NCBI GenBank assembly: GCA_938083135.1
Contig: CALLKY010000097.1
Span: 1 to 64,000 of the forward strand
DNA length: 64,000 bases
Direction: 5' to 3'
Source of the DNA: an uncultured Alphaproteobacteria bacterium
GTDB lineage: Bacteria; Pseudomonadota; Alphaproteobacteria; Bin95
This document shows, in pieces, positions 1-64,000 of the stretch (position 1 is the first letter of the stretch; each line of letters begins with the position of its first letter). The translations under genes and the position numbers were made by a program. The notes beneath the pieces were generated by a model. The model worked only from the letters and a program-made list of their open reading frames with translations, had not been told where the DNA came from and ran no database searches.

Positions 1-27
1 CAGCCATAAAATCGCCATTTAGACAGC

Positions 28-71
28 GCCCCTTGGCCTGCGTCAGCTATAGCTGACGCAGGCCAAGGGGC
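28..71. repeat. Perfect 44-bp palindrome without a loop
   Basis: The left arm at 28-49 is matched base for base by its reverse complement at 50-71, so the axis falls between 49 and 50 with no spacer. It reads the same on both strands and could extrude as a cruciform or act as a terminator for a gene to the left. No T run follows directly, and no second copy was seen in the window. The stretch between it and the terminator at 158 shows nothing else recognisable. Confidence 0.85.
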
Positions 72-157
72 CATCCTGAACCAGCAAGATGGACCTATAT
101 TCTACCGGGAACTGGCCCCTTTTTACTCCGCGATTGACACCCAGGGTCCACTGACAC

Positions 158-187
158 AAAAGGCCCTGGGACACCCCAAGGCCTTTT
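158..187 (-). terminator. Rho-independent terminator downstream of the thiolase
   Basis: An 8-bp inverted repeat (AAAAGGCC at 158-165, GGCCTTTT at 180-187) encloses a 14-nt loop. Read on the minus strand it gives a GC stem followed by a T run about 40 bp after the thiolase stop codon. The arms are symmetric, so it could also stop transcription from the left. Confidence 0.7.
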
Positions 188-228
188 GCTTATCAGATAA
201 TGGAGCGTTGCCCTGCAAGGGCTGGACG

Positions 229-1440
229 CTACTTAATCCGTTCGATCACCGTAGCAATGCCTTGGCCGACGCCGATGCACATGGTGCAGAGCGCACGGTC
301 GAGGCCGCGCTCCTCAAGCTCGTACATTGCTGTCATCATAAGCCGTGCGCCGGACATGCCGAGCGGATGGCCAAGGGCAATGGCGCCGCCATTTGGGTTC
401 ACATGCTCGCCATCATCAGGCAAGCCAAGGTCACGGGTGACCGCCAGGCCTTGCGCGGCAAACGCTTCATTCAGTTCAATTACGTCAATATCACCGATTT
501 TGAGGCCGAGGCGCTGCAGCAGCTTGTGGCTGGCAGGGGCCGGGCCGAAACCCATGATCCGGGGGGCCACGCCAGCGGTTGCCATACCAAGGATACGGGC
601 GCGGGGCGTAAGGCCATGCTTTTTGGCACCCGCTTCCGAGGCAAGGATCATTGCGCAGGCGCCGTCATTAACGCCGGATGCATTGCCTGCTGTTACAGAA
701 CCACCTTCGCGGAAAGGCGCGCGCAGTTTGGCGAGGCCTTCCAAGGTCGTGCCTTCACGGGGGTGCTCATCCAATTCCACAACGATGGGGTCACCCTTGC
801 GCTGTTTAATGGTGACGGGTGTGATTTCTTTGGCGAGACGGCCATTCTTCTGTGCCGCAACTGCGCGCATCTGGGAGCGATAGGCAAAGGCGTCCTGGTC
901 TTCGCGGTTAACCTGGAATTCCTCGGCGACGTTTTCAGCCGTCTCCGGCATCGAGTCGATGCCGTATTGCTTCTTCATCATTGGGTTGACGAAGCGCCAG
1001 CCAATGGTGGTGTCAAAGACTTCGCTGTTGGAGCGAGAGAATGCTGTTTCCGCTTTGCCCATAACGAAGGGCGCACGGGTCATGCTTTCAACACCACCGG
1101 AAACCATCAGATCTGCATCGCCAGATTTGATGGCGCGCGCAGCAGTACCGGTCGCATCCATGCCAGAGCCGCAGAGGCGGTTTACGGTGCCGCCGGGAAC
1201 GCTGTCAGGCATGCCCGCTAGGAGTGCCGACATACGGGCAACGTTGCGATTGTCTTCACCGGCCTGATTGGCGCACCCGAAGATCACATCTTCAACGGCG
1301 GCCCAATCAACATTTGGGTTCCGTTCCATCAGCGCTTTCAGCGGGATTGAGCCCAGATCATCGGTACGCACTTGCGCCAAGGACCCGCCATAGCGGCCAA
1401 TAGGGGTGCGGATACCGTCGCAAATATAAGCTTCAGCCAT
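229..1440 (-). CDS. pcaF: Thiolase, 3-oxoadipyl-CoA thiolase (PcaF) type
   Basis: This 403-residue acetyl-CoA C-acyltransferase closely follows the PcaF pattern: DGIRTPIGRYGG at the N-terminus, FGCANQAGEDNRNVARM near residues 54-70, the acylated nucleophile Cys90 in NRLCGSGMDA, the histidine motif NPNGGAIALGHPLG and the C-terminal second cysteine in CTMCIGVGQG. PcaF cleaves 3-oxoadipyl-CoA to succinyl-CoA and acetyl-CoA in the beta-ketoadipate pathway in the cytoplasm. No other pca gene is adjacent, so a general beta-oxidation or phenylacetate role (PaaJ) remains possible. It is transcribed alone, away from the flavoprotein gene at 1596, with a terminator behind it. Confidence 0.88.
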   Translation of the reverse strand: MAEAYICDGIRTPIGRYGGSLAQVRTDDLGSIPLKALMERNPNVDWAAVEDVIFGCANQAGEDNRNVARMSALLAGMPDSVPGGTVNRLCGSGMDATGTAARAIKSGDADLMVSGGVESMTRAPFVMGKAETAFSRSNSEVFDTTIGWRFVNPMMKKQYGIDSMPETAENVAEEFQVNREDQDAFAYRSQMRAVAAQKNGRLAKEITPVTIKQRKGDPIVVELDEHPREGTTLEGLAKLRAPFREGGSVTAGNASGVNDGACAMILASEAGAKKHGLTPRARILGMATAGVAPRIMGFGPAPASHKLLQRLGLKIGDIDVIELNEAFAAQGLAVTRDLGLPDDGEHVNPNGGAIALGHPLGMSGARLMMTAMYELEERGLDRALCTMCIGVGQGIATVIERIK

Positions 1441-1595
1441 TCGGTCGTCTCCTCTGATGCGCAGGCTATGCCGCCCACGCTTTGTTGGTTTCGCGGGTAT
1501 CGTAATCCGGGATGCGGGGATAGGCTAGGTGGCAATGCTGCAAGGCCTGGGTCCTGACCCTAGCCCTTAGGGCGTTTAACTGTGGGAGATGGGCG

Positions 1596-2762
1596 ATGTA
1601 TGATGTGATCTTGATTGGGGGCGGGTTGCATGGCGGGTTTTCGGCCTGGCATCTTCTCCAGCGGGAGCCCGGCCTTAAAATCGCGCTCATCGAACAAGAT
1701 TCGACATATTCCCACGCAGCGTCAGCGCGCTCCAGCGCTGGGGTGCGTGTGCTTTTCAGCCAGGAAGAGAACCTGCGCATGTCGCAGTATGGCCACGAAG
1801 TTTATGGCAATTTCGGCGACCTGATGGCGCTGGATGGTGAGCCGCAGCCACTTTCATTTTGGCGCCAAGGCTACATGTTCATGGCCAACACGCCAGAGCA
1901 GGCTGAAGACATGGCGGCAAACCATGCGCTGCAGACCGGCATGGGTGCCGAGGCGAATTTGCTAGATGCGACGGCGCTTAAGGCATTGCTCCCGAGCTTC
2001 CATACAGATGATGTTTTGCTTGCCTGTCATTCGCCCAAAGATGGGTGGTTGGACCCCTACGGTGCCCTGACCAGCCTGCGCCGTAAGAACCAGGCTTTGG
2101 GTGCTGAATATATTGATGGCGTGGTCACAGGGTTTCAGCAATCTGGCGGCAAGGTCACAGGCGTTGTTCTGCAGGACGGCCAAACTTTGAAGACGGATTG
2201 GGTCGTCAACGCCACGGGCGCATGGGGGGGTGAAATCTCAAAGATGATGGGCTTTGAAATTCCCGTCGTGCCGCTGCCGCGCACGCAGTTCTATTTTGAA
2301 TGCCGGGAGGAAGTGGAGCCATTTGGCCTGACCATTGATGGCCGGGGCTGTAGTGTCCGGCCAGAAGGCAAAGGCTACATCACAGGGCGGACGCATTTTG
2401 AGCGTGCTGGGGCTTTCAATTGGGACGTGAATGAAGATCACTTCTACGATGAAAACTGGCCGCTCGCCGCCCATCGCGTGCCGAAGTTTGAAGCCGTCAA
2501 GCTGCAGGCGTCCTGGACCTGCCATTACGCGTACAGCACCTGGGACGGCAATATGCTGATGGGCGCATGGCCCGGCCAGCCTGAGAACTTTCTGATGACG
2601 ACCGGGTATTCTGGCCACGGCCTGCAACATGCGCCCGCCGCTGGGCGTGCCATATCTGAACTCATCCTGGATGGCGGGTTCCAGACGCTGGACCTGACGC
2701 GCTTTGCCGCGAGCCGCGTAGCAGAAGGCCGCAAAGAACCCGAACGCGGCGTCAAAGCCTGA
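1596..2762 (+). CDS. FAD-dependent oxidoreductase, D-amino-acid/sarcosine oxidase family
   Basis: The 388-residue protein starts directly with an FAD-binding Rossmann motif (VILIGGGLHGGFSAWHL, about residues 4-20) and continues with the arginine/serine-rich SARSSAGVR segment found near the flavin in DAO-family oxidases. A second GxG region, TTGYSGHGLQHAPAAGRA, lies near the C-terminus. Family members oxidise secondary or primary amines of amino-acid-like substrates; the substrate is not evident here. A GGGAGATGGGCG stretch just before the ATG can act as ribosome-binding site. It begins a collinear run with the luciferase-like and aldolase genes, with only 21 bp to the next gene, suggesting one transcript and a shared catabolic pathway. 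Confidence 0.8.
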   Translation: MYDVILIGGGLHGGFSAWHLLQREPGLKIALIEQDSTYSHAASARSSAGVRVLFSQEENLRMSQYGHEVYGNFGDLMALDGEPQPLSFWRQGYMFMANTPEQAEDMAANHALQTGMGAEANLLDATALKALLPSFHTDDVLLACHSPKDGWLDPYGALTSLRRKNQALGAEYIDGVVTGFQQSGGKVTGVVLQDGQTLKTDWVVNATGAWGGEISKMMGFEIPVVPLPRTQFYFECREEVEPFGLTIDGRGCSVRPEGKGYITGRTHFERAGAFNWDVNEDHFYDENWPLAAHRVPKFEAVKLQASWTCHYAYSTWDGNMLMGAWPGQPENFLMTTGYSGHGLQHAPAAGRAISELILDGGFQTLDLTRFAASRVAEGRKEPERGVKA

Positions 2763-2783
2763 TCAGAATAGGGGGCAAGCCTC

Positions 2784-3854
2784 ATGGACGTATGGACACA
2801 ATTTGCCGCCTCACCGCGTGGCATCGTGAAGGTCGCTGAGGACGCAGAAGCCAAGGGCTGGGATGGGTTGTCTGTGGTTGATTCCCAGAACCTTTCCGGC
2901 GATCCCTTTGTGGCGCTGGCCATGGCGGGTGCCGTGACGGAACGAATCGGCCTCGCCACTGCAGTATCGAACCCCATTACGCGATTGCCAGCAGTAGCGG
3001 CGGCAGCCATTGCCAGCGTCGATGTTGTCAGCCGGGGGCGGGCGGTGTTTGGCGTCGGTCGGGGCGACTCAGCTTTGGCGCATCTTGGCCGTTCGCCGGC
3101 ACGGCTCAAATATTTCTCTTTGTTTCTGGACCAGTTGCAGGCCTATCTGGCAGGCAAACCAGTTGATTTTGATGCTGTGCCAATTGCCGATGAAATCGCA
3201 CCGCCCATGTCCACTTTGGCGCTTGCGCAAGCGCCAGAGGATAGCCGTATCCGTTGGTTGGAAGGCCGCAGGAAGGTGCCGGTCGAGGTGGCCGCAAGTG
3301 GCCCGAAGGTCATAGCCCTGGCGGCCGTGAAAGCAGATCGCGTGATGTTTGCACTCGGCGCGGACCCGGCTCGTTTAGCCTGGGGCGTAGAGACGGCGAA
3401 GCAAGCGCGGCTGGATGCGGGGATGGACCCCGATAGCTTGGAATTCGGTGCGTATATCAACTGCGTTTGCCACACAAATATGGATGCAGCACGGGATATG
3501 GTGCGTGGAGGCCTGACCACGTTCGCGCGGTTTTCCGTCATGCATGGGAAGACTGTCGGCCCGCTGTCTGATGCGATGGCGGATACGATGCATAAGGTCC
3601 GTGCGGCATACGACATGCGGAAGCATACAGAATCTGGGTCCGCTCAAGCGGCAGCACTCACCCCAGAATTCATTGATTCCTACGCCATTGTTGGCCCGCC
3701 TGAGCATTGCATTGAACGCTTCAGTGCGATCGCAGCGACGGGTGTTTCCAAGATCGCTATGAGTGGCAATCTGCGCGGCGCCAGCACCGAAACAGGGTTC
3801 CAGGCGAAAGCTTTGATAGAAAATGAAGTGCTGAAAGTGATCCAGCAGTTATAG
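2784..3854 (+). CDS. LLM-class (luciferase-like) flavin/F420-dependent oxidoreductase
   Basis: The 356-residue sequence has the bacterial luciferase-like TIM-barrel layout: an early WDGLSVVDSQ segment, ITRLPAVAAAAIASVD, then the conserved GRAVFGVGRGDSA turn that binds cofactor phosphate. Such enzymes use reduced flavin for monooxygenation or F420 for hydride transfer; sequence alone does not separate the two here. It is 21 bp behind the FAD oxidoreductase and 9 bp before the aldolase, so the three are probably co-transcribed. One of three LLM proteins in the window. Confidence 0.8.
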   Translation: MDVWTQFAASPRGIVKVAEDAEAKGWDGLSVVDSQNLSGDPFVALAMAGAVTERIGLATAVSNPITRLPAVAAAAIASVDVVSRGRAVFGVGRGDSALAHLGRSPARLKYFSLFLDQLQAYLAGKPVDFDAVPIADEIAPPMSTLALAQAPEDSRIRWLEGRRKVPVEVAASGPKVIALAAVKADRVMFALGADPARLAWGVETAKQARLDAGMDPDSLEFGAYINCVCHTNMDAARDMVRGGLTTFARFSVMHGKTVGPLSDAMADTMHKVRAAYDMRKHTESGSAQAAALTPEFIDSYAIVGPPEHCIERFSAIAATGVSKIAMSGNLRGASTETGFQAKALIENEVLKVIQQL

Positions 3855-3863
3855 GGCCGGCCG

Positions 3864-4628
3864 ATGATGATGCGAAACTTGATGAAAGAGAAGATTGCCC
3901 GGGGTGCGCCTGCCTTTGGTGTGTCGATCATGTTTCCCTCACCGCAGATCGTAGAAATGGTTGGTCATGCTGAGTTTGATTGGGTGCTGCTGGATTGCGA
4001 ACATGGCTCCATTGGCCCCGCTGATATTGAGTTGATGGCGATGGCGGCAGACGCTGTTGGCATCACCGCAATCGCCCGACCCAAGAGCAATTCAAGCAGT
4101 GATATTCAGGCCGTGATGGATCGCGGTGTCAAAGGCGTGCAGGTGCCGCATATCCGCAACAAAGCGGAGGCTGAGCGCGCCGTTGCATCGGTCAAATTCG
4201 GGCCTGAGGGCGCGCGGGGCCTCGCTGCAGGCACGCGCCCTGATCGTTGGGGGCTTGGCGGGAAGATGGCGGATTTTGTGGAATCCGCGAATGCGCAATC
4301 CTTGGTTTGCTTGCAGATTGAAGATGCCGAAGCGCTGCCCCATGTGGATGATATTTTGACGGTTCCGGGCGTCGATGTGTTCTTCATCGGCCCGTCAGAC
4401 TTGTCCCAATCCATGGGCCATCCAGGCAATCCGAAGGCCGCACCCGTCGCTGCGGCCATCAGTGAAACACTTGCTAAAATCCGGGCAGCTGGGAAAACAC
4501 CTGGCATGCCAGCGACAACCGATGCGCTGGGTACCGTCCGCGAAGCCGGATGCCTTTATATCTACACCCACTTGCCCAAGCTGTTGGGTGCTGGAACCAA
4601 GGATTATTTGGCGAAGGCTCATGGGTGA
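3864..4628 (+). CDS. HpcH/HpaI-family aldolase
   Basis: A 254-residue class II pyruvate aldolase of the HpcH/HpaI/citrate-lyase-beta superfamily. The metal-site motif LLDCEHG is near residues 43-49, followed by IARPKSN, GVQVPHIRNKAEAE, the metal-ligand region CLQIEDAEAL and FFIGPSDLSQSMG. Family members cleave 2-keto-4-hydroxy acids to pyruvate or a keto acid plus an aldehyde. The exact substrate cannot be read from sequence. It follows the LLM gene by 9 bp. Several early methionines make the start uncertain by a few codons. Confidence 0.85.
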   Translation: MMMRNLMKEKIARGAPAFGVSIMFPSPQIVEMVGHAEFDWVLLDCEHGSIGPADIELMAMAADAVGITAIARPKSNSSSDIQAVMDRGVKGVQVPHIRNKAEAERAVASVKFGPEGARGLAAGTRPDRWGLGGKMADFVESANAQSLVCLQIEDAEALPHVDDILTVPGVDVFFIGPSDLSQSMGHPGNPKAAPVAAAISETLAKIRAAGKTPGMPATTDALGTVREAGCLYIYTHLPKLLGAGTKDYLAKAHG

Positions 4629-4731
4629 TTGGGGTTTGGTTGCCCACGCCCATGCCAATGTCGCTTTCAACTATGCAGCGCCTGCTTTAGCTTAGGGCCT
4701 GCTCGTCACGTCGAAGAAGGAATGCCCCGCA

Positions 4732-6339
4732 ATGGCGGTTCTGGAAACCAGCATTAATCCCCGCTCTAAGGGCTTTCGCGCCAATGCGAAAGAGATGGCC
4801 GTATTGGTCGAGGACTTGCGCGATGAGGTCGCCAAGGTCGCGGCTGGCGGTGGTGAGCGCTCCATGAAGCGCCATTTGGACCGGGGCAAGCTTGCGCCAA
4901 GAGAGCGCGTGCGTCGGCTGACGGATCCAGGCTCTGCGTTTCTCGAATTCTCGCAGCTCGCTGCCTGGGGCATGTATGACGATGAGGCGCCGGGCGCTGG
5001 CGTCATCACCGGGATTGGCCGGGTCATGGGCCAGGAATGTGTGATCATTTGTAATGACGCGACGGTCAAAGGCGGCACCTACTACGCCATGACCGTGAAG
5101 AAGCATCTCCGCGCCCAGGAAATTGCGCTGGAGAATCATCTACCGTGCATCTATCTGGTCGATTCCGGCGGCGCCAACCTGCCGGAGCAAGATGAAGTCT
5201 TCCCGGACCGCTGGCATTTTGGCCGCAGCTTCCGCAATCAAGCGATGATGTCCTCCATGGGCATCCCGCAGATTGCTTGCGTAATGGGGTCCTGCACTGC
5301 AGGCGGTGCCTATGTGCCAGCCATGTGCGATGAAAGCGTAATCGTGCGAAACCAAGGCACAATCTTCCTCGGCGGCCCGCCTTTGGTGAAGGCCGCGACG
5401 GGGGAGGTTGTTTCGGCGGAGGATCTAGGCGGTGCGGATGTCCATGCCCGCAAGTCTGGCGTTGTCGACCATTACGCAGCCAATGATGACCATGCGCTTG
5501 CGATCGTCCGCCGGATTGTCGCGAATCTGAACCGGGTGAAACCGGCGGAGCTTGATACCGCACCGGTGCGTGACCCGCTTTATCCGCCGTCCGAACTGCA
5601 CGGCGTGGTGCCGACAGACCTTAGAACGCCCTATGACCCGCGTGAGGTGATCGCGCGGCTTGTGGATGGCAGTGAGTTCGATGAGTTCAAGGCGCTCTAT
5701 GGCACGACTTTGGTTACAGGATTTGCCCGGCTCTATGGCAATCCGGTCGGGATCATTGCCAATAACGGCATCCTGTTTTCGGAAAGTGCACAGAAAGGCG
5801 CGCATTTCATTGAGCTGTGCGGCCAGCGCAATATTCCGCTGATTTTCCTGCAGAACATCACGGGCTTTATGGTCGGCCAGAAATATGAGACCGGCGGCAT
5901 CGCCAAAGACGGAGCCAAAATGGTGACGGCCGTTGCCACTGTCAAAGTGCCGAAACTGACCCTGATCATGGGCGGCAGCTTTGGCGCTGGAAACTACGCC
6001 ATGTGCGGCCGCTCGTATGATCCGCGCTTCCTGTTCATGTGGCCGAACGCGCGTATCTCCGTCATGGGCGGTGAGCAGGCTGCAAGCGTGCTTGCCACTG
6101 TCCGCCGCGACGGCATGGAACGGCGCGGCGAGGAATGGTCCGCAGAGGATGAGGAGGCTTTCAAGGCCCCTGTCCGCGACCAATATGAGGCGCAGGGCCG
6201 CCCGTATTTCGCCAGTGCGCGCATGTGGGATGACGGCGTGATCGACCCTGCCGATAGCCGCAAAGTCCTGGGCCTTGCCCTTTCTGCAGCATTGAACGCG
6301 CCGATTGAAGAGACGCGCTTCGGCCTGTTCCGGATGTAG
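4732..6339 (+). CDS. mccB: Acyl-CoA carboxylase beta (carboxyltransferase) subunit, methylcrotonyl-CoA type
   Basis: The 535-residue protein matches methylcrotonyl-CoA carboxylase beta over its full length: [15 protein letters not shown] near 45-60, [38 protein letters not shown], the oxyanion loop [28 protein letters not shown] and, in the second crotonase-like half, [20 protein letters not shown] and [14 protein letters not shown]. It carboxylates 3-methylcrotonyl-CoA in leucine breakdown, or a related branched substrate such as geranyl-CoA. It precedes the biotin subunit by 11 bp. The usual leucine-pathway partners (isovaleryl-CoA dehydrogenase, methylglutaconyl hydratase, HMG-CoA lyase) are absent nearby, which leaves the substrate open. 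Confidence 0.9.
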
Positions 6340-6350
6340 AGGCAGAAATC

Positions 6351-8345
6351 ATGATCAAAAAGTTACTTATCGCGAACCGGGGCGAAATCGCCTGCCGCAT
6401 CATCCGTTCCGCCCGGGCAATGGGCATCCGTACCGTCGCTGTGTATTCGGAGGCGGACGCCAATGCGATGCATGTGCGGATGGCAGATTCCGCACGTCTG
6501 ATCGGCCCTGCATCCGCGGCGCAAAGCTATCTGGTGATTGAGAAAATCATTGCAGCGGCGCGGGCGGAAGGGGCGGAAGCAATTCATCCGGGGTATGGTT
6601 TCTTATCCGAACGTGCCGCCTTTGCGGATGCATGCAAGGAGGCTGGCCTGATCTTCGTTGGTCCATCCGCCGATGCCATTCGGGCTATGGGTGACAAAGC
6701 CCGCGCCAAAGCGCTTATGGGCAAAGCAGGCGTGCCGCTGACACCTGGATATCATGGTGAAGACCAGTCGGATGATCTGCTGGCAGATGAAGCTGCCAAG
6801 ATTGGCTTCCCCGTATTGGTGAAAGCGTCTGCGGGCGGCGGTGGGCGTGGGATGCGCATTGTTGAAGCGGCGGAAGACTTGCAGGGTGCGATGGACGCGG
6901 CGCGGCGTGAAGCCAAGGCGGCGTTTGGCGATAGTACGCTGTTGCTGGAACGCTATCTTGGCCGCCCACGGCATGTCGAGGTGCAGGTGATGGCCGACAG
7001 TCACGGCAATGTCCTGCACCTGCATGAGCGGGATTGCTCCATTCAGCGCCGCCACCAAAAGGTTATTGAGGAAGCGCCCGCACCAAACCTAACCGATGCC
7101 ACCCGCAAACAATTGACCGATGCCGCCGTCGCAGCGGCCCGCGCTATTGATTACGTCGGTGCCGGTACGTGCGAATTCCTGGTCGACGAAGACGGCAGCC
7201 CGTATTTCATCGAAATGAACACTCGTATTCAGGTCGAGCATCCCGTGACGGAGATGATCACCGGATTGGACCTCATTGAACTGCAACTCCGTGTTGCTGG
7301 CGGGGAGGCGCTGCCACTGACCCAGGATGAAGTGCAGTGCAAAGGGTCAGCCATTGAAGCCAGGCTTTATGCCGAGGACCCCACACGTGGGTTCCTGCCA
7401 CAAACCGGCACGCTGACGGCCTTCGATGTTCCCAGTAATCCCGGCCGGGTGCGCGTTGATACGGGCGTTCAGACCGGTGACGCGATCTCCGTCCACTATG
7501 ATCCGATGATCGCCAAGGTGGTCGCTTGGGCCGAAACGCGGGATCTGGCCGCGCGGGAACTGACATCGGCACTTGCTGGCACAGCGATCGCGGGTGTGAC
7601 GACCAATATTGGTTTCCTAGCGGATACGCTGCGCCACCCGGCATTCTTGAATGTGGAATTGGATACGCATTTTATTGAGCGTCATGAGGCGGACCTGCTT
7701 GGTGGCGAGCCCGCGCCGTCGATGGAAGCTATCGCCGCTGCCGTGGCACTTATGCTGGAGGAGCAGGCCGCGAGTGCTAAAGCGCTTGCAGGTGCAGACC
7801 ATGCCTCGCCTTGGGCAGAGAATGATGGCTTCCGGCTCAATCAGGACCTTGCCGAGCTATACCGCTTCCAAAGCCTGGACGATGCCGTCGATGCGACCCT
7901 GACTTGGGCGCGGGGTGGTCAAAGCCTGTCTGTCGGTGATGTTGTGCAGCCGTTCGCATATTCCGCTCCCAGTGAGGACGGCGGTGTATGGACGATCAAG
8001 TTGAGCGACCGCACCTTCCAGGCCCGCATTGCCCGGGCCGGACAGGATATTGTTGTCGGTGCGGATGGCCGCCGCTGGCGCCTGTCGCCGCTTGTATTGG
8101 GTGCAGATACTGGCGGGGATGCTGGCCCTGGATCACTCTCTTCACCCATGCCCGGCAAGATCGTGCGCGTCGAAGTGAAGGCAGGCGATAAGGTGATGAA
8201 GGGCGATCCGTTGGTCGCGCTGGAAGCCATGAAGATGGAGCATGTGATTACAGCACCGGCGGATGGTGTGGTTGAAAGTGTCAATTGCGCACTTGGCGAT
8301 CAGGTCGAGGAAGGCATCGCGCTGGTCGCGTTTGAGCAAGCATGA
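6351..8345 (+). CDS. mccA: Acyl-CoA carboxylase alpha subunit (biotin carboxylase plus biotin carrier)
   Basis: This 664-residue biotin-dependent subunit has the biotin carboxylase N-domain (KKLLIANRGEIACRIIRSA), the glycine-rich ATP-grasp loop KASAGGGGRGMR, the HERDCSIQRRHQKVIEEAP motif and FIEMNTRIQVEHPVTEMITG. The C-terminal biotinyl domain carries EAMKMEH with the biotinylated lysine at about residue 628. It supplies carboxybiotin to the MccB subunit encoded just upstream. Its last 4 bases overlap the ubiX start (ATGA), indicating translational coupling. The methylcrotonyl assignment rests mainly on the beta subunit. Confidence 0.9.
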   Translation: MIKKLLIANRGEIACRIIRSARAMGIRTVAVYSEADANAMHVRMADSARLIGPASAAQSYLVIEKIIAAARAEGAEAIHPGYGFLSERAAFADACKEAGLIFVGPSADAIRAMGDKARAKALMGKAGVPLTPGYHGEDQSDDLLADEAAKIGFPVLVKASAGGGGRGMRIVEAAEDLQGAMDAARREAKAAFGDSTLLLERYLGRPRHVEVQVMADSHGNVLHLHERDCSIQRRHQKVIEEAPAPNLTDATRKQLTDAAVAAARAIDYVGAGTCEFLVDEDGSPYFIEMNTRIQVEHPVTEMITGLDLIELQLRVAGGEALPLTQDEVQCKGSAIEARLYAEDPTRGFLPQTGTLTAFDVPSNPGRVRVDTGVQTGDAISVHYDPMIAKVVAWAETRDLAARELTSALAGTAIAGVTTNIGFLADTLRHPAFLNVELDTHFIERHEADLLGGEPAPSMEAIAAAVALMLEEQAASAKALAGADHASPWAENDGFRLNQDLAELYRFQSLDDAVDATLTWARGGQSLSVGDVVQPFAYSAPSEDGGVWTIKLSDRTFQARIARAGQDIVVGADGRRWRLSPLVLGADTGGDAGPGSLSSPMPGKIVRVEVKAGDKVMKGDPLVALEAMKMEHVITAPADGVVESVNCALGDQVEEGIALVAFEQA

Positions 8346-8920
8346 CGGACCGGCTGATCATCGGCATTTCGGGGGCTTCCGGCGTTATCTATGGCGTGAG
8401 AGCGCTGGAGCTGCTGGCGGACCTGCCCATTGAAACCCATCTGGTGATGACCAAGGCTGCCGAAATTACGCTTGCTTACGAAACGTCGATGAAAGTGCAG
8501 CAGGTCAAAGACCTGGCGGATCATGTGCATGGCGCGGCTGACATCGCTGCCAGTATTTCATCCGGCTCCTTCAAGACGCGGGGCATGCTGGTGGCACCGT
8601 GTTCTATCCGCAGCCTTTCCGAAATCGCATATGGCAATACCAGCCACTTGCTGACCCGGGCAGCCGATGTTGTGTTGAAAGAACGCCGCCGCCTTGTGAT
8701 GCTGCTCCGCGAAACACCGCTGCATCTTGGCCATATGCGGGCAATGACAGCAGCGACGGAAGCGGGCGCTATCGTGATGCCGCCCGTTCCGGCGTTCTAC
8801 GCAAAGCCTGAAACGCTAGACGATATGGTGAACCATACTGTCGGTCGTGCGCTTGATCTGTTTGAGATCGACACAGGCCACGTCCAACGCTGGGGCGAAG
8901 ATGTTGGCCGACGGAAGTGA
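8342..8920 (+). CDS. ubiX: Flavin prenyltransferase UbiX
   Basis: A 192-residue protein of normal UbiX length with the FMN-binding N-terminus IIGISGASGVIYGVRALELL, the GSFKTRGMLVAPCSIRSLSEIAYG core and the C-terminal LLRETPLHLGHMRAM motif, which contains the phosphate-binding arginine. UbiX makes prenylated FMN, the cofactor of UbiD-type decarboxylases used in ubiquinone synthesis and aromatic or unsaturated acid metabolism. It overlaps mccA by 4 bp; no ubiD-like gene is in the window. Its stop codon abuts the stop of the convergent flavocytochrome gene. Confidence 0.92.
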   Translation: MTDRLIIGISGASGVIYGVRALELLADLPIETHLVMTKAAEITLAYETSMKVQQVKDLADHVHGAADIAASISSGSFKTRGMLVAPCSIRSLSEIAYGNTSHLLTRAADVVLKERRRLVMLLRETPLHLGHMRAMTAATEAGAIVMPPVPAFYAKPETLDDMVNHTVGRALDLFEIDTGHVQRWGEDVGRRK

Positions 8921-10243
8921 CTACTTCCTGATCCGCTTGAGGAACCAGGCCAACATCAGGCGCAAGCCAATGCCGGAGCGGATTTCAAACTCCTCAAAAT
9001 GAAAACGTGAGCGCCGGAGGCCAAGGGCTTGGAAATCCCGTTGCAAGGTTTCCCGCATCGGCTTTGGCCCACAGAATGCTGCAGATATCTCAGGCACTGG
9101 GGCCTCAATGGACTGAGCTATTGTCGCGGCGGTGAGCCGTGGTGCTTTGCCAGATTCAACCAGCACCAGATTGAAACCATCGTTTGCCGCAGCAATCGCT
9201 TCAAGCGTATCCAGATGCGCCGCACTTTCGCGAGATTTGATGCAGTAGAAAAGCCAGACTGGCGGGGCATTGGCTTCAAGCGCTTCTGCCCACGCGACAA
9301 ACGGCGTGACGCCAATGCCAGCAGCAATCCATACTTCCGGCCCGCCGCCAGACTTCCGTTGGAAACGGCCATAGGGGCCAGCGACCTTGGCCTTAATGCC
9401 TGGCTTCAGCGCTGGACCCAACACATCCGTGAAGTCGCCGAGCGGTTTGATGGTGAAACGGATGCGCCTGTCATCTGCAGGCCCTTGGCTAATGGTGAAG
9501 GGATGCGGCTCCGTAAATCCAGGGGCTGCGAATTTTACGAATGCGAACTGTCCAGGCGCTTGCCGCATGCCTCGGCCCGCCGCTGGCGCCAGCGTGACCG
9601 CTAAAGCGTCTCCGGCCCGCCCAACTGTGTCCACGACATAGTTATGGGCGTTGGCAAGGCGGCCTGAAATTAGAAGCGTGTAGAGATATGAAAGTATCCC
9701 GATCACACAGAACGCCAGCACGTAAAGCCCAGCCGGGTCCGTCAATGCGAATGGTTTCAGAATGAACGCAAAATGGAAGGCGGAGGCCGCGTAGAACCCG
9801 CCGATAAACCGGTGGGTCAGGCGCCAAAGGTGATATGGCACAAAGGTCGCGATGGTGATGACCACCAGCGCCAAAATCCCGTACAGGCTGATTTCACCGA
9901 AGGTTTCAGCGACCTCGACCAGCAGGGTCTCAGCGCCAAGGCCATCCATTTCGGCGTCAATCGTATCGTGCAGCAGAATGAATGCGAGCGCGCTAATGCC
10001 GAGCCATTTATGCAGCACATAAATCCGGTCGAGGCCGCCGAAAATCACTTCAAGCACGCGAAAGCGGGTCGCCAAGAGCTGCGATATGGCCATCACAATC
10101 AGCGCTGCAGAGCCAAAATACTGGCTCAACAGCGCGATTGGATCATGCTGGCCTGCCAGTGCTGCAAACCACGGAATAGGCACAGCCAAAGACGCTGCAA
10201 CCAGTAGAAGACCTAATGGCCGCATCGCCATCTTCTGTATCAT
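8921..10243 (-). CDS. Ferric-reductase-like transmembrane flavocytochrome
   Basis: The 440-residue protein joins a membrane domain of about six helices (roughly residues 1-210) to a ferredoxin-NADP-reductase-like domain. Histidines suited to haem ligation occur in VLHKWLG, LLHDTID, THRF and SAFHF. The FAD-binding motif HPFTISQGP (about 255-263) is followed by the NAD(P)-binding GIGVTPFVAWAEAL. Relatives (ferric reductase/NADPH oxidase superfamily) move electrons from NAD(P)H through FAD and haem across the membrane. The acceptor is unknown. The gene ends against ubiX and is preceded on its own strand by the glutaredoxin-DinB gene 24 bp upstream, so the two may form an operon with a redox theme. 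Confidence 0.82.
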   Translation of the reverse strand: MIQKMAMRPLGLLLVAASLAVPIPWFAALAGQHDPIALLSQYFGSAALIVMAISQLLATRFRVLEVIFGGLDRIYVLHKWLGISALAFILLHDTIDAEMDGLGAETLLVEVAETFGEISLYGILALVVITIATFVPYHLWRLTHRFIGGFYAASAFHFAFILKPFALTDPAGLYVLAFCVIGILSYLYTLLISGRLANAHNYVVDTVGRAGDALAVTLAPAAGRGMRQAPGQFAFVKFAAPGFTEPHPFTISQGPADDRRIRFTIKPLGDFTDVLGPALKPGIKAKVAGPYGRFQRKSGGGPEVWIAAGIGVTPFVAWAEALEANAPPVWLFYCIKSRESAAHLDTLEAIAAANDGFNLVLVESGKAPRLTAATIAQSIEAPVPEISAAFCGPKPMRETLQRDFQALGLRRSRFHFEEFEIRSGIGLRLMLAWFLKRIRK

Positions 10244-10267
10244 TTAGGCGCTGAGGGCGCCCCCGCT

Positions 10268-11029
10268 TTATTCGTCCCAGACCTTTAACGGCAGTGGCAG
10301 CTTATCGAAAGCACTTTCTGGCAATGGTTGGTCCGGCTGAACGCCTTCCATCTCCAGCAAGGACATCACCTGGCGGACATGCTGGGTAGAATGCCAGACC
10401 GTGCGCTCCAGCACTTCGTGGGCTTGCTGTTTGCCGTAATAGGTCGCCATTTCGCCCGTGCAGATGTTGGCACCTTCTGATTCTGCCCATGCTTTGAAGT
10501 CCAGCCGCATGGCTTCACCAAAATCGGCAATCTCATCCGGCGTTTGCATATCTTCGGGCGGCGGTGCCACCAATTGCTCGTAAACAAGCGGCTCGCCAGC
10601 GCGACGTGCGCCAAGGAACGCAGTCGGGATCTGGAAGATGTGATGCATCAGCACGCGGTAGCTGCGCGGACGGTTCGGTAGTTCTTTCGCCAAGGCTGAT
10701 TGTGGCATTTGGCGGACATAGCGCGTCGCCGCCTGCCAGATCATGTCGCCACGTGCGGCCAATTCAGCTTGAGTGAGCTTGGGGCCAACGTCTTCGTTGA
10801 TGCCCAGAAACTCCACGACGTCGCGGACATTCTGCGCGAAAACGAACTTATCGCCCTTGGAAACAACAGGAACGGACCGCGCACCAAGCGCCTGCAATGC
10901 AGCCATTCCGTCATCATCATTAGCGACGTCTATCGATTTGAACTCAATCCCACGGATCGAGAGGAATTCTTTAATCCTGAGGCAGCTTGTTCAATGAGGC
11001 TGCCAAAAGACTGAAATTGCTTCAGCCAT
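10268..11029 (-). CDS. Putative selenoprotein: glutaredoxin-like domain (UTSC motif) fused to a DinB domain
   Basis: Translated from the ATG at 11029 with the in-frame TGA at 10991-10993 read as selenocysteine, this gives 253 residues. AGGAGG followed by five bases precedes that ATG, whereas the next in-frame ATG (10906) has no Shine-Dalgarno. Residues 1-75 are a thioredoxin/glutaredoxin fold: VFWQPH-U13-TSCLRIKEFL gives a UxxC active site with Cys16, then a beta strand and the cis-proline motif SVPVV (Pro54). Residues about 85-253 resemble DinB/MDMPI four-helix proteins, with candidate metal histidines at 129/130, 213 and 217 (LMHH, WHSTQH). The stop codon falls exactly where Cys-containing relatives have the first catalytic cysteine, which argues for recoding over decay. 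A thiol-dependent reductase or transferase role is inferred only. It lies upstream of the flavocytochrome gene. Confidence 0.85.
10981..11004 (-). other. Inverted repeat placing the UGA codon in a hairpin loop; possible SECIS region
   Basis: On the minus strand GGCAGC (11004-10999) and GCTGCC (10986-10981) can pair and present the UGA (10993-10991) within a 12-nt loop. Immediately downstream, AGGATT and AATTCCT (10978-10962) can form a second, weaker hairpin whose loop is about 20 nt after the UGA, in the range used by bacterial SECIS elements. Neither is a textbook SECIS; folding and comparison with homologues are needed to choose. Confidence 0.4.
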
Positions 11030-11043
11030 GTGTTCCTCCTGCA

Positions 11044-11070
11044 ATGTTCGTCTATCATGGGGGCGAACAT
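11044..11070. promoter_or_regulatory. Inverted repeat in the divergent promoter region, possible operator
   Basis: ATGTTCG (11044-11050) and CGAACAT (11064-11070) form perfect 7-bp arms around a 13-bp spacer, in the 68-bp gap between the divergent glutaredoxin-DinB gene and the PEP-mutase-like gene. The position suits a regulator controlling both. No regulator gene is adjacent. Confidence 0.4.
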
Positions 11071-11097
11071 CATAATTTGTCGAGTGAGGAAACTGTA

Positions 11098-11955
11098 ATG
11101 TCTGAATTGAAACGGAAACTGCTTGCGCGTGAGTTTGTGTCGGCCCCCGGCGTGTTTGACGGGATTTCCGTGCGCACTGCGGATCCAATGGGCTTCGATG
11201 CGCTGTATATGACCGGCTATGGCACGGTCGCATCGCATCTGGGGCTGCCCGATGCAGGGATCGCCAGCTACCGGGATATGGTCGAGCGGGTGAAAGTGTT
11301 TTGCGGTATCGCCAACACGCCGATCATCGCGGATGGCGATACGGGCTATGGTGGATTGATGAACGTTCAGCACACCGTTGAGGGCTATGAGCAGGCAGGG
11401 GCTGCGGGTATCCAGCTAGAGGACCAGGAGTTTCCGAAGAAATGCGGCCACACGCCCATGCGCCGCGTTATTCCGCTTGATGACATGGTGCGGAAGCTCG
11501 AGGTCGCTGTTGCTTCGCGCCGGTCCGATGACTTTTTGATTATTGCGCGCACGGACGCCCGCACGGGCCTTGGGTTGGATGAAGCGATTAAGCGCGGGAA
11601 GGCGTTCAAGGAAGCGGGCGCAGATGTTGTTTTCGTCGAGAGCCCGGAGAGCGAGGCGGAGATGGAGCAGATTTGCGCTGAAATCGATGCGCCCTTGCTC
11701 GTGAACGTGGTGGAAGGCGGCAGCACGCCGGTGCTGTCGGTCGCGGAATACAAGCGCATGGGATACGCCATGGCGATATATCCTGGCTCTGGCTTTCTAG
11801 CCATTGGTGCCGCCCTTCAAACCGTCTACAGCCAGATCCTGGAAACAGGCTCCAGCATCGGTGCGGACACGCCTTTGGCCAATTTCATGGAGTTCTCAAA
11901 ACGCATGGGTTTTGAGGCCGTGTGGGACTTCGAAAAGAAATGGGCGGACGATTAA
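11098..11955 (+). CDS. Isocitrate lyase/PEP mutase superfamily enzyme
   Basis: A 285-residue TIM-barrel protein. The signature loop KKCGH is at residues 114-118 (within EDQEFPKKCGH), the metal-binding segment IIADGDTGYGG around 76-86, IARTDARTG further on, and LLVNVVEGG towards the end. Members cleave or rearrange C-C or C-P bonds of 2-hydroxy or 2-methyl dicarboxylates (isocitrate, methylisocitrate, dimethylmalate) or decarboxylate oxaloacetate. At this length it resembles the dimethylmalate lyase/methylisocitrate lyase group rather than true isocitrate lyase. The start at 11098 is chosen because the upstream in-frame ATG runs back through the divergent gene. It is transcribed away from the glutaredoxin-DinB gene. 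Confidence 0.82.
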   Translation: MSELKRKLLAREFVSAPGVFDGISVRTADPMGFDALYMTGYGTVASHLGLPDAGIASYRDMVERVKVFCGIANTPIIADGDTGYGGLMNVQHTVEGYEQAGAAGIQLEDQEFPKKCGHTPMRRVIPLDDMVRKLEVAVASRRSDDFLIIARTDARTGLGLDEAIKRGKAFKEAGADVVFVESPESEAEMEQICAEIDAPLLVNVVEGGSTPVLSVAEYKRMGYAMAIYPGSGFLAIGAALQTVYSQILETGSSIGADTPLANFMEFSKRMGFEAVWDFEKKWADD

Positions 11956-12141
11956 CCGGGCTTCTTCATTTGTCTGCAAACAAAAGGCGCTACAAAGCGC
12001 ATAGGCGTGAGCGGCGTCACATTGACCCAGCCGAAATTTAAGCAGAAACTATGCTTAACGCGTGGGGGGCGGTTAGTTTTTCAAATAAACGTCGCGATAC
12101 ACGTTAGCAACACTTGAAACCATCTTTGGGGGGAGACACCA

Positions 12142-13491
12142 ATGGCTTTTGCAGGAAACGATCTGAACGATTTTATGGAAGGCGTAAAAAAGCGCAGTCC
12201 TGGCGAAACAGAATTTCACCAAGCGGTGCAGGAGGTCGCAGCGACCATCCTGCCGTATATTGAAGACAAGCCCGAATACAAGACCAACATGATTCTGGAG
12301 CGGATGACCGAGCCAGATCGGGTTATCTCCTTCCGCGTGACATGGCAGGATGACGACGGCAATGTCCGCGTGAACCGTGGCCATCGGGTGCAGTTCAACA
12401 ACTCCATCGGCCCGTATAAAGGCGGCATTCGCTTCCATCCGTCCGTAACGCTGTCAGTGCTGAAGTTCCTCGGCTTTGAGCAGACCTTCAAGAACTCCCT
12501 GACGCAGCTACCCATGGGCGGCGGCAAGGGCGGCGCGGATTTCAACCCTAAGGGCAAATCTGACGCTGAGATCATGCGTTTCTGCCAAGCGTTCATGACC
12601 GAGCTTTCCAAATATATCGGCCCTGATATCGACGTTCCGGCTGGCGATATTGGCGTTGGCGGTCGTGAGATTGGCTTCATGTTCGGCCAGTACAAGCGCA
12701 TGACCAACCGCTTTAACGGCGTGCTGACAGGGAAAGGCCGTGAATTTGGCGGTTCCCTGATGCGTCCGGAAGCAACCGGCTATGGCGCGGTCTACATGCT
12801 CGAAGACATGCTGCACACACGCGGTCTTGAGATTGATGGGCATAAGGCCGTCATCTCCGGTTCCGGTAATGTGGCGACCCATGCGGCGGAAAAAATCATC
12901 CACCGTGGCGGGACCGTGCTGACACTCTCCGATTCTGGCGGGTTCATCTATGACAAGGACGGCATCACGCTCGAACGCCTCCAGTGGATCAAAGACCTCA
13001 AAGAAAAGCGTCGCGGTCGTATTTCCGAATACGCGGACGAGTTTAAAGGCACTGAATTCCATGAAGGTCGTCCCTGGAACGTCGCTTGCGACATGGCGCT
13101 GCCTTGCGCCACCCAGAACGAGATTAACGCGGATGAAGCTGAAGCGCTCGTCAAGAATGGCTGTATCGCTGTATCTGAAGGCGCTAACATGCCGACGACG
13201 ATTGACGGCATTAACAAGTACCAAGCTGCGAAGATCCTTTACGGACCGTCCAAGGCTGCGAATGCCGGCGGCGTTGCGACCTCCGGCCTCGAGATGAGCC
13301 AGAATGCGGCCCACATCTCCTGGAAGGAAGAAGAGCTTTCCAAGCTGCTGCGTGACATCATGAGCAACATTCATGCTGCATGCGAAGAATACGGCAAAGA
13401 AAGCGACGGCTACATTGACTACATGAAGGGCGCAAACATCGCCGGCTTCCGCAAGGTTGCTGACGCCATGTTGGCCTTCGGCGCCGTTTAA
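12142..13491 (+). CDS. gdhA: NADP-type glutamate dehydrogenase
   Basis: The 449-residue protein is a hexameric, small-type glutamate dehydrogenase. It shows FNNSIGPYKGGIRFHPSV, the catalytic lysine region LPMGGGKGGADF, VPAGDIGVGGREIG, then the dinucleotide fold VISGSGNVATHAAEK and the C-terminal NAGGVATSGLEMSQNA. It aminates 2-oxoglutarate with ammonia and NAD(P)H, linking carbon and nitrogen metabolism; the length and motifs fit the NADP-dependent anabolic group. A GGGGGGAG ribosome-binding site precedes the ATG. It stands alone, followed by a palindromic repeat and a strong hairpin. Confidence 0.95.
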   Translation: MAFAGNDLNDFMEGVKKRSPGETEFHQAVQEVAATILPYIEDKPEYKTNMILERMTEPDRVISFRVTWQDDDGNVRVNRGHRVQFNNSIGPYKGGIRFHPSVTLSVLKFLGFEQTFKNSLTQLPMGGGKGGADFNPKGKSDAEIMRFCQAFMTELSKYIGPDIDVPAGDIGVGGREIGFMFGQYKRMTNRFNGVLTGKGREFGGSLMRPEATGYGAVYMLEDMLHTRGLEIDGHKAVISGSGNVATHAAEKIIHRGGTVLTLSDSGGFIYDKDGITLERLQWIKDLKEKRRGRISEYADEFKGTEFHEGRPWNVACDMALPCATQNEINADEAEALVKNGCIAVSEGANMPTTIDGINKYQAAKILYGPSKAANAGGVATSGLEMSQNAAHISWKEEELSKLLRDIMSNIHAACEEYGKESDGYIDYMKGANIAGFRKVADAMLAFGAV

Positions 13492-13509
13492 GGTTTCTGC
13501 TTAACCGCA

Positions 13510-13623
13510 GGCGCCCCCCTCACCCTATCCCTCTCCCCCCTTTGGGGGCGAGGGGACCTAAGGCTTCCTCTTTTAGAACCCTCGCCCCCCATAGGGGGGA
13601 GAGGGCAGGGTGAGGGGGGCGCC
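13510..13623. repeat. REP/BIME-like composite palindrome, copy 1
   Basis: Two roughly 45-bp half-units face each other. Each half contains a G/C hairpin (CCCCCC then GGGGGCGAGG), and the outer arms, GGCGCCCCCCTCACCCT and its complement, are perfect. The spacer contains TTTTAGAACCCTCG. It lies between gdhA and the chaN-like gene. No coding sequence. Confidence 0.85.
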
Positions 13624-13683
13624 CGTGGGCCGGACAGGTGTTCCAAAGCTATGTAACACTTGAACACATTCTGCTGTTCTACC

Positions 13684-13715
13684 AACGGTCGGGGCGTAAA
13701 AGCGCCCCGACCGTT
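13684..13715 (+). terminator. Strong hairpin, probable gdhA terminator
   Basis: A perfect 13-bp stem (13684-13696 with 13703-13715) encloses a 6-nt loop and is followed by short T-rich sequence. It lies upstream of the ChaN-like start codon, which supports starting that gene at 13762 rather than farther upstream. Confidence 0.6.
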
Positions 13716-13761
13716 TGCGTTCTGCCTTGCTTTTTCAGCCCAAGCAGCCACTTTTGAACCC

Positions 13762-15012
13762 ATGAAAAAGCTTCTGACACTTTCTGGCGTTTGCTTGGCC
13801 CTGTCGTTAGCGACGCCCGCATTCGCGCACGAAACCTGTCCCGCACCGGGCGAGTGGTTCACGCCGGGGGCGGAAGTGCCAACCCGCGCCCGCGCCGCTA
13901 TCGCGACTTTAGCGAAGGCGGATGTGGTGTTGCTGGGCGAACATCATGGCGACAGGGATATCCATCTTTGGCAGGCAGCGACGGCAGCCGCCATCGCTGC
14001 CCAGCGTGGCCCCGTGCAATACGGCTATGAGATGTTTCCGCGAACCTCCCAACCCGCACTCGACGCGTGGAGCCACGGCGAAACCAGCCGCCATGGGTTC
14101 TTAGCCTCTGCCGGGTGGACGGACGTTTGGGGCTTCGCTGCCAATGCTTATGACCCAATTTTGCGCCTGCCGCGCCTGCAAAAAGCGCCTGCTATCGCGC
14201 TGAATGTTGACCGCGCGTTGATCCGGCGCGTGGGTAAGGAAGGCTGGGCGGCCGTGCCTGAGGCAGACCGCCTGGGCATTAGCGACCCGGCGGCGGCGCT
14301 ACCGGAATACAGAACCAAGCTCGGCGAAATCCTTGGTATGAAAGCCAGCGGGGCCGCGCCGGAATTCAAAGACCGTCACGGGGGTGGACACGGTGAAGGC
14401 AAAGGCGAAAGCCCCCACAAACCCGACGCTGCAAAGAAATCCCAAATGGCGGAACGCTTTATTGAGGCGCAATTGGTTTGGGACAGGGCATTCGCAGAAG
14501 CCATTGCTGCAGCCCTGAAGGCAAGTCCAAGCCAGCCCGTGATCGCCTTTATGGGTCGGGGGCATGTGGATTATGGCCACGGCGTGAAACACCAATTACA
14601 GGACCTTGGCGTGATGAACGTCGCAACCGCGGTCCCGCTTGATGGCGGCGAAGGCTGCCATTTGGACGCCGACGCGGCGGGCCGTCCGCTCGCGGACCTC
14701 GTCTACGGCCTGCCAGAACGCCATGAGGAGCCACAGCCTGCGCCGCGCCCGAAGATTGGCGTGTTCATCGCTAATGCAGACGGCGGCGGCGCCAGCATCA
14801 CCCGCGTGTCACCGGACTCGCCCGCTGAGGCGGCAGGCTTCATGGCTGGCGATGTGGTGTCGCTGGCTGCCGGCCAACCTGTCACCCGCGCGGCGGACCT
14901 TGGTGCAGCTATCCGCCGCCATAGCTGGGGCGCATGGCTGCCATTCAGCATCACGCGCGATGGCGAAGCGATGGAGCTTCTGGTGAAACTACCAGCATCA
15001 CCGCCCAAATGA
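13762..15012 (+). CDS. ChaN-family (haem-binding/iron-regulated) protein with C-terminal PDZ domain
   Basis: Of 416 residues, the first 22 form a signal peptide (MKKLLTLSGVCLALSLATPA, ending AFA), so the protein is exported. The ChaN/DUF399 core follows: VVLLGEHHGDRDIHLWQ near residue 55, GYEMFPRTSQPALD, and GRGHVDYGHGVKHQL near 260-280. Between the halves lies a histidine/glycine/lysine-rich insertion (DRHGGGHGEGKGESPHK), perhaps metal or haem binding. Residues about 325-410 form a PDZ-like domain (ASITRVSPDSPAEAAGFMAGDVV). ChaN proteins bind haem at the outer membrane in some bacteria; a lipobox cysteine is not evident here. The stop overlaps the ATG of the peptidase gene (ATGA), so the products probably act together. 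Confidence 0.8.
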   Translation: MKKLLTLSGVCLALSLATPAFAHETCPAPGEWFTPGAEVPTRARAAIATLAKADVVLLGEHHGDRDIHLWQAATAAAIAAQRGPVQYGYEMFPRTSQPALDAWSHGETSRHGFLASAGWTDVWGFAANAYDPILRLPRLQKAPAIALNVDRALIRRVGKEGWAAVPEADRLGISDPAAALPEYRTKLGEILGMKASGAAPEFKDRHGGGHGEGKGESPHKPDAAKKSQMAERFIEAQLVWDRAFAEAIAAALKASPSQPVIAFMGRGHVDYGHGVKHQLQDLGVMNVATAVPLDGGEGCHLDADAAGRPLADLVYGLPERHEEPQPAPRPKIGVFIANADGGGASITRVSPDSPAEAAGFMAGDVVSLAAGQPVTRAADLGAAIRRHSWGAWLPFSITRDGEAMELLVKLPASPPK

Positions 15013-16625
15013 GGCGCTTGGCGGTGAGCGCTATGGTGCGGCGGGCCACATTGGGTTTTATAGCCGTATGCACTGTCCTGGCAGGGCCTTTAACCGGCGC
15101 AATTTTGAAAGCGCCTGCTTGGGCGAATCAGGCCGTTGCGCAGCCGGTCACCGATAAAGATATCCGCTGGCGCATGCCAGTTCGGCTTCACTTCGATCCG
15201 AACGCAGGTCAGCTTATCGGCGAAGCACTGAGCCACAGCGGGGAGAGCCTGCCACTCCTGATAACACTGCCGTCATTGGCAGAGACGGCTGATCCTTTTG
15301 ACGGCTATCTCGATCAATCCGGTGGGTTGGTCCCGGTCTCCCGCGAATGGTTGCCAGACTTGCCAGGCGTTGCCGCTGGATGGACCGTCACGATCGAAAC
15401 CCCGCCTGGGTATTCGGCAGTCCCGTATCCCGGCGGCACTGTGCAGCAATCGGCTTCGGGCAATCTGACAACATTTGAAGCACAGCCCTTAATCGCGCGT
15501 GCACCACTCATCATCGGCAAGTTCGAGATGGCTGAGCGCGAGGCTAACGGTGTCACGCTCCGCACGTTCTTTACCAAGCAAAACGCGCGGCTGGCTGACA
15601 GCTATCTGGATGCTGCAGGGGAAGCTATCGCTAGCTTGAGCGACCGGATCGGGCCATATCCCTATGAGGCCTTTTCCGTCGTGGAAAGCCCTCTGCCGGT
15701 TGGGATCGGTTATCCTGGCTTCACGCTTGTCTCTGGCCGCATTCTGCCGATGCCTTTCATGCGCGGACGCTCGCTTTGGCACGAAATCGCCCATGTCTGG
15801 TGGGGCAATGGCGTGTTTGTGGATTATGAGCGCGGCAATTGGGCAGAGGGTTTCGCCGCATTTTTCGCCGATTACGCGCTTGCCGAATCCGCTGGCAAAG
15901 GCCTGGAGCATCGCTACGACTGGCTGCTTGAATATGATGCGCTGCCGGGGTCTGCAGACTACCCGCTCCGCCAATTCGTCACGAAAAGCCATGGCCAATC
16001 CCAGGCTATTGGTTATGGCAAAGCAGCGATGGTGCTGGTGATGCTGCGGCAGAAAATCGGCCTTAAGGCATTCGATGCTGGGGTGCAGCGTTTTTGGCGG
16101 GTGAACAAGTTCAAGACTGCCAGCTGGACAGAGATTGAGGCTGCGTTCCAAGCAGAAACACCTATGCCGCTTGGGCCATTTTTCCAACGCTGGCTGGATG
16201 AACCGGGCGCGCTTGCTGCAAACGCTGCCGACACAGATTTCCTGACATTTCGTAGTTTGGCGCAGAATGAACGCATCCAAACGCTCCGCAGTCTCTCAAG
16301 TGCCGCCGCAGTCGCAATTGAAGCACTGCCTGGCGCGCCAGTATCCACGGACATTGGCAAACTGAACGCGCCGGACGGCTTGCCTGTGTTAGTTGGCTCG
16401 CGCGCGGCACTGCAGGCTCGCGTTGCCAAAATGCCGCCAACCGGTGTCGCTGCGATATGGGCGACCCAGGACAAACAAGGCCGAAACGTCATCGCCATCC
16501 ATGCGCCAGACGACCGCACATTGACCGGCCTTGTCGCGAGATCACGGCATTATGGTCGCTGGTCCTGGTTGGTCGTGCAGGAGTCCGGGCGACCGCAACG
16601 TGGGCGGTGGGAGATTGGCGGTTAG
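15009..16625 (+). CDS. Secreted M1/M61-like zinc peptidase
   Basis: The 538-residue protein has an N-terminal hydrophobic signal segment (about residues 13-40) and a gluzincin active site: HEIAHVWWGN with zinc histidines 258 and 262, then the third ligand glutamate at about 280 in GNWAEGFAAFFADY. WWGN and the spacing are typical of M1 aminopeptidase-like enzymes; the C-terminal region is not recognised. The start at 15009 was chosen because it overlaps the preceding stop codon (ATGA). Translational coupling to a ChaN-PDZ protein suggests a shared envelope function, perhaps haem or protein turnover; that is inference. Confidence 0.75.
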   Translation: MRRLAVSAMVRRATLGFIAVCTVLAGPLTGAILKAPAWANQAVAQPVTDKDIRWRMPVRLHFDPNAGQLIGEALSHSGESLPLLITLPSLAETADPFDGYLDQSGGLVPVSREWLPDLPGVAAGWTVTIETPPGYSAVPYPGGTVQQSASGNLTTFEAQPLIARAPLIIGKFEMAEREANGVTLRTFFTKQNARLADSYLDAAGEAIASLSDRIGPYPYEAFSVVESPLPVGIGYPGFTLVSGRILPMPFMRGRSLWHEIAHVWWGNGVFVDYERGNWAEGFAAFFADYALAESAGKGLEHRYDWLLEYDALPGSADYPLRQFVTKSHGQSQAIGYGKAAMVLVMLRQKIGLKAFDAGVQRFWRVNKFKTASWTEIEAAFQAETPMPLGPFFQRWLDEPGALAANAADTDFLTFRSLAQNERIQTLRSLSSAAAVAIEALPGAPVSTDIGKLNAPDGLPVLVGSRAALQARVAKMPPTGVAAIWATQDKQGRNVIAIHAPDDRTLTGLVARSRHYGRWSWLVVQESGRPQRGRWEIGG

Positions 16626-16646
16626 GGTGTGATGACCCGCAGGCGC

Positions 16647-16767
16647 CACCCTCACCCTGATCCCTCTCCCTCCGCTGGAGGGCGAGGGGACCCTCACGAA
16701 GTCCGCGTTGTTTCCTTTTTAGAACCCGCGCCCCCCAACGGGGGTAGAGGGCAGGGTGAGGGGGGTG
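16647..16767. repeat. REP/BIME-like composite palindrome, copy 2
   Basis: Same architecture as copy 1: CACCCTCACCCT opens the element, AGGGTGAGGGGGGT closes it, and the spacer contains TTTTTAGAACCCGCG. It lies between the convergent peptidase and panB genes. The inner hairpin of the first half has diverged (CCCTCCGCTGGAGGG). Confidence 0.8.
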
Positions 16768-16810
16768 ACTGCGGAAATAGTACAGGACAAACCAGCTCCC
16801 ACTACCGCCC

Positions 16811-17644
16811 CTATCCCCGTTTCGCTGGTACTGCATCCGCAAACGTGTGTTCTTTGGCAGGAAAGGCCCGTGTCCGCACATCAGCGGCATATTGGGCGAT
16901 GGCGTCATCTGCTGCAGTGCCAAGCTCGGCATAGACTTTGGCGAATTTGGGCCGGAAATCTGGGAACATGCCCAGGATATCATCGACCACCAGAATTTGG
17001 CCGTCGCAGGCCGGTGATGCGCCGATGCCAATGGTTACCGCAGGCGTTTCCTGGGTGATGCGGCGGGCAATGCTTTCCGTCGATTTCTCAATCACGATGC
17101 CCCATGCGCCTGCATCACTGAGCGCGCGTGCATCTTCTGAAAGCCGGTCAGCGTCCCCGCCACGTCCTTGAACTTTGTAGCCGCCAAGTGCATTCACGGA
17201 TTGTGGCGTCAGGCCAATATGCGCCAGCACCGGAATGCCGCGTGCCGCCAGGAATGCGACCGTTTCCGCCATATGCGCGCCGCCTTCTAGCTTCACGGAC
17301 CCACAGCCCGTCTCCGCCATGATCCGTGCGGCGTTACGGAATGCTTGCTCTGGGGATTCCTCGTATGCGCCAAACGGCATGTCGATCACGATCAAGGATC
17401 GCTCGGAATGCTCTACGACCGCGCGGCCATGGGCAATCATCATGTCCATGGTGACGCCAACGGTGGAGGGCATACCGTAAATCGTCATGCCGAGCGAATC
17501 GCCCACCAGGATGAAATCGCAGTGGCGATCCACCAATGAGGCGATGGGTGCGGTATAGGCCGTTAGGCTGGCGATCGCGGTTTTCCCCTTCATCGCTTGA
17601 ATAGCGGGCGCTGTCAGGCGGCGGATCGGCGTTTGCTTGCTCAT
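16811..17644 (-). CDS. panB: 3-methyl-2-oxobutanoate hydroxymethyltransferase (PanB)
   Basis: This 277-residue protein is of normal PanB length and shows the family motifs in order: [28 protein letters not shown] with the magnesium-binding aspartate, [49 protein letters not shown] and [19 protein letters not shown]. It transfers a hydroxymethyl group from methylene-tetrahydrofolate to 2-oxoisovalerate to give ketopantoate, the first committed step of pantothenate synthesis. panC is not adjacent; a PanE-like ketopantoate reductase lies 1.6 kb away on the other strand. Confidence 0.95.
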
Positions 17645-17739
17645 GTCTCAGCTCACATTACGGTGCGACAGGACTGGCGCTTCTAGGTATCAGGCTTATG
17701 TTCTATGCCAAGCAACCAGCCATGAGAGAGCATAATCCA

Positions 17740-18210
17740 ATGATCCAAGGCCTGCACCACGCTGCATATCGCTGCGAAAACTCCGAAGAAACGCGGAAGT
17801 TCTATGAAGAATTCCTGGAGCTTCCGCTCGCCCGCGCGCTTAAAATCAACATGACCAAATCTGGCCGTGAGGCTGCGGTGCTGCATACGTTTTATCAGAT
17901 GGGCGACGGGTCTTTTCTGGCCTTCTTCGAAGAACCAGGCGAAGCATTCGACTTCAAAGCACAACGGGATTTCGACCTGCACCTAGCGCTCGAGGTGGAT
18001 CATGACACACTCCATCGCATGCTGGCGAAGGGCAAAGCGGCAGGCGTTGAAACGCGAGGTCCGTCTGATCATGAATTCATTGATTCGATCTATTTCCGTG
18101 ACCCGAATGGCTATGTGATTGAGTTGACGGCGGTCAAAGCCGGCGGCCCCGGCAAAGCGTCTGAAGCGCGGACCATTCTGGCTGACTGGACGGCGGACCA
18201 GCACGGCTGA
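17740..18210 (+). CDS. VOC-family (glyoxalase/extradiol-type) protein
   Basis: A 156-residue single-domain VOC protein: IQGLHHAAYRCENSEETRKFYEEFL at the start supplies a metal-type histidine, DLHLALEVDH the middle strand, and DSIYFRDPNGYVIEL the C-terminal metal glutamate segment. Members include lyases, dioxygenases and isomerases acting through a metal; the reaction is not evident. The ATG at 17740 is preferred because GAGAG lies about ten bases upstream; an in-frame ATG at 17722 is an alternative. Same orientation as the quinone oxidoreductase 39 bp downstream. Confidence 0.8.
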   Translation: MIQGLHHAAYRCENSEETRKFYEEFLELPLARALKINMTKSGREAAVLHTFYQMGDGSFLAFFEEPGEAFDFKAQRDFDLHLALEVDHDTLHRMLAKGKAAGVETRGPSDHEFIDSIYFRDPNGYVIELTAVKAGGPGKASEARTILADWTADQHG

Positions 18211-18249
18211 TAATCCTGGCGGCTACCGTGTTGTTGAAGGAATGCCGCC

Positions 18250-19224
18250 ATGCGCGCCGTCGTTGCCGAAAAGGTCTCAAAACCTGAAGACCTGACGATC
18301 ATTGAACTGCCGGAACCCACACCCGGCCCCGGCCAGATTAGGATTGATGTGAAGGCGACGGCGCTGAATTTCGCCGATACGCTGATTATTGGCCACAAAT
18401 ACCAAGTGCGCCCGGACTTTCCCTTCAGCCCGGGTTTCGAAGTGGCTGGCGATGTATCGGCGGTTGGACCGGGGGTTACGGATTTCAAACCGGGCGACCG
18501 CGTTATCGCCACCATGGATTACGGCGCTTATCGTGAGCAGGTGATCGTTGAGGATTATCTGGCGCATCCGTTCCCGGACGCGATGGACTACGTGACTGCA
18601 GCCTCATTCCCCGTGGCTTATGGTACCAGCTATGTCGGCCTGTTGCGCCGCAGCCACATTGCTCCGGGTGAGACAGTGTTGGTGCATGGTGCTGCTGGGG
18701 GTGTCGGGCTGACAGCGGTTGAGATTGCCAAGGCAGCGGGCGCACAGGTGATCGCCACGGCGGGTTCCGACGAGAAAACCGCCATCGCCAAAGCCCATGG
18801 TGCCGACCACGTCATCAATTACACGACCGGGCCGATCCGGGACCGGGTGAAAGAACTCACCGACGGGAATGGTGCCGACGTGATTTATGACCCCGTTGGC
18901 GGCGATATATTCGATCAGTCCCTGCGCTGCATCAATTGGGGCGGGCGCATTCTGATCATTGGTTTTGCTGCGGGGCGGATTCCGGAAATCCCAGCGAACA
19001 TGCTGCTGGTCAAAAGCTGTTCCGCCATCGGCGTCTTCTGGTCCTCACACCGCCGCCGGGAGCCGGAATCGCTGCGTCAGGACTACAAGCAACTGTTTGA
19101 TTGGTGGAGTGACGGTAAGCTCAAGCCATTGGTGGGGGCCACATATCCACTGGATCAGGCTGGTGCGGCGATGACTGCATTGCTGTCCCGCAAAGTCGCG
19201 GGCAAGATTGTGCTTGAGGTTTAA
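18250..19224 (+). CDS. NADPH:quinone oxidoreductase, zinc-free MDR family
   Basis: The 324-residue protein is a medium-chain dehydrogenase/reductase lacking the catalytic zinc cysteines. ALNFADTLIIGHKYQVRPDFPFSPGFEVAGDV is the typical QOR N-terminal domain; VLVHGAAGGVGLTAVEIAKAAGA and VIATAGSDEK form the NADPH-binding Rossmann fold; YDPVGGDIFDQSLRCI and GRILIIGFAAG follow. It likely reduces quinones or enoyl compounds with NADPH in the cytoplasm. AAGGA eight bases before the ATG fits a ribosome-binding site. It is 19 bp from the panE-like gene, which suggests co-transcription. Confidence 0.87.
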   Translation: MRAVVAEKVSKPEDLTIIELPEPTPGPGQIRIDVKATALNFADTLIIGHKYQVRPDFPFSPGFEVAGDVSAVGPGVTDFKPGDRVIATMDYGAYREQVIVEDYLAHPFPDAMDYVTAASFPVAYGTSYVGLLRRSHIAPGETVLVHGAAGGVGLTAVEIAKAAGAQVIATAGSDEKTAIAKAHGADHVINYTTGPIRDRVKELTDGNGADVIYDPVGGDIFDQSLRCINWGGRILIIGFAAGRIPEIPANMLLVKSCSAIGVFWSSHRRREPESLRQDYKQLFDWWSDGKLKPLVGATYPLDQAGAAMTALLSRKVAGKIVLEV

Positions 19225-19243
19225 TTCCAAGGAAGAATGAACG

Positions 19244-20197
19244 ATGAAGATCGGCATTATCGGCGCGGGTGCGATGGGGTCTGTTTATGCAGGCCTGATG
19301 GCGGATTCTGGCCATGACGTTTGGATGTTCGACAATTGGGCAGAGCATGTCGCCGCCATTAACGCCAATGGCCTGAAGGTCGAAGGTGCATCAGGCGACC
19401 GGGTGGCGAAGCCCCATGCTACGTCAAATGCGGCGGATGCAGGCGTTGTCGAGCTGGCTATCGTTGCGACGAAGGCGATGCAGACAAAAGCCGCGGTTGA
19501 AGCGGCGGCACCCATGCTGGGGCCCAATACAGCCGTGCTGACGCTACAGAATGGCCTCGGCAATGTTGAGCGTATTCAGGAACTTGTGGACCCAAAAAAC
19601 GTGCTTTGCGGCATCGCTGGTGGGTTCGGTGCCTCCATGGTGGGGCCGGGGCATGTGCATCATAACGGCATGGAAGCCATCAACATCGCGGAAGCTGCGA
19701 GTGGCCTGACTGACCGGGTGGAAAATGTTGCGACAGCATGGCGGGACAGCGGGTTCAAAGTCGGCGTTTATGAAGATATCTGGCCGGTGGTGTGGTCAAA
19801 GCTGATGGCGAATATCGCCGTGTCCGCAACGTGCTCGTTAACGGGCATGCGGGTTGGGCAGATCATTCAGAACGAATGGGCCTGGGGTCTCAGCATGGAT
19901 TGCGTGCGCGAAGCGGCGGCCTGTGCCGAAGCTAAAGGCATCAAGCTACTTTATGATGACCCCATTGCCTGGGTGCATGACTTCACCACCAAGATCCCAA
20001 ACGCCCGGCCATCAATGTACCTGGACACGCAAGCGGGCCGCGTTTCCGAAATCGGTTCCATCCATGGCGGCGTTGTGGATGAGGGCATCAAGCTTGGCGT
20101 TCCAACGCCGACATGTGCCTTCATGGTGCGCGCGGTAACGGCGCTGCAGGAAAAGAATCGCATGCATGGTGCCGGAAGCGCGTATCAGGCGCTGTAG
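19244..20197 (+). CDS. panE: 2-dehydropantoate 2-reductase family protein (PanE/ApbA)
   Basis: This 317-residue protein has the NADPH-binding N-terminus KIGIIGAGAMGSVYAGLMA, VVELAIVATKAMQTKAAVE, LTLQNGLGNVE, and the C-terminal helical domain with WPVVWSKLMANIAVSATCSLTG, which contains the catalytic lysine, and IPNARPSMYLDTQAGRVSEIGSIHGGVV. The reaction is reduction of ketopantoate to pantoate. The family is large and includes paralogues with other keto-acid substrates, so PanE activity is likely but not certain despite nearby panB. Followed by an intergenic repeat and the pst promoter. Confidence 0.8.
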   Translation: MKIGIIGAGAMGSVYAGLMADSGHDVWMFDNWAEHVAAINANGLKVEGASGDRVAKPHATSNAADAGVVELAIVATKAMQTKAAVEAAAPMLGPNTAVLTLQNGLGNVERIQELVDPKNVLCGIAGGFGASMVGPGHVHHNGMEAINIAEAASGLTDRVENVATAWRDSGFKVGVYEDIWPVVWSKLMANIAVSATCSLTGMRVGQIIQNEWAWGLSMDCVREAAACAEAKGIKLLYDDPIAWVHDFTTKIPNARPSMYLDTQAGRVSEIGSIHGGVVDEGIKLGVPTPTCAFMVRAVTALQEKNRMHGAGSAYQAL

Positions 20198-20211
20198 GGG
20201 ATTTCTGAGAG

Positions 20212-20356
20212 GAACCCTCGCCCCCCAAATGGGGCAGAGGGCAGGGTGAGGGGGGAAGGTTGCGGGTTGGTGCTGAGCGGCAGCTGCGCCGAATTCCTCC
20301 AATCCGATAGCTCCACCCTCACCCTGCCCTCTGCCCCATTTGGGGGGCGAGGGGAC
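20212..20356. repeat. REP/BIME-like composite palindrome, copy 3, inside-out arrangement
   Basis: The same half-units occur in reversed order: the GAACCCTCGCCCCCC half comes first (20212-20255) and the CCCTCACCCTGCCCT half last (20312-20356). The arms of about 40 bp are nearly perfect complements around a 55-bp spacer. The inner hairpin core reads AAATGGGGC where the other copies have CCGTTGG. It accounts for much of the 351-bp gap between panE and pstS; the rest is the pst promoter. Confidence 0.8.
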
Positions 20357-20424
20357 CTTCACATAGGCCGCGACTGAAAATTCAAAGTTGGCGCTAGCCG
20401 CAAGAACCACTCCCGCCAAACTCA

Positions 20425-20453
20425 CTGTCATAGAACTGCAATATAACTGTCAT
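20425..20453 (+). promoter_or_regulatory. Pho box upstream of pstS
   Basis: Three 7-bp repeats, CTGTCAT, CTGCAAT and CTGTCAT, at 20425, 20436 and 20447 are separated by 4-bp A/T-rich spacers. This 11-bp periodicity is the PhoB-binding pattern. It ends about 95 bp before the pstS start and implies induction by phosphate starvation through the PhoB encoded at the end of the same operon. Confidence 0.85.
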
Positions 20454-20548
20454 AGCAGTGTCCTACGCGCGGCCTATTCAATACCCGGCCCGCGCAGAGA
20501 AGTGTGGGCATGTTCCATACTTAACGTTTCCGAAGGAGGGCCAAGCCC

Positions 20549-21577
20549 TTGTTGAAACAAGTTATTACAGCATCCGCAGCGCTTGCGTTCGCAGCTTCCG
20601 CAGGGGCGGTGCAGGCGCGCGAGCAGATTCGTATCGTTGGCTCTTCGACGGTATTTCCGTTCTCGACAGCGGTGGCCGAGACATTCGGCCGAACGACGGA
20701 TTTCAAAACGCCAGTGGTCGAGAGCACGGGCTCTGGCGGTGGATTGAAACTGTTCTGTGGCGGTGTCGGCGTTGGGCATCCAGATATGACCAACGCATCA
20801 CGGCGGATCAAGCAATCCGAAGTGGATCTTTGCGCAGCCAATGGCGTCACCGAAATCACTGAGGTGAAGATTGGCTATGATGGGATTGCGCTCGGTCGAT
20901 CCAAGGCTGGCGGTGATCTTTCCTTGACCAAGGCGCAGATATTCCTGGCACTCGGCAAGATGGTGCCCGTTGATGGCAAGCTGGTTCCCAATCCCTACAT
21001 GATGTGGAGCCAGATTGACGCCAGCCTGCCGGCGACCAAGATCGAAGTGATGGGCCCACCTCCCACGTCCGGCACGCGCGATGCGTTCGTGGAACTCGTG
21101 ATGCGCGAAGGTGCTGAACATTTCCCTGAAATCAAAGCGTTGAAGGCCGATAAAAACGCCTTTCGCAGTATCTCTGACGCGATGCGTGAAGATGGGGCGT
21201 TTGTCGAAACCGGTGAGAATGACAACCTGATCGTTCAGAAGCTTCAGGCAAATCCGAACGCTGTCGGCATCTTCGGCTTCTCATTCCTCGATCAGAATGC
21301 TGACGTGATTAAGGGGTCCAAAGTTGAAGGCGTCGAGCCGACGTTTGACGCCATCGCGGATGGCGAATACGGCGTCTCCCGTTCGCTCTATTTCTACGTC
21401 AAGAAAGCGCATATCGGTGTTGTGCCGGGGATGCTGGAATTTGTCGAAGAATTCGTGAGCGACAAAGCCTATGGCGAAGAAGGCTATCTAACCGATAAGG
21501 GCCTGATCCCGCTGACGGAAGAAGAACGCGAAGCCATGACTGAACAAGCGACCGGCCTTGTGCCGCTCAAGCTTTAG
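20549..21577 (+). CDS. pstS: Phosphate ABC transporter substrate-binding protein PstS
   Basis: A 342-residue periplasmic binding protein with an N-terminal signal sequence (hydrophobic up to AGAVQA). The phosphate-binding motifs are visible: IVGSSTVFPFSTAVAE, ESTGSGGGLKLFC and PPTSGTRDAFVELVM. It starts at TTG, with AAGGAGGG eight bases upstream; an adjacent TTG is a minor alternative. The mature protein captures phosphate and delivers it to PstCA. First gene of pstSCAB-phoU-phoB, directly downstream of the Pho box. Confidence 0.94.
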   Translation: MLKQVITASAALAFAASAGAVQAREQIRIVGSSTVFPFSTAVAETFGRTTDFKTPVVESTGSGGGLKLFCGGVGVGHPDMTNASRRIKQSEVDLCAANGVTEITEVKIGYDGIALGRSKAGGDLSLTKAQIFLALGKMVPVDGKLVPNPYMMWSQIDASLPATKIEVMGPPPTSGTRDAFVELVMREGAEHFPEIKALKADKNAFRSISDAMREDGAFVETGENDNLIVQKLQANPNAVGIFGFSFLDQNADVIKGSKVEGVEPTFDAIADGEYGVSRSLYFYVKKAHIGVVPGMLEFVEEFVSDKAYGEEGYLTDKGLIPLTEEEREAMTEQATGLVPLKL

Positions 21578-21628
21578 TCGGCATAGAGCTGTAACGAACC
21601 TCCCCCAAGGATTGGCGAGCGCACATCC

Positions 21629-23011
21629 ATGCAAATCTGGTTGATCCTTGGGGTAATTCTTCTGCTGGCCGCCTATGGCTATCAGCGCGGCAAAGGCGGG
21701 GCGTTGGCGGCTGTCAGCGGTGACGCTTCCCAGCTCCATTCCCTGCCCTCATATCACGGTGCCTATGTCGCACTTTGGGCGGCGATCCCGGCATTGATCG
21801 CCTGCGTGATCTGGCTGAGCGCTGAACATCAGATCATAGAGGCGCTCGTCGTCAGCGGCCTTTCGGCTGAGAGCCAAGCGCTTGAGCCGCAACGTTTGGC
21901 GCTGTTGATGAGCGATATTCGCAATCTCTCAAGCGGTGATATCGTTCGTGCCGACCCTTCCTTGGAAGTGCAGGCTGCGGCAGCGCGGTATACGGAACTC
22001 GCCAGTATTTCTCTCTACGCCAAGTTTGCTGTCATCGCGGCTCTATCTGCCATCTGCCTATTTTTCGCCAAGAAACGCATTGCTGGCCAATTTCGGGCAA
22101 GGAACCGCGTAGAGCGGATTGTCCGCTATATCATGATCGCGGCCTCTGTGATCGCGATCCTAACGACCATCGGCCTCGTTCTCTCGCTGCTGTTTGAGGC
22201 ATGGCGCTTCTTCTTGCGCGTACCATTTCATGACTTCTTGTTCGGCACCCACTGGAGCCCACAAACGGCGATCCGCGCCGATCAGGTGGGGGCCAGCGGC
22301 AGCTTCGGCGCTATCCCAATTTTCGCAGGCACGCTACTGATCACCCTGATCGCCATGCTGATCGCCGTGCCGCTTGGCCTGTTTTCGGCCATCTATATGT
22401 CCGAATATGCCAGCCCACGCGCACGCGGCGCGATTAAGCCGCTTTTGGAAGTACTGGCGGGCGTTCCAACTGTCGTTTATGGCCTGTTCGCAGCGCTCAC
22501 AGTCGGCCCCTATGTTCGCGGATTCGGGGAGAGCTTTGGCATTGATGCCAGTTCGGAATCCGCACTGGCGGCAGGTCTGGTGATGGGCGTGATGATCATC
22601 CCGTTTGTCTCATCACTCTCAGATGACGTAATCAACGCCGTGCCGCAAACCTTGCGTGACGGCTCATATGCACTGGGCGCAACGCAATCTGAAACGATCC
22701 GACAAGTGGTGTTGCCGGCTGCATTGCCTGGCATCGTTGGGGCTGTGCTGCTGGCTGTCAGCCGGGCGATTGGTGAGACGATGATTGTCGTCATGGCCGC
22801 CGGTCTCGCGGCGAACCTCACTGCCAATCCGTTTGAAGCGGTGACGACAGTGACAGTGCAGATCGTGACGCTACTCGTGGGCGATCAGGAGTTCGACAGC
22901 TCCAAGACGCTCGCCGCATTTGCGCTGGGCTTGGTGCTGTTCTTCGTGACGCTCGCCCTGAACATCATCGCCCTCAAGGTGGTGCGGAAATATCGAGAAA
23001 AATATGACTGA
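21629..23011 (+). CDS. pstC: Phosphate ABC transporter permease PstC
   Basis: The 460-residue permease is longer than enteric PstC (about 320) because of an N-terminal extension with three hydrophobic segments (near residues 1-20, 45-65 and 130-150) separated by a hydrophilic stretch. The transport core begins near residue 175; the EAA-loop region is SLSDDVINAVPQTLRDGSYALGA, followed by AVSRAIGETMIVVMAAGLAANLT. Extended PstC proteins are common in Alphaproteobacteria. It overlaps pstA by 8 bp, indicating coupled translation. Confidence 0.93.
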   Translation: MQIWLILGVILLLAAYGYQRGKGGALAAVSGDASQLHSLPSYHGAYVALWAAIPALIACVIWLSAEHQIIEALVVSGLSAESQALEPQRLALLMSDIRNLSSGDIVRADPSLEVQAAAARYTELASISLYAKFAVIAALSAICLFFAKKRIAGQFRARNRVERIVRYIMIAASVIAILTTIGLVLSLLFEAWRFFLRVPFHDFLFGTHWSPQTAIRADQVGASGSFGAIPIFAGTLLITLIAMLIAVPLGLFSAIYMSEYASPRARGAIKPLLEVLAGVPTVVYGLFAALTVGPYVRGFGESFGIDASSESALAAGLVMGVMIIPFVSSLSDDVINAVPQTLRDGSYALGATQSETIRQVVLPAALPGIVGAVLLAVSRAIGETMIVVMAAGLAANLTANPFEAVTTVTVQIVTLLVGDQEFDSSKTLAAFALGLVLFFVTLALNIIALKVVRKYREKYD

Positions 23012-24305
23012 CCGCGAACAAAGCACGGGCATCGCCGTGGATTCGGCAGAGGTCAAACATGCGCGCAAACGCTACCGTGCCGAACGCCGGTTCCGCATGT
23101 ATGGCGTGGCTGCTATCGCAGCCGCGGCGGGTATGTTGGCGCTGCTGGTGATCTCCATCGTCGCGACGGGATGGACGGCCTTTTACCAGCATAGCATCGC
23201 TCTGGATGTGACGTTTGAAGCCAAAGTCATTGATCCTAAGGGCGGCCGGGACCCATCAGTATTGGCGCGAGCGGACTATCGCAAACTCGCACGGGCCTCC
23301 CTGCGTAAACTGTTCCCAGACGTGAAGAAGCGCGGCGATAAGCGGAAGCTCTATGGCTTGCTCAGCATTGGCGTTGATCAACAACTGGCCGAACTGGTTG
23401 CCGCAGACCCAAGCCTGATTGGCCAAACGCGGCGGGTTGAAATCTATGCGTCCGATGATGTGGACAGCTTCCTCAAAGGCTTCATTGACCGCGAGGCACC
23501 AGAATCCGACCGCCGTATCAAAGACAAAGAAATCGCATGGCTGGATAAACTGGAAACCGATGGCGCGATTACGTCACATCTGAACCTGCGCTTTTGGACA
23601 AAGGGCGATAGCCGGGAACCTGAACTGGCGGGCTTCTGGGGCGCGATGGTTGGTTCATTCTTCACGCTGTTGGTCACACTTGCCCTGAGCTTCCCGGTCG
23701 GTGTTTTGGCAGCGACATATTTGGAAGAATTCGCACCGAAGAACCGCTGGACGGATATTATTGAGGTCAACATCAATAATCTGGCGGCGGTCCCGTCCAT
23801 CGTGTTTGGTCTGTTGGGGTTAGCGGTCTTCCTGAACTTCTTTGGCCTTCCGCGTTCTGCACCGCTGGTTGGCGGCATGGTGCTGGCGTTGATGACCTTG
23901 CCGACGATCATCATCGCCTCGCGCTCAGCTTTGAAGGCAGTGCCGCCCTCTATTCGCGAGGCTGCGTTCGGTGTTGGTGCGTCTGAGCTCCAGGTGGTCA
24001 CGCATCATGTGGTGCCATTGGCGCTCCCTGGCATTTTGACGGGGGCCATCATCGGCATGGCCCGCGCATTGGGTGAAACGGCACCGTTGCTGATGATTGG
24101 CATGGTCGCGTTCATCGTTGATATTCCGGGCTCGGTCACAGACCCGGCGACGGTTATGCCCGTCCAAATTTACCTTTGGGCAGACAGCCCGGAACGCGCA
24201 TTTGTCGCGCGCACCAGCGCTGGTGTGATGGCGCTCCTCGGATTCCTCATGCTGATGAACGCGCTGGCCGTGATCTTGCGGAAGCGGTTCGAGCGGCGGT
24301 GGTAA
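23004..24305 (+). CDS. pstA: Phosphate ABC transporter permease PstA
   Basis: A 433-residue inner-membrane permease with a transmembrane helix near residues 30-55, then a soluble periplasmic-type region of about 150 residues (DUF3333-like) before the usual five-helix core. The core includes [36 protein letters not shown] in two stretches, the EAA loop [19 protein letters not shown] and [17 protein letters not shown]. It pairs with PstC to form the membrane channel. The extension is typical of alphaproteobacterial PstA and its role is not known from sequence. Confidence 0.93.
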
Positions 24306-24316
24306 GGACGAACAAG

Positions 24317-25108
24317 ATGTTAGATAGCGAAACCAATTCAGCAACGATTGCAGACCCAAAGGTCGTCTGCCGGGATGTGTCCGTATCCTACAGCGGCAAG
24401 CAGGCGTTGTTTGATATCGACCTGGATATCGGCAGTCATCAGGTGACCTCGCTGATCGGCCCGTCCGGCTGCGGTAAGTCCACATTTCTGCGCTGCATGA
24501 ACCGCATGAATGATGTGATTGACGGCTGCGTCGTCACGGGGTCCATCAGCGTAGATGGAGTCGAAATCCTAGACGATGAGATTGATGCGGTGCAGCTACG
24601 CCGCCGCGTCGGCATGGTATTCCAGAAGCCGAACCCATTCCCAAAGTCGATCTATGACAATATCGCCTACGGCCCCCGGATTCACGGCCTAGTGCGCGGT
24701 AAGGACGAGTTGGATGAGGTTGTGCAGACCAGTCTGGAACGGGCAGGCCTCTGGGAGGAGGTAAAGGATCGCTTGCTTCAACCGGGCACCGGCCTGTCAG
24801 GCGGCCAGCAGCAACGGCTGTGCATCGCGCGGGCGATTGCCGTCCGCCCAGACGTGATCTTGATGGATGAACCTTGCTCAGCCCTGGACCCAATTGCGAC
24901 AGCGCGGGTGGAGGAGCTGATTGACGAACTTAAGCGTTCTTACAGCATCGTTATCGTCACCCATTCAATGCAGCAGGCGGCGCGGGTGTCCCAGCGTACA
25001 GCGTTCTTCCATTTGGGTATCGTGGTCGAAGTTGGCGAGACTGAGCAAATCTTCACCAATCCCCGGGACGAGCGCACCCAAGGCTACATCACTGGCCGGT
25101 ACGGCTAA
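24317..25108 (+). CDS. pstB: Phosphate ABC transporter ATP-binding protein PstB
   Basis: The 263-residue ATPase has Walker [10 protein letters not shown], the PstB-specific [10 protein letters not shown], the Q-loop segment [26 protein letters not shown] (shown here in parts), signature [14 protein letters not shown], Walker [14 protein letters not shown] and the H-loop [12 protein letters not shown]. The ATG at 24317 lies 11 bp after the pstA stop; a longer frame reading back into pstA is rejected. It powers phosphate import by PstCA. Confidence 0.95.
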
Positions 25109-25125
25109 GCGACAGGAGCATTCAG

Positions 25126-25836
25126 ATGCCAAATTCAGACGCACATATCGTCCGCTCATATTCGGACGAGCTTCAGAATATCTCCGCCCTGGTCGCGAAA
25201 ATGGGCGGTCTTGCAGAAACGATCCTGACGGATGCGATGACCGCACTCGTCAAACGGGATGCGGACCTCTCCACTCAAGCGATCCAGGCCGATAAGCGCG
25301 TCGATAATCTCGATGCTGAAATCGAATATCAGGTCGTGCGGATGTTGGCGCTGCGCCAGCCGATGGCGGTCGATCTGCGCTCAATCATCTCCGCGCTGAA
25401 AATCGCGCAATCGCTGGAGCGCATCGCGGACCATGCGAAGAATGGCGCTAAGCGGGCATTGGTCATCAACCAGTCGCCGCCAATGGATGCGACACGCGGG
25501 ATTGTTCGGCTTTCAGATGTCGCGCGGGAGATGCTGCGCAGCGTGCTCGACGCCTATGTGAATAGCGACGCAGAGGGTGCGGTCAAAGTCCGGGATCGGG
25601 ATGAAGATTTGGATGTGCTGTATGACGGCTATTTCCGCGAATGCCTGACCTACATGATGGAAGACAACCGCAATATCACCGCCGCCACGCACCTTTTGTT
25701 CATCGCCAAGAACATTGAGCGGATTGGCGATCACTGCACGAATATCGCTGAAAATGTCTACTACATGCAGACCGGCGAACGCTTGAGCACGGCCCGTCCC
25801 AAGGGCGAAGACGCTATGGGCCTGAAAGCGGAATAA
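25126..25836 (+). CDS. phoU: Phosphate signalling regulator PhoU
   Basis: The 236-residue all-helical protein carries the two PhoU repeats: a first half with VRMLALRQPMAVDLRSIISALKIAQSLERIADHAKN and a second half with THLLFIAKNIERIGDHCTNIAENVYYMQTGE (each quoted region spans one metal-binding E/D-rich helix). PhoU couples Pst transport to the PhoR-PhoB two-component system and restrains the Pho response when phosphate is plentiful. AGGAG lies upstream of the ATG. Spacings of 17 bp to pstB and 6 bp to phoB indicate one operon. Confidence 0.95.
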   Translation: MPNSDAHIVRSYSDELQNISALVAKMGGLAETILTDAMTALVKRDADLSTQAIQADKRVDNLDAEIEYQVVRMLALRQPMAVDLRSIISALKIAQSLERIADHAKNGAKRALVINQSPPMDATRGIVRLSDVAREMLRSVLDAYVNSDAEGAVKVRDRDEDLDVLYDGYFRECLTYMMEDNRNITAATHLLFIAKNIERIGDHCTNIAENVYYMQTGERLSTARPKGEDAMGLKAE

Positions 25837-25842
25837 CCGATC

Positions 25843-26532
25843 ATGCAGCCCTACATCCTGATTGTTGAGGATGAACCCGATATCGTCGAGCTGCTGAAAT
25901 ACAATTTGGAAGCGGCAGACTACGAAGTTGGCATCGCACGCGATGGTGATGAGGCGGAAATCAGCGTCGCTGAACGCCAGCCGGATGCAATATTGCTGGA
26001 TTGGATGCTGCCCGGCGTATCCGGGATCGAACTTTGCAGGCGGATTCGGCGGAGGCCCGAGACACGCATGTTGCCGATCATCATGCTAACCGCCCGCGGC
26101 GAGGAGACGGATCGGTTGCGCGGCCTGGATTCTGGTGCCGATGATTATGTGACCAAGCCGTTTTCACCAGCGGAAGTCATCGCCCGCCTCCGCGCCGTGT
26201 TGCGTCGCGCGCTTCCGTCTACGGCGGTTGAGACGCTTGAATATGAGGACATCATGCTTGATCTGGCAGGGCATCGGGTCGAGCGGGCAGGGCGGAACAT
26301 TCATCTAGGCCCTACGGAATTCCGGTTGCTCCGTCATTTGATGGAACATCCGGGGCGCGTTTATTCCCGCGAGCAATTGCTGGATGCGGTGTGGGGCCGG
26401 GATATTTACGTTGAAGCGCGTACAGTTGATGTGCATATCCGCCGTCTTCGTAAGGCTTTGAACGAAGGTGATGCGGCAGATTTGATCCGCACCGTGCGGT
26501 CCGCTGGATATGCGCTCGACAAAGCTGGCTGA
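25843..26532 (+). CDS. phoB: Phosphate regulon response regulator PhoB
   Basis: A 229-residue OmpR/PhoB-class regulator. Receiver domain: acidic pocket VEDEP (residues 8-12), phospho-acceptor Asp53 in AILLDWMLPGVSG, IMLTARGEE and the conserved lysine in DDYVTKPFSP. The C-terminal winged-helix domain includes LGPTEFRLLRHLMEHPGRVYSREQLL and VDVHIRRLRKAL. It binds Pho boxes such as the one at 20425. The sensor kinase gene phoR is not in the window. Confidence 0.94.
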   Translation: MQPYILIVEDEPDIVELLKYNLEAADYEVGIARDGDEAEISVAERQPDAILLDWMLPGVSGIELCRRIRRRPETRMLPIIMLTARGEETDRLRGLDSGADDYVTKPFSPAEVIARLRAVLRRALPSTAVETLEYEDIMLDLAGHRVERAGRNIHLGPTEFRLLRHLMEHPGRVYSREQLLDAVWGRDIYVEARTVDVHIRRLRKALNEGDAADLIRTVRSAGYALDKAG

Positions 26533-26589
26533 CAGCGCCCGGCGCGCACGTTACAACAAGGCTCCACACAAGACTTGGAGCCGCCCAAA

Positions 26590-26844
26590 ATGGCCGAAGC
26601 CGCTGCCGAAATCCCTGAAGACATTCGCGAAATGTCGTTCGAAGACGCGCTGGCGGAGCTTGAAGGCATCGTCCAACGCCTGGAGCAAGGCAAGGGTGCC
26701 CTTGAAGATTCCATCCACGCCTACGAACGCGGCTCCGCCCTGCGCCGCCATTGCGACGCCAAGCTGGCCGATGCCAAAGCGCGGGTAGAGCGGATTGCGA
26801 TTTCTGGCGGGCAGGCGTCAACGACGCCGTTTGATGTTGAATAG
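26590..26844 (+). CDS. xseB: Exodeoxyribonuclease VII small subunit
   Basis: An 84-residue protein with the XseB pattern SFEDALAELEGIVQRLEQGKGALEDSIHAYERG (quoted across one helix pair), matching the family length of about 80. It forms ExoVII with XseA, degrading single-stranded DNA. The ATG at 26590 follows GGAG by nine bases; an upstream TTG is possible. In Alphaproteobacteria xseB commonly precedes ispA and dxs; here the order is kept, but a palindromic repeat separates xseB from ispA by about 200 bp. Confidence 0.9.
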   Translation: MAEAAAEIPEDIREMSFEDALAELEGIVQRLEQGKGALEDSIHAYERGSALRRHCDAKLADAKARVERIAISGGQASTTPFDVE

Positions 26845-26887
26845 GGTGCGGCTGGTGGATTGCATTTTGGGTTCTGATGGGTCGAAC

Positions 26888-27007
26888 GCCCCCCTCACCC
26901 TGATCCCTCTCCCCCCGTTGGGGGGCGAGGAGACCCACACAGAGGTCGTCTCATCCTTTCTGAAACCCTCGCCCCCCAACGGGGGGAGAGGGCAGGGTGA
27001 GGGGGGC
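26888..27007. repeat. REP/BIME-like composite palindrome, copy 4
   Basis: The element opens with GCCCCCCTCACCCT and closes with its exact complement at 26994-27007. Both half-units keep the CCCCCCGTTGGGGGGCGAG type hairpin. The spacer contains CTGAAACCCTCG. It sits inside the xseB-ispA-dxs gene run, so it may affect transcript processing there. Confidence 0.85.
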
Positions 27008-27048
27008 TTGCGCCGCTTTCCCAAGCTTGACGAATTGGCCCTATCCCT

Positions 27049-27957
27049 ATGAGCGGCCCTCTCCAAGCCGCACTCGCTGAAATCGCGGGTGACACGAATG
27101 AGTTGCTGGCGGAGCTCCTGCCAGATCCAATGCCGCTTGGCGAAGAGCGGAAACTGGTTGAGGCGATGCGCTATGCTGTGCTTGGTCCCGGTAAGCGCTT
27201 CCGGCCGTTCTTGACCGTCGCCGCAGCCGCTGCGACTGGCGGCGATCACACCCGTGCGCTTCATGCGGGTGCCGCGATTGAATGCCTGCACGCCTATAGC
27301 CTCGTCCATGACGATCTGCCGGCGATGGATGATGATGATCTGCGCCGGGGGCGTCCGACCGTCCACAAGGAATATGACGAGGCCACAGCCATTTTGGCCG
27401 GTGACGCATTGCAGACAGAAGCTTTCCGCATTCTCGCCATGCCAGAGACCCATCCTGACGCCAATGTGCGCCTGGAACTGACCCGCGGCCTTGCCGTTGC
27501 TTCTGGAGCGCACGGCATGTGCGGCGGCCAGGCGCTTGATCTGGCAGCAGAAGGGGAGGCCAGCGAGATGGCGAGCGACATGGGCTGGGCGATCAGAATG
27601 CAGCGCCTGAAGACGGGCGCGCTGATATCATTCGCTTGCGAGGCTGGCGCTATCCTTGGCCAAGCCAATGGGCAAGCCCGGGCCGCGCTTTATGGTTACG
27701 GCATGGATATCGGGCTGGCTTTTCAAATCGCTGATGATTTGCTGGACCTTGAAGGAGATGAAGCGCAAGTTGGCAAGCGTCTGGCCAAGGATGCGGAGGC
27801 TGGCAAAGCCACGCTGCCCGGCGCCATGGGCATTCCGGAAGCCCGGCTTTATGCCGAGACGCTTGTGCGTCAGGCAGTTGCGAAGCTTGACTGCTTCGGA
27901 TCGAGCGCCAATCTCTTGCGTGACGCAGCGCGCTTTTCGCTTCAGCGTCAAAGCTAG
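27049..27957 (+). CDS. ispA: Farnesyl (polyprenyl) diphosphate synthase
   Basis: The 302-residue trans-isoprenyl diphosphate synthase has the first aspartate-rich motif [17 protein letters not shown] with [13 protein letters not shown], the GKRFRPFL pyrophosphate-binding segment upstream, and the second motif [15 protein letters not shown]. Length and motifs fit bacterial IspA, which condenses DMAPP and IPP to farnesyl diphosphate. It lies 14 bp before dxs, the first enzyme of the MEP pathway, so precursor supply and chain elongation are co-expressed. Confidence 0.93.
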
Positions 27958-27971
27958 GAAGGGGCAGTTAT

Positions 27972-29903
27972 ATGACCCGCCGCCCGACCCCCCTACTGGA
28001 TCGCATCCGTGATCCGGCTGATCTTCGCCAGATGCCGGAATCAGACCTGATCCGCCTGGCTGACGAACTGCGCTGGGACACGATTGAGAGCGTCGCCGAA
28101 ACTGGCGGCCATCTAGGCGCTTCGCTCGGTGTCGTCGAGCTGACCGTCGCCCTGCATTATGTCTTCGATACGCCCCATGACCGGTTGATCTGGGACGTTG
28201 GCCACCAGTGCTATCCGCATAAAATCCTGACAGGCCGTCGTGATCGCATGGGCACACTCCGCCAAGGCGGCGGTATTTCTGGGTTCACCAAGCGAAGCGA
28301 GAGCGAATACGACCCGTTTGGGGCCGCGCATTCCTCCACATCAATCTCCGCCGGGCTTGGTATGGCGACGGCGGCGCATTTGATGGGCAAGGACAACCGC
28401 GCCATTGCCGTGATCGGTGATGGCGCGATGACGGCTGGCATGGCCTATGAAGCTATGAACAACGCTGGCGCGTCCGGTCTACCACTGGTCGTGATTTTGA
28501 ATGACAACGATATGTCGATTGCTCCACCCGTGGGTGCGCTATCGGGCTACCTCTCCAGGCTGGCGTCCTCCAAGCCCTATTCCAGCTTACGTAGCATTGC
28601 GAAAGATGTGGCGAAGCTTTTCCCGAAGCCATTCGAGGAAGCCGCACGACGGGCCGAAGAATTGGCGCGCGGCATTGTTGGCGGCGGCGAGTTATTCCAG
28701 GCACTTGGCTTCTATTATGTTGGCCCAATTAACGGCCACTCGATTGCGGATCTAGTGCCGATCCTTCAGCATCTCAAGTCCCAAACCCATGGCGACCGGC
28801 CTGTGCTGCTGCATGTGGTGACGGAAAAAGGCAAAGGCTACAGCCACGCTGAAAAATCCGCCGATAAGTATCATGGCGTTTCCCAATTTAATGTGGAGAC
28901 GGGCGAGCAAGCGAAAGGCACGTCAAAAGCGCCAAGCTATACGGGCGTATTCGCCGATACGCTGATCAAGCTGAAAGAACGCGACCCGCGGGTCGTCTCA
29001 GTGACTGCCGCCATGCCGTCTGGCACTGGCCTGGATAAGGTTGGAAAGTGTTTCCCAGATCGCACGTTTGATGTCGGCATTGCGGAGCAACACGGCGTCA
29101 CTTTCGCCGCTGGCATGGCGACGGAAGGGATGCGGCCCTTCGTGGCGATATATTCCACGTTCCTGCAACGCGCCTATGACCAGATCGTCCATGACGTCGC
29201 GATCCAAAGCTTGCCAGTGCGGTTTGCGCTGGACCGGGCGGGCTATGTTGGTGCTGACGGTTCGACCCATTGCGGCGCGTTTGATGTGGCATATCTGGGT
29301 TGCTTGCCAAATTTCGTGCTGATGGCACCGTCAGATGAGGCCGAGCTTGTGCGCATGGTCGCGACATCTGCCCAGATAGACGACCGCCCCTCCGCCATCC
29401 GCTTCCCGCGCGGGGAGGGGACGGGCGTGGCTATCCCAGATATTACGGAAACGCTGGAAATCGGCAAAGGCCGGATCGTCCGTGAGGGTGGCCCCGTCGC
29501 GATACTCAGCTTCGGCGCGCCTTTGACCAATGCTTTGGCCGCAGCCGATATTTTGGCCGAACGTGGATTACAGGCAACGGTCGCTGACGCGCGCTTCGCC
29601 AAGCCATTAGACATGGCTTTGATCCGTGATCTCGCCCACAATCACAAGGCGTTAGTCACAGTTGAGGAAGGGTCAACTGGCGGCTTTGGCGCGCTCGTGT
29701 TGCATGCGCTGGCAGATGAAGGATTGTTGGACGGCGCACTGGCAGTGCGTACGCTCACCATGCCAGATGCATTCCTGGAGCAGGACAAGCCTGCAGCACA
29801 AGTGGCGCAAGCAGGCCTCGATGCCAAGTCGATTGCGAACGCAGCACTTGATGCCATCGCAGCCCGTGCAGACGGCGCGCCTGCTATCAGCAAGGGCACC
29901 TAG
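27972..29903 (+). CDS. dxs: 1-deoxy-D-xylulose-5-phosphate synthase
   Basis: A 643-residue thiamine-diphosphate enzyme of full Dxs length. [60 protein letters not shown], the ThDP motif [19 protein letters not shown] with NDNDMSI, then the transketolase-like pyrimidine domain with [17 protein letters not shown] and [18 protein letters not shown]. It condenses pyruvate and glyceraldehyde 3-phosphate in the first step of the MEP pathway. Last gene of the xseB-ispA-dxs run. Confidence 0.96.
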
Positions 29904-30096
29904 CTGCAAGTTGAGATGCTATCGCGTACAAGGTTGTGAATTTATACTATTTTCACCCTAGTCGATCATACTCCGATAAGGATCATAAGGTTCTCTGACC
30001 TTTGAGTTCTTGAATCGCATGGGGGCTGTTCCCGACGCGATTCCGCAAGTTGACGCCTTTTGCCGTTTGAGAAGGGCGTCGTGACGTGAGGGAGTT

Positions 30097-30963
30097 ATGC
30101 GATCTGTCACGCTGGACGCGGGAGAGGTGCTGTACCGCGAAGGCGAGGCCAGCGACTCTGTCTATTACGTGGAAACGGGCGAAGTGTCCGTGAGTGTTCT
30201 TAAGAATGGCAAGAGCACGATTTTGGCGAAGCGTGGGCCAAGCGATCTAATTGGTGAAATGGGTGTTATCCGGACCGCGCCACGGTCTGCCACGATAACG
30301 GCCATCAAAGAATCGACTTTTGTGAAAATCCCTGCAGATGAATTCCTGAAGGCTTTTGGGCACCGCGAAGGCATTGGCATGAAACTGCTAATGTTACTTT
30401 GCGACCGGCTTGCAGAAAGTGACGCTCGCTATGCGTCGATGAGTTCCGGCGTGTCTGCCGCCAATGTGCAGCGCGCCAAGGTGAAGGTGCCGAAGCCCCA
30501 GAGAATCGTGAAATCAACGCAGCCGATCACTCTATTCGGCGATAGCCCCGAGACAATTGCCCAGATTGGCAAACGCGGCCTACCCATTCGGACCATGCCG
30601 TTTTCGGTAGGTCTTGCCGGCAAGATTATTGATCGCAGCAGTCGTGACCGCCTCTCGCTCCAGCTCACTGGCGATAATGTGCAGTTAAGCCGCACCCATT
30701 TCAGAATCGAAGTCAGCCGCCGCAAAACATTGGTGATTCGGGATATGCACAGCCTGTTTGGCTGCCGCGTCAACGGCAAGCTCATCATTCCGAACGAAAA
30801 ATTCAACTACCTGCCGGTTATTCCGGTGAAGGCTGGCGACAATGAAATTGTAGCAGGCGGTCAATCTTCATGCGCACGCTTTATTCTTCACTGGCAACGC
30901 CCAAAGCCGAAACTGACGTTTATCGAAGATCAGATTAAGCCAGACGACGCTTTCACGCTTTAG
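30097..30963 (+). CDS. Cyclic-nucleotide-binding domain protein with C-terminal FHA-like domain
   Basis: The N-terminal half of this 288-residue protein (about 5-115) is a cNMP-binding/Crp-type beta roll: VLYREGEASDSVYYVETGEVSVSV, LIGEMGVIRTAPRSATITAI, and a following helix. There is no helix-turn-helix. The C-terminal part (about 180-275) looks like a forkhead-associated phosphopeptide-binding domain, with LSRTHFRIEV and FGCRVNGKLI in the positions of the SxxH and VNG motifs. That combination suggests a signalling adaptor responding to a nucleotide and to threonine phosphorylation, but the ligand is not known. It is monocistronic, preceded by about 190 bp of non-coding sequence containing a GACGCC/GGCGTC inverted repeat at 30052-30080. 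Confidence 0.72.
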   Translation: MRSVTLDAGEVLYREGEASDSVYYVETGEVSVSVLKNGKSTILAKRGPSDLIGEMGVIRTAPRSATITAIKESTFVKIPADEFLKAFGHREGIGMKLLMLLCDRLAESDARYASMSSGVSAANVQRAKVKVPKPQRIVKSTQPITLFGDSPETIAQIGKRGLPIRTMPFSVGLAGKIIDRSSRDRLSLQLTGDNVQLSRTHFRIEVSRRKTLVIRDMHSLFGCRVNGKLIIPNEKFNYLPVIPVKAGDNEIVAGGQSSCARFILHWQRPKPKLTFIEDQIKPDDAFTL

Positions 30964-31033
30964 ATCAAATAGGCGCGCCCGCGTTCATGGTGCACTATGC
31001 CTGATCCTGAATTGACGATCGGAGTGCGCTGCT

Positions 31034-31804
31034 ATGGCTGAAGTCCAACCCGCGTCGAAAGATGCCCTTGGTTACCGCATGAAGTTTGGTGTTATTGCGC
31101 CGTCGACCAATACCATCGTGCAGCCAGAATTCGGCTGGATGGCGCCCAAGGGCGTTACCAATCACTTCAGCCGCATTCACATCCCCGACGATCCCCTCGG
31201 TTCCGACGCGGACTTCGAGGAGCTGATGGTCCGTATCCGTGCGGAACTCATGCAGGCCGTTGATCGGGTGATGACGGCCAGGCCGGGTGCCATTGTCATG
31301 GGCATGTCCTCCGAAACCTTTTGGGGTGGCCTCGCTGGTTCTATGGAGTTGAAGGCCAAACTTGAAGCGCGGGCGGATGGCTTGCCGGTCGCAATGGGGT
31401 CTGATGCATCCCAGGCGGCACTTAAGTGCTACGGTGATATCAAACGCATATCCGTCATCACCCCCTATATGCCTGTGGGCGATGGTGAGGTGCGCAAGTT
31501 TTTCGGTGATTGCGGGTTTGAAGTGATGGCGGTTACAGGCCTGAAGTGCCCAAGCCCAACGGCCATTGCCCATGTGGATGCCAAAACATTGCGAGACGCA
31601 GTGAATGAGGTGAATGACCCGCAAGTGGAGGCGATCCTGCAGGTCGGCACCAATTTGGCATTCGCAAACATCGCGCCAATGGCTGAGTTCTGGTTGGATA
31701 AACCGGTGTTGGCGATCAACACCGCCACATATTGGCACGCGCTGCGCATGAACAACATTCAGGACCGAATTCAAGGCTTTGGCTCCTTGCTGGAAGACTA
31801 TTGA
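31034..31804 (+). CDS. Arylmalonate decarboxylase/maleate isomerase-like protein lacking the catalytic cysteines
   Basis: The 256-residue protein has the Asp/Glu-racemase-superfamily layout of maleate isomerase and arylmalonate decarboxylase: KFGVIAPSTNTIVQPEF at the N-terminus binds a carboxylate in relatives, VMGMSSETFWGG (residues 88-99) occupies the first catalytic loop, and ILQVGTNLAFANI (about 202-214) the second. The cysteines used by maleate isomerase in both loops are replaced by Gly90/Met91 and Gly205, by eye alignment. Function is therefore uncertain; a decarboxylase or binding role are alternatives. It stands alone between the cNMP/FHA gene and the DUF2459 gene. Confidence 0.7.
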   Translation: MAEVQPASKDALGYRMKFGVIAPSTNTIVQPEFGWMAPKGVTNHFSRIHIPDDPLGSDADFEELMVRIRAELMQAVDRVMTARPGAIVMGMSSETFWGGLAGSMELKAKLEARADGLPVAMGSDASQAALKCYGDIKRISVITPYMPVGDGEVRKFFGDCGFEVMAVTGLKCPSPTAIAHVDAKTLRDAVNEVNDPQVEAILQVGTNLAFANIAPMAEFWLDKPVLAINTATYWHALRMNNIQDRIQGFGSLLEDY

Positions 31805-31923
31805 TCACTTAGTGAGCTGCGCATTCGCTCGGCCAAGCGCCATAAAATGGCCGTTCTTGCCTCTGATACTGTTGAAATCGACAGCGGTTACGGATGCACT
31901 CTATGCGCGCGAGACCTTAGCCG

Positions 31924-32586
31924 ATGCGGGCGCTTCGCACCGTTGGGCTCTCTCTTCTAGGCCTGTTTGTTGTGCTCGTGGCCTACGGGATTGCGGCGAC
32001 GGCGTTGAGTCGCATGCCCATGAACGCAAATTTCCAGGAACAGCCCGGCGGCATCCCGGTCGCAATTATCGACAACGGCGTTCACGTGGACATTCTAACC
32101 CCCGTCGCTGGCTTGGATCATGACTGGCGCCGGGTGCTGCCTGAAGGGGCGGTGCCGGACAATGTGACATGGCTTGGCTTTGGTTGGGGGTCCCGGGACT
32201 TTTATCTCAATACGCCGACGTGGGAAGATTTCAGTATTTGGAACGGCGCAAAGGCGCTTGCTGGCATCGGTGGAACAACAGTCCGCGTGCAGTTCCGAGA
32301 GATTTTGCTTGAAGCATCCAATGTGACCGTAATTCGGCTGGACCCTGTCCGCTTCGCCTTGCTTCGGGAAGCGATCACGGCGGCGATGGTATTGAATGCT
32401 GATGGTCGTGCAGCGGCTATCCCGCATCCAGGCTACGGTGATGACCTGTTTTTGGAGGCCCATGGCCGCTACAGCCCACTCCTGACATGCAATGAATGGG
32501 CGTCCCGGGTATTGGCAAAAGCGGGGGTTCGAACAGCCTATTGGGCGCCATTTCCCAATGGCGTCATCCCGCCCGTTGCTGAGTGA
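31924..32586 (+). CDS. DUF2459-family (TIGR02117-like) membrane-anchored protein
   Basis: A 220-residue protein with one N-terminal membrane segment (about residues 8-28). The conserved family features are visible: NGVHVDILTPV, WLGFGWGSRDFYLNTPTW and LLTCNEWASRVLAKAGVRTAYWAPFPNGV. The histidine, aspartate and TCN cysteine suggest a papain-like hydrolase site, though no activity is established for the family to my knowledge. No clear ribosome-binding site precedes the ATG. Confidence 0.75.
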   Translation: MRALRTVGLSLLGLFVVLVAYGIAATALSRMPMNANFQEQPGGIPVAIIDNGVHVDILTPVAGLDHDWRRVLPEGAVPDNVTWLGFGWGSRDFYLNTPTWEDFSIWNGAKALAGIGGTTVRVQFREILLEASNVTVIRLDPVRFALLREAITAAMVLNADGRAAAIPHPGYGDDLFLEAHGRYSPLLTCNEWASRVLAKAGVRTAYWAPFPNGVIPPVAE

Positions 32587-32660
32587 CTAGGTGGTCACTG
32601 GCCTTGAAAGAGGCCCAGGGATAGACTCAGTACACCTCTCCCAAATTGGATGCTGCAGCT

Positions 32661-33593
32661 ATGGCTATTTCCCCTTCACGGACTGGATTTCAGGGCGTTT
32701 ACCCGATCCTCTATGCCTTCTTTGACGATGCTGGAAAGCTGGATCGGCAGGCGATGCGGGCCCAGGTGAACGGATGTATCGCAGCGGGTGCTCACGGCAT
32801 TGCGGTGATGGGTTTGGCGACGGAAGTCGGCAAGCTGGATGTGCGCGAACGTCGCCAGATTCTGGAATGGGTCGGAGAGGATGTGGCGGGCCGCGTCCCG
32901 TTGGCTGTCACTGTTGGGGAGCCTAGCATTGATGGGCAGATTGAATTTGTGCGGGCAGCAGAAGAAGCGGGTGCGGATTGGTCAATTCTCCAACCGCCAG
33001 CTATCATCGGCGCGCCGGAGGCTGAATATGTGCGCTTCTTTGGCAAAGTGGCGGATAAGGCTGGCATCCCGCTTGGCATCCAGAACGCGCCAGGGCTGAT
33101 GGCAACAAGCCTGTCCAATGCTGCGCTTCGGGATTTGAACGCCCAGCACAGCAATGTTTGCCTGCTGAAAGGCGAAGGGCCTGCGATCTATATCAAGCAG
33201 CTGATGGAAGATACGGCAGGTGCCTATGATATCTTTGGCGGTATGGCGGGCATTCAGTTCCCGGATAGTTTGCGGGCGGGCGCTGTTGGCATGATCCCAG
33301 CGGCCGACCTATTTGATCCCCAAATCAAGATCTTTGAGCTGTTCCAAAAAGGTGATGCCGCCAGTATTGCAGAGGCAGAGCGCCTGCATCGTGAATTGCT
33401 GCCGCTGATCGTGTTCATGATGACGTCAGTCGAGAATTTCGTCTGTTACGGCAAGCGCTTGCTGGCGGAACGGCTGGGCCTGGGCATTGAAGCTGGCCGT
33501 GGCCGCTCCCCCGCCCAACAACCGACAGATTTCGGTATAGAGGTCATGCGCTATTGGGCCAACTACTTAGGGCCGCTGCCCAAGGGTGAGTAG
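32661..33593 (+). CDS. Dihydrodipicolinate synthase/N-acetylneuraminate lyase family protein
   Basis: A 310-residue class I aldolase TIM barrel: GVYPILYAFFDDAGKLD, GIAVMGLATEVGKLDVRER in place of the usual GTTGE-type motif, GADWSILQPP, IPLGIQNAPG and LLKGEGPA, where the lysine is in the Schiff-base position. Members cleave or condense pyruvate-type keto acids; the GLATEV loop differs from true DapA, so lysine synthesis is unlikely. The ATG at 32661 is preferred over an in-frame TTG 15 bases upstream. Probably transcribed with the cupin gene 50 bp downstream. Confidence 0.8.
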   Translation: MAISPSRTGFQGVYPILYAFFDDAGKLDRQAMRAQVNGCIAAGAHGIAVMGLATEVGKLDVRERRQILEWVGEDVAGRVPLAVTVGEPSIDGQIEFVRAAEEAGADWSILQPPAIIGAPEAEYVRFFGKVADKAGIPLGIQNAPGLMATSLSNAALRDLNAQHSNVCLLKGEGPAIYIKQLMEDTAGAYDIFGGMAGIQFPDSLRAGAVGMIPAADLFDPQIKIFELFQKGDAASIAEAERLHRELLPLIVFMMTSVENFVCYGKRLLAERLGLGIEAGRGRSPAQQPTDFGIEVMRYWANYLGPLPKGE

Positions 33594-33643
33594 TTCCCGG
33601 TGAACGGATACCCAACGCTCCGACAAATATAAGGATGATCACA

Positions 33644-34141
33644 ATGCCGAACGATCCCTCCGCACAAACTTCTTCCCGGGTTGTGCAGCCCGATGCAGGT
33701 CAAAGCTTCTGGCAGCCTGTTCCGGCCAATGGCCATGTTGAGGTCAAGGTTGTGGGTGGGGCCGCGAATGGCATGGCGGAGTTTGATTGCGGCCTGCAGG
33801 AAGTCGCACCCGGATGCTATGTCCGCGAACACGCCCATGACCGCAATGAGGAGCTGATCTTCGTCCATGAAGGCGAAGGTGAGGCCGTTGTGGATGGCGA
33901 GACGCACCCTATGCGGCCCGGCACCACGTTCTATCTCGCCAAGGATAGTCGCCACCTGTTCCGCAATACTGGCGACACGCCCATGCGCTTTTTCTGGACG
34001 CTCCTGCCCGGCGGCCTCTCCCCTTTCTTCGAAGCCATCGGCCGCGCCCGCACGGCTGGAGACGCAGCACCTGCGCCATTCCCACGGCCTGATGATATAG
34101 CGGCGATTGAGCAGAATACGGTGTTTGGGAAAGCAAAATAG
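33644..34141 (+). CDS. Cupin-domain protein
   Basis: The 165-residue protein has one double-stranded beta-helix. CYVREHAHDRNEELIFVHEGEGE supplies the His-His-Glu metal ligands and DSRHLFRNTGDTPMRF the last histidine. A catalytic metal is therefore likely (dioxygenase, isomerase or decarboxylase); the substrate is unknown. AAGGA eight bases upstream favours the ATG at 33644 over the one at 33635. It lies 10 bp before a VOC gene, consistent with co-translation. Confidence 0.8.
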   Translation: MPNDPSAQTSSRVVQPDAGQSFWQPVPANGHVEVKVVGGAANGMAEFDCGLQEVAPGCYVREHAHDRNEELIFVHEGEGEAVVDGETHPMRPGTTFYLAKDSRHLFRNTGDTPMRFFWTLLPGGLSPFFEAIGRARTAGDAAPAPFPRPDDIAAIEQNTVFGKAK

Positions 34142-34151
34142 AAAGCTGCAA

Positions 34152-34544
34152 ATGCTGTCCCACGTCACCATCGGCATCCGCAATCTGGACCGCGCTTTTG
34201 CCTTCTACGCGCATGTCCTGGCACCGCTAAACTATGTGCTGAAATTCCACGAGCCAGCGCAAAACTGGGCCGGGTGGAAACTGCCGGATGCAGACCGCCC
34301 GCTTTTCATCATAACAGTCCCCATAGATGGCGGCGCGCCATCCGCCGGTAACGGCACCATGACCGCTTTCCTCGCCAAGGACCGCGCGACGGTCGATGCG
34401 GTCCATGGGGCAGCCTTGGCGGCGGGCGGCCAAGACGAAGGCACCCCCGGCCTCCGCCCCCAATATCACGAGACCTATTACGGCGCATATTTCCGGGACT
34501 TGGATGGGAACAAGCTATGCGTGGCCTGTCACGAGGCTGCCTAA
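34152..34544 (+). CDS. VOC-family protein
   Basis: A 130-residue VOC protein: LSHVTIGIRNLDRAFAFYAHVLAPL at the start and YYGAYFRDLDGNKLCVACHEAA at the end. It resembles glyoxalase-like proteins annotated near dioxygenases; DLDGNKLC is the typical metal-side strand, although the usual glutamate is not in the expected position. Its stop overlaps the stop of the convergent DUF4345 gene by a few bases. Confidence 0.78.
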   Translation: MLSHVTIGIRNLDRAFAFYAHVLAPLNYVLKFHEPAQNWAGWKLPDADRPLFIITVPIDGGAPSAGNGTMTAFLAKDRATVDAVHGAALAAGGQDEGTPGLRPQYHETYYGAYFRDLDGNKLCVACHEAA

Positions 34545-34930
34545 GAACTAGGAGTTCGCTGCCCAATCTTCCCTTGCCACACAGCCAGCGCTGGCACGAC
34601 ACCGAGTTCCAGGAACAATCCTATGAGATGTGGCGTTGTTGGTGCGCCGTCCAGCAGTAATGACATCAGCCGCGCTAGGCCGCCTATGAAAACGAGCGCT
34701 GTTAGCAGCCGGAACCGGTCGGTTTTGATCTGGATGTTGGGGATCGTCGTATAGAAAGCGATGCCGACGGCTAGGAAGATGCCGGATATGTAGCGGAAAT
34801 GGCTGTTGAGGTCTGTAATATCTGCGGGTCCGCCAAAGGCTGCGGGGCCGAGGATGATACCTGATAGCCCGGCACTTATCGGCACGAGGCCAAGGATGGC
34901 GACGGTGATTTGTAACAGGCGCTTGCTCAT
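34541..34930 (-). CDS. DUF4345-family small membrane protein
   Basis: A 129-residue protein with four predicted hydrophobic helices. SHFRYISGIFLAVGIAFY is characteristic of the DUF4345 family, followed by short charged loops and GLARLMSLLLDGAP. Function is unknown. The ATG at 34930 is chosen because residues before it in the longer frame are not membrane-like and lie in the divergent promoter region of the lipoprotein hydrolase gene. Confidence 0.75.
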   Translation of the reverse strand: MSKRLLQITVAILGLVPISAGLSGIILGPAAFGGPADITDLNSHFRYISGIFLAVGIAFYTTIPNIQIKTDRFRLLTALVFIGGLARLMSLLLDGAPTTPHLIGLFLELGVVPALAVWQGKIGQRTPSS

Positions 34931-34942
34931 GGAGCAGCACCA

Positions 34943-35866
34943 ATGGAGCGATGTGTGAGTTTCAAGCAAGCGGGCATAAAGATTGCGTCCAGGGTCGTTT
35001 CGAAATCGGCGGCGGCAGTGACATCCGTGCTGGTTCTGGCGGGGTGTTCGGGCCCGGATGTCGTGAATTCTCTCGTGCCAGACGCGGGCTATACGGTCAT
35101 AAAAGATTTGGCTTATGGCGACGGCCCGCGTCGGACTATGGATCTATACGTGCCGGCGGGCGCTAAGGGTGGCACCCCCACCGTAATTTTCTTTTATGGT
35201 GGCAGTTGGAAGGATGGGTCCAAGGACGACTACAAATTCACCGGCCAGGCGTTGGCGTCGCGCGGATACCAAGTCGCCGTGCCGGATTACCGGTTATATC
35301 CGGAGGTGAAATTCCCAGAGTTTCTGGAGGATTCTGCAGCCTCCGTCGCGTCGACGCTTGCGCATGCTGGCCGTCACGGCGTTGCCCCAGGTCCGGTCTA
35401 TCTGGCGGGCCATTCAGCGGGCGCATACAATGCCGTCATGCTGACGATAGATGACCGATGGTTGGGTGCCCATGATCTCCGCCCCTGTGAAGCGATTGCA
35501 GGCACGGTGGGTCTGGCAGGGCCGTATGATTTCCTGCCGCTTCAATCCGACAGCCTGAGGGCGATCTTCGGCCCAAAAAACCAGCGCGAACGCACCCAGC
35601 CGATCAATTACGTGAACGGTGGTTCCCCGCCGCTGCTGCTGTCCAGTGGCTTGGACGACAGCACCGTATCCCCGCGCAATTCCCGTCGCCTGGCTAAAAA
35701 GGTGCAGCAGATGGGCGGCAGCGCTGAAACGCGATTTTATGAGGATATCGGCCATATTTGGCTGGTCGCTTCGCTCGCTGCACCCTTCCGGCATTTGGCC
35801 CCGGTGCTGGATGATATGGACGGCTTCTTCCAGCAACACCCGAAACCCAGAGGCTGCAATGGCTGA
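34943..35866 (+). CDS. Lipoprotein alpha/beta hydrolase (carboxylesterase-like)
   Basis: The 307-residue protein begins with a lipoprotein signal whose lipobox LVLAGC would anchor it at about Cys35. VIFFYGGSWKDGS holds the oxyanion-hole region, DYRLYPEVKFPEFLEDSAASV is typical of the HSL/kynurenine-formamidase group, and the nucleophile elbow is GHSAGAY. An acidic residue near SGLDDSTV and the histidine in DIGHIW complete the triad. Substrate unknown. It overlaps the next hydrolase gene by 8 bp. Confidence 0.82.
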   Translation: MERCVSFKQAGIKIASRVVSKSAAAVTSVLVLAGCSGPDVVNSLVPDAGYTVIKDLAYGDGPRRTMDLYVPAGAKGGTPTVIFFYGGSWKDGSKDDYKFTGQALASRGYQVAVPDYRLYPEVKFPEFLEDSAASVASTLAHAGRHGVAPGPVYLAGHSAGAYNAVMLTIDDRWLGAHDLRPCEAIAGTVGLAGPYDFLPLQSDSLRAIFGPKNQRERTQPINYVNGGSPPLLLSSGLDDSTVSPRNSRRLAKKVQQMGGSAETRFYEDIGHIWLVASLAAPFRHLAPVLDDMDGFFQQHPKPRGCNG

Positions 35867-36689
35867 CGATTTCCAATCCGCTCCCCTGCCACTCCCACCT
35901 GCGGCACCGGTTACAGCCGGGCAGAGGGCGCTGGCCAATGGTGCCAAGCTTTGGGTATGGGATACGGGCGGGGAGGGCGCTGTTGTTCTGTTGGCGCATC
36001 CGGCGTCTGGCAATCATGCATCCTGGGGGTATCAGCAGCCAGTTTTGGCAGCAGCGGGGTATCGTGTGATTGGCTATTCCAGGCGGGGATATGCTGGCTC
36101 CGATATCGGCCCGGCGGATGATCCAGGTAGCCAGGCCGGCGATATCGCCGCCCTCCTTGATGTGCTGGGGGTCGACCGCGCCCATGTGCTGGGCTCAGCC
36201 GCTGGTGGGTCTACAGCGCTCGATTTCGCGCTGGCTTATCCAGGCCGCACCCGCTCCGCGATCATTGCCTCCAGCCTGATGAGCATTCAGGAGCCGGACT
36301 ACCAGGCCGCCTCATCCCGTGCGCGCGGTCCCTGGTTCGATGGGCTGCCGGTGGACGCCCGCGAACTCAGCCCCAGCTACCGCGCTGGATGCCCGGATGG
36401 TGCTGCGGCCTGGATGGATATCAACGCGCTCAATACGTCAGGCGCACCAAAGCAGCCGCTTATGTCATCGATCACATGGACGACGCTCGGGGCCATGACA
36501 GTGCCGGCGCTGCTGCTGACCGGCGACGCGGACCTCTATATGCCGCCCGCCGTCCTTCGTACAATTGCCAAACGCATGCCCCATGCCGAATGCCGGATCG
36601 CCCAAGACGTGGGCCACCCGATATTCTGGGAGCAGCCGGATTGGTTCAACGCAACCATTCTTGATTTTCTGGCGAGGAACCCAGGCTAG
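35859..36689 (+). CDS. Alpha/beta-hydrolase-fold protein with alanine at the nucleophile elbow
   Basis: A 276-residue hydrolase-fold protein: LLAHPASGNHASWGYQQPVLAAAGYRVIGYSRRGYAGSD (in two strands) and the elbow HVLGSAAGGSTALDFAL at about 109-125, where the usual serine of GxSxG is Ala114 (codon gcc). The acid (GDADLYMPP) and histidine (DVGHPIFW) positions remain. It may not be an esterase; a neighbouring Ser113 or a non-hydrolytic reaction are alternatives. The start at 35859 overlaps the lipoprotein hydrolase stop, suggesting coupling. Confidence 0.78.
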   Translation: MADDFQSAPLPLPPAAPVTAGQRALANGAKLWVWDTGGEGAVVLLAHPASGNHASWGYQQPVLAAAGYRVIGYSRRGYAGSDIGPADDPGSQAGDIAALLDVLGVDRAHVLGSAAGGSTALDFALAYPGRTRSAIIASSLMSIQEPDYQAASSRARGPWFDGLPVDARELSPSYRAGCPDGAAAWMDINALNTSGAPKQPLMSSITWTTLGAMTVPALLLTGDADLYMPPAVLRTIAKRMPHAECRIAQDVGHPIFWEQPDWFNATILDFLARNPG

Positions 36690-36700
36690 GGCAGACTAGT

Positions 36701-37432
36701 TCAAGCCGGAGGGGCTACGGAAAGGCGCCCAACAACGCCATGCCTCTCAATCAGCTTGCCAACGAAGCCGGATGCCTTGGTTTCTTCCACAAAGTCCCGC
36801 AGGAATGCAGCGGCGAGACTGTTGCCGTTTGTCGTGCCAATAGCCTGCTGCACGGCGGAAAATTGGCCATCCAGAATGCGTGCGCCCGGAATGCGCTGCA
36901 CATCATCGGTCAAGCGCGGGCGAAGGCCGGCCAGCACATCAAGCTTTTGATCTTCAAACAGCGCGAATGAAGCCTCAATGCCTTCAGCGCGGTGCAATTT
37001 AGCCTGCTTGATATTGCGGTCAAGCCAAAGATCATAGGCGCTGCGGGCTGAAACGGCGATGCGAATGCCCGGCTTGTCTACGTCTGCAATCTGTTGGATT
37101 GGGGAATCGCCGCGCACCAGGTAGGTCGACTGGATTTCGACATAGGCGGCGGTGAAATCAATGGTTTCAGCGCGCTTTGGTTCAGCGCCGATATTGCCGA
37201 TATCCCAAATGTTTTTGCCAGCGGTATCCGCAATTTCACCAGGCGTTGCCATTGGCACATATTGCACAGGCACTCCAAGCCGCCGGGCGACTTCCGCTGC
37301 CATATCAGGAGATACGCCGACGGGATCGCCATTGGCGGCCTTATCGGTGACGAGGAGAAAATTGCCAAGATTAATGGCAGCGCGAAGCACACCGGTTGGT
37401 GCCAGTTCGGCAATGAGAGCAGCTTGGTTCAT
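36701..37432 (-). CDS. Solute-binding protein family 3 protein without a signal peptide
   Basis: The 243-residue sequence resembles amino-acid ABC binding proteins: LRAAINLGNFLLV, GVSPDMAAEVARRLGVPVQYVPM, WDIGNIGAEPKRAETIDFTAAYVEI and a second lobe starting near IRIAVSARSAYDLWL. No export signal precedes the binding domain, so as read it would stay in the cytoplasm. No ABC permease or ATPase lies nearby. It follows the MFS gene on the same strand by 39 bp and may be co-transcribed with it. Confidence 0.78.
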   Translation of the reverse strand: MNQAALIAELAPTGVLRAAINLGNFLLVTDKAANGDPVGVSPDMAAEVARRLGVPVQYVPMATPGEIADTAGKNIWDIGNIGAEPKRAETIDFTAAYVEIQSTYLVRGDSPIQQIADVDKPGIRIAVSARSAYDLWLDRNIKQAKLHRAEGIEASFALFEDQKLDVLAGLRPRLTDDVQRIPGARILDGQFSAVQQAIGTTNGNSLAAAFLRDFVEETKASGFVGKLIERHGVVGRLSVAPPA

Positions 37433-37471
37433 CAGAATATCCAGATGGTCAGAGAAAGGTTGGAAGGGAGT

Positions 37472-38710
37472 TTAGCGGGACTCGTCCGGTCGCGCGACAT
37501 CCCGCAAGCGGTCAATCGCAGCGATGCCAGGGAAAAGCCGCATCCATAGCAATGTCACACCGCACGTGATGACCCCACCGGCTAGAACCGCCGGCACAAC
37601 GCCAATCGCCGCCGCCATCATTCCAGCCCGGAAATCACCGAGTTCATTGGAGGCATTGATCGAGACCGAATTCACCGCACTTACCCGTCCACGCATGGCG
37701 TCAGGCGTCGCGATCTGGGTCAACGTTTGGCGCACATAAACGCTGACCATATCCGCAGCGCCATAGACCGCGAGCGCCAGCAGCGACAGCCAGAAGACTT
37801 CGGACAGGCTGAAAATGATGATCGAAAGCCCGAATACGCCGAGTGCCGCAAACATCGCGATGCCCATATGCCGGGGTGCCGCCAATTGTGCCAATGCAAG
37901 CCCGACAATGAGTGAGCCTACGCCCGGCATAGCGCGCATCAGCCCAAGTCCATCGGGGCCAACCTTCAGGATGTCCTGGGCATAAATCGTCAAAATTGCC
38001 ATGACGCCGCCGAAAAGCACCGCCATTAGATCAATTGAGATCGCGCCCAGCACCACCTTTGTGCGCCAGATATAGCCAAACCCTGCCGTGATCGAAGCCA
38101 ACGTTACGCGCTCTGGTGCAGTCGCAGGATGGCGGTGGCGGATCATCAGTGCGGTTATGGCGGACATGGCGAACACCGCCAGGATCACCCAATAAACACC
38201 GTCTCCCGCATAGGCGATCAGGACCCCAGCAATTGCTGGCCCGCCCAATTGCGCTGCCTTGCTGGAAGACCCGGACCACGCAATGGCATTCGGAAACTGT
38301 GCTGCTGGGACGAGTGCAGGCAAGATCGCCTGGGATGCTGTGTGATAGAACGCGCGCGCCACGCCGTGGACCACAAGCAGCGCCAGAATAACGTTCATGC
38401 TGGCCGCACCGCCTGCCAGCAAGACCATCAGCGCGGCCGTCACAATGGCATGGACGGCATTGCTGGTGCTCAGGATAATCCGTCGATCAATCCGGTCAGC
38501 GGCGATGCCAGCGACCAGAAACAACAGCAGTGCCGGGGCGAACTGTGCCAGGCCGATATAGCCAATATCCATCGGATTGCCGGTCAGCAGATAGACATAC
38601 CAAAGCACGGCAGTTGTAAGCGCTTGGAGGCCGAACACATTGCCGGTTCGGGTTGCGACAAACAGCAGAAAATCACGATTTCTGAGGAGGGGCGTATCGG
38701 CCTCAGCCAT
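37472..38710 (-). CDS. MFS transporter, EntS/enterobactin-exporter-like group
   Basis: A 412-residue protein with about twelve hydrophobic helices, starting LLRNRDFLLFVATRTGNVFG. The loop between helices 2 and 3 (VAGIAADRIDRRIIL) is the MFS signature region, and later DAMRGRVSAVNSVS is typical of the MFS_3 group. These often export small molecules such as siderophores; the cargo is unknown. Its ATG at 38710 overlaps the stop of the truncated haemoglobin gene, indicating translational coupling with it. Confidence 0.85.
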   Translation of the reverse strand: MAEADTPLLRNRDFLLFVATRTGNVFGLQALTTAVLWYVYLLTGNPMDIGYIGLAQFAPALLLFLVAGIAADRIDRRIILSTSNAVHAIVTAALMVLLAGGAASMNVILALLVVHGVARAFYHTASQAILPALVPAAQFPNAIAWSGSSSKAAQLGGPAIAGVLIAYAGDGVYWVILAVFAMSAITALMIRHRHPATAPERVTLASITAGFGYIWRTKVVLGAISIDLMAVLFGGVMAILTIYAQDILKVGPDGLGLMRAMPGVGSLIVGLALAQLAAPRHMGIAMFAALGVFGLSIIIFSLSEVFWLSLLALAVYGAADMVSVYVRQTLTQIATPDAMRGRVSAVNSVSINASNELGDFRAGMMAAAIGVVPAVLAGGVITCGVTLLWMRLFPGIAAIDRLRDVARPDESR

Positions 38711-39123
38711 TAGCTGCGGGGTGCCAGTGGATTGCGCTGCATGTCGATGCCCATCCAAAGGCTCCGCCCGATACGGCGCGCCAGTGTGTTGAAGACATCG
38801 GCCTTCTCATCGCCAAGTTCACGGCGTGCGGTGTCTTCAAACAGGTCCAGCCACCGGGCGAAATCGCTTTCCTCAATTTCAGGAATGCCGAGATGCACTT
38901 GCAGCGGATTGCCCTTATACGCCCGCTCTCGCAGCATTACGTTCGCCCAGAAATCACCAATGGTCGCCAGATGCTTGGCCCAGATCGCATCAGACGTGCC
39001 GATCCGGCCTTCAAAGATTGGGCCAAGGCGGGCGTCGGCACGAACGCGGGGATAGAATGCGCCGACCAGTTGCGCGATGTCGTTCCGCGTTATCCCGGCT
39101 TTCGGGCTGTGGACCATGTTCAT
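38710..39123 (-). CDS. Group III truncated haemoglobin
   Basis: A 137-residue protein with the group III truncated globin layout: FYPRVRADARLGPIF near residues 21-35, WAKHLATIGDFWANVML, and NPLQVHLGI with the proximal (F8) histidine. Members bind O2, NO or related ligands; several occur in bacteria exposed to nitrosative stress. The start at 39123 has GAGAGG upstream; a longer N-terminus from 39165 is possible. It overlaps the MFS gene. Confidence 0.85.
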   Translation of the reverse strand: MNMVHSPKAGITRNDIAQLVGAFYPRVRADARLGPIFEGRIGTSDAIWAKHLATIGDFWANVMLRERAYKGNPLQVHLGIPEIEESDFARWLDLFEDTARRELGDEKADVFNTLARRIGRSLWMGIDMQRNPLAPRS

Positions 39124-39288
39124 GGGCTTGGGGCCTCTCAGGACGAGTTTTGACGATTTTACCATGCGCGCTAGGGCTGCCCTATTGGAAGGACGCCGTT
39201 GTCGCATCGTATTCCATGCTCTGTCGCGCGGAAGGTTCCATTGATACTGTTCGGGCGTAACGAACGGGCAGCTTTTAGGGATTGGCGT

Positions 39289-41331
39289 ATGAGCATTCGG
39301 GTCGGTGTCGATATCGGCGGGACATTCACGGATTTCTGCGTTTATGACGACGCCACGGGCGTCATGCAGACATTCAAAACGTTTTCCACGCCAACCACCC
39401 CTGGCGCGGAAGTGATGAACGGTGTTGCGGAACTGGAGCGTCGATTTGGCCATCCGCCAGCTGACATCAGCTATTTCACCCATGGCACGACAGTCGGCGT
39501 GAATACTGTCATCCAGCGGCGCGGGGCGGCGCTCGCGCTGTTCACAACGCGGGAATTTGAAGACGTTCTGGTGGTCGCGCGCCTGAAAACGCCAGACCCT
39601 TATGACCTTTTCTCCGAACGCCCGGCTCCGCTGGCACCGCGAGAGCGGGTGTATGGCCTTTCAGAACGCACGCTGAAAGACGGGTCAATCGAAACGCCGG
39701 TTGATGCCGCTGATGTCGCCCGCGCCGTTGCTCAAGCCAAGGCTGCGGGCGCGGAAACAATCGTTGTGGCGCTGCTGCACGCCTATGCCAATCCAGCGAA
39801 TGAACGGGCGGCGCGTGATGCAATCCTGGCTGCCGCACCTGAAATGACTGTGACGCTTTCATCGGATGTCTGGCCTGTCATCCGGGAATATGAGCGAACG
39901 GTGACGGCGACGGTCGCTGGATATGTGCAGCAGCAGGTGGCGCACTATATCGCCTCCCTGCAACAGGCGCTGAAGGATGCAGGCGTTCAAGCGGAGCCGA
40001 TGATTACCAAATCCAATGGCGGCGTAATGACCGCGGAGCTTGGCAAGACGGCTCCCATTGCAACACTGCTATCCGGCACTGCATCCGGCGTCATCGGCGC
40101 AGCGGACGTAGCGGCCCGGATCGGTGCGGCAGACGTGCTGAGCTTTGATGTCGGCGGCACCTCTGCCGATGTGGCTGTGATCAATGGCGGCGCGCCCGCT
40201 TTCGGTGTTGGCGAAATGGTGGGTGAGTTTCCCATATATGTGCCGACCGTATCCGTCACATCCATCGGCGAAGGTGGGGGGTCTATCGCCTGGGTGGATG
40301 ATTTTGGCGTCCTCAAAGTCGGTCCAGAAAGTGCGGGATCGACGCCAGGGCCAGCCTGTTATGGCCGGGGCGGTACGCGCCCGACTATTACAGATGCTTT
40401 TGCCGTGCTTGGCCTTTTGGGGGCGGGGGAGTTGGGCTATGGCGCAGTGTCGCTGGATAAAGCCGCCGCTGAGCGCGCAGTTCTGACATTATCAGCACCG
40501 CTTGGGTTATCCGTGCAGGCAACGGCGGAGAGCATTATCCGGGTGTCGATCTCCGGCATGTATTTGGAAATATCAAAGCTGATGTCCCGCCATGGCGCCG
40601 ACCCGCGCGGGTTCTCCCTGCTGGCGTTCGGCGGTGCAGGGCCAATGACCGCCTGCCTGCTCGCCCGGGACCTTGGGCTGGCGCAGGTGATTGTGCCGCC
40701 GACGCCGGGCGTTCTCTCAGCTTATGGCGGCCTGATCGCTGATATCCGCAATGATTTCATCCGCACGGCATTCGTTGATCTGGATGTGGCTGGCCTGAAA
40801 GCGCTTGATGGGTATGCGGTAGACCTGGAGGCCCAGGCGCTGCATTGGTTGCGGCAAGAACAGGGCTTCCAGGGTGAAGCGCGATTGGTTTGGACGGCGG
40901 ACATGCGCTACCGCGGCCAATCCTACGAGATCGAAACCCTGGTCAACCGGGCGGACATTGCATCCGGCGCGTTGGCCCCATTGGGCGCGGCATTCCACCG
41001 GGAACACGAGCGAGTTTATGACCACGCGGACCCGGATGCGCCTGTGCAGATCGTCAATCTCCGCCTCGTTGTTAGCGGTAGCGTGCCAAAGCCGGAATTC
41101 ACGGAGAGCCCTGCTGCAAGCGGCCCGCCGTCGCCGCTAGGTGAGGCGGAGGTTTATCTGGATGGCCAGACACGTACAGCGCAGATTTTCGCGCGTGCAG
41201 ATTTGGCACCCGGTCACTCCTTCAGCGGTATGGCAATCATTACCCAAGATGACTGCACGACCATTGTGCCGCCCGGCCAGAGGGTACGGGTGGACGGTTG
41301 GGGCAATCTACTGATCGAGGCGGAGGGCTGA
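39289..41331 (+). CDS. hyuA: Hydantoinase/oxoprolinase A-type subunit (HyuA), first cluster
   Basis: The 680-residue protein has the ASKHA-type ATP-binding start VGVDIGGTFTDFCVYD, FTHGTTVGVNTVIQRRGA, VTLSSDVWPVIREYERTVTATVAGYV, the LLSGTASGVIGAADVA phosphate loop, DVGGTSADVAVING and LLAFGGAGPMTACLLARDLG. HyuA proteins use ATP to open cyclic amides or activate carbonyl compounds together with HyuB; the family includes hydantoinases, 5-oxoprolinases and acetone/acetophenone carboxylases. The substrate is undetermined. It lies 3 bp before hyuB. Confidence 0.9.
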   Translation: MSIRVGVDIGGTFTDFCVYDDATGVMQTFKTFSTPTTPGAEVMNGVAELERRFGHPPADISYFTHGTTVGVNTVIQRRGAALALFTTREFEDVLVVARLKTPDPYDLFSERPAPLAPRERVYGLSERTLKDGSIETPVDAADVARAVAQAKAAGAETIVVALLHAYANPANERAARDAILAAAPEMTVTLSSDVWPVIREYERTVTATVAGYVQQQVAHYIASLQQALKDAGVQAEPMITKSNGGVMTAELGKTAPIATLLSGTASGVIGAADVAARIGAADVLSFDVGGTSADVAVINGGAPAFGVGEMVGEFPIYVPTVSVTSIGEGGGSIAWVDDFGVLKVGPESAGSTPGPACYGRGGTRPTITDAFAVLGLLGAGELGYGAVSLDKAAAERAVLTLSAPLGLSVQATAESIIRVSISGMYLEISKLMSRHGADPRGFSLLAFGGAGPMTACLLARDLGLAQVIVPPTPGVLSAYGGLIADIRNDFIRTAFVDLDVAGLKALDGYAVDLEAQALHWLRQEQGFQGEARLVWTADMRYRGQSYEIETLVNRADIASGALAPLGAAFHREHERVYDHADPDAPVQIVNLRLVVSGSVPKPEFTESPAASGPPSPLGEAEVYLDGQTRTAQIFARADLAPGHSFSGMAIITQDDCTTIVPPGQRVRVDGWGNLLIEAEG

Positions 41332-41334
41332 GTT

Positions 41335-43335
41335 ATGGCAATCGATAAAGTCACGCTGGAAATCCTGAAAAACCACACCCGCGCCGCTGCTGAAAGCATG
41401 GCGTTCACGCTGTACCGCACCGCGCACTCGACCTTTGTGAAGGAAACGGAAGATTTCACGACCGGCCTCGTAACACCCGATGGCGAGACCTTTGCAACAC
41501 CGACAGAGCTAGGTGCTACTTGGTTCGTGAACCTGAATTATGGCCGCGCAATCAAGATGATTGAGGATTATGAGCCGGGTGATATTTGCATGACGAATGA
41601 CCCCTATTCCGGGTTCGTCTGCACCCATTCGCCGGATATGCACATCTGGAAGCCGATCTTCTATGAAGGCGAGATCGTCGCGTTTTCCGTGGGCCACATT
41701 CACAATACGGATGTTGGCGGGGCTGTTCCCGCCAGCCTCTCCCGCACACTGACGGAGGTCTATCAGGAGGGTATCCGCATTCCGCCTGCTAAGATTATGC
41801 AAGAGGGTGAACTGAATAAGCAGGTGTTAGATATCTTCCTGGCCAATGTCCGCGCGCCAGACCAGAACTGGGGCGATCTCAAGGCCCAAATCGCTGCCTG
41901 TAACACCGGCGAGCGCAAAGTGCTGGAGATGATCGAGCGCTTCGGCATCGATATATTCCGCGAGGGCATGGACGATCTGCTTGACTACGCGGAGGCTCAG
42001 GCGCGGCGGATCATTAGCGACCTGCCCGATGGCCGCTATCCCTTTGCCGACTTTATGGATGAGGACGCCGTTGGCGGCTGGCCGTGCCGTCTCATGCTGG
42101 CACTGATTATTGAAGGTGACTCCTTGGTCTTCGATTTCACAGGCTCCGACCCGCAGCTTGAAAGCTCGCTGAACATGCCGACCGGTGGTGATGAGCGGCA
42201 CACGCTGTTGATGACGGGTCTCACATATGTCCTCTATTCGCTCGATCCATCTTTGTACTTAAACGCAGGCATTGCGCGGGTCTGCCGGTGTATTCTGCCT
42301 TCCGGCACGATCATGAACCCGGTATTCCCGGCAGCCGTTGGCATGCGCACATTGTCTTGCAGCCGCTTGCAAGGATTGATCATCGGTGCCTTTGCACCAG
42401 CAGCACCGGATAGGCTTGCGGGGGCACCTGCATCTGGCGGGCCGATTATGAACGTCAACACAATCGACAACCGCACCGGGCGGCGGATCATGGCCGCCAT
42501 CAACCCGATGACCGGCGGTGGCGGTGGTCGTGCTGTGGCGGACGGTATGGACGGCTCCGGCGCAAATCAGGGCTTCCTCAAGAATACCCCGGTTGAAGTG
42601 AATGAGGTCGAGGCTGGCATTAAGGTGCTGCGCTATGGCCTGGCGCAGAATTCCGCAGGACCAGGCCAGCATCGGGGCGGGCTTGGGACGGAAATGGTGT
42701 TCCAGGCGTTCTCACCCAACACCAAAGTAACGGCCCGTAATCGGGACCGTACGCGCTTCACCGGATGGGGCATTGCCGAAGGGTTGGCGGGCGGCGCGTC
42801 TAAGTTCCTATTGAACCCCGGCACGAACCAGGAAGTGAACCTGGGCAACACCGATATTTTGACGATGGGACCGGGTGATATTCTCCACGTCTCCAGCGGT
42901 GGGGCAGGCGGGTGGGGCGATCCGTTCAAGCGAGACCCGGCGGCAGTGCTGTTGGATGTGCAGCGTGGCTGGGCGACGCTGGATCATGCGCGGGAAACCT
43001 ATGGTGTCGTCATCATCGATGGCGCCGTTGATCTGGCTGCAACAGAAACTGAAAGGGCCGCGCGCGCCTGTGCACCTGCAGAAGGTTTCTATGACTTGGG
43101 GCCAGAGCGGACGGCGTTTGAAAAGGTCTGGACGGATGCCAATTATGAGGCACTGACGGAACAATTGGCCATGCTACCCGTCCATTGGCGCTATTACGCG
43201 AAACACCGCATCTTTGCCGCTATCGACGCGATGCCTGCGGACGCACGGACCGGCGATGGCTCAGATGTCCGGCAGGTATTTGATGCGATCGTGGAAGAAT
43301 TCCCAGAACTGCGTGCTGCCGCCGCCGGTTTGTAA
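41335..43335 (+). CDS. hyuB: Hydantoinase/oxoprolinase B-type subunit (HyuB), first cluster
   Basis: The 666-residue protein follows the HyuB pattern: VTLEILKNHTRAAAESMAFTLYRTAHSTFVKETEDF (two helices), DICMTNDPYSGFVCTHSPDMHI, VGHIHNTDVGGAVPAS, FTGSDPQLESSLNMP and SSGGAGGWGDPFKRDP near residues 520-540. About 100 residues beyond the usual HyuB end form a C-terminal extension of unknown role. Directly followed by the GrdB-like gene, which suggests the selenoprotein works on the same substrate or intermediate. Confidence 0.9.
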   Translation: MAIDKVTLEILKNHTRAAAESMAFTLYRTAHSTFVKETEDFTTGLVTPDGETFATPTELGATWFVNLNYGRAIKMIEDYEPGDICMTNDPYSGFVCTHSPDMHIWKPIFYEGEIVAFSVGHIHNTDVGGAVPASLSRTLTEVYQEGIRIPPAKIMQEGELNKQVLDIFLANVRAPDQNWGDLKAQIAACNTGERKVLEMIERFGIDIFREGMDDLLDYAEAQARRIISDLPDGRYPFADFMDEDAVGGWPCRLMLALIIEGDSLVFDFTGSDPQLESSLNMPTGGDERHTLLMTGLTYVLYSLDPSLYLNAGIARVCRCILPSGTIMNPVFPAAVGMRTLSCSRLQGLIIGAFAPAAPDRLAGAPASGGPIMNVNTIDNRTGRRIMAAINPMTGGGGGRAVADGMDGSGANQGFLKNTPVEVNEVEAGIKVLRYGLAQNSAGPGQHRGGLGTEMVFQAFSPNTKVTARNRDRTRFTGWGIAEGLAGGASKFLLNPGTNQEVNLGNTDILTMGPGDILHVSSGGAGGWGDPFKRDPAAVLLDVQRGWATLDHARETYGVVIIDGAVDLAATETERAARACAPAEGFYDLGPERTAFEKVWTDANYEALTEQLAMLPVHWRYYAKHRIFAAIDAMPADARTGDGSDVRQVFDAIVEEFPELRAAAAGL

Positions 43336-43388
43336 TTCCGCCACTGCGCGCCAATACTAACGCTGCAAACTAAATGGAGGGTCCTTGG

Positions 43389-44204
43389 ATGGAGCCAATC
43401 AGATATGTGGATGCGCTGAACAATAAGTACGGCGCAATGGGCTTCCCGGCCTATAAATGGAGCGAGAATGAAACAGCACCCTGGACGGCGCTGAGCAAGC
43501 CGCTTTCAGAATGCACGGTGGCGCTGCTGGTCAGCGGCGGGATTTCTCATTGCACAGCACCCGCGTTTGATCCGGATGCGCGCAATGATCATCGCGTGGA
43601 TGCCATTGATCCAGATGCGCCGACAGACGGCTATCAGATCCACGATAGCTACTATGACCATAGCGATGCTGGCCGTGACTTAAACTGCATCTTCCCAATC
43701 GACCGCCTGCGTGAACTGGCGGATGCGGGTGAGATTGGCGCTGTCGCTGCTCGGCACTGGAGCGGCTTTATGGGCCGCACCTATGATCGGAGCCGCCTGA
43801 CTGCAGAGTCTGCCCCGGCTTTTGCGGAAAACCTAAAGCAAGATGGCGTTGATCTTCTCATAGCCGTTCCTGCTTGACCGCTCGATCACCAGACCGTGGG
43901 TCTGGTCGCGCGCGTCGTTGAACAACTTGGCATTCCGACCGTCAATGTCTCAACTGGACGGGATATAACTGCGCTGGTGCGCCCGCCACGTAGCCTTTTC
44001 ATCAATGTACCGATGGGCAATACGTTTGGGCGTCCGGGTGATGCGGATGGCCAGCGGGATATCCTGCGGAAGGCGCTGAATTTCGCTGTGACAGCAGATG
44101 AGCCGGGCGCACTGGTTGATCTGCCGGTCGCCTGGGGCGAGCCGTTCGAATACTTCACCGGCGAAGCCACACCTGAGGCGATTGCTAAGCAAAAGAAGAA
44201 GTAG
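43389..44204 (+). CDS. Putative selenoprotein of the glycine/sarcosine/betaine/D-proline reductase B family (GrdB/PrdB-like)
   Basis: Reading the in-frame TGA at 43875-43877 as selenocysteine gives 271 residues (Sec163). Upstream of it are family features: EPIRYVDALNNKYGAMGFP, ALLVSGGISHCTAPAF, YYDHSDAGRDLNCIFPIDRL and ARHWSGFMGRTYD. The Sec follows DLLIAVPA and precedes PLDHQTVGLVARVVEQLGIP and FINVPMGNTFGRPGD, the position held by Sec or Cys in relatives. A perfect 8-bp hairpin starts 11 bases after the UGA. GGAGGG seven bases before favours ATG 43389 over 43374. In relatives the Sec attacks a substrate bond reductively; here the family's usual downstream cysteine is replaced by Asp (PLD). 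It is 53 bp behind hyuB, so probably the same operon. Confidence 0.85.
43888..43906 (+). other. Bacterial-type SECIS hairpin downstream of the UGA
   Basis: ACCAGACC (43888-43895) pairs perfectly with GGTCTGGT (43899-43906) around a GTG loop. The loop lies 18 nt after the UGA codon and starts with G, both in line with the known bacterial SECIS rules (a hairpin with G at the loop start, roughly 16-37 nt after UGA). It lies inside the coding sequence, as bacterial SECIS elements must. Confidence 0.7.
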
Positions 44205-44240
44205 GGGTTTGGGGTGTCTGGTTCCTGATCTTGAAGCAGG

Positions 44241-44354
44241 CACCCCCCTCACCCTGTCCCTCTCCCCCCGTTGGGGGGCGAGGAGAATGCGTGGTGGCGC
44301 CTACTCTGTAACTCCTCGCCCCCCAACGGGGGGAGAGGTTGGGTGAGGGGGGCG
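44241..44354. repeat. REP/BIME-like composite palindrome, copy 5
   Basis: CACCCCCCTCACCCT opens and GGGTGAGGGGGGCG closes the element. Both inner hairpins are CCCCCCGTTGGGGGGCGAGGAG or its complement. The spacer is different from copies 1, 2, 4 and 6 (GAATGCGTGGTGGCGCCTAC). It lies between the convergent GrdB-like and P450 genes. Confidence 0.85.
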
Positions 44355-44380
44355 TTTGCCAAGGAACCCTAACTGCTCAA

Positions 44381-45601
44381 TCAAGCCTTAATCCGCACCG
44401 GCATCTTGCTAATGCCGCGGATGAAATTATTGCGGATGCGGGTTGGCGGGGCCAGCACTTCTATGTCGAAATCCCGTTTCAGGATTTCTTCCCAGAGGAT
44501 GGCTAATTGCAGGTCCGCCAATCGGTCGCCGACGCAGCGGTGAATGCCGGCACCGTAGCTTAAGTGCTGACGTGGTTTGGCGCGGTCGACGATGAAGTCG
44601 TCAGGGCGGTCAATCACCTCCCCATCCCGATTGCCTGAGAGATACCACATGATGACCTTGTCACCGGCGCGGATTTGCTTGCCAGCAAGGTCTGTGTCCT
44701 GGGTGGCGGTGCGGCGCATGTGAATGATGGGCGATTGGAAGCGGATGGTTTCTGGCACCAGCTTCGGCACAAGGCCGGGGTCCGCCTTTAGCTTCGCCCA
44801 TTCATCCGGGTTCTGGCTCAAGTACCAAAGGCCACCGCTCATGGAATTTCGGGTGGTGTCGTTGCCGCCGACGATCAGCAGTGTGAGGTTGCCCATGAAT
44901 TTCTTCAGGGTCATGTCCTGGGTCGCGGGGGAGTGCGCCATCATGGAGATCAGGTCAAATTTTGGTTCGGCGGCGGCGCGCTCGTCCCAGAGGACCTTGA
45001 AATAGGCCGCCATTTCTTTCAGCTTTTCGAACTTCTCATATTCATCGCGGACCATGGCGTTCGGCGCGGTGTAATCCGTGAAGGTAGAAAGGTCTGACCA
45101 AAAGGTCAGCTTCCGGCGTTCCTCCCACGGAAAGTCAAACAATGTCGCCAGCATCATGGTCGTAAGTTCAATCGAGACGCGGTCGACCCAGTCAAATTCT
45201 TCACCGCGGGGCAGTTCATCCAGGACAAAGGCTGTGCGCTCGCGGATCGAGTCCGTCATGTTCTTTAAGTTCGCAGGTGCCACGATTGGGGCGACTGTGC
45301 GTCGTTCGGCCGTGTGCTGCGGGGGATCCATGCGGATGAAGCTTTCGCGCTTCACGTCTTCAGGAATATCGCGGATCGTGATGCCGCCCAGTTCCGAAGA
45401 ATAGGTTTTCGCATCTAGCTCGACTGTCATGATGTCTTTGTACTTCACGACGGACCAATAGGGACCGTCCGGGCTTTCTGGCACGTATTGCACAGGGTCT
45501 TCAGCGCGCAGGCGCGCGAAGGTCTCCTGCCAAGTGTCCGACTGGTAAAGGTCCGGATTGCTGACGTCGATGGGCGTCATGCCTGTCAATGTCGCGGCCA
45601 T
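44381..45601 (-). CDS. Cytochrome P450, CYP153-like
   Basis: The 406-residue P450 contains the early segment RMDPPQHTAERRTVAPIV, the I-helix GGNDTTRNSMSGG, the K-helix ETIRFQ (ExxR) and the haem loop SYGAGIHRCVGDRLADLQL with the proximal cysteine. NDTTRNSM and the length are typical of CYP153 alkane/fatty-acid terminal hydroxylases, which need a ferredoxin and reductase; neither is encoded nearby. The ATG at 45601 follows GGGAGATGAAATA; the longer frame upstream is rejected. It is divergent from the MarR gene, with possible shared operator repeats between them. Confidence 0.85.
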   Translation of the reverse strand: MAATLTGMTPIDVSNPDLYQSDTWQETFARLRAEDPVQYVPESPDGPYWSVVKYKDIMTVELDAKTYSSELGGITIRDIPEDVKRESFIRMDPPQHTAERRTVAPIVAPANLKNMTDSIRERTAFVLDELPRGEEFDWVDRVSIELTTMMLATLFDFPWEERRKLTFWSDLSTFTDYTAPNAMVRDEYEKFEKLKEMAAYFKVLWDERAAAEPKFDLISMMAHSPATQDMTLKKFMGNLTLLIVGGNDTTRNSMSGGLWYLSQNPDEWAKLKADPGLVPKLVPETIRFQSPIIHMRRTATQDTDLAGKQIRAGDKVIMWYLSGNRDGEVIDRPDDFIVDRAKPRQHLSYGAGIHRCVGDRLADLQLAILWEEILKRDFDIEVLAPPTRIRNNFIRGISKMPVRIKA

Positions 45602-45717
45602 TATTTCATCTCCCACTGGCATAATTCTTAGTCTTAGCCACCGCCAGAATGGCCTGTGCAGCCGGATTGGTCGAGAGAGATGTGGTGTGGGAGGGCGAGG
45701 CAACACTTGCGCATTTA

Positions 45718-45766
45718 AATTAGCGAAGTTACAAAGCTAATTAAGATACGCGAGTGGGTTAGCTAA
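45718..45766. promoter_or_regulatory. Palindromic sites between P450 and marR, possible MarR operator
   Basis: AATTAGC (45718-45724) and GCTAATT (45736-45742) form a perfect inverted repeat around 11 bp, and a palindromic TTAGCTAA (45759-45766) repeats the half-site just downstream. MarR proteins bind such AT-rich dyads and often autoregulate; here the site could also control the P450 gene. Confidence 0.5.
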
Positions 45767-45800
45767 ATACCTGCGGGCGCGAGAACACCAGGAGACGTTT

Positions 45801-46430
45801 ATGCCATCATCCGAAGTCACATCGCAGCTTGGCAGTCAGCCAGCAGCGCCACCAACCGTGACCAAGGCTGCATTTCTCGCAAACGGCAATGACCGCGCGT
45901 TTCGACAGATGGTGCACGATTCCCTGGCGTTCGCAGCGCGGCTCGAAGCCATCCGTGACGGGTTCGCTCGACTGATCGGTCTGACAGGCGTGCAATACAC
46001 AATCCTAATCGCCGTTAATCATCGGCAGTTCGAGCAGAAGGTCAGCGTATCTGGTGTCGCATCACATCTGCATCTGTCTGGCGCTTTCATCACCAATGAA
46101 ACCAACAAGCTAGTCCGGCTTGGACTGCTGGTTAAAGAACAAGACCCAGATGATGGTCGCCGGCTGGTTTTGCGGACCACCGCTGAGGCGCAAGACCGCC
46201 TGGCGCAACTCGCTGAGGTGCAAAGTGAAGTTAACGATGAACATTTCGCGCCCCTGGCAGACGACGATAATTTCGAGGTTTTTCGCCACATGATGAGCGG
46301 TCTTGTCGACAGCACAGACCGGGCGCTGGCGCTGCTGCATGGCCTGACGCCCCGGGCGCTGGCCAGCGGCAAGATGAATGCTCTGGCTGCTGCCAACACG
46401 CGGCCATCCGAGGCCCGCAGTGCCGGATAA
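45801..46430 (+). CDS. MarR-family transcriptional regulator
   Basis: A 209-residue protein with a winged-helix core: VSGVASHLHLSGAFITNETNKLVRLGLL is the helix-turn-helix and EQDPDDGRRLVLRTTAEAQDRL the wing, flanked by dimerisation helices. The C-terminal tail (RPSEARSAG) is unusual only in length. AGGAGA six bases before the ATG supports the start. It is 13 bp ahead of the flavin reductase gene and likely represses the operon until an aromatic or fatty ligand binds; the ligand is inferred from neighbours only. Confidence 0.88.
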   Translation: MPSSEVTSQLGSQPAAPPTVTKAAFLANGNDRAFRQMVHDSLAFAARLEAIRDGFARLIGLTGVQYTILIAVNHRQFEQKVSVSGVASHLHLSGAFITNETNKLVRLGLLVKEQDPDDGRRLVLRTTAEAQDRLAQLAEVQSEVNDEHFAPLADDDNFEVFRHMMSGLVDSTDRALALLHGLTPRALASGKMNALAAANTRPSEARSAG

Positions 46431-46443
46431 GCAGGAGGAAATG

Positions 46444-46971
46444 ATGCACATATCGACCAAGCCTTGTCGGACAGCGCCGGATCGCTGCGGCTCTGACGAA
46501 GGTTTAGCCCTCCGCCAGATTTTTGGTCAGTTCGCAAGTGGCGTTACGGTAATCACCTCTGGTGCTAAGGGCAGCGTTCACGGAATGACAGCGAACGCCT
46601 TTATGTCTGTCTCGCTGGACCCAGCGCTGGTTTTGATTTCGCTAAAGAATGACAGCCACATGCGTGATGTGATTGACGCTGAAGGCCGTTTTGGCGTCTC
46701 CATCCTGGCTGATAGCCAGCAGAGCGTCTCGGACCATTTCGCAGGCCGCCTCGTGGATAATGCGGCGGCGCAATTTGACCATCCTGGCGACACGCCCGTT
46801 GTTGCCGGTGCGCTTGCGTGGATCGCATGCTCTGTCGAGCAGCGGCATATCGCAGGCGACCATACCCTTTTCATCGCCAATGTGGACGATTTCCTACAGT
46901 CTGCAGGCACGCCACTGCTGTTTTTTGGCGGCCAATACCGGACCCTGAGTGAAGGAGAGCTCTCCCAATGA
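46444..46971 (+). CDS. Flavin reductase, HpaC-like component
   Basis: A 175-residue flavin reductase-like (FMN-binding split barrel) protein: IFGQFASGVTVITSGAKGSVHGMTANAFMSVSLDPALVLISL (two strands and a loop) and FLQSAGTPLLFFGGQYRTL. It would use NAD(P)H to reduce free flavin for the monooxygenase encoded next, whose ATG overlaps its stop. AGGAGG five bases before ATG 46444 chooses that start over 46441. Confidence 0.87.
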   Translation: MHISTKPCRTAPDRCGSDEGLALRQIFGQFASGVTVITSGAKGSVHGMTANAFMSVSLDPALVLISLKNDSHMRDVIDAEGRFGVSILADSQQSVSDHFAGRLVDNAAAQFDHPGDTPVVAGALAWIACSVEQRHIAGDHTLFIANVDDFLQSAGTPLLFFGGQYRTLSEGELSQ

Positions 46972-48461
46972 GCCAGCCCATTAAGAATGCAGCCGAGCAC
47001 ATCGCCAGCCTGAAAGATGGTCGTTCAGTCTATCTGGACGGCACGAAGGTTGATGACGTCACCACGCACCCGGCGTTTGCGAACGCCGTGCAATCGGCGG
47101 CAAACTTGTATGAGTTCCAGTCCCGGCCTGAAAACGTCGAGATGATGACGTTTGAATCTCCAAAGACAGGCCGCCGTGTCAATCGTGCTTGGCAGATGCC
47201 AACGACATACCAGGAGCTAGTGACCCGCCGCAAAGCGCTTGTCGCTTGGGCAGAGCAAAGCGGTGGTTTCATGGGCCGCTCACCGGACCATCTGGCTTCC
47301 GCCGTGACGGGGCAGCTTATGGGCCTGAAGATGTTTGAGGAGGATGATCCCAAGCGCGCTGCAGCCTATTGGAACTACTATGAAACGGCGCGGGACGAAG
47401 ACCGCTACCTGACATATGTCATCATCAACCCACAGGTAGACCGCGCGAAAGCGGCCAGTGAGTTGCAAGACGATCCGATGATGAAGATCGTCGATGAGGA
47501 TTCTGAGGGCGTGACGGTGCGTGGTGCCAAAATGCTCGGCACCAGCTCGATCATGGCGAATGATGTGTTCGTCGCGCATCTGCAGCCACTCCGCCCGACA
47601 GAGGCCGATTATGCCATCAGTTTCTCGATCCCGATGGGAACGAAGGGCTTGAAGGTGCTGTCCCGCAAGTCCTACGAGCAGCATGCGGTATCTGAATTCG
47701 ATAACCCGCTGGCGACCCGTTATGACGAAAACGATGCGCTGGTCTATTTCGATGACGTCAAAGTGCCCTGGGACCTGATCTTTGTGCACCGCGATCCCGA
47801 AATGTGCCGCCGTCAGTTCCATGACACACCGGGCCACATCTACCAGAACTACCAGGCGCAGATCCGGCTTTCGGTGAAGATGAAATTCCTGGTGGGCTTG
47901 GCACGTGAGATCTGTGAGACCATCGGAACGGCGAAAATGCCCCCAGTTGCCGAGCAGCTTGGCAGGCTGGCCGCAGAGGCTGCCATCATCGAAAACCTGC
48001 TCTATGGCATGGAAGCCAATGGCAGCATGCACGGCGATTATTATGTGCCGGATCGGCATGCCGTCTATGCTGCGCAAACTATGACCCAGGGCATGTATCC
48101 GCAGTTCATTACCACGATGCGGGAACTGGCGGGCGGTGCGCTGATCATGCTGCCCTCATCAGCAGCGGATTATAGTGATCCAGAGCTATCGGCGCTTTTC
48201 TCCGCCGTGCAGATCGCGGCGGACGGGCGGACACCTGTTGAGCGGGTAAAGCTTATGAAGCTTGCATGGGATGCCATTGGCTCCGAATTTGCGAGCCGTC
48301 ATACGCAGTATGAAATGTTCTATGCCGGTGCCCAGTTCGTCACACGCGGTCATAGCTTCCGCACATATGATTGGGCCAAAGCGAAGTCCCTAGTCTCAAC
48401 GATTTCGGACCGCTACGAGCTGGCAGGTTCGTTAGCGGGGGCAAAGCAAGCGGCTGAGTAA
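46968..48461 (+). CDS. hpaB: 4-hydroxyphenylacetate 3-monooxygenase-type oxygenase (HpaB-like)
   Basis: The 497-residue protein matches the HpaB/phenol hydroxylase family: DGRSVYLDGTKVDDVTTHPAF near residues 17-37, FMGRSPDHLASAVTG, MLGTSSIMANDVFV, ALVYFDDVKVPWDLIFVHRD and SAVQIAADGRTPVERVKLMKLAWD. It uses reduced flavin from the preceding flavin reductase to ortho-hydroxylate phenolic substrates. The substrate may differ from 4-hydroxyphenylacetate; no downstream homoprotocatechuate genes are present. Confidence 0.86.
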   Translation: MSQPIKNAAEHIASLKDGRSVYLDGTKVDDVTTHPAFANAVQSAANLYEFQSRPENVEMMTFESPKTGRRVNRAWQMPTTYQELVTRRKALVAWAEQSGGFMGRSPDHLASAVTGQLMGLKMFEEDDPKRAAAYWNYYETARDEDRYLTYVIINPQVDRAKAASELQDDPMMKIVDEDSEGVTVRGAKMLGTSSIMANDVFVAHLQPLRPTEADYAISFSIPMGTKGLKVLSRKSYEQHAVSEFDNPLATRYDENDALVYFDDVKVPWDLIFVHRDPEMCRRQFHDTPGHIYQNYQAQIRLSVKMKFLVGLAREICETIGTAKMPPVAEQLGRLAAEAAIIENLLYGMEANGSMHGDYYVPDRHAVYAAQTMTQGMYPQFITTMRELAGGALIMLPSSAADYSDPELSALFSAVQIAADGRTPVERVKLMKLAWDAIGSEFASRHTQYEMFYAGAQFVTRGHSFRTYDWAKAKSLVSTISDRYELAGSLAGAKQAAE

Positions 48462-48560
48462 GCAGCGATAGTCCTCGAGTCTGACTGTCGGCGCGTTCTT
48501 GGGTTAGGCTGATTGTCACGTGGTCAGGTAACAGGCCATGGCCAACGGAGGGCTCAAAGC

Positions 48561-49619
48561 ATGCAGTTCGGCGTAAGTTGCGGTTATATCAATGATCTTG
48601 GGTTCGTAACCCATGCAGAGAAGCTGGGTTACGACTTCGCCTGGTTCCCAGACTCGCCGCTGATGCGATCCAACATCTGGGCGATGATGGCGATTGCGGT
48701 ACAGCAGACGCAGCGGATCAGGCTTGGCACTGGGCTTGCGATCCCAGGCCTTAGGCTGGCACCGGTTGCGGCAAACGGCATCGCAACGATTAACCGGCTC
48801 GCACCTGGGCGTGTGTTTTTCGGTACTGGTACTGGCAACACTGCAATGCGCACCATGGGACAACGCCCGGCGCGTGTGGCTGAATTCAAGGAATACCTCC
48901 GCGTTATCCGCGCCCTGCTGGCGGGAGAAGAGACCGAATACACGCTCAATGGTGCAACCCACAGCGTGCGGTTTCAAAACACGCACCTGAACTATATCGA
49001 TCTGGATCATAAAATCCCGATGATGGTTGGCGGATTTGGCCCGCGCGCTCAAGGCCTCGCGGGTGAATTGGGCGACGGTGTCGTTACAGGCATTCCACGT
49101 GGTGGGTCCATCGCGAATGTCCGTGCGAATGTGGAGCGAGGTGCTAAAGCAGTAGGGCGCAGCCTGGAAGGGTTTGAGACCTACGCCCTCGCCAATCTGC
49201 TCATGCTGGAGGAAGGCGAAACGCTAACGTCTGAGCGCGTCATTCAGGATTGCGGGCCAGCGATCATGGCGAATGTCCACTATCTTGTGGACTTTGTTCG
49301 GGAAACAGGCACGGCCCCGCCAGACTATGTCCAGCCCATCTGGGATGATTACATGAAGTTCCACATGTCCCGGGATGAAGCCACCCGCCATATGAAGCTG
49401 CACGAAAGCCATTACAGCTATCTTGATCGGGGTGAGGCGCGCTTCATCACGCCGGAAATCATTCGGAATTTCTGTATTGCGGGCCGGCCGGACGATATCG
49501 TCAATCAACTGCATGGCCTGGAAGAAGAGGGCCTGACGGGCATCGTGTTCAGCTTGCCAGCAGAGTCCGCCTTCCGCCTCACGGAAGATTTCGCCCGTAA
49601 CGTCATCGCGAACATGTAG
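48561..49619 (+). CDS. LLM-class luciferase-like monooxygenase
   Basis: A 352-residue luciferase-family TIM barrel: MQFGVSCGYINDLGFVTHAE, DFAWFPDSPLM, IRLGTGLAIPGLRLAPVAANGIATINRLAPGRVFFGTGTGNTA (three strands) and MMVGGFGPRAQGLAGELGDGVV. It likely uses reduced FMN or F420. GGAGGG nine bases before ATG 48561 sets the start; a longer frame is rejected. It lies downstream of hpaB on the same strand by about 100 bp. Confidence 0.82.
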   Translation: MQFGVSCGYINDLGFVTHAEKLGYDFAWFPDSPLMRSNIWAMMAIAVQQTQRIRLGTGLAIPGLRLAPVAANGIATINRLAPGRVFFGTGTGNTAMRTMGQRPARVAEFKEYLRVIRALLAGEETEYTLNGATHSVRFQNTHLNYIDLDHKIPMMVGGFGPRAQGLAGELGDGVVTGIPRGGSIANVRANVERGAKAVGRSLEGFETYALANLLMLEEGETLTSERVIQDCGPAIMANVHYLVDFVRETGTAPPDYVQPIWDDYMKFHMSRDEATRHMKLHESHYSYLDRGEARFITPEIIRNFCIAGRPDDIVNQLHGLEEEGLTGIVFSLPAESAFRLTEDFARNVIANM

Positions 49620-49620
49620 C

Positions 49621-50511
49621 CTAACCTGGCTTCTTCAGCCGTTCCCGATGCGCGATATACAGGCCGCAAAGGATGATCAGCGCGGCACCCGCCCAGGTGG
49701 TGGATGGTGGGATATCGCCGAAGACGATGAACCCGAGCAGCGTCACGCCGACAAGCTCGCAATAAAAGAAGGGCGACACGACAGAGGCGGGCGCACGGGC
49801 ATAGGCCTTCACCACCAGATAATGGCGGATGCCGCCCAGAAGCCCGATCGCTGCAAATGCGCCCCATGCAACCCAGTCGCCGGGCGCTGGAGCCACATAA
49901 TTCCAGGGTGCCACCAGCAGGCCAACCACAAGGCCGACCAGAACCGTGTAGAACGACGAAGTCGCCTCACTGTCAGAGCCTGCGCCGAGCCGGGTCAATA
50001 TCTGATAGATCGCAAACAGGAAGGCCGCCCCCAGCAGCAATAGATATTCAATTTGGAAGCCGCCGCCGCCCGGTTGAATAACGATGAGCGCGCCTGTGAA
50101 ACCCAAAATTACCGCGCCCCAGCGGTGCAGCCCCACCTTTTCCCGCAGCATCGGGATTGACAGGATCACGACAAACACTGGTGCGGTGAAGTTAATTGCC
50201 CCTGCCGTCGCTAACGGTACGGCGCTAACGGCTGAAATCCATAGCATCGTTGATCCGAACAACAGCGCTGATCGGGCGAGATGCAGCCAAGGCCTATTCG
50301 CCCGGAACATGCTGACACCATGCTGCGGTAGGAAAAACAGCAGCATCCAGAAGGCATGGCCGATGGACCGAAACAGGATGATCTGGAAAACAGGAAAGTC
50401 GCCTGCCAGAAATTTCGTCGCCGTTTGGGTGAGCGGCGCGAAGATGACGGAGGATAGCAAGATAAACACAATGCCAAGCCCGATGGCATTGGTTCTTAAA
50501 GAACCGGTCAT
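49621..50511 (-). CDS. EamA-family (drug/metabolite) transporter
   Basis: A 296-residue protein with about ten hydrophobic helices in two EamA repeats (ILFRSIGHAFWMLLFF and SAVPLATAGAINFTAPVFVVILSIPMLREKVGLHRW). It ends LYIAHRERLKKPG and probably exports a small metabolite. The start overlaps the stop of the second hyuB gene by 4 bp, so its cargo may be the product of the HyuAB reaction. Its stop is 1 bp from the stop of the LLM gene. Confidence 0.85.
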   Translation of the reverse strand: MTGSLRTNAIGLGIVFILLSSVIFAPLTQTATKFLAGDFPVFQIILFRSIGHAFWMLLFFLPQHGVSMFRANRPWLHLARSALLFGSTMLWISAVSAVPLATAGAINFTAPVFVVILSIPMLREKVGLHRWGAVILGFTGALIVIQPGGGGFQIEYLLLLGAAFLFAIYQILTRLGAGSDSEATSSFYTVLVGLVVGLLVAPWNYVAPAPGDWVAWGAFAAIGLLGGIRHYLVVKAYARAPASVVSPFFYCELVGVTLLGFIVFGDIPPSTTWAGAALIILCGLYIAHRERLKKPG

Positions 50512-52127
50512 GCCATTTGATCGGCGTGGTCTTGCTCGATAAGGGACTTGTCGCGGGCCTCTGGCGGGCCGAAGCCGCCGCCGCCTGGCAATTCCAGTAC
50601 GATAACGTCGCCTTTGGTCAGATGAAACGGAACCCCACCTTCGACCTCTCTGCCATTCACCAATATCCGTTCTAAGCTGCCGTTTGCGCCGCCGTTCCTG
50701 CCAATAGGCGGGTGCTTCAAGCGCTGGGACAAAACGGAAAGTGTGACGGGCCGGTCGCTCACAATCTCCATCGCTACACGCTGACCAAGCCCGCCGCGAA
50801 ATTGTCCGGCACCGCCTGATCCGGGCAAGAAGGATTTGTCTAGAATGCGGACAGGTGCGGCGCGCTCAAGCACTTCGGTTGGTGTGTTTGATACATTGGT
50901 CGGAAAGCTCAGTGCGGAAACGCCATCCCCACTTGGACGCCCGCCCAGGCCGCCATTAAAGAAAATGATCGTTGAAAACGGCGTCTCGCCATTCCAGCCG
51001 GACATAGCGAAACCATGCAATGGAACGCCGCTTTCAGCTGGCGTCCGGTCCGGCAAGGCCTTGGCCAATGCGTTGAACACGGCAGAGGTGCAGTAATGCC
51101 CAACCGTTGCCCGCGCTTCCACGGCAGCGGGATAGCTTGGGTTCAGAAAGCTGCCCTCGGGTGCGGTGATCGTAATGGGGTGAAAAGCGCCCTCGTTATT
51201 AGGGATATCTGGGGACAGCACGCATTTCAGGGCATAGCTCGAATAGGCGCTGGTATAGCCCAGCACTGAATTCAGCGGCGACCTGTTCTGGGGCGAACTG
51301 CCAGCAAAATCGACAGAAAGTTCATCCCCGCGCACGTCTATTCGGCATTGCATGACGAGTGGAGCCGTCGTGTCGAAGCTATCGATGTGGGTGGTCGCTT
51401 CGTACACGCCATCTGGAATGTCTGAAATCGCGCGTCGCATGGCAGTTTCGGTCAGGCCGATGATTTTGTCGCCAAAGCCCATCAGGTCAGGCAAGCCATA
51501 TTCAGCCAGCAAGCCGGAAACGCCTTCTGTCATGCGGGAGCAAGCGCCGATCATGGCGTGGATGTCACCGCAGACTTCATCTGGCACGCGGACATTCTGG
51601 CGGATGATCTCAAATAGTGTTTCGTTCGTCTGGCCCTGTTCATAGAGCTTCAGGATAGGGATCTGGAGCCCTTCCTCATAGATGTCCTTGTTGTCGGGTG
51701 CGCGCCGACGCCCGCCAATATCCGCCATGTGGGCGATGGCACCTGCGAAGCCGACCAATGTTTCGCCCAGGAAAATGGGTGCTGCCAATGTCAGGTCTGG
51801 CAGATGGCCGGTGCCGATCCAGGGATCATTCGAAATGATGACATCGCCGGGCTTGAGTGTCTCAGCCGGGAATTTCTGCAAGAAGGCTCGCACAGACATT
51901 GGCAAAGTGCCGATGAAGGATGGGATCGACCGGGTTGCTTGGGCCACGGATTGGCCATCGGGCGCGAGCACCATGCAGCTGTAATCATGGGATTCACGCA
52001 CCACCGTCGAGAACGACGCGCGGTGCAGCGTCAACGCCGCCTCGTCAATGGCGGAAATCAGGCGCGTCCAAAGCACCTCGACTGTGATGGGGTCGAGTGT
52101 AGTTGAGGGCGATATCTGCTGGGACAT
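50508..52127 (-). CDS. hyuB: Hydantoinase/oxoprolinase B-type subunit, second cluster
   Basis: The 539-residue HyuB lacks the C-terminal extension of the first cluster. Features: LDPITVEVLWTRLISAIDEAALTLHR, DVIISNDPWIGTGHLPDL, AIAHMADIGGRRR, FAGSSPQNRSPLNS and the closing PGGGGFGPPEARDKS. GAAGGG seven bases before ATG 52127 sets the start; residues upstream in the longer frame overlap the hyuA gene. The spacing to hyuA is 4 bp. Confidence 0.9.
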   Translation of the reverse strand: MSQQISPSTTLDPITVEVLWTRLISAIDEAALTLHRASFSTVVRESHDYSCMVLAPDGQSVAQATRSIPSFIGTLPMSVRAFLQKFPAETLKPGDVIISNDPWIGTGHLPDLTLAAPIFLGETLVGFAGAIAHMADIGGRRRAPDNKDIYEEGLQIPILKLYEQGQTNETLFEIIRQNVRVPDEVCGDIHAMIGACSRMTEGVSGLLAEYGLPDLMGFGDKIIGLTETAMRRAISDIPDGVYEATTHIDSFDTTAPLVMQCRIDVRGDELSVDFAGSSPQNRSPLNSVLGYTSAYSSYALKCVLSPDIPNNEGAFHPITITAPEGSFLNPSYPAAVEARATVGHYCTSAVFNALAKALPDRTPAESGVPLHGFAMSGWNGETPFSTIIFFNGGLGGRPSGDGVSALSFPTNVSNTPTEVLERAAPVRILDKSFLPGSGGAGQFRGGLGQRVAMEIVSDRPVTLSVLSQRLKHPPIGRNGGANGSLERILVNGREVEGGVPFHLTKGDVIVLELPGGGGFGPPEARDKSLIEQDHADQMA

Positions 52128-52131
52128 GAAA

Positions 52132-54222
52132 CTACCCTTCGAACTCAATGACGATATTGGCGGCGGCGTCCCTATGGAAGCTGGCGTCTGGGCCAACAAT
52201 GATGGTGGTTTCGCGTTCTTCAATCACGGCGGGGCCGGGGATGATCTTCCCAGGAGCCAACCGATATCGGTCATAAACGGGCGTATCCCGGTAGCCCTTG
52301 GCACCGTCGAAACAGACTGGACGGCTGCCTTTTCGTGCATCTGCATCTTCTGAATTCGGTTCAGCGGCAAAGTAGAGTTCGGGGCGCGGTTCCAAAACAC
52401 GCGCACGTAACCCCACAACCTCCAACGGCACGTCCGGCGGCGCGTGACCATAGACGCCTTGGTAGATGTGGGCGAAGTCTGCATGAAGCGCGGGGAGCGA
52501 AATCGCATCGCCATCAGCAATAGCCACAGTGACAGCATAGCCCTGGCCCTGGCAGCGCAGGTCCATAGACCGTTGCATGATGATGTCACTGCTGTCGCCC
52601 ACCAGCTTGGCCAAGGCGGCCTCACCCGAATGGCGCATTTGGGAAAATGCGTCGTGAACGGCGGTCCAGTCCATGGAAGCGAGCGGCGCGAAATGGGGTG
52701 TGACGAGGTCAACGGCGGGCGGTGCTGCCAAGCAACCGATTGCGGACGCAACGCCCGCGCCGTAGGGGCAAATCAGGCGTTTCAGCCCAAGCTTGCGCGC
52801 TAATGCATAGGCGTGGACTGGCCCAGCACCACCGAAAGCGATCATAGCGAAGTTGCGGAGATCGACGCCTTTTTCAGCAGCATGGGCGCGCGTGGCGGCG
52901 ACCATGCTCTCATTGACGATGTCATGAACGCCCCACGCGACTTGCTCCACCGACATAGAAAGCGGTGCCGCGACATCCTTCGCGAGCGCGTCCTTGGCTG
53001 CAGCGACATCCAATGTCATCGCGCCGCCGAGGAAATGGTCTGGGTCAAGATATCCCAGCACTAGGTCGGCATCCGTCACCGTCGGATGCTCGCCGCCCTG
53101 GCCGTAACACACCGGCCCGGGCGCAGCGCCGGCAGATTGTGGGCCGACTTTCAAAAGCCCAAGGTCGTTCACATAGGCGATAGACCCGCCACCAGCGCCG
53201 ATTTCCAGCAATTCGATCGCGGAAATTTGTAATGGGTATCCACTACCACGCTTAAAACGATGGACATGGCCGACCTCAAATTCATGGGTCAGTTCTGGCT
53301 CACCATTGCGGATGATGGATATCTTGGCCGTGGTGCCGCCCATGTCGAAGGCAATCGCGTCGGGCTGGATTAGCGCTCGACGGGCGAAATGGGCGGCTGC
53401 GATGGCACCAGCAGCAGGCCCGGATTCAATCATGCGAACGGGGTGGTTCTCCGCCACATCGGTCGCTGTCCCAATGCCGCCATGGGATAGCATCATTGAG
53501 GCTTCAAGTGGCGTGCCGAGCGCCTTCAGGCCCGCATTCAAGCGGCCCACATATGTCTGCACCAAAGGCTTCACATAGGCATCGACAACCGTCGTGGAGA
53601 CCCGCTCATACTCGCGGATTTCGGCCGATACTTCAGAAGACACGCTGATGGATAGATTGGGGAACAGTCGCTTGGCGATGGCCGCCGTTTTTAGCTCATG
53701 GTCAGGGTGAGCATAGCCGTGCAGCAAGCAGATGGCGAGGGATTGAATCCCCTCATCCTCGACCAAACGCCGAACGGTCGTTTCAACCTCTGCCTCATCT
53801 AAGGGGGTTAGAATGTCTCCGTCGAAGGTGATCCGTTCGCTGATTTCCATCCGGCGGCGGCGGGGTGCCAGTGGCGGCGGCATGCGGATGCTCAGGTCGT
53901 AAATGTCGTAGCGGGCTTCGCGGCCCATTTCTAAAACATCGCGAAAGCCTGCGGTTGCGATCAGTCCAGTGCGGGCACCTTTGCCCTCCAGCACTGCGTT
54001 GGTTGCAACAGTTGTCGCATGGGCAACATCGCGCACGGCGGAAGGAGGTGTGTCAGTGCGTTCAAGTATTTCCGCAACACCGGTGAGTGAGCCGCGTGAG
54101 GGATCATCCGGCGTGCTGAGGACTTTGGCGAACCAAAGCTTACCGCGCTGATCGTCTATCAACACAACGTCTGTAAATGTGCCGCCGACATCAATCGCGA
54201 GCCGGAAAGTAGGTTGGGACAT
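52132..54222 (-). CDS. hyuA: Hydantoinase/oxoprolinase A-type subunit, second cluster
   Basis: A 696-residue HyuA: FRLAIDVGGTFTDVVLIDDQRG, DVAHATTVATNAVLEGKGARTGLI, SISVSSEVSAEIREYERVSTTVVDAYV, MIESGPAAGAIAAAHFARRA and FDMGGTTAKISII. It differs from the first hyuA throughout, so the two pairs are not a recent duplication. Forms an operon hyuA-hyuB-eamA. The start at 54222 begins MSQPTFRLAID; the in-frame extension upstream lies in the promoter region of the divergent aminotransferase gene. Confidence 0.9.
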   Translation of the reverse strand: MSQPTFRLAIDVGGTFTDVVLIDDQRGKLWFAKVLSTPDDPSRGSLTGVAEILERTDTPPSAVRDVAHATTVATNAVLEGKGARTGLIATAGFRDVLEMGREARYDIYDLSIRMPPPLAPRRRRMEISERITFDGDILTPLDEAEVETTVRRLVEDEGIQSLAICLLHGYAHPDHELKTAAIAKRLFPNLSISVSSEVSAEIREYERVSTTVVDAYVKPLVQTYVGRLNAGLKALGTPLEASMMLSHGGIGTATDVAENHPVRMIESGPAAGAIAAAHFARRALIQPDAIAFDMGGTTAKISIIRNGEPELTHEFEVGHVHRFKRGSGYPLQISAIELLEIGAGGGSIAYVNDLGLLKVGPQSAGAAPGPVCYGQGGEHPTVTDADLVLGYLDPDHFLGGAMTLDVAAAKDALAKDVAAPLSMSVEQVAWGVHDIVNESMVAATRAHAAEKGVDLRNFAMIAFGGAGPVHAYALARKLGLKRLICPYGAGVASAIGCLAAPPAVDLVTPHFAPLASMDWTAVHDAFSQMRHSGEAALAKLVGDSSDIIMQRSMDLRCQGQGYAVTVAIADGDAISLPALHADFAHIYQGVYGHAPPDVPLEVVGLRARVLEPRPELYFAAEPNSEDADARKGSRPVCFDGAKGYRDTPVYDRYRLAPGKIIPGPAVIEERETTIIVGPDASFHRDAAANIVIEFEG

Positions 54223-54375
54223 CGAATGGGTCCACGGCTTGGCCCCAAGTCTGGGCGGGAACAGATCACACATTGAACCATAGCCAACATGGTTGTGGAT
54301 ACGGGCAATCCTGCCAATACTGACAGATACGCTGGATGCATTGCGTCGTGGCCGGTCAATTACGCAGGAGGATCC

Positions 54376-55575
54376 ATGCCCCCGCCCTTATCAAAATTTG
54401 CGCAATCGGCAGGCGGCTCTGTCGTCGTAGGAATGCGCCTGCTGGCCGACGCTGTGGAGGCGCGGGGTGTCAGCGTTATTGATTTCGGCATTGGCGAGCC
54501 GGATTTTGATGCGCCAGCGCCCGTTAAAGAAGCAGCGATCCGGGCCATTCAGGATGGCCATGGCACCTATGTCGATCCACGCGGCTTGCGGGAATTGCGT
54601 GAGGAAATCGCTGCGTTCGAGGGCAGCAGGCATGGCCTGGAGGTTGACCCAGACCAGATCATTGTGACGCCGGGTTCATACGGCGCATTGTCGGCGGTGA
54701 CCCGTGCGCTGCTCGACCCCGATGCCGACGCCGTTATCGTTGAGCCGGGATGGGGGCCATACAAGGCGCTCACCTCGCTAACCGGCGCTACGCCGATAGG
54801 CGCGCCAATGCCGGTTGTGGATGGGCGTTTCATGTTGGATGCCGCTAGCCTGGAGGCGGCAGTCAGCCCGAGAACCCGCGCCATCATGATCAATACGCCC
54901 TGGAACCCGACAGGCCGCGTCCTAACCCGCGCGGAACTGGAAGATGTCGCCATGGTGGCTGAACGCCATGACCTTTGGATCATCGCTGACGAAGTCTACA
55001 GCGAGTTGGTTTATGGCGAGGCGCGCCATCTCTCTGTCGCTGCATTAGGGCCAGAGATTGCGGCACGAACCGTGATCGTGACCTCACTCTCGAAGTCTTT
55101 CGCAATGACAGGATGGCGCCTTGGCTATTGCATAGCGCCGCCGGACCTAGCGCCGTTGCTGGCGCGCGTAAACCAATACACATCGCGCTGCGCCACTTCC
55201 TTTGTGCAGCACGCAGCTGTCGCCGCATTGCGGGACAGCATGCACTTTGTTGATGATATGCGGGCGCAATATGCAGTCCGCCGGGATGCAGTGGCGCGCG
55301 GCTTGAACGCGATTGATGGGATCAACTGCCCGTCGTCGGAAGGCACGTTCTACGCATTCGCCAGCTTTGATGCGGCCTGGGGCGACAGCCGCGACCTTGC
55401 CTCTTACCTGCTGGAGCATGCAGGCGTATTGCTAACCCCAGGCAGCGCTTACGGCCCAGCCAGCCGTCATCACATCCGCCTATCTTTTGCGACAGACTTG
55501 TCGACGATTGAAGAAGGCATTGCCCGAATGAAAGATGCACTGCCGCCGCCGGCACAATTGACATCTAATGACTGA
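54376..55575 (+). CDS. Pyridoxal-phosphate aminotransferase, class I/II (AspC-like)
   Basis: The 399-residue aminotransferase shows DFGIGEPDFDAPAPVKEAAI, IIVTPGSYGALSAVTRALLDP, the asparagine motif MINTPWNPTGRVLT, IIADEVYSELVYG, and the PLP-binding lysine in TSLSKSFAMTGWRLGYC. Fold type I; donor and acceptor are not evident. AGGAGG precedes the ATG by four bases. It overlaps the next hydrolase gene by 8 bp and is divergent from the hyuA-hyuB-eamA operon. Confidence 0.87.
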   Translation: MPPPLSKFAQSAGGSVVVGMRLLADAVEARGVSVIDFGIGEPDFDAPAPVKEAAIRAIQDGHGTYVDPRGLRELREEIAAFEGSRHGLEVDPDQIIVTPGSYGALSAVTRALLDPDADAVIVEPGWGPYKALTSLTGATPIGAPMPVVDGRFMLDAASLEAAVSPRTRAIMINTPWNPTGRVLTRAELEDVAMVAERHDLWIIADEVYSELVYGEARHLSVAALGPEIAARTVIVTSLSKSFAMTGWRLGYCIAPPDLAPLLARVNQYTSRCATSFVQHAAVAALRDSMHFVDDMRAQYAVRRDAVARGLNAIDGINCPSSEGTFYAFASFDAAWGDSRDLASYLLEHAGVLLTPGSAYGPASRHHIRLSFATDLSTIEEGIARMKDALPPPAQLTSND

Positions 55576-56455
55576 GACTGAGGTAGCAGCGAACGCGCCA
55601 GACTGGTTCCGGGACGCCCTGTCGATTACGCCAGAGTCCTGCTGGACGACGGCTATGGGGTGCGACATTCATTATCTGCGCTGGGGGCCGAAAACGTCAG
55701 CGCTGCCGGGCGTGTTGTTTCTCCATGCAGGCGGTGCCCATGCCCAATGGTGGTCGTTCATCGCGCCATTTATTGCAGAAGACCGCCCGGTTGCGGCCAT
55801 TGATTTCTCCGGCATGGGCGATAGCGGTCGGCGGGATGGGTATGACAGTTCATGCCATGTGGCGGAAATCACTGCCGTTTTAGCGGCTGCTGCGCTGGGT
55901 CCGAAGCCGATCATCGTCGGCCATAGTTTTGGCGGCTATATTGCCATGTGCCACGGCGCGCGCCATGGCAAAGGCCTTGGCGGCATTATCTTTGCAGATA
56001 CAGCGCTGCGCCCAGAAGCTGAAGCTAAGGCCGCACCCGTTGAGGCCTATACACGCCCCATCCGTATTTACCCGGACCGGACGGAAATTCTAGCGCGGTT
56101 CCGTCTAGGCCCGGCACAGCCTTGCGAGAACAGGTTTATCCTGGATTACCTTGCAGGGACATCCATTGCGCCCCGCGATGGTGGTTGGGCCTGGAAGTTC
56201 GACGTCGCTGCCCGTGGGAATTCCCATCACGAAGAGCCGCTTGCAGATTATGTCTCGGACCTCCCGTGCCGCAAAGCTCTGATCTACGGGGCAGATAGCG
56301 CCATGATGATGGCAGACGCAGCGGCGTTTACGACCGGGCTGTTTGGCCCAGGTGATCCTGTTGTGCAATTGCCCGCAGCCCACCACCACTTGTTTTTGGA
56401 TCAGCCCATTGCCTTCGTGGCGGCGTTGCGCGCCATTCTTTCAAGCTGGGTGTAG
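55568..56455 (+). CDS. Alpha/beta hydrolase
   Basis: A 295-residue hydrolase with FLHAGGAHAQWWSFIAPFIAEDRPVAAIDFSGMGDSGRRDG (in strands), the nucleophile elbow VGHSFGGYIAMCHG, an acid near YGADSAMM and histidines in LPAAHHHLFLDQP. Unlike the gene at 35859 the triad is intact. The ATGACTGA overlap with the aminotransferase suggests the two enzymes act in one pathway. Confidence 0.83.
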   Translation: MTETEVAANAPDWFRDALSITPESCWTTAMGCDIHYLRWGPKTSALPGVLFLHAGGAHAQWWSFIAPFIAEDRPVAAIDFSGMGDSGRRDGYDSSCHVAEITAVLAAAALGPKPIIVGHSFGGYIAMCHGARHGKGLGGIIFADTALRPEAEAKAAPVEAYTRPIRIYPDRTEILARFRLGPAQPCENRFILDYLAGTSIAPRDGGWAWKFDVAARGNSHHEEPLADYVSDLPCRKALIYGADSAMMMADAAAFTTGLFGPGDPVVQLPAAHHHLFLDQPIAFVAALRAILSSWV

Positions 56456-56540
56456 ATCAGGCCATCGCAAATGTTTTGCTGGCTGGCATAATTCTGCATA
56501 CTGCGAAGGCATTCCCACAAGGCGGTTGAAGGGTATTGAG

Positions 56541-56816
56541 ATGAACGAACCTGAATTTCGAGCGTATGCCGAGGCCGAAGGGTTTCGCGAACCAGAAACG
56601 CGCGTTCACCCGCCGCACAAGTTTTTCGATACACACGCCCACAAAGATGACCTGATCGTGCTTGTCAGAGAAGGCTTGCTGACGGTTGATTACGGTGACA
56701 GGCAGGATGTGTTTGGGCCGGGCGATATGTGTGAGGTCGCACCTGGGATCGACCATACCGACAAGGCCGGCCCCGAAGGTGCCAGTTTTGTCCTCGCATG
56801 GCGGACACCGCGCTAG
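56541..56816 (+). CDS. Small cupin-domain protein
   Basis: A 91-residue single cupin: THAHKDDLIVLVREGLLTVDYGDRQDVFGPGDMCEVAPGIDHTDKAG (one barrel) with metal-type histidines in HAH and DH. The ATG at 56541 is preferred over a longer frame that reads back into the hydrolase gene. Role unknown; likely a minor member of the aminotransferase-hydrolase run. Confidence 0.75.
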   Translation: MNEPEFRAYAEAEGFREPETRVHPPHKFFDTHAHKDDLIVLVREGLLTVDYGDRQDVFGPGDMCEVAPGIDHTDKAGPEGASFVLAWRTPR

Positions 56817-56884
56817 AGCGTGTTGTTATCCCATTGATCCAAGTGAAGGGCTCTTCTGATATCGAAGAGGCCGTGGACCGGCTA

Positions 56885-57004
56885 CCTCCCCCCTCTCCCT
56901 GGTCCCTCTCCCCCCTATGGGTGGCGAGGGGAGCCTCACAGATATTTCCTCATTAGAACCCTCGCCCCCTACAGGGGGGAGAGGGCAGGGTGAGGGGGGG
57001 GAGG
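56885..57004. repeat. REP/BIME-like composite palindrome, copy 6
   Basis: The most diverged copy: the left half reads CCTCCCCCCTCTCCCTGGTCCC with hairpin core CCCCCCTATGGGTGGCGAG, while the right half keeps CTCGCCCCCTACAGGGGGGAGAGG and ends AGGGTGAGGGGGGGGAGG. The spacer contains CATTAGAACCCTCG. It lies between the convergent cupin and amidohydrolase genes. Confidence 0.8.
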
Positions 57005-57039
57005 TTAGCCGACAGGAGATATTGTTCGTGCACCAAGCA

Positions 57040-58062
57040 CTAACCCAGCCGATAAACGCGCGCGGCAGTATCGTGATAGAGGTGCTGCTTTTCGGCGTCG
57101 CTATAGGCTGCTGTTAGCCGCTTGAACGCGTTCCACAGGACATTGTAGCTGCAGGTCACCATGTCGACGGGGAAGTTTGATTCAAACATGCAGCGCTCCA
57201 CGCCGAACTGCTCAATGGTGAACTCGTAATAGCGCCGCGTCGCTTGCATCAGTGCTTCGCTGGATGGTGGCTTGGCTTGTTCATGCCAGCCGAAGCCATT
57301 GAGCTCCATGTTCAAGCCGCCGAGTTTGGCCACAACGTTCTGGCAGCGCGCCAATTCAGTGATGTCTTTTTGCCAGGTGGTGAAGACTTCATCAGCCTTT
57401 CCCGTATAGGGGCCGATACCCAACGGGCCACCAAAATGGTTGAGGATGATCGTGGTATCAGGAAAGGCTTGTGCCAGAGCCGTCACCTCGGAGATTTGCG
57501 GGTGATAGCACCACGCCTCGAAGCTGAGCTCGCGCGGTGCCAGTTCTGCAAACCCTGCCCGGAAATCTGACCGGCTGAAGCGATCTGGCCCAGTGACGTT
57601 GCGCCCGCCATTGATCCCGTCGCTCGCATCCCAATTGCCCTGGCAGCGAATGCCGCGAAACCGGCCGCCACCTGCTGCCATATGCGCATCGAGCACGGCA
57701 CCAGCGGCAGCGCCCATGTCTAGGTCCACGCTGCCGACGATGCCTGCAGCGATACGGCAAGGGTCGTACAGGCCAGACGCGCTCATGGCCGCGATACCGT
57801 TCACAAACTCCGTCTCCCCGACAACGCGCATCGCTTCAGGGCCGCTTGTCTTGTACATGGCCCCGCATTCGATGAAGACCGTGCTGACGATATTATGGCC
57901 GGCGTTCACGTCCGCCAGGATTTCATCCAGCAAGTATTTGTGTGCCGCACGGTCTTTGCGGAATTCCCACAAATGATGGTGCGGGTCGCAGATCGGCAGG
58001 TCCGGTTCCAGCGTTTCCTCTACTGTTAAATCCAACCAGGCTTTGTTTGTGGATGGGGTCAT
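57040..58062 (-). CDS. Amidohydrolase (2-pyrone-dicarboxylate lactonase-like)
   Basis: A 340-residue metal-dependent hydrolase of the amidohydrolase-2 group: DLPICDPHHHLWEF carries the metal histidines at the first strand, GGGRFRGIRCQGNWD the middle, IILNHFGGPLGIG a later metal histidine, and CMFESNFPVDMVTC the final aspartate. Members hydrolyse lactones or decarboxylate aromatic acids. It is 60 bp behind the CoA-transferase gene on the same strand. Confidence 0.83.
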   Translation of the reverse strand: MTPSTNKAWLDLTVEETLEPDLPICDPHHHLWEFRKDRAAHKYLLDEILADVNAGHNIVSTVFIECGAMYKTSGPEAMRVVGETEFVNGIAAMSASGLYDPCRIAAGIVGSVDLDMGAAAGAVLDAHMAAGGGRFRGIRCQGNWDASDGINGGRNVTGPDRFSRSDFRAGFAELAPRELSFEAWCYHPQISEVTALAQAFPDTTIILNHFGGPLGIGPYTGKADEVFTTWQKDITELARCQNVVAKLGGLNMELNGFGWHEQAKPPSSEALMQATRRYYEFTIEQFGVERCMFESNFPVDMVTCSYNVLWNAFKRLTAAYSDAEKQHLYHDTAARVYRLG

Positions 58063-58122
58063 TGTTGGTCGCCTTTTAATAGAGGAAGCAAAGTAGCGTC
58101 ATCTGGGTCAATAACAGGCGCG

Positions 58123-59352
58123 TTAGCCGAAGGCACCGCCATCGCGAAGCGCTTGGGTGTCGGCTTCGCTGAAGCCCAATTCTGCCAACACATCATCATT
58201 ATGCTCCCCAAGTGCTGGGGACATGGCGGGTGGGCGCTTCTCCACATCGGTTAGCCAGAACGGGCTGGATACCGTTAGTGCGGCACCCGCTTTTTCTGGT
58301 TCGGGATGTGGAATAATCGCGCCGCTTTCGCGCATCTGCACGTCCCCGGCAATGTCGTTCACCGTTCCAATTTCGCCGAATGTGAACCTGTTTTCTGTGA
58401 AGATCGCCTTCCATTCGGGCCAGGTTTTGGTGCGGAACACGGCATCAAATGCATCGATCAGGGCGGGCGCATGGGCTTTGCGGGATGCCATGTCCTGAAA
58501 TCTCGGATCGTCTGCCAGATGGTCCAGACCAATAGCATGCGCCACGGCTTTAAACCGGTCCGGCTTGGTAATCATCACCATATGGAACCAGCGGCCATCA
58601 GCGCAGGCATAGAGATTATGCATGGGGTTATCGGCAGCTTCGCGCGGTGGGCGGCCTTGCACATCTGCGCCACACAGGGCTGCCTGGTTCCAGATCGCAT
58701 TCCACCAAAGGCCATTGGCCATCAAATTGGTCGCGACTTCGCCACCTTTGCCTGTGCGTTCGCGCCGGTAAAGTGCGGTCATGATCGCCGCCACCATGCT
58801 AATCGCTGTTGGATGATCGCCCATGCCGGGCAGGGAGCGTGTCGGCGCTGAATCTGGTGCGGGTTTGCAAAGGTCCATCAGGCCCGTCCGCGCCCAAAGT
58901 GCGGTCGAATCGAACCCAGTCCTGTCGGCCTCCGGCCCCGTTTCGCCATAGGCAGTAACACTGGCGTAGATCAGGCGGGGATATAGATCTTTCATATCCT
59001 GATACCGCACTTTCAGGCGTTCCCGTGCCGGGAAGGGCGCGTTCGTGACGAACACATCGGCAGAGGCCAACATGCGATGCAGTACTTTTTGGCCAGCCTC
59101 GGCTTTCAGATCCAACGTGATTGCCCGCTTGGAGCGATTGTCGACGATATAATTGTAGGGATGATCGCTTGGCGGAATGCCGACCGTAGGGTCATCACGG
59201 CGATAGGGCTCGCCACTGGGTGGTTCGATTTTCACGACATCCGCGCCAAAATCGGCCAGAACCGTCGCTGCGACAGGGGCAGCAATGAAGGAGCCACAGT
59301 CGATCACTTTTAGCCCAGCAAGCGGTAGATCATCAGTCATAGTCTGCCCCAT
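58123..59352 (-). CDS. Family III CoA-transferase (CaiB/BaiF-like)
   Basis: The 409-residue protein has the class III features GLKVIDCGSFIAAPVAATVLADFGADVVKIEPP near the N-terminus, RSKRAITLDLKAEAGQKVL, TGFDSTALWARTGLMDL and LPGMGDHPTAISMVAAIMTALYRRERTGKGGEV. It moves CoA between short carboxylic acids; the substrate is not visible. Either ATG at 59352 (after AGGAACGA) or the one at 59340 could start it. Confidence 0.87.
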   Translation of the reverse strand: MGQTMTDDLPLAGLKVIDCGSFIAAPVAATVLADFGADVVKIEPPSGEPYRRDDPTVGIPPSDHPYNYIVDNRSKRAITLDLKAEAGQKVLHRMLASADVFVTNAPFPARERLKVRYQDMKDLYPRLIYASVTAYGETGPEADRTGFDSTALWARTGLMDLCKPAPDSAPTRSLPGMGDHPTAISMVAAIMTALYRRERTGKGGEVATNLMANGLWWNAIWNQAALCGADVQGRPPREAADNPMHNLYACADGRWFHMVMITKPDRFKAVAHAIGLDHLADDPRFQDMASRKAHAPALIDAFDAVFRTKTWPEWKAIFTENRFTFGEIGTVNDIAGDVQMRESGAIIPHPEPEKAGAALTVSSPFWLTDVEKRPPAMSPALGEHNDDVLAELGFSEADTQALRDGGAFG

Positions 59353-59550
59353 TCGTTCCTGTCGCTATTGCCACCAGGCAGCGTTCTCGCACCCATCGGC
59401 TGAAGCTATTGTCATGAAGCTCTGCTGTTAAAGCAATCTCCGGGACATGGGCTGCCCCGTTGCGACAATGTCCGACTCACGCCAAGCTCTGTTGCTGGCG
59501 CTGGCAGCAGGCGCGTGAGAATTCACAAGGGTTGAGGGAGTGAAGCAGCA

Positions 59551-60285
59551 ATGGCGGGATTAGAACCGGTTGAAACCCCAGGGGCCAAAATGCAGTACCT
59601 GATCAAGCGGCACCCATCGACCAGCCGTGAAGAGTTGATCGCCCATTGGTATGCCAATCACATGCCCGGTGTAATTGCCCGGAATGAATCCTATGCAGAC
59701 GAAAGCAAGCGCGCGACCCGCTATGTAGCCAGCGTGTTTGACCATGAAGACGCCGCAGCCCACGGATGGGATGGCGTGGCGCAGCTCTGGTACAACGCGC
59801 CGCTGCCACATCCAAAGCAGGCCAGCGGCGTTGAGCCATATGATACGTTTCAGCAACGGGTAGAGCCTTATTGGCCTTGGGCGACACGCGAATGGGTGTT
59901 CGTTGACGGAGCATTGCCGCTTGATCCATTGACCCTCAACGCGCCATTTCCCTGCACCCGCAGCGGGTTCCTGAAGCAGGTCTCACTGGTCGCGGCGCGG
60001 CCCGGCGTGGATGTGCAGCACATGTTCGACCACTGGCTGCATGCCCACGGGCCAAATGTGCAGGAAACCATGACGAAGGTCGGCGGGTTCCGATACGCTG
60101 TTAGCCTCAGCACAGACCTTGAGCACGCGCCCTATGCCGGAATGGCCGAGCTTTATTTCCCAGATCGCACGGCCCAGGCGGCCTTTTGGGACATCCTGAA
60201 GCCAGACGGATTCCAGGAATTTAGCGACCCGGAACGAACAGTCCGATTTCGCTGCGGCACAGAAATGGTCGGCATTGAAGCGTAA
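59551..60285 (+). CDS. EthD-domain protein (tandem)
   Basis: A 244-residue protein with two ferredoxin-like EthD repeats: QYLIKRHPSTSREELIAHWYANHMPGVI near residues 10-40 and LVAARPGVDVQHMFDHWLHAHGPNVQE near 148-175. EthD proteins are small dimeric proteins needed by some oxygenases or acting as dimeric isomerases. GAGGGAG precedes the ATG. Its stop is 8 bp from the convergent LLM gene. Confidence 0.8.
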   Translation: MAGLEPVETPGAKMQYLIKRHPSTSREELIAHWYANHMPGVIARNESYADESKRATRYVASVFDHEDAAAHGWDGVAQLWYNAPLPHPKQASGVEPYDTFQQRVEPYWPWATREWVFVDGALPLDPLTLNAPFPCTRSGFLKQVSLVAARPGVDVQHMFDHWLHAHGPNVQETMTKVGGFRYAVSLSTDLEHAPYAGMAELYFPDRTAQAAFWDILKPDGFQEFSDPERTVRFRCGTEMVGIEA

Positions 60286-60293
60286 GGGGTGCC

Positions 60294-61247
60294 CTAAAAG
60301 GCGCTCATCACGTCTTCGGCGAAGGCGTTCTGTTTTGCTAAGGCCTTATCCAGTGCGCCCGCCGCAACATTGACAACCATTGTCGCAACCCCCCGTTCCG
60401 CGAGTGCGGCTGCATCATCTTGGCGGGCGGCGGCGCTGCCGGTCATCAGCATGCGTTCGCCGGAAGCGCTGGCGCGATCCCGGTCTGAATGGCCCATTGC
60501 ATTGTAGGCGAGGGTGATGGTTGCCGGGTCCCGGTTGGCTTTTTCCGCGGCTTCCCGCAGTTTTGCCAGCGCAGCGTCATAGGCGTTGAGCGTATCGAGC
60601 GGTGCTTTGGGATTGCCGCCCGCGATTGGGTACCAAACATCTCCCAGAGCGGCGAGACGGCGCAGCGCCCGCCCACTTTCACCGCCGACCCATATTTTCG
60701 GACCGCCGGATTGGATCGGCTTCGGTTGAAAGAAGATATCCTTGAATTGCACGTAATTGCCTTCAAAGGCGGGGTTTTCCTCCGTCCAGAGCGTCTTGAA
60801 CGCCCGAATATATTCGTCCGTAACCGCCCCCCGTTCCTTGAATGGTGGGGTTTTTAGCAGTTCGAACTCTTCGCGCATCCAGCCTGTGCCGATGCCAAGC
60901 TCAACGCGCCCGCCGGATAGTTGATCCGCGGTCGCCAGTGCCTTCGCCGTGAAGATCGGCTCCCGGTGCGGAATGACCATGATGGAGGTTAGCAGTCGCG
61001 CCTTCCGCGTAATGCCCGCTACGTAATTCAGCAGCGAAATCTGTTCAAAGCACGCGCCATCCGCACCGCCGGCCCATCCACCATCCGGGCTGTATGGATA
61101 GCGGGAGTCTATGGTGCGGGGCACGACGATATGGTCGGCCATGCTCAAGACGCTGTAGCCTGAAGCCTCTGCGTTTTCTGCGATAGCCCGGATGGCTTCG
61201 GGGTTTGCCAAGGGGCCACGGTGCGGAATTGAAAGGCCGAACTGCAT
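60294..61247 (-). CDS. LLM-class F420/flavin-dependent oxidoreductase
   Basis: A 317-residue luciferase-like protein: MQFGLSIPHRGPLANPEAIRAIAENAEASG, SMADHIVVPRTIDSRYPYSPDGG, TSIMVIPHREPIFTAKALATADQLSGGRVELGIGTGWMREEFELL (three strands) and PKIWVGGESGRALRRLAALGDVW. The SGGRVELGIGTGWMREEF motif is typical of F420-type LLM proteins. GGAG eight bases upstream sets the start at 61247; a longer frame is rejected. Confidence 0.84.
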   Translation of the reverse strand: MQFGLSIPHRGPLANPEAIRAIAENAEASGYSVLSMADHIVVPRTIDSRYPYSPDGGWAGGADGACFEQISLLNYVAGITRKARLLTSIMVIPHREPIFTAKALATADQLSGGRVELGIGTGWMREEFELLKTPPFKERGAVTDEYIRAFKTLWTEENPAFEGNYVQFKDIFFQPKPIQSGGPKIWVGGESGRALRRLAALGDVWYPIAGGNPKAPLDTLNAYDAALAKLREAAEKANRDPATITLAYNAMGHSDRDRASASGERMLMTGSAAARQDDAAALAERGVATMVVNVAAGALDKALAKQNAFAEDVMSAF

Positions 61248-61478
61248 CAAGCGTCTCCAGTTTTGGGGCTGCCGCACGGTCATGCAAATGCAGGCGAACG
61301 GGCTTTGAAAGTCCATTCTCTTGCGCTTGCCTTCATGACGCAATCTGTCTCTTCGTCTAAGATTGCCTGGTAATTCAAACTCCCCGCCTGATCAGCAGTT
61401 ACAATTCGGATGCAGGCAGTTCAGACTTTAGGATCAAGGGCCGTGATAGCGGACATTCAGAGCAGAGATAGGAATATG

Positions 61479-62525
61479 ATGTTTAACCGTTTGATTCCGA
61501 CGACCCTGGTCGGCAGTTATCCGCAGCCAGGATGGTTGGTTGATAAGGATATTCTGCTCGGCAGCGGGCCGCCACGGGTGCGGATGCGGGAAGTTTGGCG
61601 ACCCAGCGAAGATCTGCTTGCGGAAGCACAGGATGATGCGGCCCTGGTCGTACTGCATGACCAAGATCAGGCTGGCATTGATATCGTCGGCGATGGCGAA
61701 GTTCGCCGGGAGAGCTATTTCAACCACTTCGCTAATGCGCTTGAAGGCATCGATATAGATGATCCCGGCATTGTGCCCGGGCGCACGGGCAAGCCAACCA
61801 TGGTGCCGCGCGTTGTCGGCCCAATTCGCCACACTGTGCCGGTCCAGGCGCGGGAGGTCGCATTTCTACGCGGGCAAACCGATAAGCCGATCAAAATCAC
61901 ATTGCCCGGTGCCTTCACCATGGCGAAGATGGCCAAGGATGAATATTACGGCGACCCCGAAGCGCTCACCATGGCTTATGCGGATGCGCTTAGAGCTGAA
62001 ATCAGCGCGTTAAAAGAGAATGGTGCCGATGTCATCCAGCTTGATGAGCCTCATATGCAAGCGCATCCGGCAGATGCAGCGCTGTATGGGGTTAAAGCGA
62101 TCAATCAGGTGCTTAAGGGCGTCGAAGGGCCAACAATTGTCCACCTTTGTTTCGGTTATGCCTATGTCGTTTCAGATAAGCCATCCGGCTATTCGTTTAT
62201 GGCGGAGTTGGATGAATGCGCCGCGCAAGTTATTTCGATTGAAGCGGCGCAACCACGCCTTGATCCCGCCATTGTTGAACGCCTGCCGAGCAAGATGATC
62301 ATGTTTGGCGCGCTCGACCTGGGAACAGCAGACATTGAAACGCCAGACCTTGTGGCGGAACGGCTATCTGGCGCTCTGGCGCATCTGCCAGCAGAGCGCC
62401 TGATCGCAGCACCTGATTGCGGGATGAAATATCTCAGCCGTGATGTTGCTTTCGGCAAACTCAAGGCGTTGGCCGATGGGGCTGCGATCGTGCGGCGTAG
62501 GCTGACAGGTTCAGAGGATGGCTGA
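61479..62525 (+). CDS. MetE C-terminal-domain-like protein (cobalamin-independent methionine synthase core)
   Basis: The 348-residue protein corresponds to the C-terminal barrel of MetE without the N-terminal barrel: TTLVGSYPQPGWLV, VGDGEVRRESYFNHFA, VIQLDEPHMQAHP, then zinc-site positions HLCFGY, a glutamate in ISIEAAQP and Cys in AAPDCGMKYL. A HxC-E-C zinc site is therefore complete. Such core-MetE proteins transfer methyl groups or act in related methyl chemistry; true methionine synthase activity is not assured. AGGA five bases upstream favours ATG 61479 (61476 alternative). Confidence 0.78.
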   Translation: MFNRLIPTTLVGSYPQPGWLVDKDILLGSGPPRVRMREVWRPSEDLLAEAQDDAALVVLHDQDQAGIDIVGDGEVRRESYFNHFANALEGIDIDDPGIVPGRTGKPTMVPRVVGPIRHTVPVQAREVAFLRGQTDKPIKITLPGAFTMAKMAKDEYYGDPEALTMAYADALRAEISALKENGADVIQLDEPHMQAHPADAALYGVKAINQVLKGVEGPTIVHLCFGYAYVVSDKPSGYSFMAELDECAAQVISIEAAQPRLDPAIVERLPSKMIMFGALDLGTADIETPDLVAERLSGALAHLPAERLIAAPDCGMKYLSRDVAFGKLKALADGAAIVRRRLTGSEDG

Positions 62526-62534
62526 ATAACGAGC

Positions 62535-63101
62535 TTAGAATCCCTGTTTTTCATGTCCAACAATAACTTGGATGGGATGGGCGTGAAATTTTAGGCCAAC
62601 ACCATTGACTCTAATGCCCAGGGTTGGGTTTGGCATTTGGTCTTTGTCAGCAAGTGGTGCGTCTTCAGAATAACCACAGGCTTCCTGCAGCTCGTCGATG
62701 GTGAGGTTTGGGAATCTTTCGATGAATGCCTGCCGAATTCCGTCCATCGTATTCGCGGCACCATTCAACACAAACTCCACATGCTCCCAGCCATCTTCGT
62801 AAGCATGGCCGGGTTTTGGATACGGCACCTCCACGCCAGATACCTCCCATGCTCCGACCATAAGTGGGCTGTGAAGCTGTACGATAGATATTTCACGGCC
62901 ATTTACATCGGCTGTAGAAATCAGCCGGCCTGCCTCAAGAAGCTGCTCTTTCAACCGGTCCACATCTGCGTTGTGTTTTAGGCGCACGCAGATGTGGTCG
63001 ATCTTCAAGTCCTTACACTGGTCGAGAATATCCAGCTGCGCCAAGGCCGCATTCAGCTTGTCGGAAAAACGATCAATTTCGGTGCGTAATAGCGCCCACA
63101 T
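62535..63101 (-). CDS. YecM-family (VOC-fold) protein
   Basis: Starting at 63101 (GGAG nine bases upstream) gives 188 residues, the length of E. coli YecM. LKIDHICVRLKHNADVDRLKEQLLEAG, GREISIVQLHSPLMVGAWEVSGVEVPYPKP and GWEHVEFVLNG are the VOC-like metal-strand features, and FPNLTIDELQEACGYSED follows. Function of YecM is not established. An ATG at 63215 would add 38 residues of uncertain quality; the longer frame to 63350 overlaps the divergent ligase start. Confidence 0.75.
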   Translation of the reverse strand: MWALLRTEIDRFSDKLNAALAQLDILDQCKDLKIDHICVRLKHNADVDRLKEQLLEAGRLISTADVNGREISIVQLHSPLMVGAWEVSGVEVPYPKPGHAYEDGWEHVEFVLNGAANTMDGIRQAFIERFPNLTIDELQEACGYSEDAPLADKDQMPNPTLGIRVNGVGLKFHAHPIQVIVGHEKQGF

Positions 63102-63297
63102 AGGGTCTGGCTCCGCTGTTGGCTGGCGAGGATAAATGAGGCTGATCAGCTGGCGCCAGTCCAACCAGATAGAAACCTGAAATATTGCGGGCCGGTACCA
63201 ATGTGCGACCTGCATTGCAGGACCGCCAGTTCGTTCGTACCGTTGAGAACGCGCAGCCGCTGCGCACGCCCTGAAACCGCTATCAGGTTCTGCAATT

Positions 63298-64000
63298 ATG
63301 ATCGATATCGCTGAAAGCCCCATGACGCCGGAAACTACAGATCCGCGCATTCCGCCCCGTGATCATGTAGTCAGCCGCTATCTGATCGATAGATGGGCCA
63401 AGGCGCAGCCGGAAAAGACATTCCTGAAATTCGATGACGCAGACCATCCAACTGGCGGTGAGGAATGGAGCTATTTGGCCTTTCGGCAGCGTGTTATTCA
63501 GGCCGCACTTGGCTTTCAGGCACTTGGGGTTAAACAAGGCGATCATGTTTTGGTCTGGGGGCCGCCTGGCCGGGATCATACGCTGATTTATTTTGGCCTG
63601 AACTATATCGGTGCCGTCTATGTGCCGATCAATACAGCTTATCGCGGCAATCTGCTGGCGCATGTCTTGGATGTCTCTGACGCCAAATTGGCGGTCGTTC
63701 ATGCTGAATTATGCCCGCGCCTGACGGGTGTTGATCTGGCCCAACTGGAACAGGTGGTGGTGTTCGGCGGCGAAGCAGATACGCCGCTGCCGTCTGTTTC
63801 TTATACAGACGCCCTTTTGCCCGAATCCGGAACGCTCGCCGCGTTGGACCGACCAATTGAGCCCTGGGACCCGATGGCGATTATCTTCACATCCGGGACA
63901 ACGGGGCCGTCTAAAGGCGTGCTTACATCCTACCTGCACCTTTACACCAATGCCGGGCCAGTAACCTGGCCGATGGTGACGGGGGAAGACCGCTGGCTAC
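63298..64000 (+). CDS. Acyl-CoA synthetase/AMP-dependent ligase, N-terminal part (cut by window end)
   Basis: An open frame runs from ATG 63298 to the edge, 234 codons without a stop. It contains the adenylate-forming family motifs YIGAVYVPINTAYRGNLLAHVL near residues 102-123 and the phosphate-loop FTSGTTGPSKGVLTS near 197-211. Activates a carboxylic acid with ATP and CoA; CaiC-like ligases are the closest type by eye. The CoA-ligase C-terminal domain lies beyond the window. The gene is divergent from the YecM-like gene. Confidence 0.87.
   Translation, partial: MIDIAESPMTPETTDPRIPPRDHVVSRYLIDRWAKAQPEKTFLKFDDADHPTGGEEWSYLAFRQRVIQAALGFQALGVKQGDHVLVWGPPGRDHTLIYFGLNYIGAVYVPINTAYRGNLLAHVLDVSDAKLAVVHAELCPRLTGVDLAQLEQVVVFGGEADTPLPSVSYTDALLPESGTLAALDRPIEPWDPMAIIFTSGTTGPSKGVLTSYLHLYTNAGPVTWPMVTGEDRWL

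Follow-up and report, generated by a model that had tools for sequence, protein, structure and literature searches.

A UGA codon within a conserved reading frame

The window (the whole stretch of 64,000 nucleotides analysed here) holds a 253-codon frame that joins a glutaredoxin (Grx) domain to a DinB domain, and codon 13 of this frame is UGA. The locus therefore raises the question of whether this UGA is read as selenocysteine (Sec), or whether it marks a damaged gene, another amino acid or a regulatory stop. Our analysis predicts, with very high confidence, that the gene encodes a true selenoprotein in which UGA specifies Sec, a prediction made from sequence data without any measurement of the protein or of selenium. 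The features of the frame are as follows.

10268..11029, minus strand: predicted Sec-Grx-DinB gene, 253 aa when the UGA is counted as Sec (42 aligned homologues; dN/dS low in most segments before and after the UGA)
11035..11040 (11040-11035), minus strand: ribosome-binding site AGGAGG, 5 nt upstream of the ATG (read directly)
11029-11027, minus strand: start ATG (read directly)
10993-10991, minus strand: in-frame UGA, predicted Sec13 (codon 13), first position of the UxxC active site (TGA in 30/30 Sec homologues, TGC/TGT in 12/12 Cys homologues)
10906, minus strand: next in-frame ATG, codon 42 (read directly)
10270-10268, minus strand: terminal stop TAA (read directly)

Read from the ATG at 11029, the frame runs MAEAISVFWQPH-UGA-TSCLRIKEFLSIRGIEF... 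and ends on the TAA at 10268 after 253 codons, with the one UGA, which lies in the glutaredoxin domain in the context WQPH-U-TSC, as its sole interruption and with no other stop. This bears out the claims of an earlier, sequence-only reading that the start follows a perfect AGGAGG, that the UGA replaces only the first residue of a CxxC pair (giving UxxC), and that the frame stays open to residue 253. The Grx-DinB frame with its in-frame UGA is likewise confirmed at 10268-11029, with the addition that it lies on the minus strand, which that reading had left unstated; the plus-strand reading of the same interval was rejected, as it contains unrelated stops. Given the base composition of the gene, about 0.04 stops per codon are expected, and the chance probability of 240 open codons past the UGA is ~6e-5. 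A GGAG/GAGG-like site is also found upstream of the same ATG in most homologues. Furthermore, another species-level genome of the same genus (G003; L022/L027) carries a 98% identical copy with the same UGA, which rules out an assembly error.

The window gene differs from this copy by 33 synonymous and 4 non-synonymous changes, and the latter all lie at or after codon 43. Most values of dN/dS for other pairs, whichever of the three segments is taken, are well below 0.3; two higher values (0.51 and 0.48) come from short segments with few changes. Since dN/dS is low on both sides of the UGA, these results refute a decayed gene, and since the segment before ATG 10906 is also under purifying selection, they argue against translation from that ATG only. 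According to this last possibility, the UGA would act as a regulatory stop and translation would yield only a 212-aa product (the DinB domain preceded by a shortened Grx part), as might be supposed from the in-frame ATG at codon 42 and from the choice of the 212-aa frame by standard ORF finders. We consider it very improbable, however, because the constrained codons 1-42 hold the invariant W9, U/C13, S15, C16, K20 and S32, while ATG 10906 has no well-placed ribosome-binding site and a product started there would lose the active site, two points on which we agree with the sequence-only reading. Gene finders will report a truncated DinB protein without the catalytic domain, which is what happened with the ORF finder here.

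Alternation of UGA and cysteine codons among homologues

We aligned 42 full-length genes, comprising the window's own gene and 41 homologues found by searching relatives, the class and GTDB contigs, with duplicates removed. At codon 13, 30 genes have TGA, 8 have TGC and 4 have TGT, and every gene, with UGA or with a Cys codon there, has Cys (TGC/TGT) as its second active-site residue. The alternation of UGA and Cys at this one codon, on which the Sec assignment could be checked, is thus present (30 TGA versus 12 TGC/TGT) and occurs only there; random stops elsewhere, which would have counted against the assignment, are absent from the interior of all 42 genes as delimited. The UGA homologues reach down to ~44% identity and are spread across many family groups.

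These observations bear on the possibility that a Cys codon has recently mutated to UGA (a pseudogene) or that the UGA is a sequencing error. UGA is one base away from TGC and TGT, and the window comes from an assembly of 163 contigs (4.15 Mb, 99.99% complete, 0.55% contaminated). Nevertheless, the recurrence of the same UGA in 30 homologues of such breadth, together with the low dN/dS downstream of the UGA and the absence of any further internal stop, leaves this explanation extremely improbable. A reading of UGA as an amino acid other than Sec, through Trp or Cys reassignment or suppression, is compatible with a frame that is open under another code, but position 13 in relatives is Cys and never Trp, and many UGA genes also end on TGA, which speaks against UGA having been reassigned generally. 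Because, in addition, sel genes track the UGA and a SECIS-type hairpin is conserved, we assign this reading only a minute chance.

The association with sel genes was assessed in the 41 genomes with a homologue. SelA or tRNA-Sec was detected in 27 of the 28 genomes with a UGA gene versus 3 of the 13 Cys-only genomes (Fisher p = 2.6e-6), where kinship was left uncorrected, which inflates the result; the lone UGA genome without sel genes is 77% complete. Of 398 genomes sampled from the phylum, only two, that of the window among them, gave a match at E <= 1e-20. In one genome (G316), a UGA copy coexists with a Cys copy at a separate locus (contigs C24 and C25), the Cys copy being 39% identical to the query.

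On the best tree, inferred with the active-site and hairpin columns left out, Sec and Cys must have been exchanged at least 4 times, but well-supported branches do not exclude that Sec arose only once. The existence of natural Sec and Cys versions across Alphaproteobacteria makes the benefit of selenium directly comparable.

Selenocysteine machinery of the genome

The presence of selA, selB, selD and tRNA-Sec in the genome was a further check on the assignment, and all four are encoded in the same assembly: one tRNA-Sec (67 bits, above the Rfam cut-off, anticodon UCA), SelA (4e-152), SelB (2.7e-135, directly after selA on contig C138) and SelD (4.1e-86). The SelD match (L018, contig C35) lies within a 761-aa open frame, for which a fusion or a long upstream extension is possible, and the SelD part is well above the TIGR00476 cut-off.

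The genome also carries six genes of the known UGSC selenoprotein family (NF041046; L112-L117, on contigs C146, C4, C152, C4, C3 and C111), each with one in-frame UGA exactly at the U-GSC motif, which points to active use of Sec decoding by this organism. In the gene on C111, 472 codons continue past the UGA, and six members make a large Sec gene family for one alphaproteobacterium. Formate dehydrogenase alpha was considered as a further Sec client, and matches were found, none of them with UGA.

A SECIS-like hairpin downstream of the UGA

The coding sequence following the UGA can form the structure below.

10943..10961, minus strand: SECIS-like hairpin with an 8-bp stem (10961-10954 with 10950-10943) and a GUG loop at 10953-10951 (pairing, compensatory change, synonymous conservation)

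The stem begins about 29-30 nt after the UGA and the GUG loop 38 nt after it. Across 28 distinct UGA sequences, standard pairs occupy 94.2% of the cells, compared with 15-61% in slid versions, and three pairs show compensatory change (CG/GC/UA, UA/GC, UA/CG) in 10 cells versus 2.4 by shuffle. At the codon level, the hairpin has the highest synonymous conservation of the gene in UGA genes (homozygosity of 0.82 versus 0.51 elsewhere), with zero synonymous variation at codons 24-27 (TCG, GTC, CGT and GGG for the majority residues), whereas the 12 Cys genes lack the hairpin and this conservation (0.53 versus a background of 0.52). The structure seems to restrict which residues the protein can have there, with LSVRGI kept in Sec forms where Cys forms are variable. 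Over codons 22-30 (window 10966-10940; L024-L071), Sec forms keep LSVRGIEF-like residues and Cys forms vary, e.g., DANGIDF.

Bacterial SECIS elements have a small apical loop with a G (PMC1088965), and the hairpin fits this feature as well as lying just downstream of the UGA (bSECISearch was not applied). It is the minimum-energy fold in two of the three folding windows of the window gene; in the third, a 63-nt stretch, an alternative fold competes with it. An Rfam scan of the window returned nothing above threshold. When a model of the hairpin was run over the whole genome, only the Sec-Grx-DinB gene was significant, the next match (E 0.05) having no UGA at the right distance. Altogether, we propose that SelB and Sec-tRNA would decode the UGA at codon 13 as Sec, directed by this hairpin immediately downstream within the coding sequence.

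Domain structure of the predicted protein

At its N-terminus the product would have a Grx-fold domain, the redox centre of which is U-T-S-C, and at its C-terminus a DinB/YfiT (S-transferase-like) domain bearing a putative three-His metal site.

10805..11029, minus strand: glutaredoxin (thioredoxin-fold) domain, ~residues 1-75, with U13-xx-C16 and cis-Pro54 (PF00462, model, structure and profile matches)
10289..10772, minus strand: DinB/YfiT four-helix-bundle domain, ~residues 87-247, with invariant H130, H213 and H217 (Foldseek, Pfam, conservation)

For the N-terminal part, Pfam Glutaredoxin (PF00462) matches residues 6-63 at 5.8e-10 (39.7 bits against a cut-off of 22.9). The structure used was an AlphaFold2 model built from five sequences (mean pLDDT 84, pTM 0.75), in which the Grx part has the fold order beta-alpha-beta-alpha-beta-beta-alpha and matches single-domain thioredoxin/glutaredoxin folds (PDB 3zit, TMt 0.84, the TM-score by target length); the family profile finds glutaredoxin 7c10 in the PDB at 5.9e-14. 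A score above the Pfam cut-off, the thioredoxin fold, C/U-xx-C and the cis-Pro are thus all met, and the downstream cis-proline and intact fold inferred by the sequence-only reading find support in the Pfam and structure matches and in the invariance of P54, which, like C16, is shared by all 35 family members compared. Since NrdH/YruB-like profiles score best, electrons could be supplied by either GSH or thioredoxin reductase.

Sequence matches to the C-terminal domain are weaker. DinB_2 (PF12867) covers residues 97-221 at 0.003 in this protein, below the Pfam cut-off, and matches 32 of the 35 members, at best with 1.1e-8; against the PDB, the family profile weakly finds the DinB-like protein 3di5 (0.062). 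The top Foldseek match is PDB 6iz2, the DinB/YfiT protein DR0053 (TMt 0.83). Invariant residues in the 35 members are W9, U/C13, S15, C16, K20, S32, G49, P54 and H130 and, towards the C-terminus, W181, Y197, G199, R209, H213, Q216, H217, R219, Q220 and L244. The four-helix bundle and three invariant His of DinB/YfiT proteins are thus present, with metal binding and the geometry of the triad as predictions only. In YfiT, the three-His site is formed by H67, H160 and H164 (PMC5815605). Judged from the alignment and not from the geometry of the model, H130, H213 and H217 would correspond in kind to that site. Of the proposed fusion of Grx with a DinB domain bearing a metal-binding His triad, the two domains therefore stand, by Pfam and structure, and the triad is invariant, but the metal remains a prediction.

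Genomic neighbourhood and possible function

The gene is flanked by a ferric-reductase/NAD-binding transmembrane oxidoreductase (8921-10243, minus strand) and by a divergent gene of the PEP-mutase/isocitrate-lyase family (11098-11955, plus strand), which stays adjacent within the genus. No general partner emerged from the loci compared: only these two genes recur, the PEP-mutase-like one in 4 loci, all within the genus, and the ferric-reductase-like one in 2. Neighbouring genes vary between lineages, without a conserved operon partner, and offer no pointer to a substrate. Two genomes (G066:C48 and G105:C44; L077, L078) have selA no more than ~10 kb from the Sec-Grx-DinB gene, and in G066 tRNA-Sec is also within that distance, but this does not amount to a conserved operon with sel genes.

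DinB proteins include metal-dependent bacillithiol and mycothiol transferases, and glutathione-using members have been reported (PMC5815605, PMC10950700). The joining of the two domains suggests transfer and reduction on one substrate. In such a mechanism, a divalent metal in the DinB domain would activate a low-molecular-weight thiol, e.g., glutathione, and the domain would attach the activated thiol to, or remove it from, an electrophilic substrate. Sec13/Cys16 would then reduce the resulting mixed disulfide or thioether-type intermediate, and Sec may make this reduction faster and more oxidation-resistant than Cys would. We put forward this coupled transferase-reductase mechanism tentatively, since the metal, the substrate and the activity are all inferred. 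Equally conjectural, although a possibility that we take seriously, is the wider proposal of a new family of selenoproteins, bifunctional enzymes that unite a Sec thiol reductase with a metal-dependent DinB thiol transferase and that, for example, conjugate glutathione to an electrophile and then reductively cleave the conjugate at Sec. If true, selenium would have been recruited into DinB-type detoxification chemistry.

Alternatively, the selenoprotein could be a plain Sec disulfide reductase whose DinB domain is only a scaffold or a metal-storage or sensing module. This would be consistent with the lack of a known substrate or operon partner and with the wide sequence variation of DinB domains (PMC5815605). 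However, H130, H213 and H217, together with W181, Y197, R209, Q216, R219 and Q220, are invariant in Sec and Cys forms, suggesting an active site; we therefore regard a plain reductase as unlikely, though not to be dismissed.

Comparison with known systems

Sec glutaredoxins themselves are an established family, and we found no earlier report of Sec in a DinB-domain protein. The word DinB is absent from a 2026 inventory of 119 prokaryotic selenoprotein families as searched here (PMC13188914), as well as from PMC12013277, PMC9312934 and PMC2398784, and in the literature searched the only paper to mention selenoprotein, glutaredoxin and DinB together is a study of mercury exposure in E. coli. As far as these lists go, Sec-Grx-DinB appears to add a family to the ~119 prokaryotic selenoprotein families or subfamilies catalogued in 2026. 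Marine short reads counted as Grx or Grx-like selenoproteins in 2005 and 2008 could include the Grx part of this family.

Selenoprotein Grx (PF00462, UxxC; e.g., that of Clostridium oremlandii) shares with the window protein the glutaredoxin fold and Sec at the first active-site position. Known Sec glutaredoxins are described as small oxidoreductases (PMC13188914), whereas the window protein adds a DinB domain of ~160 residues and belongs to a different lineage. The UXX-star and HUGP-GUXX-star families (NF041212, NF041211, NF047338, NF045501) also have a Grx-like domain with Sec, and HUGP/GUXX-star is a fusion as well, but they are without a DinB domain and their matches to the window protein cover the Grx part only. 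The protein does not reach the UXX-star cut-offs (30.2 versus 66 bits for NF041212, 24.9 versus 100 and 21.5 versus 97) or that of any other NCBIfam model, and hypothetical protein GOS_C (NF045500) has no match at E<=0.01 in any of the 35 members.

There are also Cys Grx-DinB plasmid proteins (WP_244817409.1, WP_207446294.1, WP_162571355.1), which have the same two domains over their full length at 38-46% identity and differ in having CSSC instead of UTSC, with Cys for Sec. The Cys fusion is already annotated publicly as 'glutaredoxin domain-containing' or 'DinB family protein', and is found on large plasmids of Caballeronia, Variovorax (from linuron-contaminated soil), Roseomonas and Rhizobium. 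The combination of domains, which the sequence-only reading had called unusual, is thus not rare in itself. The plasmid location of the Cys forms hints at catabolism or detoxification, with nothing proven. Finally, the window protein shares the four-helix bundle and three-His site of the DinB/YfiT S-transferase-like superfamily (BstA, mycothiol S-transferase; PMC5815605), the described members of which have neither a glutaredoxin domain nor Sec, whereas the window protein is predicted to have both, with an activity that is inferred.
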